Shown here piece after piece: positions 1-41,051 of a DNA stretch of 41,051 bases (positions are counted from its first letter, which is position 1; the number at the start of each line of letters is the position of its first letter). The notes below the pieces were generated by a model that was given only the letters and a program-made list of their open reading frames with translations, did not search any database and had not been told where the DNA came from. Origin of the DNA: Actinobacteria bacterium HGW-Actinobacteria-6 (GTDB lineage Bacteria; Actinomycetota; Coriobacteriia; Anaerosomatales; Anaerosomataceae). Position numbers and translations under genes: made by a program. The stretch covers positions 1 to 41,051 of the forward strand of contig PHEU01000017.1 in the NCBI GenBank assembly GCA_002841295.1, written 5' to 3'.

Positions 1-1
1 A

Positions 2-586
2 GTGCCGCTTCGTGCGGCGATGCCTGAGTACATCGAGAGCGGGAACCTCGCGGTTCTCGAGCTTGCGCTCGACAAGTACTACATGGAGTGGGCCGCGAGA
101 CGCCTTAAGGGTCGCGGTGTGAACCAGCGACTGTCTCGGCGGTTCCTCGGCACGCAGATCGACACGATCAACCTGCTCACCTGCTTCCGGCTGCTCAATG
201 CGGATCTTGGTGACCAGGACGCGCTGCGGTTCTTCTTGCCGGGTGGCACACATGTGTCCGAGCAGTTGTTCCGCGATCTGTCGAGCATGTCTGATGTTGA
301 CGAGGTGTACGACCGTCTGAAGCGGACGCCATATGGTCGTCCGGTCGAAGACGTTGCTATCAAGTACATCGAGTCAGGATCGATATCGGTATTCGAACGT
401 GCGTTGGAGGATTACCTCATGCGTCGGGCATTTGCTGCCGGCCGGGGTGACCCACTTGGTGTTGGCATCATCATCAGCTACTTGTGGATGAAGGCCAACG
501 AAGTCACCAACCTGCGCATTATCGTCAAGGGCATCTCGGTAGGAATGCCCGTGGAGCGGATGAGGGAGGAGCTAATCGTTGTATAA
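2..586 (+). CDS. ntpC: V/A-type ATPase subunit C, 3' part (5' end outside window)
   Basis: Subunit C (the AtpC/NtpC/d-subunit family) forms the socket that joins the central stalk to the membrane rotor ring of the V/A-type ATPase. Only about 194 C-terminal residues are visible; family members are usually near 330-350, so the true start lies upstream of the window and the first in-frame GTG here is not a real start. The visible part is largely helical with the family's repeated pattern of short Leu/Arg-rich helices, and ends in a segment typical of the family: residues like IISYLWMKANEVTNLRIIVKG near the C-terminus. Its stop overlaps the TTG start of the subunit F gene by 8 bases, and F, A, B and D follow in the usual order. 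That context supports the call more strongly than the sequence alone. Confidence 0.9.
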   Translation: MPLRAAMPEYIESGNLAVLELALDKYYMEWAARRLKGRGVNQRLSRRFLGTQIDTINLLTCFRLLNADLGDQDALRFFLPGGTHVSEQLFRDLSSMSDVDEVYDRLKRTPYGRPVEDVAIKYIESGSISVFERALEDYLMRRAFAAGRGDPLGVGIIISYLWMKANEVTNLRIIVKGISVGMPVERMREELIVV

Positions 587-911
587 GCTCGTCGTACTCA
601 CCGATACCGACACGGGGGACGGTTTCAGGCTTGCTGGTGTCGACGTGATTACCGTTGACTCACCGGAGGAAGCCCGGAAGCGTCTGAATGAACTGATCGA
701 CGATGACTCTAGTGGCATCGTCGCTGTCAACGAGGCCTTCATGGCCGACATTGACGAAAGAACGCAGCAGAAGATCAACTCGACGTACCGGCCAATCGTG
801 ATCTCTCTACCGATACGCGAGAAGCTGCATACGGATGAGGATCACAGGGCGTACTTGTCACGCCTGATCCGACGGGCAATCGGATTCGACATCACACTGA
901 GGCGAGGCTGA
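579..911 (+). CDS. ntpF: V/A-type ATPase subunit F
   Basis: This 110-residue protein is the small regulatory central-stalk subunit F, which binds subunit D and couples catalysis in the A3B3 head to the rotor. It shows the expected small Rossmann-like fold pattern: an N-terminal hydrophobic strand ([18 protein letters not shown]), a middle strand followed by an acidic region ([15 protein letters not shown]) and a third strand (RPIVISLPI) before a C-terminal helix with basic residues ([19 protein letters not shown]). The start is TTG at 579, chosen because a strong GGGAGGAG site (564-571) lies 7 bases upstream. The gene overlaps the subunit C gene and its TGA shares one base with the ATG of subunit A, so translation is probably coupled. 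Confidence 0.93.
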
Positions 912-2665
912 TGATTCTCGGAACGCTGTCCAAGATCACTGGTCCTGTCGTCGTAGCTGACGGCATGATCGGGATCAAAATGTATGACGTTGTCCGGGTC
1001 GGCTCTGCCGGCCTGATGGGTGAGGTCATTCGACTCGAAGGTACGCACGCGACGATTCAGGTATACGAGGACACCTCGGGTCTGAAGGTCGGCGAGCCGG
1101 TAGAGTCAACTGATGGTCCGCTCATGCTTGAGCTTGGCCCTGGTCTGTTGTCGTCGATCTATGACGGCATCCAAAGACCGCTGCCGATCATCGCTTCCCA
1201 GACGGGTAGCGACTTCATCGCACGCGGTACGTCTGTTGCGGCGCTCGATCACGAGAAGCTTTGGGAGTTCACCCCGGTTATCGAGGTGGGCCAGGATCTC
1301 GTGGGCGGCGACGTTATCGGTACGGTTCCCGAAAGCCCGACGGTACTCCACAAGGTCATGGTGCCTCCGCGCCTGAGTGGCCGAGTGACGAGTGTCGTTG
1401 CACCCGGGTCGTACAACGTGGATATGGTTGTCGCCGTTCTCGACGACACCAAAGAGATCCGCATGAGCCAGTGGTGGCCGGTACGCCAGGGCCGCCCCTA
1501 CGCTCGCAAGCTCGACCCGACGACCCCGTTCCTCACTGGAATGCGGATCCTCGACACGTTCTTCCCGATCGCCCTCGGCGGCAACGCCATCATCCCGGGC
1601 GGTTTCGGAACCGGTAAGACGGTCACACAGCAGTCGCTGGCCAAGTGGGCCGACGTCGATATCATCGTCTACGTTGGTTGTGGCGAACGCGGCAATGAGA
1701 TGACCGAGGTCCTGAAGGAGTTCCCCGAGCTTGAGGACCCCCGTACGGGATCCAAGCTCATGGACCGTACGGTTCTTGTGGCGAACACCTCCAACATGCC
1801 GGTCGCCGCGCGTGAAGCGTCCATCTACACGGGCGTCACGCTGGCAGAGTTCTACCGCGATATGGGGTACAACGTCGCGATGATGGCCGACTCCACGTCC
1901 CGTTGGGGCGAGGCGCTCCGCGAGGTCTCCGGTCGACTCGAGGAAATGCCTGGTGAAGAGGGCTATCCCGCGTACCTGGCAACCCGTCTCGCAGCGTTCT
2001 ATGAGCGCTCCGGTCGTTGCGCATCGCTCGGCAGCGAAGAGCGGGTTGGTTCGGTCACGATGGTCGGCGCGGTCTCACCTCCTGGTGGAGACATGTCCGA
2101 GCCGATGACGCAGAACTCGCTTCGCGTCACCGGTGCGTTCTGGGCGCTCGACACATCGCTCGCACATCGCCGTCACTTCCCGGCTATCTCTTGGACCAAG
2201 TCGTACACGCTCTTCCTCGGCCAGGTACGTCCCTGGTTCGAAGAAGAGGTCGCAAACGATTGGGCCGAGGTTCGCGAGCGCGCGATGTTCTTGCTCCAAA
2301 AGGAAACCGAGCTCCAGGAGATCGTGCAACTGGTCGGACCGGACGCACTGCCTGAGACCGAGAAGATCATCCTCGAGGTCGCACGCATGCTCCGCGAGGA
2401 CTTCTTGCAGCAGTTCGCGTTCGACGCTGTCGACGCGTACTGCCCCCCGAAGAAGGCGTACTGGCTGCTCCGCACGATCCTTGCGTTCTTCGATGCCGCC
2501 ACACAGGCGATGTCGCGAGGCGTTTCGCTCAGGCAGATTTTGCAGCTGCCGATGCGCGATGAGATCGCCACGATGAAGACGACTGACCACGAACGTGCCA
2601 TCGCCCGCATGCAGGAGATGGTCGCACAGATCTCGGACGAGATCGCCGGAATCGAGGTGCTCTAG
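911..2665 (+). CDS. ntpA: V/A-type ATPase catalytic subunit A
   Basis: This is the catalytic nucleotide-binding subunit of the V/A-type ATPase head (584 residues, normal for the family). It starts with the beta-barrel domain ([15 protein letters not shown]), followed by the bulge domain found only in A subunits (about residues 110-190) and the nucleotide-binding domain. The P-loop is at residues 230-237 and reads GGFGTGKT; most A subunits have GPFGSGKT or GPFGAGKT, so the second residue is Gly instead of Pro. After it come the typical [15 protein letters not shown] and [28 protein letters not shown] stretches, broken here only by normal sequence. The ATG shares one base with the subunit F stop and is preceded by a GAGG-type ribosome site. 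Whether the enzyme moves protons or sodium cannot be told, because the rotor-ring gene is outside the window. Confidence 0.97.
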
Positions 2666-4087
2666 ATGACCCCGGAAGCTACTCTCGGACGTTCACTTCT
2701 GTCTGTCGAGTATCAGACGGTCTCGTACGTTACGGGCCCGCTCGTCTTCGTCCAGAACGTTCACGATGTCGCGTACAACGAGATGGTATCCATCGTCATG
2801 CCGGACGGCGGTGAGCGCAGCGGTCAGGTCCTTGAGGTTTCGGGCGACACTGCGGTCATCCAGGTGTTCGAAGGCACGCAGGGTATCGACATCGACGTCA
2901 CGCGCGTTCGCTTCCTCGAAGAGGTCGCGAAGGTCGACGTATCTCCCGATCTGCTCGGTCGCGTTCTGGCCGGCACCGGTAAGCCAATCGACGGCGGCGC
3001 GCCGATCATTCCCGAGAAGCGCCTCGACATCACCGGCTCACCGATCAACCCGTACTGCCGCGAACAACCGGCTGACTTCATCGAGACGGGTATCTCGGCC
3101 ATCGATGGCCTGAATACGCTCGTCCGTGGACAGAAGCTGCCGATCTTCTCGGGTTCGGGTCTGCCGGCCAACGAGCTTGCGGCCCAGATCATCCGTCAGG
3201 CGAGCGTTAAGTCTGGCGAAGAGTTCGCGATCGTCTTCGGCGCCATGGGTATCACACACCGTGAAGCCGCGTACTTCATGCAGCAGTTCGAGAGCACGGG
3301 CGCCCTTGAGCGAGTCGTGTTCTTCATGAACCTGGCCGATGACCCCACGGTTGAGCGTCTGCTCACCCCGAAGGTCGCCCTTACGGTCGCCGAGTATCTC
3401 GCATTCGAGAAGGACATGCAGGTGCTCGTTGTCCTCTCGGACATGACGAACTACTGCGAGGCGCTGCGCGAAGTCTCCACCGCACGTGAAGAGGTTCCGG
3501 GTCGCCGTGGCTATCCTGGCTACATGTACACCGACCTCTCAACGATCTACGAGCGCGCCGGCCGCATCAAGGGCCGCAAGGGCTCGGTTACGCAGCTTCC
3601 GATTCTCACCATGCCTGATGACGACATCACGCATCCGATCCCTGACCTCACCGGGTACATCACCGAGGGCCAGATCGTACTCTCGCGGCACCTGCACCGT
3701 CGCGGCGTATTCCCGCCGATCGATGTACTGCCGTGCCTGTCGCGACTGATGAACCTGGGTATTGGCGAGGGGAAGACCCGCGAGGATCATCGCGCGGTCG
3801 CGAACCAGCTCTACGCCTCATACGCACAAGGCCGTGACCTCCGCAGGCTCGTCGCCATCGTCGGCGAAGAGGCCCTCTCGGATACCGACCGTCGCTACCT
3901 GCACTTCGCCGATGACTTTGAGAAGCACATCATCGGTCAGGGCGACATAGGACGTACCATCGAGGAAACCCTGACGGTTGCGTGGGAGCTCATGTCCGGG
4001 CTGCCGATGGGTGAGCTCAAGCGCGTGCGTGACTTCATCGACCAGTACCATCCGACTGCCGGCGAGAATGCCACGGCGAAAGCGTAA
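2666..4087 (+). CDS. ntpB: V/A-type ATPase regulatory subunit B
   Basis: Subunit B (473 residues) is the non-catalytic partner that alternates with A in the hexameric head. It has the family N-terminus ([17 protein letters not shown]), a degenerate nucleotide-binding loop in the position where A has a P-loop ([16 protein letters not shown]), and the conserved [19 protein letters not shown] region that contacts the catalytic site. The start is the ATG immediately after the subunit A stop; a GAGGTG site at 2654-2659 lies 6 bases upstream. This gives about a dozen residues before the usual family N-terminus. Position and spacing fit translation coupled to subunit A. Confidence 0.97.
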
Positions 4088-4121
4088 GGCCGTGGTGGCC
4101 GGAAACCGGAGGAGGTGACGC

Positions 4122-4769
4122 GTGGAGGAAGTCCGCCCGACTAGATCAGAGTTACTTGAACGCAAGCAGCAGATCACGCTTGCCTCGCAGGGCATGGACC
4201 TGCTCAAGCAGAAGCGTGACGCACTGCTCATCGAGTTCATGTCGGTCATGGACGAGACGCTCCGGCTTTCGAGTGACTTGCAGCGCACCACTGCGGAGGC
4301 GCAGTACAGCCTTGCTATTGCCAAATCGGTTGACGGTGTGGTCTCGGTACGCTCGGCGGCTATGGCCACCAAGGGTGAGATCTCGATCGACATGACCGGT
4401 ACGAAGATCATGGGCGTGTCGGTGCCGGTTGTGACCAAGGGCGAGAGCCCGGTGCGATCGTCATTCTCGCGTGGCTACGCCATCACAAGCGTGTCCTCAC
4501 GAATCGACGAAACGGCCGACAAGTTTGAGCGGATTCTCGACGTCATCATCGAGTATGCCGACATCGAGACTCGTCTGAAGCGACTCGGCGAAGAGATTCA
4601 GAAGACCAACCGCCGCGTGAACGCTCTCGAGCAGATCACGGTGCCACAGCTGAAAGAACAGGTCGCGTACATTCGCCAGGCGCTCGATGAGCGTGCGCGC
4701 GAAGACATGTTCAGGCTCAAGAAGGTCAAGCGTAAGATCGAAGCCAGGAAAGCCGAAGCGCAGCGATAG
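4122..4769 (+). CDS. ntpD: V/A-type ATPase subunit D (central stalk)
   Basis: Subunit D (215 residues) is the long coiled-coil shaft of the rotor, equivalent in role to gamma of F-type enzymes. The sequence has the family's two antiparallel helices: an N-terminal one starting PTRSELLERKQQITLASQG, and a C-terminal one with TNRRVNALEQITVPQLKEQ followed by a basic, Lys/Arg-rich tail (FRLKKVKRKIEARKAE). The start is GTG at 4122, preceded by a strong GGAGGAGGTG site at 4108-4117. It is the last gene of the cluster: the 34-base gap after subunit B carries only the ribosome site, and downstream lie two strong hairpins and a gene on the opposite strand. Confidence 0.96.
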   Translation: MEEVRPTRSELLERKQQITLASQGMDLLKQKRDALLIEFMSVMDETLRLSSDLQRTTAEAQYSLAIAKSVDGVVSVRSAAMATKGEISIDMTGTKIMGVSVPVVTKGESPVRSSFSRGYAITSVSSRIDETADKFERILDVIIEYADIETRLKRLGEEIQKTNRRVNALEQITVPQLKEQVAYIRQALDERAREDMFRLKKVKRKIEARKAEAQR

Positions 4770-4818
4770 TGCGCGCGGGCAGCCGTCGGAAACGGGCGGT
4801 GTCCTGAATTCGTCAGAG

Positions 4819-4865
4819 TGTGGGGCGGTGCCGCCTACCGGGGGGTTGTCTGGCACCGCCCCACA
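4819..4865 (+). terminator. Strong hairpin after the V-ATPase operon
   Basis: Two perfectly complementary 14-base arms (4819-4832 and 4852-4865, TGTGGGGCGGTGCC and its complement) flank a 19-base loop, 50 bases after the subunit D stop. No U-run follows, so it is either a factor-independent terminator of the GC-rich actinobacterial kind or an mRNA-stabilising 3' end. Confidence 0.6.
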
Positions 4866-4907
4866 ATACTGCCTGGGGCACGTTTGCGTCTAGCGGGTGC
4901 GGGCATA

Positions 4908-4943
4908 CGTCGACCCGCATCCCGGAGGAGACGCGGGTCGACG
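4908..4943 (-). terminator. Hairpin after the minus-strand small gene
   Basis: Perfect 11-base arms (4908-4918 and 4933-4943, CGTCGACCCGC and complement) with a 14-base loop lie 28 bases beyond the stop of the minus-strand gene at 4971-5315. There is no U-run. With the hairpin at 4819-4865 it separates two convergent transcription units. Confidence 0.5.
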
Positions 4944-4970
4944 GTAGAGCACAATGGCTCGGGGGGTTGA

Positions 4971-5315
4971 TCAGATACTGCGTGCGCGGACGATGTCGCC
5001 TGCGCGCTCGAGGGTCTCCACGCCGTGCAGTTCGTTGCTTTGGAGTCCCTGTGCGAGCGCGATGATCGCCCGGGTATCCTCGATTGTCAGCTTGCTGAAG
5101 TGAAGGTCTTCCCAGTCGAGTCGCTTCTCAAATGCCCACAGCTCGCCGAGGATCCACGAGAGATCCTGCAGGTCATGCTGGGTGAGAATGCCCCAATTGC
5201 CCTTGAGTCCCTGGCGCAGTCGGTCGAGCGCTCGCTCGGTCGCCTTCTCTTTGCGGAGCTGGAATGCCCTGCGGCCGATGTCTTCGTCGGTGGTGTCGGG
5301 TCGGTTTCCATTCAT
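4971..5315 (-). CDS. Small helical protein of unknown function
   Basis: I do not recognise this 114-residue protein. It is soluble, with no signal peptide or membrane segment, and looks all-helical: a basic N-terminal helix (RRAFQLRKEKATERALDRLR), then a Trp-rich middle (GNWGILTQHDLQDLSWILGELWAF, here paraphrased as two short helices with four tryptophans over about 35 residues), and a C-terminal helix rich in Ala/Leu. The start is the ATG at 5315, because AGGAGG lies 11 bases upstream; the in-frame GTG four codons earlier would overlap that site. The gene stands alone between two plus-strand operons. Its codon use (many GC-ending codons) matches its neighbours, which supports it being real. 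Confidence 0.7.
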   Translation of the reverse strand: MNGNRPDTTDEDIGRRAFQLRKEKATERALDRLRQGLKGNWGILTQHDLQDLSWILGELWAFEKRLDWEDLHFSKLTIEDTRAIIALAQGLQSNELHGVETLERAGDIVRARSI

Positions 5316-5389
5316 CAGGTGGCCCACCTCCTCATTCCGAATTTCGCCGCATCCCGACGGTTTCCTGCAAGGTCTGTGAGTTTGTTCGG

Positions 5390-5418
5390 TTGTGTCGTGG
5401 CTACGCCCTCTCTAGAAT
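5390..5418 (+). promoter_or_regulatory. Promoter of the nitroreductase-udg-tsaEBD operon
   Basis: TTGTGT (5390-5395), a 17-base spacer and TAGAAT (5413-5418) form a good sigma-70/SigA type promoter 60 bases before the nitroreductase start. The same TAGAAT box with 17-base spacing is used before groES (9467-9495), so the two support each other. A short GC-rich hairpin (CCGGCG/CGCCGG, 5429-5442) lies in the leader. Confidence 0.65.
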
Positions 5419-5477
5419 GAACGGGTGTCCGGCGCTCGCCGGGCCTTCTTGAGGCAAACCCGTTCCGAAAGGCAGCC

Positions 5478-5993
5478 ATGGAGTTCAGCGACGTCATCAC
5501 GAAGCGGCGCAGTGTGCGGCACTTCAACAATAAGCTCGCGGTTACGAATGCCGACATAAACGCGCTGCTTGAGGTTGCCATCTCGGCACCTTCGGCAGGG
5601 AACATCCAGCCCTGGCGATTCGTAGTCGTTCGCAGTGCCGAGGCGCGCGAGAAACTGGCTGCTGCCTTGCAGCAGCGGTGGGCTGCTGCTGCTCCCGTGG
5701 TGATCGTCGTTTGCGTCGATCCCCGTCCGTGCTCGGCACGGTACGGCGACAGGGGCGAGCTGCTGTACGCGATCCAGGACACGGCGGCTGCCGCACTCAA
5801 CATCCTGCACGGCGCTGTCGACCGCGGTCTGGCTTCGTGCTGGATCGGTGCGTTCGACGAGCGTGCAGTTGCCGAGGCGATCGGCGTGAATGCGCCGATC
5901 ACGCCGATAGCGGTGCTGCCGATCGGGCATTCGGCGGAATCTGCAGGCAAGCCTGCCCGCAGGCCGCTTGAAGAAGTGACGACCTGGTTGTAG
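5478..5993 (+). CDS. Nitroreductase-family flavoprotein
   Basis: This 171-residue protein belongs to the FMN-dependent nitroreductase family, which reduces nitro groups, quinones or flavins with NAD(P)H; the physiological substrate is not predictable. The N-terminus has the hallmark FMN-phosphate motif (residues 9-14, KRRSVRHF), followed by the conserved LLEVAISAPSAGNIQPWRFVVV block, and near the C-terminus the family pattern GLASCWIGAFDERAVAEAIG and a P-I-A-V-LPIGH strand. It is at the short end of the family and lacks a long insertion. The ATG at 5478 has a GAAAGG site upstream. It is first in an operon with DNA repair and t6A synthesis genes; the stop is 12 bases before the next start. Confidence 0.9.
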   Translation: MEFSDVITKRRSVRHFNNKLAVTNADINALLEVAISAPSAGNIQPWRFVVVRSAEAREKLAAALQQRWAAAAPVVIVVCVDPRPCSARYGDRGELLYAIQDTAAAALNILHGAVDRGLASCWIGAFDERAVAEAIGVNAPITPIAVLPIGHSAESAGKPARRPLEEVTTWL

Positions 5994-6005
5994 GAGGCGA
6001 GGAGC

Positions 6006-6620
6006 ATGGCTGCGGATGAGCGAGGCGGCGTGCTCGGCGCGGGGGAGACGCTCGCAGTCGCATGCCAGGACCTCGACGCGCTCTCGGCGCATATCGGCGA
6101 CTGCCAACGTTGCGACCTTGCACTGACCCGAACCCGGCTGGTGTTTGGGTTTGGCGATCCTCATGCGAAGTTGATGTTCATAGGCGAGGCGCCCGGCAAG
6201 AACGAGGACCTCAAGGGGGAGCCGTTCGTTGGCGCCGCCGGTAAGCTGCTCGACGAGCTACTGGCGAGCGTTGGGCTCGACCGGCATGACGTGTACATCG
6301 CGAACGTACTCAAGTGCCGTCCGCCGGCGAACCGGAACCCCAAGCCGGACGAGATCGCAACATGCACGCCGTTTCTTGCCGAGCAGGTCGCTCTGATCGC
6401 ACCTGCTGTGGTCGTGACGCTCGGCAACTTCGCGACTCGATATATCCTCGGCACCGATGAGGCCATCACGCAACTGCGTGGGAACCTCTATCATGTGGAC
6501 GGTCGGCAGGTCATGCCGATATTCCATCCGGCGGCCGCGCTCTATTCGCCGGACAAGAAGCAGTATCTCTTCGACGACTTTGCACGGTTGCGGGCCGTGC
6601 TCGATGAAAGTGGTGCCTGA
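6006..6620 (+). CDS. Family 4 uracil-DNA glycosylase (iron-sulfur type)
   Basis: This 204-residue enzyme removes uracil from DNA at the start of base-excision repair. Family 4 motifs are clear: GEAPGKNEDLKGEPFVGAAG (residues 60-79) for the active site and FHPAAAL (173-179) for the second catalytic motif. Four cysteines, Cys33 and Cys36 (DCQRC), Cys104 (LKCRPP) and Cys120, match the spacing of the 4Fe-4S cluster ligands of this family. Family 4 enzymes are typical of thermophiles, archaea and many actinobacteria. The ATG has GGAGG at 5992-5996 and a second GAGGAG closer by. The gene overlaps nothing and is followed after 3 bases by tsaE. Confidence 0.93.
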   Translation: MAADERGGVLGAGETLAVACQDLDALSAHIGDCQRCDLALTRTRLVFGFGDPHAKLMFIGEAPGKNEDLKGEPFVGAAGKLLDELLASVGLDRHDVYIANVLKCRPPANRNPKPDEIATCTPFLAEQVALIAPAVVVTLGNFATRYILGTDEAITQLRGNLYHVDGRQVMPIFHPAAALYSPDKKQYLFDDFARLRAVLDESGA

Positions 6621-6623
6621 CAG

Positions 6624-7115
6624 ATGCCGGTCACGTTCCCGGATGCGATCACTTCATGCTCGGAGGCCGAGACGATCGTGCTCGGCGGTGTGCTTGCGCC
6701 GCTGCTTGAGCCGATGGATGTCATCGCGCTCTCGGGCGACCTTGGCGCGGGCAAGACCTGCCTGACCAAGGGTGTGGCGTTGGGCCTCGGTGTGACCGAG
6801 CACGTGACGAGCCCCACGTTCAACATCATGCTGGAGCACCACGGCAGGCTCGATCTGTATCACTTCGACCTCTATCGCCTTGAGCGCGCCGATCAGCTGG
6901 TTGACATCGACTTCTTCGGCACGCTTGAAGCCGGCGGCGTGTCGCTCGTTGAGTGGGGGGAGCGATTCCCCGAGGCGATGCCAGAGGATTACCTTGCCGC
7001 CGAGATATCCATCGATGCCGAGGACGTGCGGCACTTCACGCTCATAGCGTACGGTCCGCGTGCCGAGAGACTCGGTCGCGACTGGATAGCCGCAGCCGGG
7101 CAGGCGGGCGCGTGA
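6624..7115 (+). CDS. tsaE: tRNA t6A biosynthesis ATPase TsaE
   Basis: TsaE is the small P-loop ATPase needed, with TsaB and TsaD, to make N6-threonylcarbamoyladenosine at position 37 of ANN-decoding tRNAs. The 163-residue protein has the family P-loop (GDLGAGKTCLTKGVA, residues about 38-52), the TSPTFNIM switch region that follows, the HFDLYRL block and the Walker-B-like VEWGERFPE stretch near residue 110. It ends with GTGA shared with tsaB (4-base overlap), so the two are probably translated together. TsaC, which makes the threonylcarbamoyl-AMP donor, is not in the window. Confidence 0.96.
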   Translation: MPVTFPDAITSCSEAETIVLGGVLAPLLEPMDVIALSGDLGAGKTCLTKGVALGLGVTEHVTSPTFNIMLEHHGRLDLYHFDLYRLERADQLVDIDFFGTLEAGGVSLVEWGERFPEAMPEDYLAAEISIDAEDVRHFTLIAYGPRAERLGRDWIAAAGQAGA

Positions 7116-7906
7116 AGTACATACTCGCGTTCGACGCGGCCACCGAGCACGTTGCGATCGGCATAGCCGGGCTGGGGCCCGATGGCTACGGCACGCTTGC
7201 GGCCGTCGATTTCTCGGCACCAAGGGCGGCTCTGGGAGAGCTTCTGCCTGCGACGCACCGCCTGATGGAGTCGGAGGGCATCGCGCCGGCCGATATTGCG
7301 GCAGTGGCGGTCGGTCGGGGTCCAGGTTCGTTCACCGGTGTCCGGATTGCGGTTGCGACCGCGAAGGGGCTGGCGCACGGCCTCGGTGTACCGCTTGCGG
7401 GCCTCGGCACGCTCGATGCGGTTGCGTGGCGCTTCAAGGACACGACCGGGCTTGTCGGCGTCGTTGGTGATGCGATGCGCGGCGAGGTGTACCCGTGCTT
7501 GTTCCGGTGCGCCAACGGCGAGTGCGAGCGGCTTGACGAGTACGACGTTGCCAAACCCGCGGCCGCTGCGGCCGCTTGGGCGGAGTCGCTCGGCGAGCAG
7601 GTCACGCTGGCGGGCAACGGCCTCGTGAAGTATGCCGAGGTGTTCTCGGCAGCGCTCGGTGAGCGGATGACGATTGCGCCCGAAAGCATGTGGACGCCGA
7701 CGGGTGCCTCGGTGGTGGACGCTGCATTTGCCGGCCGCTACGAGCCCGCGCTGGTGACCGCGCTCCGCACTCCGGAGCAGGCATCTCCCGGACTGCTGCT
7801 CCCGGTCTATACCCGGCTCTCCGATGCCGAGGAGGACGAGGCGAAGCGCGCAGGCACCGTGCCGTCCACTGGTGTGGCCGGGCCAAGAAGCGGCGGGAAC
7901 TCGTGA
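7112..7906 (+). CDS. tsaB: tRNA t6A biosynthesis protein TsaB
   Basis: TsaB is a catalytically inactive paralogue of TsaD that forms a heterodimer with it and is essential for t6A synthesis. The 264-residue protein starts with the ASKHA-fold strand (KYILAFDAATEHVAIGI) and contains the signature GRGPGSFTGVRIAVATAKGLA around residue 70. It lacks the metal-binding histidines of TsaD, as expected. The GTG at 7112 is chosen over the in-frame codon at 6953 because it lies in the GTGA overlap with tsaE and gives the family N-terminus. The C-terminal 20 residues are low-complexity and probably disordered. The stop shares one base with the start of the next gene. Confidence 0.95.
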   Translation: MKYILAFDAATEHVAIGIAGLGPDGYGTLAAVDFSAPRAALGELLPATHRLMESEGIAPADIAAVAVGRGPGSFTGVRIAVATAKGLAHGLGVPLAGLGTLDAVAWRFKDTTGLVGVVGDAMRGEVYPCLFRCANGECERLDEYDVAKPAAAAAAWAESLGEQVTLAGNGLVKYAEVFSAALGERMTIAPESMWTPTGASVVDAAFAGRYEPALVTALRTPEQASPGLLLPVYTRLSDAEEDEAKRAGTVPSTGVAGPRSGGNS

Positions 7907-9384
7907 TGCAGACCCGTCGAATGCTCGCATCAGACCTGACAGACGTTCTCACGATCGAGCGCGCATCGTTCCCTACGCCGTGGACCGAGGGCATGTTCGC
8001 CGAGGAACTGGCGCGCGACGATCGCGTTTGGCTTGTGGCCGAGGATGCGCCCGCGCTGCTCGGCTTCGGGGGCATCATGCTCGCGCCCGATGGCGCGCAC
8101 GTGATGGACGTCGCGGTTGCACCCGACTCGCGGCGCGACGGGACCGGCCGAGCGCTCATGCTCGCGCTCGCACGTGAGGCCGCCGCAGGCGGCGCGAAGC
8201 GGCTTACGCTCGAGGTCCGCTCGGCGAACGAGGCCGCGCTTGGCATGTACGCGCAACTCGGATTCGAGTCGGCCGGCGTGCGTCCTGGCTACTACGACGA
8301 GACCGGCGAAGACGCTGTGATCATGTGGGCGGACACCGCGCGCCTTACGGCCATCGGTGCAGCTGCCGGGGGCCGCGACCTCGTTCTCGCGATCGAGACA
8401 TCGTGCGATGAGACCGCGGCATCCGTGATGCGCGGCGGCGTCGAGGTGCTCTCAAGCGTGGTCGCGTCGCAGGTGGACTTCCACGCGCGCTTTGGTGGTG
8501 TGGTGCCTGAGATCGCATCTCGCAAGCACACCGAGGCGATCGTAGGCGTCGTCGACGAGGCGCTTGAGCGCGCAGGCGTAGGCTTCGGCGACCTTGATGC
8601 GCTCGGCGTGACGTACGGCCCCGGGCTTATCGGCGCGCTTGTCGTTGGCGTCGCGTACGCGAAGGGGCTGTCGCTTGCGACCGGGTTGCCGCTTGTTGGT
8701 GTGAACCATCTCGAGGGCCACATCTTCGCCAACAGGCTCGCCGATCCGGAGCTCAAGACGCCGCTCATCGCACTCGTGGTCTCGGGTGGCCATACATCGC
8801 TCATCCACGTGCCCGAGTGGGGTGAGTACCATACGCTCGGCTCCACGCTCGATGACGCGACCGGGGAGGCGTTCGACAAGGTCGCCAAGCTCGTGGGCAT
8901 CGGCTATCCGGGTGGACCCGCGATCTCACGCCTGGCCGAGCAGGGCGATCCCGCTGCGATTCCGTTCCCGCGCGCGATGCTGCACTCCGGCGACTACGAC
9001 TTCTCGCTCTCGGGCCTCAAGACAGCCGTTCTCACGTACGTGCGTCGCGAGCAGGCTGCCGGCCGAGAGGTGCACCTTCCAAACCTCGCCGCGTCGTTCC
9101 AGGCCGCCGTCATCGACGTGCAGGTCGCCAAGGCCGTTCGCGCTGCAGCCGAGTACGGCGTGAAGGACTTCTGCCTCGGCGGGGGAGTTGCGGCGAACGT
9201 TGCGCTGCGCGAGGCGCTCAAGAATGCGCTTGCGGCCAACGGTGTGCGTCTGTCCGTGCCGCCGTTTGCTCTTTGCACGGACAACGCTGCGATGATCGCC
9301 GCCGCTGCACATTTCCGCCTGCTCAAAGGCGGATTTCTCGGCCTGTCCGCCGAGGCGACAGCCAGTCTGCCACTTGACGGATAG
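7906..9384 (+). CDS. tsaD: RimI-TsaD fusion: ribosomal-protein alanine acetyltransferase plus t6A transferase
   Basis: This 492-residue protein joins two enzymes. Residues 1 to about 145 are a GNAT N-acetyltransferase of the RimI type (acetylates the N-terminal alanine of ribosomal protein S18): a core strand VMDVAVAPDSRRDGTGRALM carries the acetyl-CoA R-x-x-G-x-G/A loop, followed by LEVRSANEAALGMYAQLGF. After a short linker (AAGGRD), residues about 160-492 are a complete TsaD, starting LVLAIETSCDETAASV and including the metal-binding NHLEGHIFA histidines, the VSGGHTSL loop and the C-terminal GGGVAAN motif. TsaD transfers the threonylcarbamoyl group onto A37. The ATG overlaps the tsaB stop by one base. 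Such fusions are, to my knowledge, known in Coriobacteriia and some relatives. Confidence 0.95.
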   Translation: MQTRRMLASDLTDVLTIERASFPTPWTEGMFAEELARDDRVWLVAEDAPALLGFGGIMLAPDGAHVMDVAVAPDSRRDGTGRALMLALAREAAAGGAKRLTLEVRSANEAALGMYAQLGFESAGVRPGYYDETGEDAVIMWADTARLTAIGAAAGGRDLVLAIETSCDETAASVMRGGVEVLSSVVASQVDFHARFGGVVPEIASRKHTEAIVGVVDEALERAGVGFGDLDALGVTYGPGLIGALVVGVAYAKGLSLATGLPLVGVNHLEGHIFANRLADPELKTPLIALVVSGGHTSLIHVPEWGEYHTLGSTLDDATGEAFDKVAKLVGIGYPGGPAISRLAEQGDPAAIPFPRAMLHSGDYDFSLSGLKTAVLTYVRREQAAGREVHLPNLAASFQAAVIDVQVAKAVRAAAEYGVKDFCLGGGVAANVALREALKNALAANGVRLSVPPFALCTDNAAMIAAAAHFRLLKGGFLGLSAEATASLPLDG

Positions 9385-9393
9385 CCTGGCGTG

Positions 9394-9419
9394 AGAGCCC
9401 GGAATCGCTTCCGGGCTCT
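9394..9419 (+). terminator. Terminator hairpin of the tsaEBD operon
   Basis: An 11-base perfect stem (AGAGCCCGGAA at 9394-9404 and its complement at 9409-9419) with a TCGC tetraloop starts 10 bases after the tsaD stop. Only a weak T-rich stretch follows. Confidence 0.75.
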
Positions 9420-9466
9420 ACTTGTGTGATATGAGTGTGGTTGTATCAGATTCTCGCTCGGACCCC

Positions 9467-9495
9467 TTGCGTGAGAGGCATCTGAACACTAGAAT
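9467..9495 (+). promoter_or_regulatory. groESL promoter
   Basis: TTGCGT (9467-9472), 17 bases, then TAGAAT (9490-9495) is a vegetative-type promoter. The expected transcription start near 9502 lies right beside the CIRCE element at 9505-9531, the classical arrangement for HrcA repression. Confidence 0.8.
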
Positions 9496-9504
9496 TCGAT
9501 ACTG

Positions 9505-9531
9505 TTGGCACTCGGACGCCGAGAGTGCCAA
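9505..9531 (+). promoter_or_regulatory. CIRCE operator (HrcA binding site)
   Basis: The inverted repeat TTGGCACTC-N9-GAGTGCCAA differs from the consensus TTAGCACTC-N9-GAGTGCTAA only by one compensating pair (A:T to G:C), so the dyad symmetry is kept. It implies that groESL is repressed by HrcA and induced by heat or protein damage. hrcA is not in the window. Confidence 0.92.
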
Positions 9532-9621
9532 CTATTGTTGGAGAAATGGGTACATCTCTTAAGCGCCTTCTCGGCGTATGTGTGGATGTACCTTGGTGAA
9601 CGAGACGTAGGAGGGTAGAGC

Positions 9622-9915
9622 ATGAACATGAAGCCGCTGTTCGACAACATCGTTGTCAAGCCTGCGAAGGCCGAGGAGCAGACCAAGTCTGGCCTGTTTA
9701 TCCCGGATTCTGCTCAGGAGAAGCCGAAGCAGGGCGAGATCGTCGCCGTCGGTGCTGGCAACTGGGACAAGAAGGGCGAGCATCGCCTGCCGATGGACGT
9801 CAAGGTCGGCGACGTCGTCATCTACAAAGAGTGGGGCAAGACTCCCATCAAGATCGACGGTGTGGAGTACTTCCTGATGTCGCAGAGCGACGTACTTGCG
9901 CTGGTAGCCGAGTAA
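9622..9915 (+). CDS. groES: Co-chaperonin GroES
   Basis: GroES (97 residues) forms the heptameric lid of the GroEL folding chamber. The sequence has the family start (KPLFDNIVVKPAKAEEQTKSG), the mobile loop that docks on GroEL (SGLFIPDSAQEKPKQGEIVAVG, residues about 23-44), and the C-terminal strand MSQSDVLALV. The ATG at 9622 has an AGGAGG site 10 bases upstream. It is the first gene of the CIRCE-controlled operon, with a 90-base leader, and groEL follows after 67 bases. A second in-frame ATG two codons downstream is less well placed. Confidence 0.98.
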   Translation: MNMKPLFDNIVVKPAKAEEQTKSGLFIPDSAQEKPKQGEIVAVGAGNWDKKGEHRLPMDVKVGDVVIYKEWGKTPIKIDGVEYFLMSQSDVLALVAE

Positions 9916-9922
9916 TTATTGA

Positions 9923-11617
<1,695 letters not shown>

Positions 11618-11646
11618 GCGCCTCTGGCGTCGTTTGCACTCTCTAG

Positions 11647-11675
11647 GAGACCCTGGCCCAATGGGCCAGGGTCTC
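11647..11675 (+). terminator. groEL terminator hairpin
   Basis: Two 14-base arms (GAGACCCTGGCCCA at 11647-11660 and its complement at 11662-11675) form a near-perfect palindrome 30 bases after the groEL stop. No strong U-run, as with most hairpins in this window. Confidence 0.75.
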
Positions 11676-11759
11676 TGTGCGTCATGGGCTCAGTCTACTG
11701 ACAGCCGGTCACCGTTGTGATTGACTTGCAGCTGGATGGTACTGACAAGGGGAGGTCAT

Positions 11760-13451
11760 GTGAGTACTGACGAGAGCACCCATCCGGCACTTGCTTCCTG
11801 GCTTGCAGAATTAGCCGAGCTGGATGCGCAGATTGGTCGATGCGAGGCCTTCAAGACTCAGACCTTCGTGTTCGGCACGGCCGGTGTTGTTGCGCTTGCC
11901 GGTTCGGCGATCAGTCTTCACGGCATGGAGTCGGCTGCTGAGCCGCTGGTGGTGCTGCTTGTCACGGCTCTGTGCGCAGTGCTCGGGATGTTCCTTGTAG
12001 ATCGTGACGAATCCATTCTGGGGCTTCTGCACTATCGAGAGCATGTGATCAAACCTGCAGTGCGCGAGCTTGCCGATGACCCGAGACTCCTGGGCAGCCG
12101 TGAGTTTTACAACCGCGAGATCTACGGGCGTAATCGCCCGATGCTAAGGAAGATCGCCCATCGGTTGACCGCGCCTTTCCCGCACGCGCTGTTCTATGTG
12201 GCGGGAGTTGCTGCATGGGTGTACCTGGTCCTGATGTACGCCGAAGATCGAATCGGAGGGGTGGGTTGGCTCCTGGCGTGCGCGGGGAGCGGGTTCGCGC
12301 TGCTTTGGTCCTACCTGGCTGCGTTTCTCACAGGAGCCCAGTGGGCGAACCTGGCCGCACCGCCCGATGAGAAGGGGATTCCTTTTGCACGCCGTCGCAA
12401 CAAGTGTGCCCTTCCCAGCCCGGCTGGATGGTTGCCGGGTGACCCGCACGTCCACACGAATTGGAGCGATGGTCATGCTTCCATTTGGTCGCAGGCAGCT
12501 GCCGCCGCAGGCAGGGGTCTGCGTTGGGTCGGGTTCACCGATCACACAGACGGAATCGGTGAGGATTGGCACGGGTTCGTCTCGGCGGTGAGGGAGGTCG
12601 AGGGGCGCATCGGACGACTTACGTTGCTTCCGGGTGCGGAGGTCACTCTGGTGGAGTCTCCGGGCGGCAAAGCAACCGGGGATATGTTGGTCTATGGCTG
12701 GCCTACAGGGGGCGATGTCCCTCCCGGGAATCGAGCCTACAGTCCGAGCGAGGCGCTTGCAATCTCTGGCCGCGCTGGAGCTGTGGTTGCCTTGGCGCAT
12801 CCATTTGGCGGCGGTGCTCCCTTCGGCGGAGCGATACGATGGCGCGAATGGGGCGTATCTGGTTTTGGCGCGATGGAGCTTCTTTCGAACGAGCGGGTGG
12901 CTTCGCTCGAGGCGCGACGCAAGTGGTTCGAGATGCTTAAAGTCGGGCTTCATGGTGCGGTTGCCGGGGAGGGCTTCGTGGTAGCGACCGGAGGGACTGA
13001 CTCACACAGGCCCTTCGACAAGCCTGGAACCAAAGGCATGACCTGGGTTCATTCTGACAGCTCGAGCGGCAAGGCGATCGTTGATGCGCTGGCCGCGGGT
13101 CACTCCGTTGTCTCGGGTGTAGGTGACTTTGGGACAATCACTATTGGGAGCGCTTGGCCCGGTGAGGTTGTTCCGCGCAAGCTGCGCGGTCACGTGAGCG
13201 TGGGGATCGTCCAGCGACCTTCGGCCCGGCGCTACTGCACTCGTATCGAGGTTTTCGGCCTGGATCCTGAAGTTCCGCTCGTCTCATTGGATGGTCCGTT
13301 CCGCCCTGAGTTCGAGACGGATGTGCCGATTCCACCGGGTGCAGGCATGTTCGTTGCTCGATTCGAGTTTCGGGCAGCCCGGGGCATTTCGAAATCAGCC
13401 GAGGTGTGGACAAACCCCATCTTCTACTCAGCCTCAAGATCGCGCGACTAG
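11760..13451 (+). CDS. Membrane-anchored PHP-domain phosphoesterase
   Basis: This 563-residue protein combines an N-terminal membrane part with a C-terminal PHP (polymerase and histidinol phosphatase) metal-dependent phosphoesterase. Four hydrophobic segments lie near residues 36-54, 62-81, 142-161 and 166-192, with a charged loop between the pairs. PHP motifs follow: DPHVHTNWSDGH with the HxH metal ligands at 230 and 232, DH at 261-262, Glu294, His347 (AHPFGGG) and TDSH at 413-416. All expected metal ligands seem present, so it is probably active, likely with its catalytic domain in the cytoplasm. The substrate is unknown. The start is GTG at 11760 with GGGGAGG 4 bases upstream; the upstream in-frame TTG at 11721 has no ribosome site. 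The final 100 residues look like a beta-sandwich. It stands alone after groEL. Confidence 0.8.
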   Translation: MSTDESTHPALASWLAELAELDAQIGRCEAFKTQTFVFGTAGVVALAGSAISLHGMESAAEPLVVLLVTALCAVLGMFLVDRDESILGLLHYREHVIKPAVRELADDPRLLGSREFYNREIYGRNRPMLRKIAHRLTAPFPHALFYVAGVAAWVYLVLMYAEDRIGGVGWLLACAGSGFALLWSYLAAFLTGAQWANLAAPPDEKGIPFARRRNKCALPSPAGWLPGDPHVHTNWSDGHASIWSQAAAAAGRGLRWVGFTDHTDGIGEDWHGFVSAVREVEGRIGRLTLLPGAEVTLVESPGGKATGDMLVYGWPTGGDVPPGNRAYSPSEALAISGRAGAVVALAHPFGGGAPFGGAIRWREWGVSGFGAMELLSNERVASLEARRKWFEMLKVGLHGAVAGEGFVVATGGTDSHRPFDKPGTKGMTWVHSDSSSGKAIVDALAAGHSVVSGVGDFGTITIGSAWPGEVVPRKLRGHVSVGIVQRPSARRYCTRIEVFGLDPEVPLVSLDGPFRPEFETDVPIPPGAGMFVARFEFRAARGISKSAEVWTNPIFYSASRSRD

Positions 13452-13530
13452 CGGCTGCGGCGACCGTACTCCAGCCGAAAGCGCCGCTATGCTCACGGCC
13501 ACCCCTTTTCTTGTCCGGTTGGGGTGGTAC

Positions 13531-13536
13531 TATACT
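13531..13536 (+). promoter_or_regulatory. Candidate -10 box for ychF
   Basis: TATACT at 13531-13536 lies 50 bases before the ychF start in an otherwise GC-rich gap. No convincing -35 box sits at the right distance (best is TTCTTG at 13508), so the call rests on the -10 alone. Confidence 0.4.
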
Positions 13537-13586
13537 CCAAGCCTGGGACCGAATCGCGGTCCGGACTGCTCGGAAGGAGCACGCGC

Positions 13587-14651
13587 GTGGCGCTTTCAAT
13601 AGGAATCGTCGGTCTGCCGAACGTCGGCAAGTCCACGTTGTTCAATGCACTCACCCGTAAGGCCGTCGACGCCTCGAACTACCCGTTCGCGACGATCGAG
13701 CCTAACGTCGGCGTCGTGCCTGTTCCCGACCCGCGCGTCGACCGCCTCGTCGAACTCGTGAAGCCGCAGCGCACCGTGCCTGCAGTCGTCGAGTTCGTGG
13801 ACATCGCCGGTCTCGTGAAGGGCGCGAACGAAGGTGAGGGCCTCGGCAACCAGTTCCTGGCGAATATCCGTGAGACCGATGCGATCGTCGAGGTCGTACG
13901 GTTCTTCTCGGATGAGAACGTCATTCACGTTGACGGCAAGGTCGACCCGCTCTCCGATGTTGAGACCATCCGCACCGAGTTGGTGCTGGCCGACCTCGGC
14001 ACGATGGAGCGCTCGCTGACGCGCCTCGAGCGCGAGGTCAAGCGCGACAAGGCGCTGGAGCCTAAGCTCGCCATCGCCCGCCGGGTTGAGGCCTGGATGG
14101 CCGAGGGCCATCGCGCGAGTACTATGCCGATGACCGCCGAGGAGCGCGAGCTTCTGCGCGACCTCCATCTGCTCACCATGAAACCCATGCTCTATGTGGC
14201 GAACATCGACGAGAGTGCCATCGGCACCGATTTGCCCGAGATCGATGGCGTGCGGCCGATTCCGATCTGCGCGAAGATCGAGTCCGAGATGGCAGACCTC
14301 GATGCCGAGGAGCTCGTCGAGTACCTTGAGATGGAGGGGCTCGAAGAGCCCGGCCTCAACACGCTTATTCGTGAGGCGTACCAGCTGCTCGGGCTACAGA
14401 GCTACTTCACTGCCGGCGTGCAGGAGGTTCGCGCGTGGACCGTTCGGGTCGGCGCCAAGGCTCCTGAGGCCGCCGGTGTGATCCACTCGGATTTCGAGCG
14501 CGGCTTCATCAAGGCCGAGACGATCTCGTTCGCCGACTACGATGCGCTTGAGACCGAGGCTGCCGCAAAGGCTGCAGGCAAGCTGCGGATCGAGGGCAAG
14601 GAGTACGTCGTGAAAGACGGCGACGTCATGCACTTCCGCTTCAACGTCTAA
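13587..14651 (+). CDS. ychF: Redox-regulated ATPase/GTPase YchF (Obg family)
   Basis: YchF (354 residues) is a universally conserved P-loop ATPase of the Obg family that binds ribosomes and is linked to stress responses. It has the Obg-type P-loop GLPNVGKSTLFNAL near residue 9, the switch region DIAGLVKGANEGEGLGNQFL with its family-specific loop, the central coiled coil, and the C-terminal TGS domain (FTAGVQEVRAWTVRVGAKAPEAAG... GDVMHFRFNV, given here only as its ends). The start is GTG at 13587 with GGAAGGAGC 6 bases upstream; the longer open frame from 13524 lacks a site. Its stop overlaps the stop of the convergent amidase gene by four bases. Confidence 0.96.
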   Translation: MALSIGIVGLPNVGKSTLFNALTRKAVDASNYPFATIEPNVGVVPVPDPRVDRLVELVKPQRTVPAVVEFVDIAGLVKGANEGEGLGNQFLANIRETDAIVEVVRFFSDENVIHVDGKVDPLSDVETIRTELVLADLGTMERSLTRLEREVKRDKALEPKLAIARRVEAWMAEGHRASTMPMTAEERELLRDLHLLTMKPMLYVANIDESAIGTDLPEIDGVRPIPICAKIESEMADLDAEELVEYLEMEGLEEPGLNTLIREAYQLLGLQSYFTAGVQEVRAWTVRVGAKAPEAAGVIHSDFERGFIKAETISFADYDALETEAAAKAAGKLRIEGKEYVVKDGDVMHFRFNV

Positions 14652-16345
14652 GGCGCAGGAAACCTGCGGGCCTTCGCGAGTTCCCATTCCAGAAGATTCG
14701 ACAGGGTCCCGGTTCCGCCGATCATGGTGAATCCCGAGATCCTGTTGGAGTTCAGCATGACCCACTCGCGCGTCCTGCCTGCGAGAACCGTGCGCCCACA
14801 AAGCACCACGGGCTGCCCTTCTCGGCCGGCCAGCGCGCCCGCGGTGAGTGCGTCGGGGAATGTCTGCGCAGTGGCAACGTATGGGGACATCGTGCCTGCG
14901 CCCCAATACTCCCTGAGCGTCGCGACGTTCGTCTGGTAGCGGTCGCTGCCCTTGAGCCACGTCACCGATAGCGACCGTGCCTTGAGCTGGTCCACGACGT
15001 TCTGCGAGACGGTCGGCGGGCCGCCGACTACCGAGACGCGTGTGACTTCTTCGGAGTGCAGCGCAAGGTATGCCGCCGTCGGTCTTGTCAGGCCGCTCGA
15101 GCGTGTGAGAAGGATTGGCATACCCCGCATCGCCGAGAAGGAAGATGCCGAGGTAGCGTCCGGAAATGCTGTGCCGGCGACGATGGTCACGCCAGATCCC
15201 GGCGTGAGCCCCATGCGCTCCGCCACGGCCACCGCTGTCTCGTAACGGTCGATTCCGGCAAGCCGCTCGACTGCCTCGGCAGGAAGGTCGGCGGCGGCGC
15301 AGGCCGCGTCGACGACCGAGGTCGCGACAGAAGCCTCGCTGCCGAGAACGACGATGCGCTCGGGGCCTAGCTTCGCGATCGCGGACGCGGTCGATGACTG
15401 CAGTTCCGATTTCGGCGTCAGGAGTACCGGCGCGTCGAGGTGTGTGGAAAGCGGCGAAGCGGCGAGCGCATCCGCCCAATCCTCTCCCGAGGCGAGAATG
15501 ACCGAACCTGAGCCGCTCGGCCAGCCTGCCAGCGCCGCATTGGCCGAGGTCGCATAGCGATCAACACCTTCGATTCTCGGCTCGATGGGGGAGAGGGGCT
15601 TCGTTGCGTAGTAGTTATCGATGCCGTTGGCGATGCCCACAGCCACCTTGTGCCGGAATGTCGAGTTCAGCAGCTTCGCGCGATCCGATGAGTTTGAGAG
15701 GAACGCGACCTCTACGAGTGCCGAGGGCATGTTGGCCCACTTGATAACGTAGTAGCCGACATCGTTGACGCCTCGGCTGAAGGTGCCGGCGCTCGAGGTG
15801 ATACCGGTCTGAAGATACGTCGCCAGCGTGCGCGAGAGCTTCGTGTCGGTTGGCGTGTCCCAGCTGTTGTAGTACGTCTCCGTGCCGGTCGCATTGCCGC
15901 CAGCATTGTTGTGTATCGAGATGAATATATCGGCGCCCGAGACGTTCGCCTTGTTGCTCCTGGCCTGCAAGTCGTCGTAGGGAATCGGGTAGGCGCCAGT
16001 GGTGCCGTCGGAATACAGGCGGTAGCTGTCGGTGACCTCGCTGTAGTGCCACGTTGGGATGTCGGCGTTGGTGATGGTGTAGTCGCCGGTGCGGCTCATG
16101 TGCACGGTGTGGCCGCGCGACTGGAGCACTTTGCGCGTTTCCAGGGCGATGAGCAGGTTGACCCGCTGCTCTTCGACGCCGTTGTAGACGGCGCCGGGGT
16201 AGCGTCCGCCATGGCCCGGATCGAGGAAGATCGTGCCGGCGAACGCGGTCGTGGGAACGAGGATAGCTGCAAGCGCGACTGCGAAGGTGACAATGAACAA
16301 GGTAGGCTTGATGCGGGTGGCTACGACGGTGTGCTTCGGCTGCAT
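14648..16345 (-). CDS. Secreted N-acetylmuramoyl-L-alanine amidase with CWB2 repeats
   Basis: The 565-residue protein has a signal peptide (residues 1-36: basic start, hydrophobic core, cut after AFA), then an Amidase_3 domain that cleaves the stem peptide from muramic acid in peptidoglycan. Zinc ligands His45 (LDPGHGG), Glu59 and His145 (SIHNNAGG) and the catalytic Glu212 (VEVAFLSN) are all present. From about residue 257 to the end come three cell-wall-binding type 2 (CWB2) repeats, recognisable by the recurring patterns RIEGVDRYATS, WADALAASPL, PVLLTP and IVVLGSEASV. CWB2 modules anchor proteins to secondary wall polymers non-covalently. The ATG at 16345 has AAGGAG 8 bases upstream. It likely acts in wall turnover or daughter-cell separation. 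Confidence 0.93.
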   Translation of the reverse strand: MQPKHTVVATRIKPTLFIVTFAVALAAILVPTTAFAGTIFLDPGHGGRYPGAVYNGVEEQRVNLLIALETRKVLQSRGHTVHMSRTGDYTITNADIPTWHYSEVTDSYRLYSDGTTGAYPIPYDDLQARSNKANVSGADIFISIHNNAGGNATGTETYYNSWDTPTDTKLSRTLATYLQTGITSSAGTFSRGVNDVGYYVIKWANMPSALVEVAFLSNSSDRAKLLNSTFRHKVAVGIANGIDNYYATKPLSPIEPRIEGVDRYATSANAALAGWPSGSGSVILASGEDWADALAASPLSTHLDAPVLLTPKSELQSSTASAIAKLGPERIVVLGSEASVATSVVDAACAAADLPAEAVERLAGIDRYETAVAVAERMGLTPGSGVTIVAGTAFPDATSASSFSAMRGMPILLTRSSGLTRPTAAYLALHSEEVTRVSVVGGPPTVSQNVVDQLKARSLSVTWLKGSDRYQTNVATLREYWGAGTMSPYVATAQTFPDALTAGALAGREGQPVVLCGRTVLAGRTREWVMLNSNRISGFTMIGGTGTLSNLLEWELAKARRFPAP

Positions 16346-16443
16346 CGGGACTCCTTTCGGAGCTTGGGAACACCCCTATTTAAGCACAGCCAGGCAATTC
16401 GCTCCGTGAGCGCGCACACACGTGAACAGCTCTACGGCGCGGA

Positions 16444-16472
16444 TTGACACTGTATACACTGAGGGCTAGCAT
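16444..16472 (+). promoter_or_regulatory. Promoter upstream of the guaB3-guaA leader
   Basis: A consensus TTGACA (16444-16449), 17-base spacer and TAGCAT (16467-16472) give a predicted start near 16479. The spacer contains the 8-base palindrome TGTATACA, a possible operator. The start is about 160 bases before the guaB3-like gene, and a terminator lies between. Confidence 0.7.
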
Positions 16473-16478
16473 ATACGC

Positions 16479-16565
16479 ACCTTACCAGCGTCGCGGAGCA
16501 GCACTTCGTCGCAGCACCGTTAGACCAGGACGCGCCGCCCGGAAGCGGGCGACCCCTGGTCTTTT
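16479..16565 (+). ncRNA. Candidate 5' leader RNA or small RNA upstream of guaB3
   Basis: The roughly 85-nucleotide product expected between the promoter at 16444-16472 and the terminator at 16522-16565 would be a small RNA or an attenuated leader. It matches no riboswitch family that I recognise. A further hairpin (CTGCTT/AAGCAG, 16578-16594) lies between the terminator and the ribosome site of the next gene. The ends are inferred, not seen. Confidence 0.35.
16522..16565 (+). terminator. Intrinsic terminator inside the guaB3 leader (attenuator or small-RNA end)
   Basis: A two-part stem (AGACCAGG at 16522-16529 with CCTGGTCT at 16555-16562, and an inner CGCCCG/CGGGCG with a GAAG tetraloop, 16536-16551) is followed directly by TTTT. 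It is the most typical factor-independent terminator in the window, yet lies 45-85 bases downstream of a promoter and upstream of the gene that promoter should serve. Confidence 0.75.
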
Positions 16566-16637
16566 GTATATCAGTTGCTGCTTCGCTCAAGCAGGGTTTC
16601 ACATCCGCATCGGGGCAATCAGGAGGCGCATCACAGT

Positions 16638-17813
16638 ATGGAGATCGAAATCGGGCGCGGAAAGACAGCACGGCAGGCGTACGGCTTCGACGACATTGCG
16701 ATCGTCCCCTCCAGAAGGACCCGTGACCCGCGGGATGTGGATATCCACTGGGAATTCGCGTTCAAGGGCAAGAAGTACGAGTTCCCGCTTCCGGTTCTCG
16801 CCTCGGCAATGGACGGCGTTGTGGATCCCGGCTTTGCCATCACGATGGGCAAGCTCGGCGGTCTGGCCGTTCTGAACCTCGAAGGCATCCAGACCCGCTA
16901 TGCGGACCCGGCGCCATACCTCGACCAGATCGCCAGCTTCTCCAAAGAAGAGGCGACTGCCAAGATGCAGGAGATCTACGCTGCCGAGCAGGTCAAGCCT
17001 GAGCTCATCACGCAGCGTATCAAGGAGATCAAGGCCGGTGGCGTGCTCGCCGCAGCGTCGCTCACTCCGCAGAACGTTGAGCGCTACATCGACGCTGCCA
17101 TGGAAGGCGGCCTCGACATCCTCGTCATCCAGGGTACCGTCGTCTCGGCCGAGCATGTCTCGACCTACGATAAGCCGCTTGATCTGAATGCGTTCGTTCG
17201 CGACCTCCCGATTCCGACCATCATCGGCGGTTGCTGCAGCTACCAGGGTGCGCTGCACCTCATGCGTGCCGGCGCTGTCGGCGTGCTCGTGGGCGTTGGC
17301 CCCGGCCACGCGTGCACCTCCCGTCGTGTTCTCGGCATCGGCGTTCCGCAGGCCACGGCCATCGCGGACGCTGCGGCAGCTCGTCTTCGCCACATCGACG
17401 AGACCGGCATCTACTGCCACGTTATCGCTGACGGTGGCATGCGCACCGGTGGTGACCTTGCCAAGGCGATCGCCTGCGGCGCCGATGCGGTCATGATCGG
17501 CTCGCCGCTTGCCGCGGCTTCCGAGGCACCCGGTCGCGGCTTCCACTGGGGTATGGCGACCTTCCACCCCGATCTGCCCCGCGGTACCCGCGTTCAGGCG
17601 GGCATTCGTGGTTCGCTTGAGGAGATCCTGCTCGGGCCGGCGCACCAGAACGACGGCACGCTCAACCTGCTCGGTGGCGTGCGTACCTCGATGGCCACAT
17701 GTGGTTACGAGAACCTCAAGACGTTCCAGAAGGCCGAGGTCATGGTCGCTCCCGCGCTGCAGACCGAGGGCAAGACCCTCCAGCAGTCGCAGGGCGTCGG
17801 GATGGGCCGGTAG
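16638..17813 (+). CDS. GuaB3-family IMP dehydrogenase-related protein
   Basis: This 391-residue TIM-barrel protein belongs to the GuaB3 branch of the IMP dehydrogenase/GMP reductase superfamily. It lacks the CBS pair of true IMP dehydrogenase. The catalytic Cys loop is present as [18 protein letters not shown] (Cys226) in place of the usual GPGSxCTTR, and [16 protein letters not shown] provides the phosphate site. Cyanobacterial members have been reported to act as GMP reductases, so this one may convert GMP to IMP rather than the reverse; I cannot decide from sequence. The ATG at 16638 has AGGAGG 11 bases upstream. Its stop shares one base with the guaA start, a strong hint of a shared role in guanine nucleotide balance. 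Confidence 0.88.
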
Positions 17814-19363
17814 TGACAGACTTCCACGATCAGCAGCCGACCGTATTCGTTCTCGACTTCGGCGCGCAGTACGCGCAGCTGATCGCGCGCCGCGTGCGCG
17901 AGGCGCGGGTGTACTCGGAGATCGTGTCGTACTCGATCACTGCCGAGGAGGTCGCGCGCCGCAAACCGGCTGCGATCATCTTGTCCGGCGGCCCGGCGAG
18001 CGTCTATGCCGAGGGTGCGCCGCATATGGATCCTGCCGTGCTCGAGCTGGGCATTCCGATCCTGGGCTTCTGCTACGGCATCCAGGAGATGGCGCTTCAT
18101 TTGGGAGGCGAGATTCCCAAGACCGACATCGGCGAGTATGGTTTCGCCGAGCTTGAAGTGACCGACACCGGAAGCGTCTTGCTTGCAGGTGTGCGGGCGA
18201 CGTCGCAGTGCTGGATGAGCCACCGGGACAGTGTAGGCACCGCTCCCGCCGGCTTCTCGGTGACCGCGCGGACCCCCACCACCGCGATCGCCGCGATGGA
18301 GGATCCGACCCGCAAGCTCTTCGCTACGCAGTTCCATCCCGAAGTCGCGCACACTGAATTCGGGCAGCACATCATCAAGACGTTCCTGCATGATGTCGCG
18401 AAGATCCCGCCGGTGTGGACGATGGTGAACATCATCGATGAGACCGTCGCGCGTGTGCGTGAGCAGGTCGGAACCGACCGCGTGATATGCGGCCTTTCGG
18501 GCGGCGTGGACTCCTCGGTGGTTGCGGCGCTTCTGCATCGCGCTATCGGTGACCAGCTCACCTGCGTGTTCGTGGATCACGGCATGATGCGACTTGATGA
18601 AGCCGAGCAGGTCGTGACCACGTTCCGCGATCAGTTCCACATCGATCTCATCCACGTTGATGCCGAGGAGCGATATCTAACGCTCCTGAAGGGCGTCAGT
18701 GATCCGGAGCGCAAGCGCACCATCATCGGCGAAGAGTTCTGGCAAGTCTTCTTCGAAGAGGCCACGAACCTCGAAGGCGTCAAGTGGCTCGCGCAGGGCA
18801 CGCTGTACCCCGACGTTATCGAGAGCGGCAACAAGACCGCCGCCAAGATCAAGAGCCACCACAACCTCATCCCGTTTCCGGCCGGCGTGCACTTCGACCT
18901 GATCGAGCCGCTCAAGGCGCTCTTCAAGGACGAGGTCCGTGCCGTCGGTTCCGAACTCGGTCTTCCCGATGAGATCGTGCACCGGCAACCGTTCCCGGGT
19001 CCGGGTCTTGCGGTCCGCATCATCGGCGACATCGATCACGAGAAGCTTGAGATCCTGCGCAACGCAGACGCGATCGTGCGCGAGGAGATCAGCCGCTGGG
19101 ACACCGATCGCGAGGTTTGGCAGTACTTCGCGGTGCTGCCGGACATCCGCTCGGTGGGCGTCATGGGGGACGAGCGCACGTACGCGCGACCGATCATCAT
19201 CCGCGCCGTTTCCTCGGCAGACGCGATGACGGCCGACTGGGCGCGCCTGCCGCACGAGCTTCTGGCCAAGATGAGCAACCGCATCATCAACGAGGTTGAC
19301 GGAGTAAATCGCGTCGCCTACGACATAACAAGCAAGCCGCCGGGTACTATCGAATGGGAATAG
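17813..19363 (+). CDS. guaA: GMP synthetase (glutamine-hydrolysing)
   Basis: GuaA (516 residues) aminates XMP to GMP using glutamine and ATP. The class I amidotransferase domain carries the catalytic triad Cys87 (GFCYGIQ), His175 and Glu177 ([11 protein letters not shown]). The ATP-pyrophosphatase domain follows with its PP-loop SGGVDSS at 229-235, and the C-terminal dimerisation domain ends with the family signature PPGTIEWE. The GTG at 17813 shares a base with the stop of the GuaB3 gene; the open frame extends upstream inside that gene but has no reason to start there. Translational coupling is likely. Confidence 0.97.
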
Positions 19364-19375
19364 CCGTGTGATTCG

Positions 19376-19406
19376 AGACGCCGGAGCTGCACGCAGCCCG
19401 GCGTCT
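19376..19406 (+). terminator. Hairpin between guaA and the chorismate mutase gene
   Basis: A long stem (AGACGCCGG at 19376-19384 with CCGGCGTCT at 19398-19406, extended inward by GCTG/CAGC around a CACG loop, one bulged A) starts 12 bases after guaA. No U-run follows, so it could be a partial terminator or a processing and stability element within a longer operon. Confidence 0.5.
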
Positions 19407-19443
19407 GGTGTCAGACACGGATGGATCAGGGGAGCTGAGGCAC

Positions 19444-19725
19444 ATGGACGAGAAGCACACAGACGCACAGGGCCAGATCGACCTGCACCGGAGCCGTATC
19501 GACGAGATCGACTGTCAGCTTGTGAAGTTGCTCAACGACCGCGCGGTCGAGTCGCTCGCCATTCGCTCGCTCAAGCCCCAGGTTCACCTCGGCCTGTACG
19601 ACCCGAAGCGCGAAGAGGAGATCTTCGCGAACCTTGCAGCGTGCAATAAGGGTCCGCTGTACGGCGACAACCTTCGCGAGATCTACGCTGCCATCCTGCA
19701 CGTCATGAAGGAGCTGAGAGGCTGA
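19444..19725 (+). CDS. Chorismate mutase, AroQ class
   Basis: A 93-residue all-helical AroQ-type chorismate mutase, which turns chorismate into prephenate on the way to phenylalanine and tyrosine. The first helix has the family pattern [21 protein letters not shown] with the active-site Arg and Asp, the second has the conserved RSLKPQ and [10 protein letters not shown] blocks, and the C-terminal helix [16 protein letters not shown] closes the dimer. The ATG at 19444 is preceded by AGGGGAG 9 bases upstream. The gene overlaps the DAHP synthase start by one base. In Bacillus the same two activities are fused in one protein; here they are separate but coupled, so a feedback complex between the two is plausible. 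Confidence 0.88.
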
Positions 19726-20522
19726 TGGCTGCCGAGAAGGCACGCGGCATCGGCGCGGTTCAGCGCGATGGTGCGGTCACACTGATTGCAGGGCCATGCT
19801 CGGTCGAAAGCCGCGAGCAGATGCGAGAAGTCGCCGGCACGCTCTCAGAGCTTGGTATCAAAGTCATGCGCGGCGGCGCCTATAAGCCGAGGACGTCACC
19901 CTTCTCGTTCCAGGGTCTTGAGGAGGAGGGGCTCATCATGCTGCGCGAGGCGGCCGATGAGTTCGGACTTCTGGTCGTCACTGAAGTGACCGACTCGGCG
20001 CATGTGGAGAAGGTCGCCTCCTACACCGATATCCTCCAGGTTGGCACGCGCAATATGGCCAACTACAGCCTGCTCAAGAAGATCGGTGCGGTGACCGCAG
20101 AGTCCGGGATGCCGGTCGTCTTCAAGCGCGGCATGGCTGCCACGATCGAAGAGTGGCTTCAGGCGAGCAATTACCTCACGATGTTCGGTAATGAGAACGT
20201 GATCCTATGCGAGCGGGGAATCAGAACCTTTGAGACCGCAACTCGCTTCACGCTCGATATCTCTGCCGTACCCGTGGTCAAGAAGCTTTCGCTTCTGCCG
20301 ATCATCATCGACGTCTCGCACCCGACCGGCTCGGCGGACCTGGTGCCTGCGGTTTCGCGGGCGGCTGTCGCTGTTGGCGCGGACGGTGTGATGATCGAAG
20401 TGCACCCGAATCCACGCGAGGCGCTGTGTGATGGACCGCAGTCCCTTGACCTCGACCAAATACGCGCTCTTGTTGCCGAGCTATCGCCCGTGGCACAATC
20501 GATTGGGCGGGAACTAGGCTAA
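19725..20522 (+). CDS. aroF: 3-deoxy-7-phosphoheptulonate (DAHP) synthase, class I-beta
   Basis: This 265-residue TIM-barrel enzyme condenses phosphoenolpyruvate and erythrose 4-phosphate, the first step of the shikimate pathway. It matches the short DAHPS/KDO8PS-like subgroup: AGPCSVES near residue 22, [16 protein letters not shown] (residues about 50-65) for substrate binding, [17 protein letters not shown], the metal ligand region IIDVSHPTG and [13 protein letters not shown]. It lacks the N-terminal ferredoxin-like or chorismate-mutase regulatory domain of many relatives, so feedback control may come from the adjacent mutase. The ATG shares a base with the mutase stop. Confidence 0.93.
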
Positions 20523-20575
20523 GAACTTGCTGCAACGGTACCGTCGGATGTTGGAGCCCTTCGGAGGTGACGGTC

Positions 20576-20782
20576 GTGGCGCAGCCTATACGCAGTCGCT
20601 TCTGTGCGCACTGTGGCGCACAAGGTGAGCCGCGCATCGGCTTCTGCTCCGAGTGTGGGGGGCCCGTCTGCACGAAGTGCGGCAACACGCAGCACATCCA
20701 GGGCGATCATAAGGTCATGCACGACATGTGCCTCAAGCATGGCGACAACGGCCAATTCTCGATGATCAAATTCGTGAGGTAG
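20576..20782 (+). CDS. Small Cys/His zinc-binding protein
   Basis: A 68-residue protein with a dense metal-binding pattern: Cys10-x2-Cys13, Cys24-x2-Cys27, Cys32-x2-Cys35, then His40, His45, His49, Cys52 and His55. The three CxxC pairs followed by alternating His and Cys resemble a zinc ribbon joined to a B-box-like zinc site, enough for two or three zinc ions. I do not recognise the family and assign no function. The GTG at 20576 is chosen because GGAGG (20563-20567) lies 8 bases upstream; the earlier GTG at 20567 would overlap that site. A 10-base palindrome ACGGTACCGT (20535-20544) lies just upstream. It sits alone between the DAHP synthase and helicase genes. Confidence 0.72.
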   Translation: MAQPIRSRFCAHCGAQGEPRIGFCSECGGPVCTKCGNTQHIQGDHKVMHDMCLKHGDNGQFSMIKFVR

Positions 20783-20819
20783 CGCCCGTTTTCACCTATG
20801 CCGCGCTCGCCTCGTACGC

Positions 20820-20825
20820 TAGACT
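20820..20825 (+). promoter_or_regulatory. -10 box for pcrA, suggesting a leaderless or near-leaderless mRNA
   Basis: TAGACT ends 9 bases before the pcrA ATG, and no ribosome site precedes that ATG. This spacing puts transcription start within a few bases of the start codon, as in many leaderless actinobacterial mRNAs. No clear -35 box. Confidence 0.5.
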
Positions 20826-20834
20826 GGTCAACCT

Positions 20835-23069
20835 ATGACGACCTTCCTCAACGAACTCAACCCCGCGCAGCGCGATGCCGTGACCACGACCGAGGGCCCG
20901 CTCCTCGTGCTCGCTGGCGCCGGTTCGGGCAAGACTCGCGTACTCACGTACCGCATCGCGCACATCATCGCCGAGCGGCGAATCTCGCCCTCCGCGATCC
21001 TTGCGATCACATTCACCAACAAGGCTTCACAGGAGATGCGCAGCCGTCTGGAGAACCTGGTCGGACCCTCAGCTCGCTCCATGTGGGTGATGACCTTCCA
21101 TGCGTTCTGCGTGCGGGTGTTGCGTGCCGAGGGACACCACCTCGGCTATTCGAACAACTTCACGATCTATGACCAGGACGATGCGAAGCGCATGCTTACC
21201 TCGGCCATGGCTGAACTTGACGTAGACCCCAAGCGCTACCCGCCCAAGATGATCGGCGGGCGGATCTCAGCGGCAAAGAACGATCTGGTGCTGCCTGAGG
21301 CGCTTGCTGCGAGCGCGGTCATCCCACCGGACAAGATGGCAGCAAAGGTCTACGCGCTCTACCAGCGGCGTTTGCAGGACGCGAACGCGATGGACTTCGA
21401 TGACCTGCTGGTGAATGCGTGGAAGGTTCTGAGCGCGCATCCCGATGTGCTTGCTTTCTATCAGGACCGCTTCCGCTACATCCACGTTGACGAGTACCAG
21501 GACACCAACCATGCCCAGTACTCGATCGTGAACATGCTTGCTGCCAAGACGCGCAACCTTATGGTCGTCGGTGACGACGATCAGTCCATCTACTCGTGGC
21601 GCGGCGCAGATATCCGCAACATCCTTGAGTTCGAACAGGACTACCCCGAGGCTGCGGTCATCAAGCTTGAGGAGAACTACCGCTCCACCAAGACGATCCT
21701 CGCGGCGGCGAACGCCGTCGTTGAGAACAACCGCGGCCGTAAGCCTAAGACGCTCTTCACCGCGAACGCCGGCGGCGAAGCGATCACACGCTACTTTGCA
21801 TCTGACGAGCGTGACGAGGCGCGTTTTGTTGCCGAGGAAGTAGAGCGGCTGCTGCGCTCTGAGCACCGCACGTACTCGGACTTCGCGATCTTCTACCGCA
21901 CGAACGCCCAGTCGCGCGTGCTTGAGGACATCTTCTTGCGCGTTGGCGTGCCGTACCGTCTCGTTGGCGGCACGCGCTTCTTCGAGCGGGCAGAGATCCG
22001 CGACGTGATGGCGTGGCTTCGCTCGGCGGTCAACCCGGCCGACGTGCAGTCGCTGCGCCGCGTGATGGAGAAGCGCGCCGGTATCGGCAAGACCACCATC
22101 GAACTACTCCAGGCGCACGCGTACGAAGAGGGGATCACGCTTTCCGAGGCGATCGCCCGTGCGGAGGCTGAAGAGTGGGTCGGCGGCGCTGCCCGCAAGC
22201 GTGTCGACGACCTCGCGGCCGCACTTGAGGCCGCACGCACGGTGGAGGCTCCGACGCTGCGCGACCGTGTTGAGGCCATCGTGGCGCGCTCCGGGCTTCT
22301 GACGGCGCTCGCTGCCGAGGGTAGCGACGAGGCTCGTGGTCGTGGCGAGAACATCCACGAGTTCTTTGGCGTGGTGGGCGAGTACGACCAGACTCATGAG
22401 GACCCCGAGGAGCGCACGCTGGAGTCGTTCCTGGAGTGGATCGCGCTTAGGACCGACCTCGATCAGCTTGAGGACGGAGACCACACCGTCACGCTGATGA
22501 CGCTGCACACGGCCAAAGGCCTTGAGTTCCCGGTCGTCTTCCTGGTCGGAATGGAAGACGGCATCTTCCCGCACATCAACAGCATGTATGAGCCGCAGAA
22601 GCTCGAAGAGGAGCGCCGTCTGTGCTACGTGGGCATCACACGCGCCCGTGAGCGGCTCTACATCACCCACGCGAACTCCCGCCAGCTCTTCGGGGAGACG
22701 CAGAGCAATGCGCCGAGCACATTCATCGGCGAGATTCCCGAGGAGCACTTGCGCACCGAGGGTGTTGGCTCGGCGGGTTTTGGTAGCTCCGCGCCGGGTC
22801 GTGGCCGTGGTGATCGTGGCGGCTCGATGCGCTGGGGAACCGATCGCGTGCCGCCTGCAGAAGGTCGCGTTTTCGGTTCTGGCGCAGCGCCGGTCAAGAA
22901 GACCCAGGAGCGCCTTGAGCTTGCGCCTGGCGATGTCGTCGACCATAAGACGTTCGGTCGTGGAGTCGTGAAAGAGATCACCGGCGACAAGGTTACGATC
23001 GCCTTCAAAGGACTCGGGACGAAAAGCCTCCTTATGGGGTACGCTCCGATACGAAAAGTCGAGGGCTAG
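20835..23069 (+). CDS. pcrA: UvrD/PcrA-type DNA helicase
   Basis: A 744-residue superfamily 1A 3'-5' helicase involved in nucleotide-excision repair, replication restart and removal of RecA or RNA polymerase. Helicase motifs appear in order: motif I GAGSGKTRVLTYR near residue 29, Ia ITFTNKASQEMRSR, II VDEYQDTN, III GDDDQSIYSWRGA, IV EENYRST, V LHTAKGLEFPVVFLVGMEDG and VI LCYVGITRARERL. After the core, a Gly/Arg-rich linker (around residues 650-690) leads to a C-terminal Tudor-like domain (PGDVVDHKTFGRGVVKEI), the RNA-polymerase-binding module typical of PcrA. The ATG at 20835 is the natural start, though no ribosome site precedes it. Confidence 0.95.
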   Translation: MTTFLNELNPAQRDAVTTTEGPLLVLAGAGSGKTRVLTYRIAHIIAERRISPSAILAITFTNKASQEMRSRLENLVGPSARSMWVMTFHAFCVRVLRAEGHHLGYSNNFTIYDQDDAKRMLTSAMAELDVDPKRYPPKMIGGRISAAKNDLVLPEALAASAVIPPDKMAAKVYALYQRRLQDANAMDFDDLLVNAWKVLSAHPDVLAFYQDRFRYIHVDEYQDTNHAQYSIVNMLAAKTRNLMVVGDDDQSIYSWRGADIRNILEFEQDYPEAAVIKLEENYRSTKTILAAANAVVENNRGRKPKTLFTANAGGEAITRYFASDERDEARFVAEEVERLLRSEHRTYSDFAIFYRTNAQSRVLEDIFLRVGVPYRLVGGTRFFERAEIRDVMAWLRSAVNPADVQSLRRVMEKRAGIGKTTIELLQAHAYEEGITLSEAIARAEAEEWVGGAARKRVDDLAAALEAARTVEAPTLRDRVEAIVARSGLLTALAAEGSDEARGRGENIHEFFGVVGEYDQTHEDPEERTLESFLEWIALRTDLDQLEDGDHTVTLMTLHTAKGLEFPVVFLVGMEDGIFPHINSMYEPQKLEEERRLCYVGITRARERLYITHANSRQLFGETQSNAPSTFIGEIPEEHLRTEGVGSAGFGSSAPGRGRGDRGGSMRWGTDRVPPAEGRVFGSGAAPVKKTQERLELAPGDVVDHKTFGRGVVKEITGDKVTIAFKGLGTKSLLMGYAPIRKVEG

Positions 23070-23096
23070 CGCCCCGACCCGCTGGAGAGGAACGCG

Positions 23097-24722
23097 ATGG
23101 GACCCGTCCTCGTCTTTGGGCATAAGAACCCGGACAACGACTCCATCTGCTCGGCTGTCGCCTATGCCCATCTGAAGAATCTCACCGAGCCCGGTGACGT
23201 CTTCTTGCCGGCGCGCCTGGGGCCTGTTCCCGCCGAAACGGCCTGGGTGTTCGAGCGCTTCGGCATCGACCTGCCCGATGAGGTCTCACACGTGTTCACC
23301 CGTGTACGCGACGTCATGACGGAAGACACACTCAGCATCGGGCCCGATGCGACCATGCTCGAAGCAGGTCGCATGATGCGGGAGCACGCCGTGCGCGCAC
23401 TTCCGGTCGTCGACGATAGCGTCGTGCGTGGCCTGATCAACGTCACGACCCTCGCGGAACTCTACATCGACGAGACTGACGTTCGCGGCTTTGAGAAGAT
23501 GCCAGTCACGGTCGGCCATGTAGCCTCGGCGCTCGGTGCGCGCGTATTGGTTGGTGACCAGGCGCGGGTGCTCTCAGGCGGCGTGCTGATCGGCGCCATG
23601 GAGCCCGAGACGATGGTCACCTATATCAAGTCCGGAGACACGCTTGTGCTTGGCGACAGGCGTCGCACGCAGCCCATGGCAATCGAGGCTGGCGTCGCCT
23701 GTCTCGTTGTAACGGGCGATGCGGTCCCAGGCGATGACGTACTCGCCCTTGCTGCTGAGCGGGGCACAGCGGTCATCCTGACGCGCCACGACACCTATGC
23801 CGCTGCGCGTCTGGTGAACCTCTCGCACCCGGTCGGCGGTTTGATGGATACCGGCATGCTGCTGACCTCACCCGATGTGCTCCTCTCGGAGCTTGCTGAG
23901 GACCTCGTTGAGTCGCCGCACCGTGAAGCTGTCGTCGTTGATGCCGAGGGCGCGCTTGCGGGTATCGTGACGCGCACCAACCTCGCCCGGAACCTCCGCC
24001 GACGCGTGATCCTTGTGGATCACAACGAGATCTCGCAGTCCGCACCTGGTGTGGCCGAGGCGTCAGTCCTCGAGATCATCGACCATCATCGCGTCGGGGA
24101 CGTGCAGACGTCCTCACCGATTCTGTTCATCAACCTTCCGGTCGGCTCGACTGCCACGATCGTTGCGGAGCGTTACCGCGAGCTTTGCGTTGAGCCGCCT
24201 GTCGGCATGGCAGGGCTGCTGCTCTCGGCGCTTCTGACCGACACGGTGTTGCTGAAGTCGCCTACGACAACCGATACCGACCGTGAGGTCGCACGACGTC
24301 TCGCCGAGCGCGTTGGAGTGGACGCCGTTGAGTTCGGGATGGATATGTTCCGTGCGCGCTCGCAGGGCAGGCGCTTCTCGGCAGAAGAGGCGGTTCGCGC
24401 CGACCTCAAGGAGTATCGTGTCGGTGATGCGGTAATCGCAATCGGGCAGATCGAAACGGTCGAGCTTGCTGATGTCATGGATCACCGGGATGAGTTGGTC
24501 TCGGTAATGGAAGCGATGCGTTTGGCGCGCGGATACGATCTGCTGATGCTTATGGTCACGGACGTGGTTCGGGAGGGGAGCGAAATCGTCGCAAGCGGAC
24601 GCGTTCGACTCGCGGAGCGCGCGCTCGGGATCGAGCTTGGTAGTGGGTCGGCATGGATGGACGGCGTGCTCTCGCGCAAGAAGCAAGTCGCGGCACGGAT
24701 GCTCGAATCAGCCGGCGGATAA
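23097..24722 (+). CDS. ppaC: Manganese-dependent family II inorganic pyrophosphatase with CBS and DRTGG regulatory domains
   Basis: This 541-residue enzyme hydrolyses pyrophosphate, pulling biosynthetic reactions forward. Its DHH-type catalytic domain begins with GHKNPDNDSICSAVAYA, is interrupted by a regulatory insert, and resumes with VDHNE and IDHHRVGD; the C-terminal DHHA2 domain ends with SRKKQVA, which binds the phosphate. The insert (about residues 68-300) contains two CBS motifs (VMTEDTLSIGPDATMLEA and the second around residue 250-300) flanking a DRTGG-like domain. Such CBS-PPases are controlled by adenine nucleotides (AMP/ADP inhibit, ATP and diadenosine polyphosphates activate in studied members). 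The ATG at 23097 has GGAGAGG upstream. Confidence 0.95.
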   Translation: MGPVLVFGHKNPDNDSICSAVAYAHLKNLTEPGDVFLPARLGPVPAETAWVFERFGIDLPDEVSHVFTRVRDVMTEDTLSIGPDATMLEAGRMMREHAVRALPVVDDSVVRGLINVTTLAELYIDETDVRGFEKMPVTVGHVASALGARVLVGDQARVLSGGVLIGAMEPETMVTYIKSGDTLVLGDRRRTQPMAIEAGVACLVVTGDAVPGDDVLALAAERGTAVILTRHDTYAAARLVNLSHPVGGLMDTGMLLTSPDVLLSELAEDLVESPHREAVVVDAEGALAGIVTRTNLARNLRRRVILVDHNEISQSAPGVAEASVLEIIDHHRVGDVQTSSPILFINLPVGSTATIVAERYRELCVEPPVGMAGLLLSALLTDTVLLKSPTTTDTDREVARRLAERVGVDAVEFGMDMFRARSQGRRFSAEEAVRADLKEYRVGDAVIAIGQIETVELADVMDHRDELVSVMEAMRLARGYDLLMLMVTDVVREGSEIVASGRVRLAERALGIELGSGSAWMDGVLSRKKQVAARMLESAGG

Positions 24723-24733
24723 GGAGCTAGGCG

Positions 24734-25417
24734 ATGACGTGGGGCAACGGCGCATCGTGGAGGCGCGACACGCGACCCGGCGTGCTTGTCATCCTGTTCG
24801 GAATCGCAGTTGTAGGCTTTGCGGCCTTGTGGGCGATGCTTCTGCTCATGCCGGCGCTCATCTCGATCGATCACGCGGTTTCCTCGGCGATCAGATCGAT
24901 TGCGAGCCCCCAGCTCGACCCCATCGCGTTGGCGTTCACCACGCTGGGCGGATTCGCCATCATGTCGGCACTTGCCCTGGCGGTCTCAGCCTGGCTCCTG
25001 TGGCGCGGCCTGCGTGCCGAGGCGGCACTCGTCGCCGGCACCATGACGTTCGGCCCTGCGCTCGGGCAGCTCATCAAGCTCATGGCCGGTCGGGAGCGTC
25101 CACCAGTCGAGTTCGCGCGAATCGTGCCGCCCGCTGATTTGAGCTTCCCATCAGGACACGCGCTCTCGGCGTTCCTGTTCTTCGGGACGCTCGTCTTCTT
25201 GCTCTTCACGGTGGACGAGACACTATCGCTCAAGGCGAAGGCGCTCGTCTCGGCCACGTGCGTGGTGTTGGCGATCGTTATTTCGCTGTCCCGGGTGTAT
25301 CTGGGCGTCCACTATCTCGGGGATATTTTCGGTGGCTGGCTGCTTGGTGCTGCCGTCATGACGATCACCGTGGGCCTCTATGTGACGGTGACGAGCGGGC
25401 GCACCGCCTCGCGCTAG
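24734..25417 (+). CDS. PAP2-family membrane phosphatase
   Basis: A 227-residue integral membrane protein of the type 2 phosphatidic acid phosphatase family, with about six hydrophobic segments. The three active-site motifs are intact: KLMAGRERPP (C1), PSGH (C2, catalytic acid) and SRVYLGVHYLGD (C3, nucleophilic His). Likely substrates are lipid phosphates such as undecaprenyl diphosphate or phosphatidylglycerol phosphate; sequence does not say which. AAGGAG overlapping the preceding stop sits 7 bases before the ATG, so it is probably translated from the same mRNA as the pyrophosphatase. Its stop overlaps the convergent phoR stop by four bases. Confidence 0.9.
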   Translation: MTWGNGASWRRDTRPGVLVILFGIAVVGFAALWAMLLLMPALISIDHAVSSAIRSIASPQLDPIALAFTTLGGFAIMSALALAVSAWLLWRGLRAEAALVAGTMTFGPALGQLIKLMAGRERPPVEFARIVPPADLSFPSGHALSAFLFFGTLVFLLFTVDETLSLKAKALVSATCVVLAIVISLSRVYLGVHYLGDIFGGWLLGAAVMTITVGLYVTVTSGRTASR

Positions 25418-27174
25418 AGCGCTCGTGGGAGCGTGACCGTCACGGTCGTCCCCGTGTTCATCTCCGAGGCGATCTCGACTGTGCCCTCGGCGCGTTCGAC
25501 CACGTGACGCACGAGCGAGAGCCCAAGTCCTGTGCCACCACTGTCGCGCGAGCGCGCGCGGTCAACACGGTAGAAGCGCTCGAACACCCTCGGCAGGTCC
25601 TCGGCGGGTATTCCCATGCCGGTATCGCTCACACGTAAGGTCACGGTCGACTCGGCGGCCTCGAGCGCGACAGTCACGGCTCCGGTCTCCGTGTACGCGA
25701 TGGCGTTCGCCAGCAGGTTATCGAGTGCGATCGCCATGTCGGTGCCGTCGGCTTGCACGTAGACATCCACGCCTTCGATTGCCGAGAATTCCACACGCAG
25801 TTCCAGTTCTTTGGCGTTCGCCGCACGTCGATGGGTGGTGAGTGACAGGTCGATTGCCTGGCGCATGTCGGTCATCGAGTCAGCGCTCGGAGTGCTTTCA
25901 AGGCGCGAGAGGTTGAGCAGGTCCAATACGAGTTGCCGCAGATGCGCCGCCTCGGCTTCGATCTGGCTGAGGAATGCGAGCGCCTGGTCGGTGTCGCCGT
26001 CGGATGCCGCGTTGGCGGCTGATTCTGACAGCAGCAAGATGCCGGACGTGGGCGTCTTGAGCTCATGGGACGCGTTCGCGACGAAGTCCCGGCGCACGCG
26101 GTCCAGCCGCATCCGGTCAGTGGTATCGGCGACGACCACGAGGTGACGCGCGGTCCCGTCTACGACGCCGAGCGGCACGACGGTGAGGCGCATGTATCGC
26201 TGCAACGGGTCAGGCCCGACATCGAGCGTGGTGCTTGATGTCGCGGTGAGCGCATCAGCGATCGCCGAGGACAGTGAAGCGGGCAGGCCCATCTCGGCGA
26301 TGCCACGGTTGCGCATCTCGGCAGCCGAGGTCCGGAACATCTGGGTCGCCGCGCGGTTCACGAGCCGCACCGAGGAGCCGTCAAGCAAGAAGACGGCGTC
26401 GTCCAGGCCGTCGAGCACGGTGCGCAGATTCTGTTGTTCGGCCTCCAGCTCGCCGATGCGCGTCTTCATCTGCATGCGGAGTTCAGAGAGTGCCGCCGAG
26501 AGCGGCTCCATCGCGCCGTCTTCGACCGGCACGCCCGACGTCAGGTCACCGGCTGCCATTGCACATGCTGCATCGGCGAGACGCTCGACCGGGCGTGCGG
26601 TACGTGCCGCAGTGCGGGCCGCGAGGATGAGCGCGAGGATGACCGAGAGTCCAAGCAGCATCAGGCCGGTTTGCCGGGCGTTTCCCGAGAGTTCGCTGAT
26701 CTTCTCGAGTGATTCGGAGACCCGCAGCGCCACGCGCTCGCCTCGATATGTCGCCGGCACAGCCACATACATCTGGTCGAACCCCTGTGTTGCCGAGCGC
26801 CGCACTTCTCTGCCGACTGTGCCCCTGAGTGCGTCGATGATCTCTGGCCTGTCGCTATGATTTGCCATGGCCGAGGGGTTCTCGGCGCTGTCGGCGAGCA
26901 CCGTGCCGTCAGAGCCGACGATCGTCATGCGTAAATCCGTGTCAGCGACAAGCTGGTTGACCACGGTTACGGGGGAGTCTTCGGAGCTGGCGATCACCAG
27001 CACGCCAGCCTGCGCAACGCTTTGCAGGTGCACCTGCTGCTGCTCGATGACCGCATCGGTCAGTGGGCCGTAGAGGCTCCACGCCCACGCGCCAGCAAGC
27101 ACGCTCACGACCAGCACGTAGCCGAGGATGAGGCGCAGGCGGTACGAGTCCGACCATCGCATGGGTGTGCTCAT
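25414..27174 (-). CDS. phoR: Phosphate-type sensor histidine kinase PhoR
   Basis: A 586-residue sensor kinase, with transmembrane segments at about residues 14-34 and 171-190 enclosing an extracytoplasmic sensor region, a HAMP domain (about 188-240), a PAS domain (about 245-350), the HisKA domain with the phosphorylated His370 (NASHELKTP), and an HATPase_c domain (N box LDNLLANAIAYT, G boxes DTGMGIP and GGTGLGLSLV). The layout is that of PhoR, which senses phosphate through the Pst transporter. The ATG overlaps the phoB stop by four bases (ATGA), and the divergent pstSCAB operon carries the Pho-like repeats, so the assignment rests on context as well as domains. Confidence 0.88.
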   Translation of the reverse strand: MSTPMRWSDSYRLRLILGYVLVVSVLAGAWAWSLYGPLTDAVIEQQQVHLQSVAQAGVLVIASSEDSPVTVVNQLVADTDLRMTIVGSDGTVLADSAENPSAMANHSDRPEIIDALRGTVGREVRRSATQGFDQMYVAVPATYRGERVALRVSESLEKISELSGNARQTGLMLLGLSVILALILAARTAARTARPVERLADAACAMAAGDLTSGVPVEDGAMEPLSAALSELRMQMKTRIGELEAEQQNLRTVLDGLDDAVFLLDGSSVRLVNRAATQMFRTSAAEMRNRGIAEMGLPASLSSAIADALTATSSTTLDVGPDPLQRYMRLTVVPLGVVDGTARHLVVVADTTDRMRLDRVRRDFVANASHELKTPTSGILLLSESAANAASDGDTDQALAFLSQIEAEAAHLRQLVLDLLNLSRLESTPSADSMTDMRQAIDLSLTTHRRAANAKELELRVEFSAIEGVDVYVQADGTDMAIALDNLLANAIAYTETGAVTVALEAAESTVTLRVSDTGMGIPAEDLPRVFERFYRVDRARSRDSGGTGLGLSLVRHVVERAEGTVEIASEMNTGTTVTVTLPRAL

Positions 27175-27881
27175 GACCGGGCATCTCCGCTCTTCGGTGT
27201 GGGTTCGAACCGGTAACCGACGCCATGCACCGTATGGATGTACAGGAATGCCGAGGGATCCTCGATGGCCTGGCGCAGCCGACGGATGTGAACATCGATG
27301 GTTCGCGACGAGGGCAAGAAATCGTATCCCCAGACCTCACTTGCAAGCTTCTGGCGTGTCATCAGCATGCCCGGGCTTGATGCGAGCGACACGAGCAGCT
27401 GGAACTCTTTCAGGCGCAGTTTGACCGGAGTGCCGGCCACAGAGACGCGAACCTGAGCAGGTTCGATCACCAGGTCACCTGTTTCGATGACGGTGTGTTC
27501 GGTGAGCACCTGGCGTTCTTTCACGCGCCTGAGGTTTGCACGGACGCGGGCAAGGAGCTCTTCGATCGAGAACGGCTTTGTGATGTAGTCATCGGCTCCC
27601 GCATCAAGGCCACGAACCTTGTCACGCTCCTGGTCAAGTGCGGTCACCATGATGATGGCGACGTCTTTGTCGGTGCGGCGGAGTTGCTCGGCGAATTGGT
27701 AGCCGTCGATGCCGGGGAGCATGAGGTCGAGCAGGACCAGGTCGGGGAGTTGCTCTAAGGCAAGGGAGAGACCCGCGACACCATCGCTTGCGGTCAGGGT
27801 CTCAAATCCCGCCCGGCGCAGCGCGTAATCCACCGTCTGACGGATGATCGGATCATCCTCTACGACCAATACCTTGGACAC
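27171..27881 (-). CDS. phoB: Response regulator PhoB/PhoP (OmpR family)
   Basis: A 236-residue two-domain regulator. The receiver domain has the acidic pair in VVEDDP (residues 8-10), the phosphoacceptor Asp52 (LLDLMLPG), the Thr of MVTALD and the Lys of ITKPFS. The C-terminal winged-helix domain (about 140-225) is of the OmpR type, ending with RTIDVHIRRLRQAIED and VHGVGYRF. Phosphorylated by PhoR, it should bind the 11-base repeats at 27937-27975. The GTG at 27881 has GGAGGA 6 bases upstream. It is the first gene of the phoB-phoR pair and reads away from pstS. Confidence 0.9.
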   Translation of the reverse strand: MSKVLVVEDDPIIRQTVDYALRRAGFETLTASDGVAGLSLALEQLPDLVLLDLMLPGIDGYQFAEQLRRTDKDVAIIMVTALDQERDKVRGLDAGADDYITKPFSIEELLARVRANLRRVKERQVLTEHTVIETGDLVIEPAQVRVSVAGTPVKLRLKEFQLLVSLASSPGMLMTRQKLASEVWGYDFLPSSRTIDVHIRRLRQAIEDPSAFLYIHTVHGVGYRFEPTPKSGDARS

Positions 27882-27936
27882 GATTCCTCCAAGCGATGCC
27901 TGATGACGTATTCATCATGGACTGCTCGCGCCACAA

Positions 27937-27975
27937 TTCAAATAGATTTAACACATGTTTCACAAATTCGGTTGT
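27937..27975 (+). promoter_or_regulatory. Pho-box-like direct repeats upstream of pstS
   Basis: TTCAAA (27937-27942), TTAACA (27948-27953) and TTCACA (27959-27964) recur every 11 bases, with a degenerate fourth (GGTTGT, 27970-27975). Eleven-base spacing of TTCACA-like units is the known arrangement of PhoP/PhoB operators in Gram-positive bacteria. They lie between the divergent phoB and pstS genes, about 110 bases before pstS. Confidence 0.72.
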
Positions 27976-28084
27976 TGTTTTACAACGATGCAACCACTCG
28001 CGCCTGGCTGCTTCGTACGATGACCGTGCCCGGCAAAAGTTGTCGGTACAGCATTGAACTCAACATGAGGAGAGGATCAACAAC

Positions 28085-28954
28085 GTGAAGAAGCTTGTTG
28101 CATTCGGTCTGATCGCGGCACTGGCATTCGGTGCGCTCGGACTTGCGGGTTGCGGCAAGACCACGGCGGACAGCGCGTCGACAGACGCCACCGGCTCCGA
28201 GCTCACCGGTGTGATCAACGTCGAGGGTTCCGACACGCTGGTGAACGTTGCTACTGCATGGTCGCAGACGTTCATGGGGACCAACCCCGGCGTCATGATC
28301 TCGGTCAAGGGCGGCGGTTCCGGTACGGGTATCGCATCACTCATCAACAAGACGATCGACTTCGCGAACGCCTCACGCGAGATGAAGCAAGAAGAGATCG
28401 ACCAGGCCAAGGCCAATGGCGTGAACCCGGTCGAGTACACGGTGGCCCGCGACGGTATCGCGGTTGTGGTGAATCCGGCGAACGGTGTCGAGGATCTTAC
28501 GGTCGAGCAAATCGGCAAGATCTACCGAGGCGAGATCACGAACTGGATAGAGGTCGGCGGTGCCGATAAGGCCATCGTGATCCTATCGCGCGATTCCTCC
28601 TCCGGCACGTACGAGTACTTCAAGGAGGCCGTTGTCGGCAAGGACGTCAACTACGCCTCCTCTGCCAAGCTCCTGCCTTCGAACCAGGCGATCGTCGATG
28701 AGACAGCTGCCAACGACGCCGCCATCGGCTACGTGGGCGTGGGATACCTCGATGCGAAGGTCAAGGTCCTGAAGGTCGAGGGTGTCGCGGCGTCGATCGA
28801 GGCCGTGCTCGACGGCACGTACAAGATCAGCCGCGGCTTGTACATGTACAGCGACGGCGAGGCGACTGGTGTCATGAAGGCATATCTCGACTGGATACTC
28901 AGCGTCGACGGTCAGAAGGTCGTTGCAGATGAAGGCTTTGTTCCTGTCCAGTAA
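28085..28954 (+). CDS. pstS: Phosphate-binding lipoprotein PstS
   Basis: The 289-residue extracytoplasmic phosphate receptor of the Pst ABC transporter. It has a lipoprotein signal peptide with the lipobox LAGC and the lipidated Cys23, then the PstS phosphate site motifs GSDTL near residue 49, KGGGSGTGI, the NASREM loop and SRDSSSGTYEYF. The length is typical. The GTG at 28085 has a GGAGAGG site 8 bases upstream. It begins the pstSCAB operon; the nearly 200-base gap upstream holds the Pho repeats. Confidence 0.96.
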   Translation: MKKLVAFGLIAALAFGALGLAGCGKTTADSASTDATGSELTGVINVEGSDTLVNVATAWSQTFMGTNPGVMISVKGGGSGTGIASLINKTIDFANASREMKQEEIDQAKANGVNPVEYTVARDGIAVVVNPANGVEDLTVEQIGKIYRGEITNWIEVGGADKAIVILSRDSSSGTYEYFKEAVVGKDVNYASSAKLLPSNQAIVDETAANDAAIGYVGVGYLDAKVKVLKVEGVAASIEAVLDGTYKISRGLYMYSDGEATGVMKAYLDWILSVDGQKVVADEGFVPVQ

Positions 28955-28969
28955 GGCGGGATACATACT

Positions 28970-29899
28970 ATGGCGGTGACTCCCACCCATAAGGCGGGAC
29001 GGCGCCTCGGCCGTGCGACTCGACGTCGCGCGGTCGAGGCCGTTGTCCGTACGCTGATATATGCAGCAGGACTGCTGTCGATCGTGATCCTTGCTGCAAT
29101 CGCGATCTTCTTGGTTGTCGAGGCGCGGCAATCGATCGGCGAGATAGGCCTCGACAAGATGCTGTCGGGCACCCAGTGGTTCCCAACAGGCACGCCCAAA
29201 CTCTTCGGGTTCCTCCCGCTCATCGTGGGCACACTGGCGGTCACGGGCGTAGCGGTCGTTGTCTTCGTCCCAATCGGCATCGGCGCGTCCGTGTTCATCT
29301 CGGAATTCTCGGCGGGTTGGTTCAAGGAGGGCATGAAGTCGGTCATCGAGTTCATGGCAGCCGTGCCGTCCGTCGTGTACGGCTTCCTTGGCGTGGCCGT
29401 GGTCATTCCTTGGGTGAAAGCCACGTTCTCCCTGACTTCGGGCATGACGGCGCTGACCGGCGGGCTCGTTCTCGGCATCATGAGCCTCCCGACGGTCATT
29501 TCCATCTCCGAGGATGCGCTTCACGCGGTCCCCGACGCGCTGAGGCAAGGCTCGCTTGCGCTCGGCAACACGCGGTGGCAGACGGTCTACAAGGTCGTGG
29601 TGCCCTCGGCAAGCTCGGGCATCTTCGCCGGGGTCATGCTCGGCCTCGGCCGGGCGATCGGCGAAACGATGGCGGTGCTTATGCTCACCGGAAATGCGGC
29701 GGTGATGCCCACCAGTGTGTTCGAGTCGGTGCGCACGATGACGGGCACGATCGCCGCCGAGATGGGCGAGGTCGTGTACGGCGGACAGCATTACTCGGTG
29801 CTCTTCAGCGTGGGGCTCGTGCTGTTCGCGATAACCTTCCTGATCAACCTTGCGGCGGACCTGGTGCTTGAGCGCCAGCGGAAGAGGTGGCGCCGATGA
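28970..29899 (+). CDS. pstC: Phosphate ABC transporter permease PstC
   Basis: A 309-residue permease with about six membrane spans; the first lies at residues 28-50. It carries the binding-protein-dependent transport signature EDALHAVPDALRQGSLALGNTRWQ, in which the EAA-like loop contacts PstB. The N-terminal 25 residues are basic and cytoplasmic. It follows pstS by 15 bases, with only a weak GGCGGGA ribosome site. The stop overlaps the pstA start by four bases (ATGA). Confidence 0.95.
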   Translation: MAVTPTHKAGRRLGRATRRRAVEAVVRTLIYAAGLLSIVILAAIAIFLVVEARQSIGEIGLDKMLSGTQWFPTGTPKLFGFLPLIVGTLAVTGVAVVVFVPIGIGASVFISEFSAGWFKEGMKSVIEFMAAVPSVVYGFLGVAVVIPWVKATFSLTSGMTALTGGLVLGIMSLPTVISISEDALHAVPDALRQGSLALGNTRWQTVYKVVVPSASSGIFAGVMLGLGRAIGETMAVLMLTGNAAVMPTSVFESVRTMTGTIAAEMGEVVYGGQHYSVLFSVGLVLFAITFLINLAADLVLERQRKRWRR

Positions 29900-30765
29900 A
29901 TGACAGAGCTCGCCGTGCGCGTTCTGCCCGAAGGGTAGAGGCAGTCATGAAGGTCGTCACCGGTGCCTGCGTTGCCCTGGTAATCGGGGCGGCCATATTC
30001 ATCCTCGGAAAGATCGTCATTTCTGGCCTGCCTGGCATCAGCCTTGAGTTTCTGTTCTCCAAACCGGGGATGGGGATGCGTGCGGGCGGTATCTTCCCGA
30101 TCATCGTCGGCACGCTCATGCTGGTCACGCTGACGGCGGTCCTCGTGCTGCCCCTCGGCATCATGGCCGGCATCTACCTTGCCGAGTACGCCCCGAAGAA
30201 TCTCGTGACGCGCCTCGTGCGCCTCTCGATCGCGAACATGGCCGGCGTGCCGTCGATCGTGTACGGCCTCTTCGGCCTAGCGGTCTTCGTCCTGCTCATG
30301 CAGTTCGGCAAGTCGTTGCTTGCCTCGGCGCTGACGCTCACGTGCCTCACATTGCCCGTGATCATCACGTCTACCGAGGAAGCCCTGCGGCAGGTTCCAT
30401 CTGATCTTCGTCAGGCCGCACTTGCGCTCGGTGCCACGCGTTGGCGCTCGATTCACAAGGTCGTGCTTCCGGCAGCAGCTCCGGGGATCGTCACGGGTTC
30501 GATTCTTGGCCTGTCGCGCGCCGCTGGCGAGACGGCACCGATTCTCGTGACCGGCGCTGCGTTCTTCTTGCCGAAGTTGCCTGATTCGGTCAGTTCTCAG
30601 TACATGTCACTCCCGTATCACCTTTACGTGTTGGCTACGCAGGTCCCGAACGTACCCCCCGAGGTGACGTGGGGTACTGCATTCGTTCTCGTTGCCGGTG
30701 TAAGCACTGTTAGCATGATCGCCGGCGCGTGGCGCTCGGTCCAAAGGAGGAAGGTCAAGTGGTGA
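29896..30765 (+). CDS. pstA: Phosphate ABC transporter permease PstA
   Basis: A 289-residue permease partner of PstC with six predicted spans and the matching EAA loop ([19 protein letters not shown]). The family block [17 protein letters not shown] and [16 protein letters not shown] are present. The ATG at 29896 sits in an ATGA overlap with pstC and has GGAAGAGG 8 bases upstream; the in-frame GTG at 29887 would add three residues. Confidence 0.95.
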
Positions 30766-31625
30766 TGTCTGCGGCTTTTGAAGAGATCGCGATGGATACA
30801 CCCGCCGGGGCCGAAGTGCAGTCACGAGCCCGTACGATCGGTGCTGACGCGGTGTCAGGTAGCTTCGCGCTCAGTGATGTCTCCGTTGCCTATGGGAACG
30901 AGACCGTGCTCGCCGGCGTGAACATGCTCGTGCCGTCACGCTCGGTCACCGCACTCATTGGCCCGTCCGGCTGCGGCAAATCCACACTGCTTCGGTGCTT
31001 GAATCGCATGAACGATGAGATCGGTCGGGTCCGGGTCGGCGGAACCATCACGCTTGATGGCCAGGATATCTACGAGAAGACGCTCGATCCGGTCGACTTG
31101 CGCATGCGGGTCGGGCAAGTGTTCCAGCGTCCCAACCCTTTCCCGATGTCGCTCTATGACAACGTCGCGTTTGGCCCTCGCACCCAGGGAATTCGGAAGC
31201 GCGGCGAACTCGACGCCATCGTCGAGGAGGCGCTCACCGACGCTGCGCTCTGGGGCGAGGTCAAGAAGCACTTGAAGAAGCACGCGTTCGAGCTCTCCGG
31301 CGGTCAGCAGCAGCGGCTGTGCATTGCCCGTGCGCTTGCGACCAAGCCGGAAGTATTGCTGATGGACGAGCCGGCCTCGGCACTCGATCCGATCTCGACG
31401 CAGCAGATCGAGGACACCATTGCCGAGCTCAAAGACATGGTCACGATCGTTATCGTCACGCATAACATGCAGCAGGCAGCGCGTATCTCGGACCAGACTG
31501 CGTTCATGCTTCGCGAGTCAATGGATGAGCCGGCGCACCTGGTTGAGATGGGCGAGACGAAGCGGATGTTCACGAATCCTGATGACAAGCGAACCGAGTC
31601 ATACATTACCGGTCGGTTCGGCTAG
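30759..31625 (+). CDS. pstB: Phosphate ABC transporter ATPase PstB
   Basis: The ATP-binding subunit that drives phosphate import (about 288 residues). It has the Walker A motif GPSGCGKST, the PstB-specific CLNRMNDE, the Q-loop [11 protein letters not shown], the ABC signature LSGGQQQR, Walker [14 protein letters not shown] and the H-loop [13 protein letters not shown]. The N-terminus carries about 35 extra residues before the core. Three in-frame starts lie side by side (GTG 30759, GTG 30762, ATG 30765); the first is taken because AGGAGG (30745-30750) is 8 bases upstream. It overlaps pstA by a few bases. phoU, usually next, is absent here. Confidence 0.95.
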
Positions 31626-31647
31626 GCCGGTACGCCGCTGGATAACA

Positions 31648-31685
31648 GAACGGCCCACCTGGGGGAGGTGGGCCGTTCCTGTTTT
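31648..31685 (+). terminator. Terminator of the pst operon
   Basis: A perfect 13-base stem (GAACGGCCCACCT at 31648-31660, complement at 31666-31678) with a GGGGG loop is followed by CTGTTTT, a good intrinsic terminator 22 bases after the pstB stop. Confidence 0.88.
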
Positions 31686-31710
31686 CCAGGTAACCCCGGA
31701 AATCAAACGA

Positions 31711-31730
31711 GGCGCGTGGGGGGACGCGCC
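31711..31730 (+). other. Second hairpin downstream of pst
   Basis: GGCGCGT (31711-31717) and ACGCGCC (31724-31730) enclose a G6 loop, 25 bases after the pst terminator. It has no U-run. The rest of the gap up to the aldo/keto reductase (31731-31864) is G-rich and holds a possible TAAAAT -10 box at 31830-31835 without a clear -35. Confidence 0.35.
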
Positions 31731-31864
31731 CCGTTCTGTTGAGCGGCGGGCCCCGCATCCGAGGGGGGAGGGATTGGAGCGGGTCGCTCTGCTCAAGAAA
31801 CAGAAAGCAACGAGCGTGCCAAGACTGGGTAAAATGAAAGGCATACCGACAGGAGAGGAATTCC

Positions 31865-32812
31865 ATGGAGCGCGTTTGGCTGCCAGCCCTTGGGAGAGAT
31901 GTATCGCGAGTCGCACTTGGCACCTGGTCAATGGGTGGCTGGATGTGGGGCGGAGCCGACAAGGATGCCGCGCGCGCAACCATCGAGCGCGCCCTTGATC
32001 TTGGTATCGACATCATAGACACCGCCCCGGTGTACGGGTTCGGGTTATCCGAGGAGTTGCTCGGCGGGATCATTGATGAGCGCGGTTGCCGCGAGCAGGT
32101 CGTGATCGCTACGAAACTTGGACTTTCGTGGGACGCCCGGCATGAACCCTGGCGAGACACCTCCGCGGAGCGCATCCGTGAAGAGGTCGTGGCGTCGCTT
32201 GCCCGGCTGAGGACCGACTACATCGATATCTATCAGGTGCACTGGCCGGATGTGAGTGTTCCCTTTGAGGAAACTGCCGCCGAGCTGCGGATGCTTGTCG
32301 ATGAGGGTCTCGTTCGCGCGATCGGCGTCTGTAACTACTCCGTGGAGCAGATGGAGTCGTTCTGCCCGGGCGGGCGCCTGGACACCACTCAGTTCCGCTA
32401 CAACCTCTTCGAGCGTGCGGCCGAGGCGGACGTGCTCCCGTTCAGTCGCGAACGCGGCCTTGCGACCATGGCATACAGTCCGCTTGCGAGGGGGTTGCTC
32501 AGTGGGTCGATGAAGCCCGGTCACGAGGCGACCGATCATGCGCGTCGGGGCGAGATGTTCCATGGCGATGCATACGCGAAGCACCTCTCGGCAGTGGCAC
32601 GACTCGACGCATTCGCGCAGGAATCGTACGGGCGTCGGGTCATCCACCTTGCGATGCGGTGGCTGCTCGATCAGCCGGGACTCACCATCGCGCTCTGGGG
32701 CGCGAGGAAGCCGGAGCAGCTTGAGGCCGCCTCTGGTGTCGAAGGGTTCACGCTCGATGCGACGGCGATGACCGAGATAGATCGCATTCTTGCCGAGGAG
32801 CTCGGCGACTGA
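31865..32812 (+). CDS. Aldo/keto reductase
   Basis: A 315-residue NAD(P)H-dependent oxidoreductase of the aldo/keto reductase superfamily, with the complete catalytic tetrad Asp52, Tyr57 (DTAPVYGFG), Lys84 (ATKLG) and His126 (QVHWPD). The length and the motif GLSEELLGG match the bacterial general-stress type (YhdN/IolS-like). The true substrate is unknown. AGGAGAGG (31851-31858) lies 6 bases before the ATG. The gene is alone on its strand and converges with an MFS transporter, one base apart from its end. Confidence 0.93.
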   Translation: MERVWLPALGRDVSRVALGTWSMGGWMWGGADKDAARATIERALDLGIDIIDTAPVYGFGLSEELLGGIIDERGCREQVVIATKLGLSWDARHEPWRDTSAERIREEVVASLARLRTDYIDIYQVHWPDVSVPFEETAAELRMLVDEGLVRAIGVCNYSVEQMESFCPGGRLDTTQFRYNLFERAAEADVLPFSRERGLATMAYSPLARGLLSGSMKPGHEATDHARRGEMFHGDAYAKHLSAVARLDAFAQESYGRRVIHLAMRWLLDQPGLTIALWGARKPEQLEAASGVEGFTLDATAMTEIDRILAEELGD

Positions 32813-32813
32813 C

Positions 32814-34160
32814 TCAGCAGCGGGTATCTTCCGGACACAGAAGCCTCGGGCGCATGAGCAGCACACCCGAGTAGCCGAGCAGCACGATCGCGCCGGCGAA
32901 GATAGCCCACGTCACGCCGATGATATCTCCCAGGGCTCCGAAGGCGAGCGATCCAAACGGCATCATGCCCATGAAACAGATGACGAACAGCGCCATCACG
33001 CGACCCCTGAGCTCATTAGGGACGGCCGTTTGCAGGTTCGTGTTGATGCTCGATACACACGCCAAGAACGCGGCGCCGAGTAGTACGAGCATCACGGCTG
33101 TGATCACATAGGTGCGCGAGAATGCGAGCACGAAAATGCCGAGCGCCATCGAGACGAGCGCGTAGCGGATGATGCGCTCACGCCGTACGCTTCTTGGCAA
33201 TGACGCGACCGCCAGAGCTCCGATGAGCGCTCCCATGCCGTTGAAACCCATGAGTGAGGAGTATCCTGCGCTGCCGAGTTTGAGCGTCTGAGCGGCGAGC
33301 ACCGGCAAGAGCGTCATGAATGGCATCCCGAAGATAGTGAGCATTACGGCAGTGAGCAGGTGCATCGCCACATGCGGATGCTGCCTCGCGTAGCTGAAGC
33401 CCGCAATGAGCTTCCTGAAGGCCGATTCGCCATCTTTAGACACATGCTTCTCTTGCTTCGGTCGAATCACCGCGAGGGCCCAGATGACGAAGATGAAGCT
33501 CACGCCGTTCACGATGAACACCATCGTGATACCGAGCTGTTCATTGGACTGGAAGGCGGCGATGATGGCGGCGGTCACGAGCGGCCCCACGAGCCGCGCA
33601 GCGTTGAACTGCGCGGAGCTGAGCGCGATCGCATTCAGGAGCGATGAGCGCGGCACCAAATCGGGCACCATGGCCTGCCACGACGGGAACATGAACGCCG
33701 ACACGACGCCGCCGGCGAGCGACAAGCCGTAGATCCACCCCATGGTGATGTGCCCGGACTGGTTGAGGTATGCGAATGCAGCGGCCTGACCCATGAGGAC
33801 GACCTGTGCCCATATGAGCAGCTTGCGGCGATCCACCTGGTCGGCGAGCGACCCGGCGAAGATGGTCAGCACGAAGATGGGTATGCCCGAAAGGAAGTTC
33901 ACCATGCCGAGCGACGAGGAGGACTTCGTCAGCTGATACACAACCCAGCCGAGGGCGACGGTCTGTGTCCAGGTTCCGATGTTCGACAGAAGCGCCCCGA
34001 AGAAGAAGTACGTGTAGTCGCGGTGCGTGAATGACTCAAACGTGCGGATCCCGCGGAGGATACGGCGCGGCGGACTCGCTACGTCAGCGGAACTCGTTGG
34101 GGTGTCCTCGGGTAGTGGAGCCTGGGGTTCGTCCATCTTCGTGAGGGGATGATGAGTCAT
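32814..34160 (-). CDS. MFS transporter, EntS/MFS_3-type exporter
   Basis: A 448-residue major facilitator superfamily protein with about 12 membrane spans and a disordered, Pro/Thr-rich cytoplasmic head of about 35 residues. It resembles the EntS-like exporter group: FFFGALLSNIGTWTQTVALGWVVYQLT in the first span, the A-like loop GSLADQVDRRKLL, and the second-half counterpart ALGIFVLAFSRT. What it exports is not predictable. The start is the ATG at 34160, with AGGAGA 9 bases upstream; the in-frame TTG at 34184 overlaps the neighbouring terminator. It may be co-transcribed past that terminator from the glutamate-synthase-like gene by read-through. Confidence 0.88.
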   Translation of the reverse strand: MTHHPLTKMDEPQAPLPEDTPTSSADVASPPRRILRGIRTFESFTHRDYTYFFFGALLSNIGTWTQTVALGWVVYQLTKSSSSLGMVNFLSGIPIFVLTIFAGSLADQVDRRKLLIWAQVVLMGQAAAFAYLNQSGHITMGWIYGLSLAGGVVSAFMFPSWQAMVPDLVPRSSLLNAIALSSAQFNAARLVGPLVTAAIIAAFQSNEQLGITMVFIVNGVSFIFVIWALAVIRPKQEKHVSKDGESAFRKLIAGFSYARQHPHVAMHLLTAVMLTIFGMPFMTLLPVLAAQTLKLGSAGYSSLMGFNGMGALIGALAVASLPRSVRRERIIRYALVSMALGIFVLAFSRTYVITAVMLVLLGAAFLACVSSINTNLQTAVPNELRGRVMALFVICFMGMMPFGSLAFGALGDIIGVTWAIFAGAIVLLGYSGVLLMRPRLLCPEDTRC

Positions 34161-34184
34161 GGTGCCGATTCTCCTGTAATTCAA

Positions 34185-34217
34185 AGCGTCGCCCCCGGGA
34201 TTCCCGGGGGCGACGCT
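34185..34217 (-). terminator. Terminator of the glutamate-synthase-like gene
   Basis: Two perfect 16-base arms (34185-34200 and 34202-34217, AGCGTCGCCCCCGGGA and complement) form one of the longest palindromes in the window. Read on the minus strand it lies 28 bases after the stop and is followed by TTTGAATT. Confidence 0.8.
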
Positions 34218-34244
34218 GATTCGCGCCGAAACAGTAGTCTACAC

Positions 34245-35837
34245 CTAGCCGCTGATGATTCGCATGGCCTCTTCGCGCTGTACGTCCATGACGTACGTGA
34301 GTCCAGACACCCGTGCGGCTTCTTCGCTGAGCGCGAAGACATCGCCTCGGGTAATCGACGGCAGGTCGAACTTGCGGCTACCGCTCATGAATTGCTGCAA
34401 GCCCACCTTGAGCTTGTCGCTGAATGTGTAGAGCGCGATTGCGCCGAGCGGGATGTTCTCGACCTCGGCACCGTACTTGGTCTTGAGGGTCTCGTAGCTA
34501 ACGAAGATTTCCTCTTTCGTGCCGCCGAACTCCGATACGGTCTTGGGGAGGTTCTGCTCCTTCATCCAGATCTCGATGTTCTTGCCAACGAACCCGGGAA
34601 TCATGAGTGCGCGACCCATGCATACCGCTTTCGTGTGAGGTGCGCCCATCGCCAGTACTTTGTAGACGTGGTCTTCAGTCGAGAAGCCGCCAGCGATCGC
34701 GATATCCGGGATGTAGGCGTTCTCGCACTCGCGCAGTTTGTTGACGAGTTCATTGGTCATGCACTGCAGATAGAAGGTGGGAATGCCCCACTCTTCCATC
34801 ATGCGCCAAGGGCTCATCCCGGTTCCGCCTGGGGCACCATCGATGGTGAGAAGGTCGATGCGCGCGTTGCTGGCCCACTTGATCGCCATGGCTAGCTCGC
34901 GCATTCCGTATGCGCCGGTCTTAAGCGTCACTCGCTTTGCACCGAGGTCGCGCAGTCGCTGTACCTCGGCATAGAAGCCCTCTTCATCGATGAAGCCCAG
35001 GCGGGAGTGGCGCTCGAACTGTCGGATAGCTCCGTCGTTGTAAGCCGCTACGATGGACGGGTCGCTCGGATCGGGTGTGACGAGGTAGCCTCGGCCCTGC
35101 AGCTCGAGGGCACGTTCCAGCGAGTTGACCTTGATCTCGCCGCCAATGCACTTGGCACCCTGGCCCCATTTGAGCTCGACAGTCTCGACTCCGAGCTTCT
35201 CGATCACATACTCGGCCACGCCGAGGCGGGTGTCCTCGACGTTGATCTGCACGAGGATGTCGCCATATCCCTCATGGTAGCGGCGGTAGTTCTCCACGCG
35301 GCGCGCCATGTCAGGAGCCTTGGCGACCTTGCCCTTGCTGTCGAGTTCGAGGAGAGGGTCGATGCCGCAGACGTTCTCACCGCATACCAGCGAAATCCCG
35401 CTGATGGCGGCGCCAACTGCGAAATGCTCCCAGTTCTTGCGGGCAATCTCCGTTGAGCCAAGCGCGCCGGTGAAGATCGGGACGCGCATCTTCACCTTGT
35501 TGACGTCACCGAAGACCGTCTCCGTGTTGGCATGTGGGAAGAGTGTGTTGTCCGAGTCGCCCACGGCGCCGCCAGGGAGTCCGGCTGCACCCAGCGCGTA
35601 TCCCATGATGTTGAGATGCGAGTAGTCGACCGGGTAGTCCTTGTCGCCGCCGGCGGTTATCTCGCCGAACGGACCAGGATAGATGACCTCGCGGCCCCGG
35701 AAGGAGGCCTTGAAGACCTCGCAGTTGCCGCGGCATCCGTCGATGCATCGGGTGCAGATGCCCGAGGCGGGAGCCACATCCCGGGAACGGTTCGAGGTCT
35801 GCGTCGCGTCGTTCGCGTTCGGCCGCTGCATGGTCAT
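34245..35837 (-). CDS. FMN-binding glutamate synthase-like protein with Cys-rich head
   Basis: This 530-residue protein corresponds to the FMN and 2-oxoglutarate domain of glutamate synthase (GltB central part), without the glutaminase domain. Visible are the TGALGSTEIARKNWEHFAVGA region, the flavin-binding LVQINVEDTRLG and GQGAKCIGGEIKV, and IDGAPGGTGMSPWRMMEEWGIP. In front lies a short cysteine-rich segment (ICTRCIDGCRGNCEVFK, residues about 27-43; C-x2-C-x3-C-x3-C) that looks like an iron-sulfur site. It is divergent from glutamine synthetase and shares its GlnR-like operator, so a role in ammonia assimilation is likely; it would need a separate ammonia or electron source. The ATG at 35837 is taken because GGGGGT lies 6 bases upstream; the in-frame GTG at 35870 has none. 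Confidence 0.88.
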   Translation of the reverse strand: MTMQRPNANDATQTSNRSRDVAPASGICTRCIDGCRGNCEVFKASFRGREVIYPGPFGEITAGGDKDYPVDYSHLNIMGYALGAAGLPGGAVGDSDNTLFPHANTETVFGDVNKVKMRVPIFTGALGSTEIARKNWEHFAVGAAISGISLVCGENVCGIDPLLELDSKGKVAKAPDMARRVENYRRYHEGYGDILVQINVEDTRLGVAEYVIEKLGVETVELKWGQGAKCIGGEIKVNSLERALELQGRGYLVTPDPSDPSIVAAYNDGAIRQFERHSRLGFIDEEGFYAEVQRLRDLGAKRVTLKTGAYGMRELAMAIKWASNARIDLLTIDGAPGGTGMSPWRMMEEWGIPTFYLQCMTNELVNKLRECENAYIPDIAIAGGFSTEDHVYKVLAMGAPHTKAVCMGRALMIPGFVGKNIEIWMKEQNLPKTVSEFGGTKEEIFVSYETLKTKYGAEVENIPLGAIALYTFSDKLKVGLQQFMSGSRKFDLPSITRGDVFALSEEAARVSGLTYVMDVQREEAMRIISG

Positions 35838-35893
35838 ACAAAAACCCCCAAGTTTCGTGAAGGCCCTCACGGGCCATATCGATTTCGGCTATC

Positions 35894-35931
35894 GTAACGT
35901 ATCAGAAACATCGGAGAAATGCCTACGCAAC
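35894..35931. promoter_or_regulatory. GlnR-like operator between gltB-like and glnA
   Basis: GTAAC-N6-GAAAC-N6-GAAAT-N6-GCAAC (starts at 35894, 35905, 35916, 35927) fits the actinobacterial GlnR box gTnAC-n6-GaAAC repeated at 11 bases, exactly in the first half and with one or two changes in the second. It lies 29 bases before glnA and 57 bases before the divergent gene. Confidence 0.68.
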
Positions 35932-35959
35932 ACAAGACAGTGAAAGCCGAGGAGGAACG

Positions 35960-37288
35960 ATGCCCCAGCACTTGCGCTCGGAGGTCGTCAAGGCGATCAA
36001 GGACCAGAAGATCGAGTTCATCCACTTGTGGTTCACGGACGTGCTCGGCTTTCTGAAGTCGTTCACGATGGATGTCGAGGAACTCGACATCGCCATGTCC
36101 GAAGGGATGGGCTTTGACGGATCGTCGATTCAGGGCTTCGCGCGCATCGAAGAGTCCGACATGATCGCGATGCCGGACCCGAGTACGCTGCAGATTCTGC
36201 CGTGGAGGCAGAAGGGCGCCCTCGTAGCGACGATGTTCTGCGACATTCTGCGACCTGAGGGCGGCTACTACGAGGCTGACCCTCGGTATGTGATGCGGCG
36301 CAATCTCGAACGCGCGAAGAAGCTTGGCTATGACTTCTTCATTGGGCCCGAGCTTGAGTACTACTACCTCAAGAGCGATACCGAGCCCGAGGTCCTTGAC
36401 CATGCGACATATTTTGATCAGACAACGCGCGACCTAGCGATCGACCTGCGCAAAGACACGGTTCGGGCGCTCAAGCGTTTTGGCATCCAGGTGGAGTACA
36501 GCCATCACGAGGTCGGTCCAAGCCAGCATGAGATCGACTTGCGCTACTGCGAAGCGCTCAAGATGGCCGACAATGTGATGACCTACCGCGTGGTCGTGAA
36601 GGAGATTGCGCAGGAGAACGGCGTCTACGCCACGTTCATGCCTAAGCCGCTCTATGGCGAAGCGGGAAGTGGTATGCACGTCCACCAGTCGCTGTTCAAG
36701 GACGGGCGTAACGCCTTCTACGACGCGGATGATCCGCATCATCTCTCGGCGACGGCGAAGTCCTACATTGCCGGCATCCTCCTACATGCTCGCGAGATGT
36801 GTGCGATCACCAATCAGTGGGTCAACAGCTACAAGCGGCTCGTGTCTGGTTATGAGGCGCCAGTCCACATCTGCTGGGCGCACCGCAACCGCTCCGCGCT
36901 TGTGCGAGTGCCGATGTACAAGCCGGGCAAAGAGAACGCGACACGCGTTGAGCTTCGCTCTCCGGATCCGGCGTGCAATCCGTACCTTGCCTTCTCGGTC
37001 ATGCTCGCCGCCGGGCTGGACGGTATCGAGAAGGGGCTGACGCTTCCGCCCGACGTCGTCGAGGACGTGTACGAGATGTCCGATGAGCGCCGAGCCGAGC
37101 TCGGTATCGGGCAGCTCCCCGAGGATCTGTACGAGGCTATCAGGGAGATGGAGGGCAGCGCGCTCGTTCGCGACGCTCTCGGTGATCAGGTCTTTGAGTG
37201 GTTCCTTCGCAACAAGAAGGCTGAGTGGAACGAGTATCGTACTCGCGTTACGCAGTACGAACTCGATGAATACCTGCCGCTTCTCTAG
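35960..37288 (+). CDS. glnA: Glutamine synthetase type I-alpha
   Basis: Glutamine synthetase (442 residues) makes glutamine from glutamate, ammonia and ATP. It has the type I signatures FTDVLGFLKSFTM, GFDGSSIQGF, the ATP-binding KPLYGEAGSGMHVHQS and the Mn-site HEVGPSQHEIDLRY. The length and the lack of the adenylylation-site motif (NLYDLPPEE) place it in the I-alpha group of Bacillus type, so it is probably feedback-inhibited rather than adenylylated. The ATG has GAGGAGG 6 bases upstream. The GlnR-like box upstream suggests nitrogen control of transcription. Confidence 0.96.
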   Translation: MPQHLRSEVVKAIKDQKIEFIHLWFTDVLGFLKSFTMDVEELDIAMSEGMGFDGSSIQGFARIEESDMIAMPDPSTLQILPWRQKGALVATMFCDILRPEGGYYEADPRYVMRRNLERAKKLGYDFFIGPELEYYYLKSDTEPEVLDHATYFDQTTRDLAIDLRKDTVRALKRFGIQVEYSHHEVGPSQHEIDLRYCEALKMADNVMTYRVVVKEIAQENGVYATFMPKPLYGEAGSGMHVHQSLFKDGRNAFYDADDPHHLSATAKSYIAGILLHAREMCAITNQWVNSYKRLVSGYEAPVHICWAHRNRSALVRVPMYKPGKENATRVELRSPDPACNPYLAFSVMLAAGLDGIEKGLTLPPDVVEDVYEMSDERRAELGIGQLPEDLYEAIREMEGSALVRDALGDQVFEWFLRNKKAEWNEYRTRVTQYELDEYLPLL

Positions 37289-37306
37289 TTCTAGTCGGGT
37301 GGAAGC

Positions 37307-37343
37307 AGAAAGGGCCGCCGGGTGATCCGGCGGCCCTTTCTTT
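37307..37343. terminator. Bidirectional terminator between glnA and the CWB2 protein
   Basis: A perfect 15-base stem (AGAAAGGGCCGCCGG at 37307-37321, complement at 37327-37341) with a GTGAT loop and a TTT end on the plus strand, and AGAAAGG/CCTTTCT symmetry that also gives a T-rich end on the minus strand. It lies 19 bases past glnA and 17 bases past the convergent gene. Confidence 0.88.
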
Positions 37344-37357
37344 GTAATCTGCGAGCG

Positions 37358-38920
37358 CTACTTCGCGACCGCCAGAATCGTGAACTTCGAGGAGAAGTCT
37401 GACTTCTCCATTCGCTCACGGGTTTCAACAGATGACAGTCGAGTCGATGCAGGTGCGATTCCCTTGTCCGCGAAAGCGGCCTGGTTGCGGAATACCGACA
37501 GCGGTGACACAGTCGCGAGTTCCACATAACCATCGGGGTTGTCGATGTCGTAGAAGTCGGCACCCATCGCGATGACTCCCTGGATGCACGTGTTATCGGT
37601 CAACGCGGTCGTCCCGCCGTAGCACTGCAAGTCGATGTCGAACCAGCCGTGGTTCCACAGTGTTTCGGCAGCATTGTCGTCCAAGTACTTGGTCGGCGTT
37701 AGGATCAGCGCGCCACCCCACTTGCCGATACCGGCTCCACCTGCGAGCGCGTCAGGGAAGTTGCCGCCGTTGGCCATTCCGAGGAAGTCGTAGGCGAGGC
37801 CCCAATAGTCGGCCACTGCGTACGCAGTCTCGTAGCGGTTCTCTCCAGCGATTCTGTCGCCGTAGAGCTCGCCGCCAGGGACGTATCCGGCCATGGTGTT
37901 GAGGACTGAGTTGGAGACGGATGCGGTGCTTCCGATGACAAGGACAGCTTCAGAGCCGCGGTCCACCATGTACTTCCATGCGCGGGCGGTCTCATCTGGG
38001 AGTGACCCGGGCTTGGTCAGGAGAATCGGGAAGCCGTCGTAGTATGCGAACGGTGATGCCGCCAGGGCGTCCGCGAAGTTGTCACCACGGCAGACGAATG
38101 GCAATGCACCGTCGGCGAAGTAGTCGGCGGGCAGCTTGTAGATGACTTTCTCGGCGGTGGCGTAGCGGTTCGAACCGCCGAGGCGCTCGATGCTCGTGAT
38201 GCCTCTCGCTGTGAGCTGAGTCAAGACGGCCTTGGAAATCGCGCTCTCAGAGCCGATCACGAAGGCCTTTTTCGCGCCGAGCCGCGTGATCTCTGCTCCT
38301 ACAGCCGAGGGAAGAGACGTCGGTGCGGTAAGCAGAAGAGGCGCGTCATAGGCACCGGCAAGTGGCGATGCGGCCAGGGCATCCGGGAAGGACGCTCCGC
38401 TGGCTATGACCACGGTGTCGGCGGTCAGGAAGTTGTTCTTCGATATCTTGACGGCGGTCTTGTAGCGATCTGCATCGGCTACCCGGTACGCCCGGTAGTA
38501 GAACAGATTCTCGAACGTGATGAGCGAGCAGTCTGAAGTCATCAGTGAGCCGTCGGTGGTGATGGAGTAGCTTTGTTCGAGCGGAAGACCGCGCCAGGGC
38601 GCGGTGACGTCGCGGTATGTGTCGGTGGTGTCCTGGAACGCGAGGATCACCTCGATGTCGTCGGCAAGACCCGAGATTGTGTAGTTGCCACTCGCGTCCG
38701 TGAGAGCACTGCCGAGCGAGACCCGGTCTCCGTCCCACGCATCCCACGCGTCGAAGGCTTCGACTCTGATTCCGGCGAGCGGGCTGTTCTCCGCACTCAA
38801 CTCGTCCACGTTGCCGCTGATCGTTGTGAGTCCGATTGCAGCCGATGGCGCTGCGCCGACGACTAGAGCTGCCGCGAGCGTCAATCCCAACACACGACGA
38901 AAAGCAGTGCAGTTGCGCAT
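37358..38920 (-). CDS. Secreted protein with a Cna-B/carboxypeptidase-regulatory-like domain and CWB2 repeats
   Basis: This 520-residue secreted protein starts with a signal peptide (residues 1-28, ending APSAA). A beta-sandwich domain of the carboxypeptidase-regulatory or Cna-B type follows (about 32-125: TISGNVDE, SPLAGIRVEAFD, TDASGNYTISGL, and a surface-exposed Trp-Asp-Ala-Trp-Asp run). Three CWB2 repeats cover about 146-450, with the recurring patterns ADRYKTAVKI, FPDALAASPLAG, PLLLTAP and AFVIGSESAI. The last 70 residues are not recognised. It is probably a wall-anchored surface protein. The ATG at 38920 has GGAGG 5 bases upstream; the open frame continues upstream to 39385 but that part is not coding. 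Confidence 0.88.
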   Translation of the reverse strand: MRNCTAFRRVLGLTLAAALVVGAAPSAAIGLTTISGNVDELSAENSPLAGIRVEAFDAWDAWDGDRVSLGSALTDASGNYTISGLADDIEVILAFQDTTDTYRDVTAPWRGLPLEQSYSITTDGSLMTSDCSLITFENLFYYRAYRVADADRYKTAVKISKNNFLTADTVVIASGASFPDALAASPLAGAYDAPLLLTAPTSLPSAVGAEITRLGAKKAFVIGSESAISKAVLTQLTARGITSIERLGGSNRYATAEKVIYKLPADYFADGALPFVCRGDNFADALAASPFAYYDGFPILLTKPGSLPDETARAWKYMVDRGSEAVLVIGSTASVSNSVLNTMAGYVPGGELYGDRIAGENRYETAYAVADYWGLAYDFLGMANGGNFPDALAGGAGIGKWGGALILTPTKYLDDNAAETLWNHGWFDIDLQCYGGTTALTDNTCIQGVIAMGADFYDIDNPDGYVELATVSPLSVFRNQAAFADKGIAPASTRLSSVETRERMEKSDFSSKFTILAVAK

Positions 38921-39069
38921 GTTACCTCCAAAGATTGGACACGGAGGTTGCTCCCCCACGCGTGAGTTTACATCATGCCTACGACACCAGGCAGCACAGA
39001 TATTTACTGCCGTTCGTCGGGTCGATATCATCCAAGGACGGACAGATGCCGAGACAAACGGTAGCAATA

Positions 39070-39087
39070 CAGTACTAGACGGTACTG
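39070..39087 (+). repeat. Dyad upstream of the four-cysteine small gene
   Basis: CAGTAC and GTACTG flank TAGACG, 18-35 bases before the start of the small gene at 39105. It could be an operator or part of a leader hairpin. Confidence 0.35.
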
Positions 39088-39104
39088 ACAATGAGGGGAT
39101 TGCA

Positions 39105-39380
39105 ATGGCTAGTCTCTGCAAGTACGCCACGACATGTCCAGTGTTCACAGCCGCGCTCGGCCCGTTGCCACACGTCGGCCTGCGATACAGGCGGGCGTAT
39201 TGTCGCGGCGGGTGGGACACATGCGCGCGGTTCGTGGTCGCCGAGCAGTTGGGTCGGTCGGGTGTGCCCGCAGAGCTCTTGCCGAATGGAGACGCATCGC
39301 CGCACCTCGGCTCACGCGAACGTCTTGTGAGGCTAGGAGCTCTTCTGCACGACTCGAATGCCGTCCAGAGTTTCGGGTAG
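39105..39380 (+). CDS. Small four-cysteine protein of unknown function
   Basis: A 91-residue protein with four cysteines, Cys5-x5-Cys11 and Cys33-x6-Cys40, set in the pattern CKYATTCPVF and YCRGGWDTCARF; no others. Such spacing suits a small iron-sulfur or zinc site. I recall similar short four-cysteine proteins in other anaerobes, but I cannot name a family or function. The ATG at 39105 has GAGGGG (39093-39098) 6 bases upstream. Its last 48 bases overlap the 3' end of the convergent minus-strand gene. No signal peptide or membrane segment. Confidence 0.55.
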   Translation: MASLCKYATTCPVFTAALGPLPHVGLRYRRAYCRGGWDTCARFVVAEQLGRSGVPAELLPNGDASPHLGSRERLVRLGALLHDSNAVQSFG

Positions 39381-39593
39381 CTCACCGACTGCGTCGGGGA
39401 TCTCTGAGGAGATGCCTATGACGATTGCAGGCCGCCCGTCGGAGTCTTTGCCAACGCCCATGGACATGACGCCGCGAACTTGAAGAAGCCGCCCGGCGTG
39501 TTTCGTCAGCACCTGCTCGGCGCTCAATCGTTCGGCGTCTCGGCTGGGCGTGCTCGCGAACAATCGCTCGAACCACTTCATGAGGGCAGGCAC
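39333..39593 (-). CDS. Small protein of unknown function, possible alpha/beta module
   Basis: An 86-residue protein starting at the GTG at 39593 (GAGAGGA 8 bases upstream); the open frame extends further upstream in low-quality coding sequence. The core LLQVRGVMSMGVGKDSDGR, followed by PAIVIGISSEIPD and LDGIRVVQKS, gives a strand-helix-strand pattern. A similar G-V-G-V-G...I-P...L-D-G-I pattern is found as a small module before trypsin-like domains in some bacterial proteins, but here nothing follows. Function unknown. It overlaps the convergent small gene by 48 bases. Confidence 0.5.
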   Translation of the reverse strand: MPALMKWFERLFASTPSRDAERLSAEQVLTKHAGRLLQVRGVMSMGVGKDSDGRPAIVIGISSEIPDAVGELPETLDGIRVVQKSS

Positions 39594-39696
39594 GCGGCGA
39601 ATCCTCTCTTCAGATTGGAGCGTGGCGCGGGAGCGCCCATGCGACCGTAGCGCAGACACCGCGAATCGTCCACCTCTGCGAAGCAAACCATGCGAC

Positions 39697-39939
39697 CTAG
39701 TGGACGGTGCCAAGGCTCCGTCCCCAGCCGTGTGCTGTGATCGCCGAGTTGAGCTGGTCACAGAGCCGGTCGCGTTCGTACGTGCCCGGAGGCAGGAGCG
39801 TCACGATGTCGAGGACTTCGCTCGCAAGATCTGCAAGCTCCGCCCGGACGATGAACTCAAGTCTCCGGACGCCGGTCTTATCGGCGAAGAGTGTGTCTAT
39901 GAGACGCTGAAGGGTCTCGTGATCATCAGTTGATGGCAT
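39697..39939 (-). CDS. Small conserved-looking protein, probably leaderless
   Basis: An 80-residue soluble helical protein with the striking C-terminal stretch LLPPGTYERDRLCDQLNSAI followed by TAHGWGRSLGTVH. The pattern PPG-Y-x-R-x-R-x-x-x-D-Q-L-N-S looks like a conserved family block, though I cannot name one. The ATG at 39939 has no ribosome site, but TATCAT (39946-39951 on the minus strand) ends exactly 6 bases before it, as expected for a leaderless mRNA. The alternative GTG at 39963 adds eight residues and overlaps that box. Confidence 0.6.
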   Translation of the reverse strand: MPSTDDHETLQRLIDTLFADKTGVRRLEFIVRAELADLASEVLDIVTLLPPGTYERDRLCDQLNSAITAHGWGRSLGTVH

Positions 39940-40001
39940 GGGGGCATGATAGCCGAGAAACACCCTCGTGCGGAGAAGTAGTGGTCACGCGACGCCCGTG
40001 A

Positions 40002-41051
40002 CTAGCCCAGCCACTCTCGGACGGCGCTCTCGACGCCGTCACGGCCAGCATCGACGACACCGGTGAAGCGCACCTCGGCACGGTCGAGCTCGGCGAGTGC
40101 ACGGGGCACGCGGGCTGCCTCGGCAAGTCCTTGCACTGTGCCGAGAAGCTCGACGCCGCTGAGGCTGCTGGCATCTTCGGGGAGCGGGTCGCCGTAGAGC
40201 AGGCCGGCGAGCGCTTTGTATACATCGGCGCCGAACTTGGCCCAATGCGCGGTTGATACAACCAGCACCGGATTCACGTTGCGTAGCCGCTCTGCCACTT
40301 CCCATGCGACCGCTGTGTGCGGATCCATGAGGTAGCCGGTCTCGTCGTACACCCGGGAGATGACGCCGAGCGACTCGTCGTTGGTCACCCAGTCGCCGAT
40401 GAAGTGCTCGCGCATGAGGCCGAACGTCTCGCGGTCCACCTGGAAGCGACCTTCGGCGGAAAGTGACGCCATCCACTCGCGGACGCGCTCGGCGCCGGCG
40501 AGCTCAAAGAGCAGCCGCTCGAGGTTGGAGCTGATGAGGATGTCCATACTGGGACTCGGCGTCGTCACGAACCGCCGTGCCGAGATGTCGTAGGTGCCTG
40601 TGGCGATGAAGTCGGCAAGCACGTTGTTCTCGTTGCTTGCGCACAGGAGCTTGCCGATCGGCACGCCCATCTTCTTCGCGTAGTACGCGCCGAGGATATT
40701 GCCGAAGTTGCCGGTGGGAACGCACACGTCCATCTCGGCACCGGCGACGACACCGCCGCTTGCGACCATGTCGGCGTACGCGCTCACGTAGTAGGCGATC
40801 TGCGGAAGCAGTCGGCCCCAGTTGATGGAGTTCGCCGAGGAGAGCTTGAGCCCGTGCTTCTCGTGCAGCTCCGCGTTGAAGGCCTCGTCGTTGAAGGCGG
40901 CCTTCACCGCGTTCTGGCAGTCGTCGAAATTGCCGCGCACACCGAAGACGCTCACGTTGTCGCCGCGCTGCGTCACCATCTGCTTGCGCTGGATGTCCGA
41001 GACCCCCTCGGCGGGGTAGAAGACGACGATGCGCGTGTGGTCGCGGTCGGC
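40002..41051 (-). CDS. thrC: Threonine synthase, 3' part (5' end outside window)
   Basis: Threonine synthase turns O-phosphohomoserine into threonine with pyridoxal phosphate. About 349 C-terminal residues are in the window; the frame stays open to the edge, continuing upstream from the first ATG with a YPAEGVSDIQRKQMVTQRG block. Family motifs seen are GDNVSVFGVRGNFDDCQ, the phosphate-binding PTGNFGNILGAYYAKKMG, and CASNENNVLADFI. This is the longer, yeast/enterobacterial-like group. The N-terminal part with the cofactor-binding Lys lies outside. The 63 bases between its stop and the next small gene hold nothing clear. Confidence 0.95.
   Translation of the reverse strand, partial: ADRDHTRIVVFYPAEGVSDIQRKQMVTQRGDNVSVFGVRGNFDDCQNAVKAAFNDEAFNAELHEKHGLKLSSANSINWGRLLPQIAYYVSAYADMVASGGVVAGAEMDVCVPTGNFGNILGAYYAKKMGVPIGKLLCASNENNVLADFIATGTYDISARRFVTTPSPSMDILISSNLERLLFELAGAERVREWMASLSAEGRFQVDRETFGLMREHFIGDWVTNDESLGVISRVYDETGYLMDPHTAVAWEVAERLRNVNPVLVVSTAHWAKFGADVYKALAGLLYGDPLPEDASSLSGVELLGTVQGLAEAARVPRALAELDRAEVRFTGVVDAGRDGVESAVREWLG

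Follow-up and report, generated by a model that had tools for sequence, protein, structure and literature searches.

The DNA considered here (the window) is a stretch of 41,051 nucleotides from Actinobacteria bacterium HGW-Actinobacteria-6 (contig PHEU01000017.1), an organism with a genome of 2.35 Mb that belongs to the Anaerosomatales-like Coriobacteriia, called the order below. Two genes of guanine-nucleotide synthesis follow each other on its forward strand. The guaB3 gene (16638–17813) encodes an IMP dehydrogenase-related protein (TIGR01304, 523 bits for a cut-off of 342), and guaA (17843–19363) encodes the glutamine-hydrolysing GMP synthase (NF000848, 766 bits, matched residues 49–554). 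The start of guaA at 17843 was set from the profile match, its open frame beginning at 17699. Downstream of guaA come another hairpin and then the DAHP synthase region. This hairpin (GACGCCGG...CCCGGCGTC, 19377–19405) is terminator-like and located between guaA and the following aromatic-pathway genes; a similar CGCCGG hairpin is found after guaA in relatives, with tails such as TTTGTCGTCA and TTCGTGAAAA. Among 296 Coriobacteriia genomes, guaB3 was found in the window's order only.

The gene upstream of guaB3 (14648–16345) is on the opposite strand. Between this gene and a GC-rich, two-part hairpin of 41 nt, named P1 (AGACCAGG...CCUGGUCU, 16522–16562), lies the promoter TTGACA-N17-TAGCAT (16444–16472, plus strand), with TTGACA at 16444–16449, a 17-nt spacer and TAGCAT at 16467–16472. 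It is kept within the genus, and P1 begins about 50 nt after its -10 element. The leader RNA of the guaB3-guaA operon would extend on the plus strand from 16479, the A of an ACC triplet taken as the start site, to 16637; it is 86–100% identical in the genus. The basal stem of P1, RGACCAGG/CCUGGUCY, is the predicted terminator stem. Just 5' of this stem stands a conserved linker, CGCAGCA (16510–16516), whose CAGC recurs in other leaders, some families being without the linker. The U-rich tail of the predicted terminator, UUUGUAUAUC (16563–16572), follows P1, and such a T-enriched stretch of about 10 nt, resembling the tails of tmRNA terminators, is found in the order. A second hairpin (16578–16594; CTGCTT at 16578–16583, AAGCAG at 16589–16594) and the ribosome site AGGAGG of guaB3 (16621–16626) complete the leader. 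Promoter, two-part hairpin, second hairpin and ribosome site are all at the positions claimed by the sequence-only reading from which this work started. The second hairpin is indeed present, but its description has to be corrected: in the genus it competes with a stronger 10-bp helix enclosing P1. This helix, P2, is formed by a 5' strand GCGGAGCAGC (16493–16502) and a 3' strand GCTGCTTCGC (16577–16586) that overlaps the second hairpin. The two structures are alternatives, and formation of P2 uses up the second hairpin. Since its 3' strand is downstream of the predicted termination point, P2 could form only after read-through. The P2 duplex has z-scores of -3.8 to -4.9 in the genus and of -2.9 in genome G010, where the bases are different but complementary. 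P2 as an order-wide feature was rejected, as it is clear only in the window's genus and G010.

On its own, the promoter match is at chance level, with 1 found versus 1.2 expected in shuffles of 6 kb. P1 has a predicted fold of -25.2 kcal/mol (z -3.7 versus shuffles), compared to -17 to -36 kcal/mol for P1 in other leaders, and is thus a stable GC-rich hairpin of the kind that characterizes intrinsic terminators; the fold of the whole leader is unremarkable versus shuffles (z -0.5). A simple terminator scan does not list P1 because its loop and tail break the rule of the scan. It is comparison that lends significance: this promoter, its start site and the hairpin are found again in other members of the genus and across the order.

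For this comparison, the regions upstream of guaB3 were taken from the family and the order. A script found 51 leaders with the stem RGACCAGG/CCUGGUCY, whose inner part varies (13–43 nt between the arms). From 37 of these leaders a covariance model was made, which matches 54 of the 69 genomes of the order, that is, 54 of the 64 that carry guaB3. Throughout the 69 genomes, a strong match is always at guaB3, or adjoins a contig end where contigs break. Having been trained on guaB3 leaders, the model gives them high scores by construction; what the search does tell is that the genomes hold hardly any other scoring site. No strong copy of P1 was found away from guaB3 in the 69 genomes, and the remaining matches are weak (the best being G008:C62 with E 0.001, and one in the distant 7.8-Mb genome G600 with E 4e-4). 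The leader had no match in phage records. That the hairpin would not be conserved in relatives had been named beforehand as what would speak against the finding; it is conserved, which favours it. A -10 element of the type TAGAAT/TAGCAT/TACCCT is present at the equivalent place across the order, the ACC start site is retained even in leaders without hairpin, and in every leader the predicted terminator follows the start site at a distance of 33–69 nt. CAGC is located 5–8 nt before the stem in 35 of the 51 leaders (2.8 expected). Among four species of the genus, identity is 0.86–1.00 in every segment of the leader between the inferred start site and the beginning of guaB3, versus 0.58–0.76 at guaB3 fourfold sites and 0.59–0.82 upstream of the promoter. 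This step up in identity at the ACC, itself kept in hairpin-less leaders, supports the proposed start site. Ten readable leaders are devoid of the hairpin, and most of these have the promoter close to the ribosome site. In the GuaB3 tree, the order forms one clade, almost every line of which has the hairpin; its distribution requires no fewer than four changes. They are best read as losses, at least four in number, of a hairpin that is old in the order, which indicates that the hairpin is dispensable. In one genome (G051, leader L160), a long GCA-rich leader of imperfect GCATTGCAACC-like repeats upstream of guaB3 replaces the hairpin. Another small hairpin, GCCCnnnnGGGC, often followed by GUGAGA, is found shortly 5' of the ribosome site in L147, L159, L164–L167, L178 and others in the order; it persists in G052, which lost the terminator.

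The sequence-only reading had suggested looking for covariation across relatives, and the basal stem RGACCAGG/CCUGGUCY does covary. Its nine basal pairs are standard in 94.9% of cells versus 90.1% in shuffles. Four of them change on both sides, with 25 cells changed on both sides versus 3.5 in shuffles. Sliding the partner strand abolishes the covariation signal, and RNAalifold recovers the identical basal helix unprompted. The exceptions among eight basal pairs are 16 G-U and 2 A-C. A DNA palindrome should give both equally, and the large excess of G-U thus points to the plus-strand RNA as the target of selection. In the middle of the stem, the pairs GACCAG/CUGGUC are nearly invariant, and the sequence of the 5' arm of P1 is conserved beyond the needs of pairing.

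In most leaders of the order, the tail is an imperfect U-tract (e.g. TTGTCGTATC, CTGTCGTATCC) and not a classical U-run, which taken alone would argue against termination. The tmRNA genes of the same genomes, with stem ends set by eye, served as a yardstick. Their hairpins are followed by the tails TTGTCGTGC, TTTGCGTGC, TTCGCGTGC and similar. The number of T per 8 nt is 3.5 in the leaders, below that of classical U-tracts, 4.0 in the tmRNA terminators and 1.3 in the background. Leader tails differ from the background with p 2e-25 and from the tmRNA set with p 0.06, both values being uncorrected for relatedness and dependent on stem ends set by eye. From this likeness of the tails, P1 would have a build close to that of other terminators in its clade. 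The tmRNA terminator stems vary between genera, in contrast to the stem of the guaB3 leader. A terminator-like hairpin conserved as RNA is situated between promoter and guaB3, as in an attenuator. As a side observation, the intrinsic terminators downstream of tmRNA in the order (L209–L238) have short degenerate tails, such as TTGTCGTGC, that are missed by standard U-tract scans.

Several other actinobacterial families also have a TTGACA promoter, a leader and a terminator before guaB3, the latter with classical U-runs: AACCCAGA...UCUGGGUU-AUUUUUU in L275, GCCCAG...CUGGG-UUUUU in L290, GACCAG...CUGGG-UUUUUUUU in L274 and CCAGG-ACUG-CCUGG-UUUUUUUU in L269. A CCAG/CUGG core is present in most of these families; the exceptions are one f83 and one f89 leader with a terminator devoid of the core, and one f70 leader with part of it only. 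Of 34 cases, the pair that adjoins the core on its outer side is C-G in 17, A-U in 15 and U-A in 1, a compensatory change between the order and the other families. This layout is absent from the acidimicrobial genes and from family f29. Model R1 gives no match to guaB3 leaders from other classes (L094–L141), so that the link between classes rests on position, terminator and the CCAG/CUGG core, compared by eye and by script. On this basis, the guaB3 leaders are likely homologous across actinobacterial classes. In families f30, f56 and f70 (L273, L274, L275, L278, L279, L281, L283, L285), a short ORF with a ribosome site lies just before or overlaps the guaB3 terminator, and the similar terminator may thus be coupled to translation there.

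What could switch P1 was looked for in alternative folds, ORFs and Rfam. Pairing of the terminator arms or of the ribosome site with other parts of the leader gave no signal over 47 leaders (mean z -0.18 to +0.17), in a test that a pseudoknot or a clade-specific pairing could escape, and the earlier remark that there is no obvious antiterminator held. The leader had also been said to fit no riboswitch; accordingly, a search of Rfam found no family at gathering score, the purine riboswitch included. Loose matches to hammerhead II (L164) and to the Thr leader (L275) were rejected as off the motif or at chance level. In 19 of the 51 leaders of the order, the window's among them, the segment that separates the start site from the stem contains neither ATG nor GTG nor TTG, and over the 51 leaders no ORF that has a ribosome site is recurrent. 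The literature search retrieved nothing on any guaB3 leader. With no leader ORF, no Rfam aptamer and no standout pairing, the signal is placed on a protein or ligand, and we infer that such a regulator would act at the linker and the 5' arm of P1.

Computation thus establishes a conserved leader, an RNA hairpin, a terminator-like build and a link to guaB3 alone. The segment probably functions as a cis-acting transcription attenuator of the guaB3-guaA operon. An attenuated leader was one of two possibilities offered by the sequence-only reading, and it gains support from the conserved covarying hairpin, the tmRNA-like terminator build, the tie to guaB3 and the absence from Rfam. Transcription would start at about 16479 and, about 85 nt further on, the polymerase would meet an intrinsic terminator made of P1 and its tail (16522–16572). 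P1 would terminate some transcripts at this tail in the cell, and the remainder would read through into guaB3-guaA. Termination would be regulated, the fraction of read-through being set by a factor that acts on the leader 5' of P1 or on the 5' arm of P1. The searches in the order found no leader peptide and no antiterminator conserved in the RNA, so that the likeliest regulators would be a protein that binds RNA or a small molecule linked to guanine nucleotides. Weighing against an attenuator are the imperfect U-tracts of most leaders, the searches for a sensor, an ORF or an alternative fold that came out negative, the at least four losses, and the unremarkable fold of the entire leader.

The attenuator is a known kind of regulator; this particular RNA was found neither in Rfam nor in the papers searched. 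A promoter-proximal terminator is the mode of many purine riboswitches. The closest system in role is the guanine (purine) riboswitch of Staphylococcus aureus, which precedes xpt-pbuX-guaB-guaA and is likewise a cis-acting leader for guanine-nucleotide genes, including guaB and guaA (PMC2858708). However, the sequence of the guaB3 leader is unrelated to that of the S. aureus purine riboswitch, and it matches neither this nor another family of Rfam. In protein-dependent antitermination of the LicT/SacY type, a short leader ends in an intrinsic terminator whose 5' arm and preceding bases are conserved in sequence. The guaB3 leader is similarly short, with conservation of the 5' arm of the terminator and of the bases before it, but a second hairpin overlapping the 5' arm, as in the LicT/SacY type, was not found as a conserved feature in guaB3 leaders. 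Leader-peptide attenuators of the trp/his type have an early intrinsic terminator in a biosynthetic operon. The early predicted terminator is shared with these, as are, in certain other families of actinobacteria, the short ORFs that precede the guaB3 terminator, whereas the order has neither a leader ORF nor a conserved antiterminator. The leaders L269, L274, L275, L279, L286, L290 and L320 are alike in guaB3, in the order of promoter, leader and terminator and mostly in the CCAG/CUGG core; they differ by their classical U-tracts, by C-G replacing A-U beside the core and, for some, by short ORFs.

Other explanations have to be weighed against a regulated attenuator, or as a form of it. A metabolite riboswitch, in which the leader would bind a purine compound (guanine, GMP, XMP, GTP, ppGpp or PRPP) and control P1, would be a special case of it. 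The presence before guanine-pathway genes only, the sequence conservation of linker and stem, and the high degree to which the entire leader, unpaired parts included, is conserved within the genus are in line with this idea. We nevertheless regard it as a doubtful possibility, given that Rfam gave no match at a useful score, that no alternative pairing is conserved and that the part 5' of P1 is short (33–69 nt), with a structure that is not conserved over the order. Alternatively, P1 could be an unregulated partial terminator that reduces guaB3-guaA expression by a fixed factor without any signal. This would agree with the repeated loss of the hairpin and with the pairing and ORF searches, which found no sensor. 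A weak promoter would however serve equally, conservation of stem, linker and whole leader exceeds the needs of a plain terminator, and tmRNA terminator stems in the same genomes differ between genera, making this alternative unlikely. It is quite unlikely, too, that P1 does not terminate and that the structured 5' leader acts post-transcriptionally, on mRNA stability, processing or translation. The tails match those of tmRNA terminators, classical U-tracts occur at the homologous position in other families and the ribosome site shows no excess of pairing. In favour of such a leader, the order has imperfect U-tracts, conservation within the genus extends to the 3' part of the leader, and P2 and the hairpin near the ribosome site are predicted to form in the full-length RNA.

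The other possibility offered by the sequence-only reading, an independent small RNA, was not borne out. Promoter and terminator of its own would yield a discrete RNA of about 90 nt, acting in trans and located before guaB3 by chance. This is very unlikely, because none of the 69 genomes has a strong copy elsewhere than at guaB3, neither a gene nor another promoter is evident between the hairpin and guaB3, and the lineages without hairpin retain the promoter right at guaB3; several lineages lost the hairpin, down to a short leader, and none kept it elsewhere. A ribosome-mediated attenuator with a leader peptide is highly improbable. The short ORFs with a ribosome site at the guaB3 terminator that would suggest it, in f30, f56 and f70, are all outside the order, in which 19 of 51 leaders show no start codon upstream of the stem and ORFs with a ribosome site do not recur. 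Finally, the basal stem is an inverted repeat and promoter matches of such quality are expected by chance, so that a chance structure or a DNA operator palindrome could be considered, as could the terminator of the neighbouring gene. These are hardly credible in view of the conservation of the hairpin over the order, the variable spacing of its arms (13 to 43 nt) and exceptions that are G-U and not A-C; as to the neighbour, the upstream gene is on the other strand, with the promoter between it and the hairpin.

The proposed attenuator of guaB3-guaA could also be part of something wider. It is tempting, with a confidence that stays well short of even, to see in it a deep-rooted class of attenuator RNA for guanine-nucleotide synthesis, previously undescribed, homologous from the order to several other actinobacterial classes through the CCAG/CUGG core of the terminator; its switch would be a riboswitch aptamer of a new type or a dedicated antiterminator protein that binds RNA. 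Growth rate, rRNA synthesis and the stringent response are under the control of the GTP pool, which is supplied by GMP synthesis. The regulation of this synthesis is hardly known in actinobacteria outside the well-studied genera. The proposed guaB3-guaA attenuator offers a small, defined RNA for a direct search of the signal. Its restriction to guaB3 suggests that this little-studied relative of IMP dehydrogenase belongs to the regulated entry into the guanine branch.
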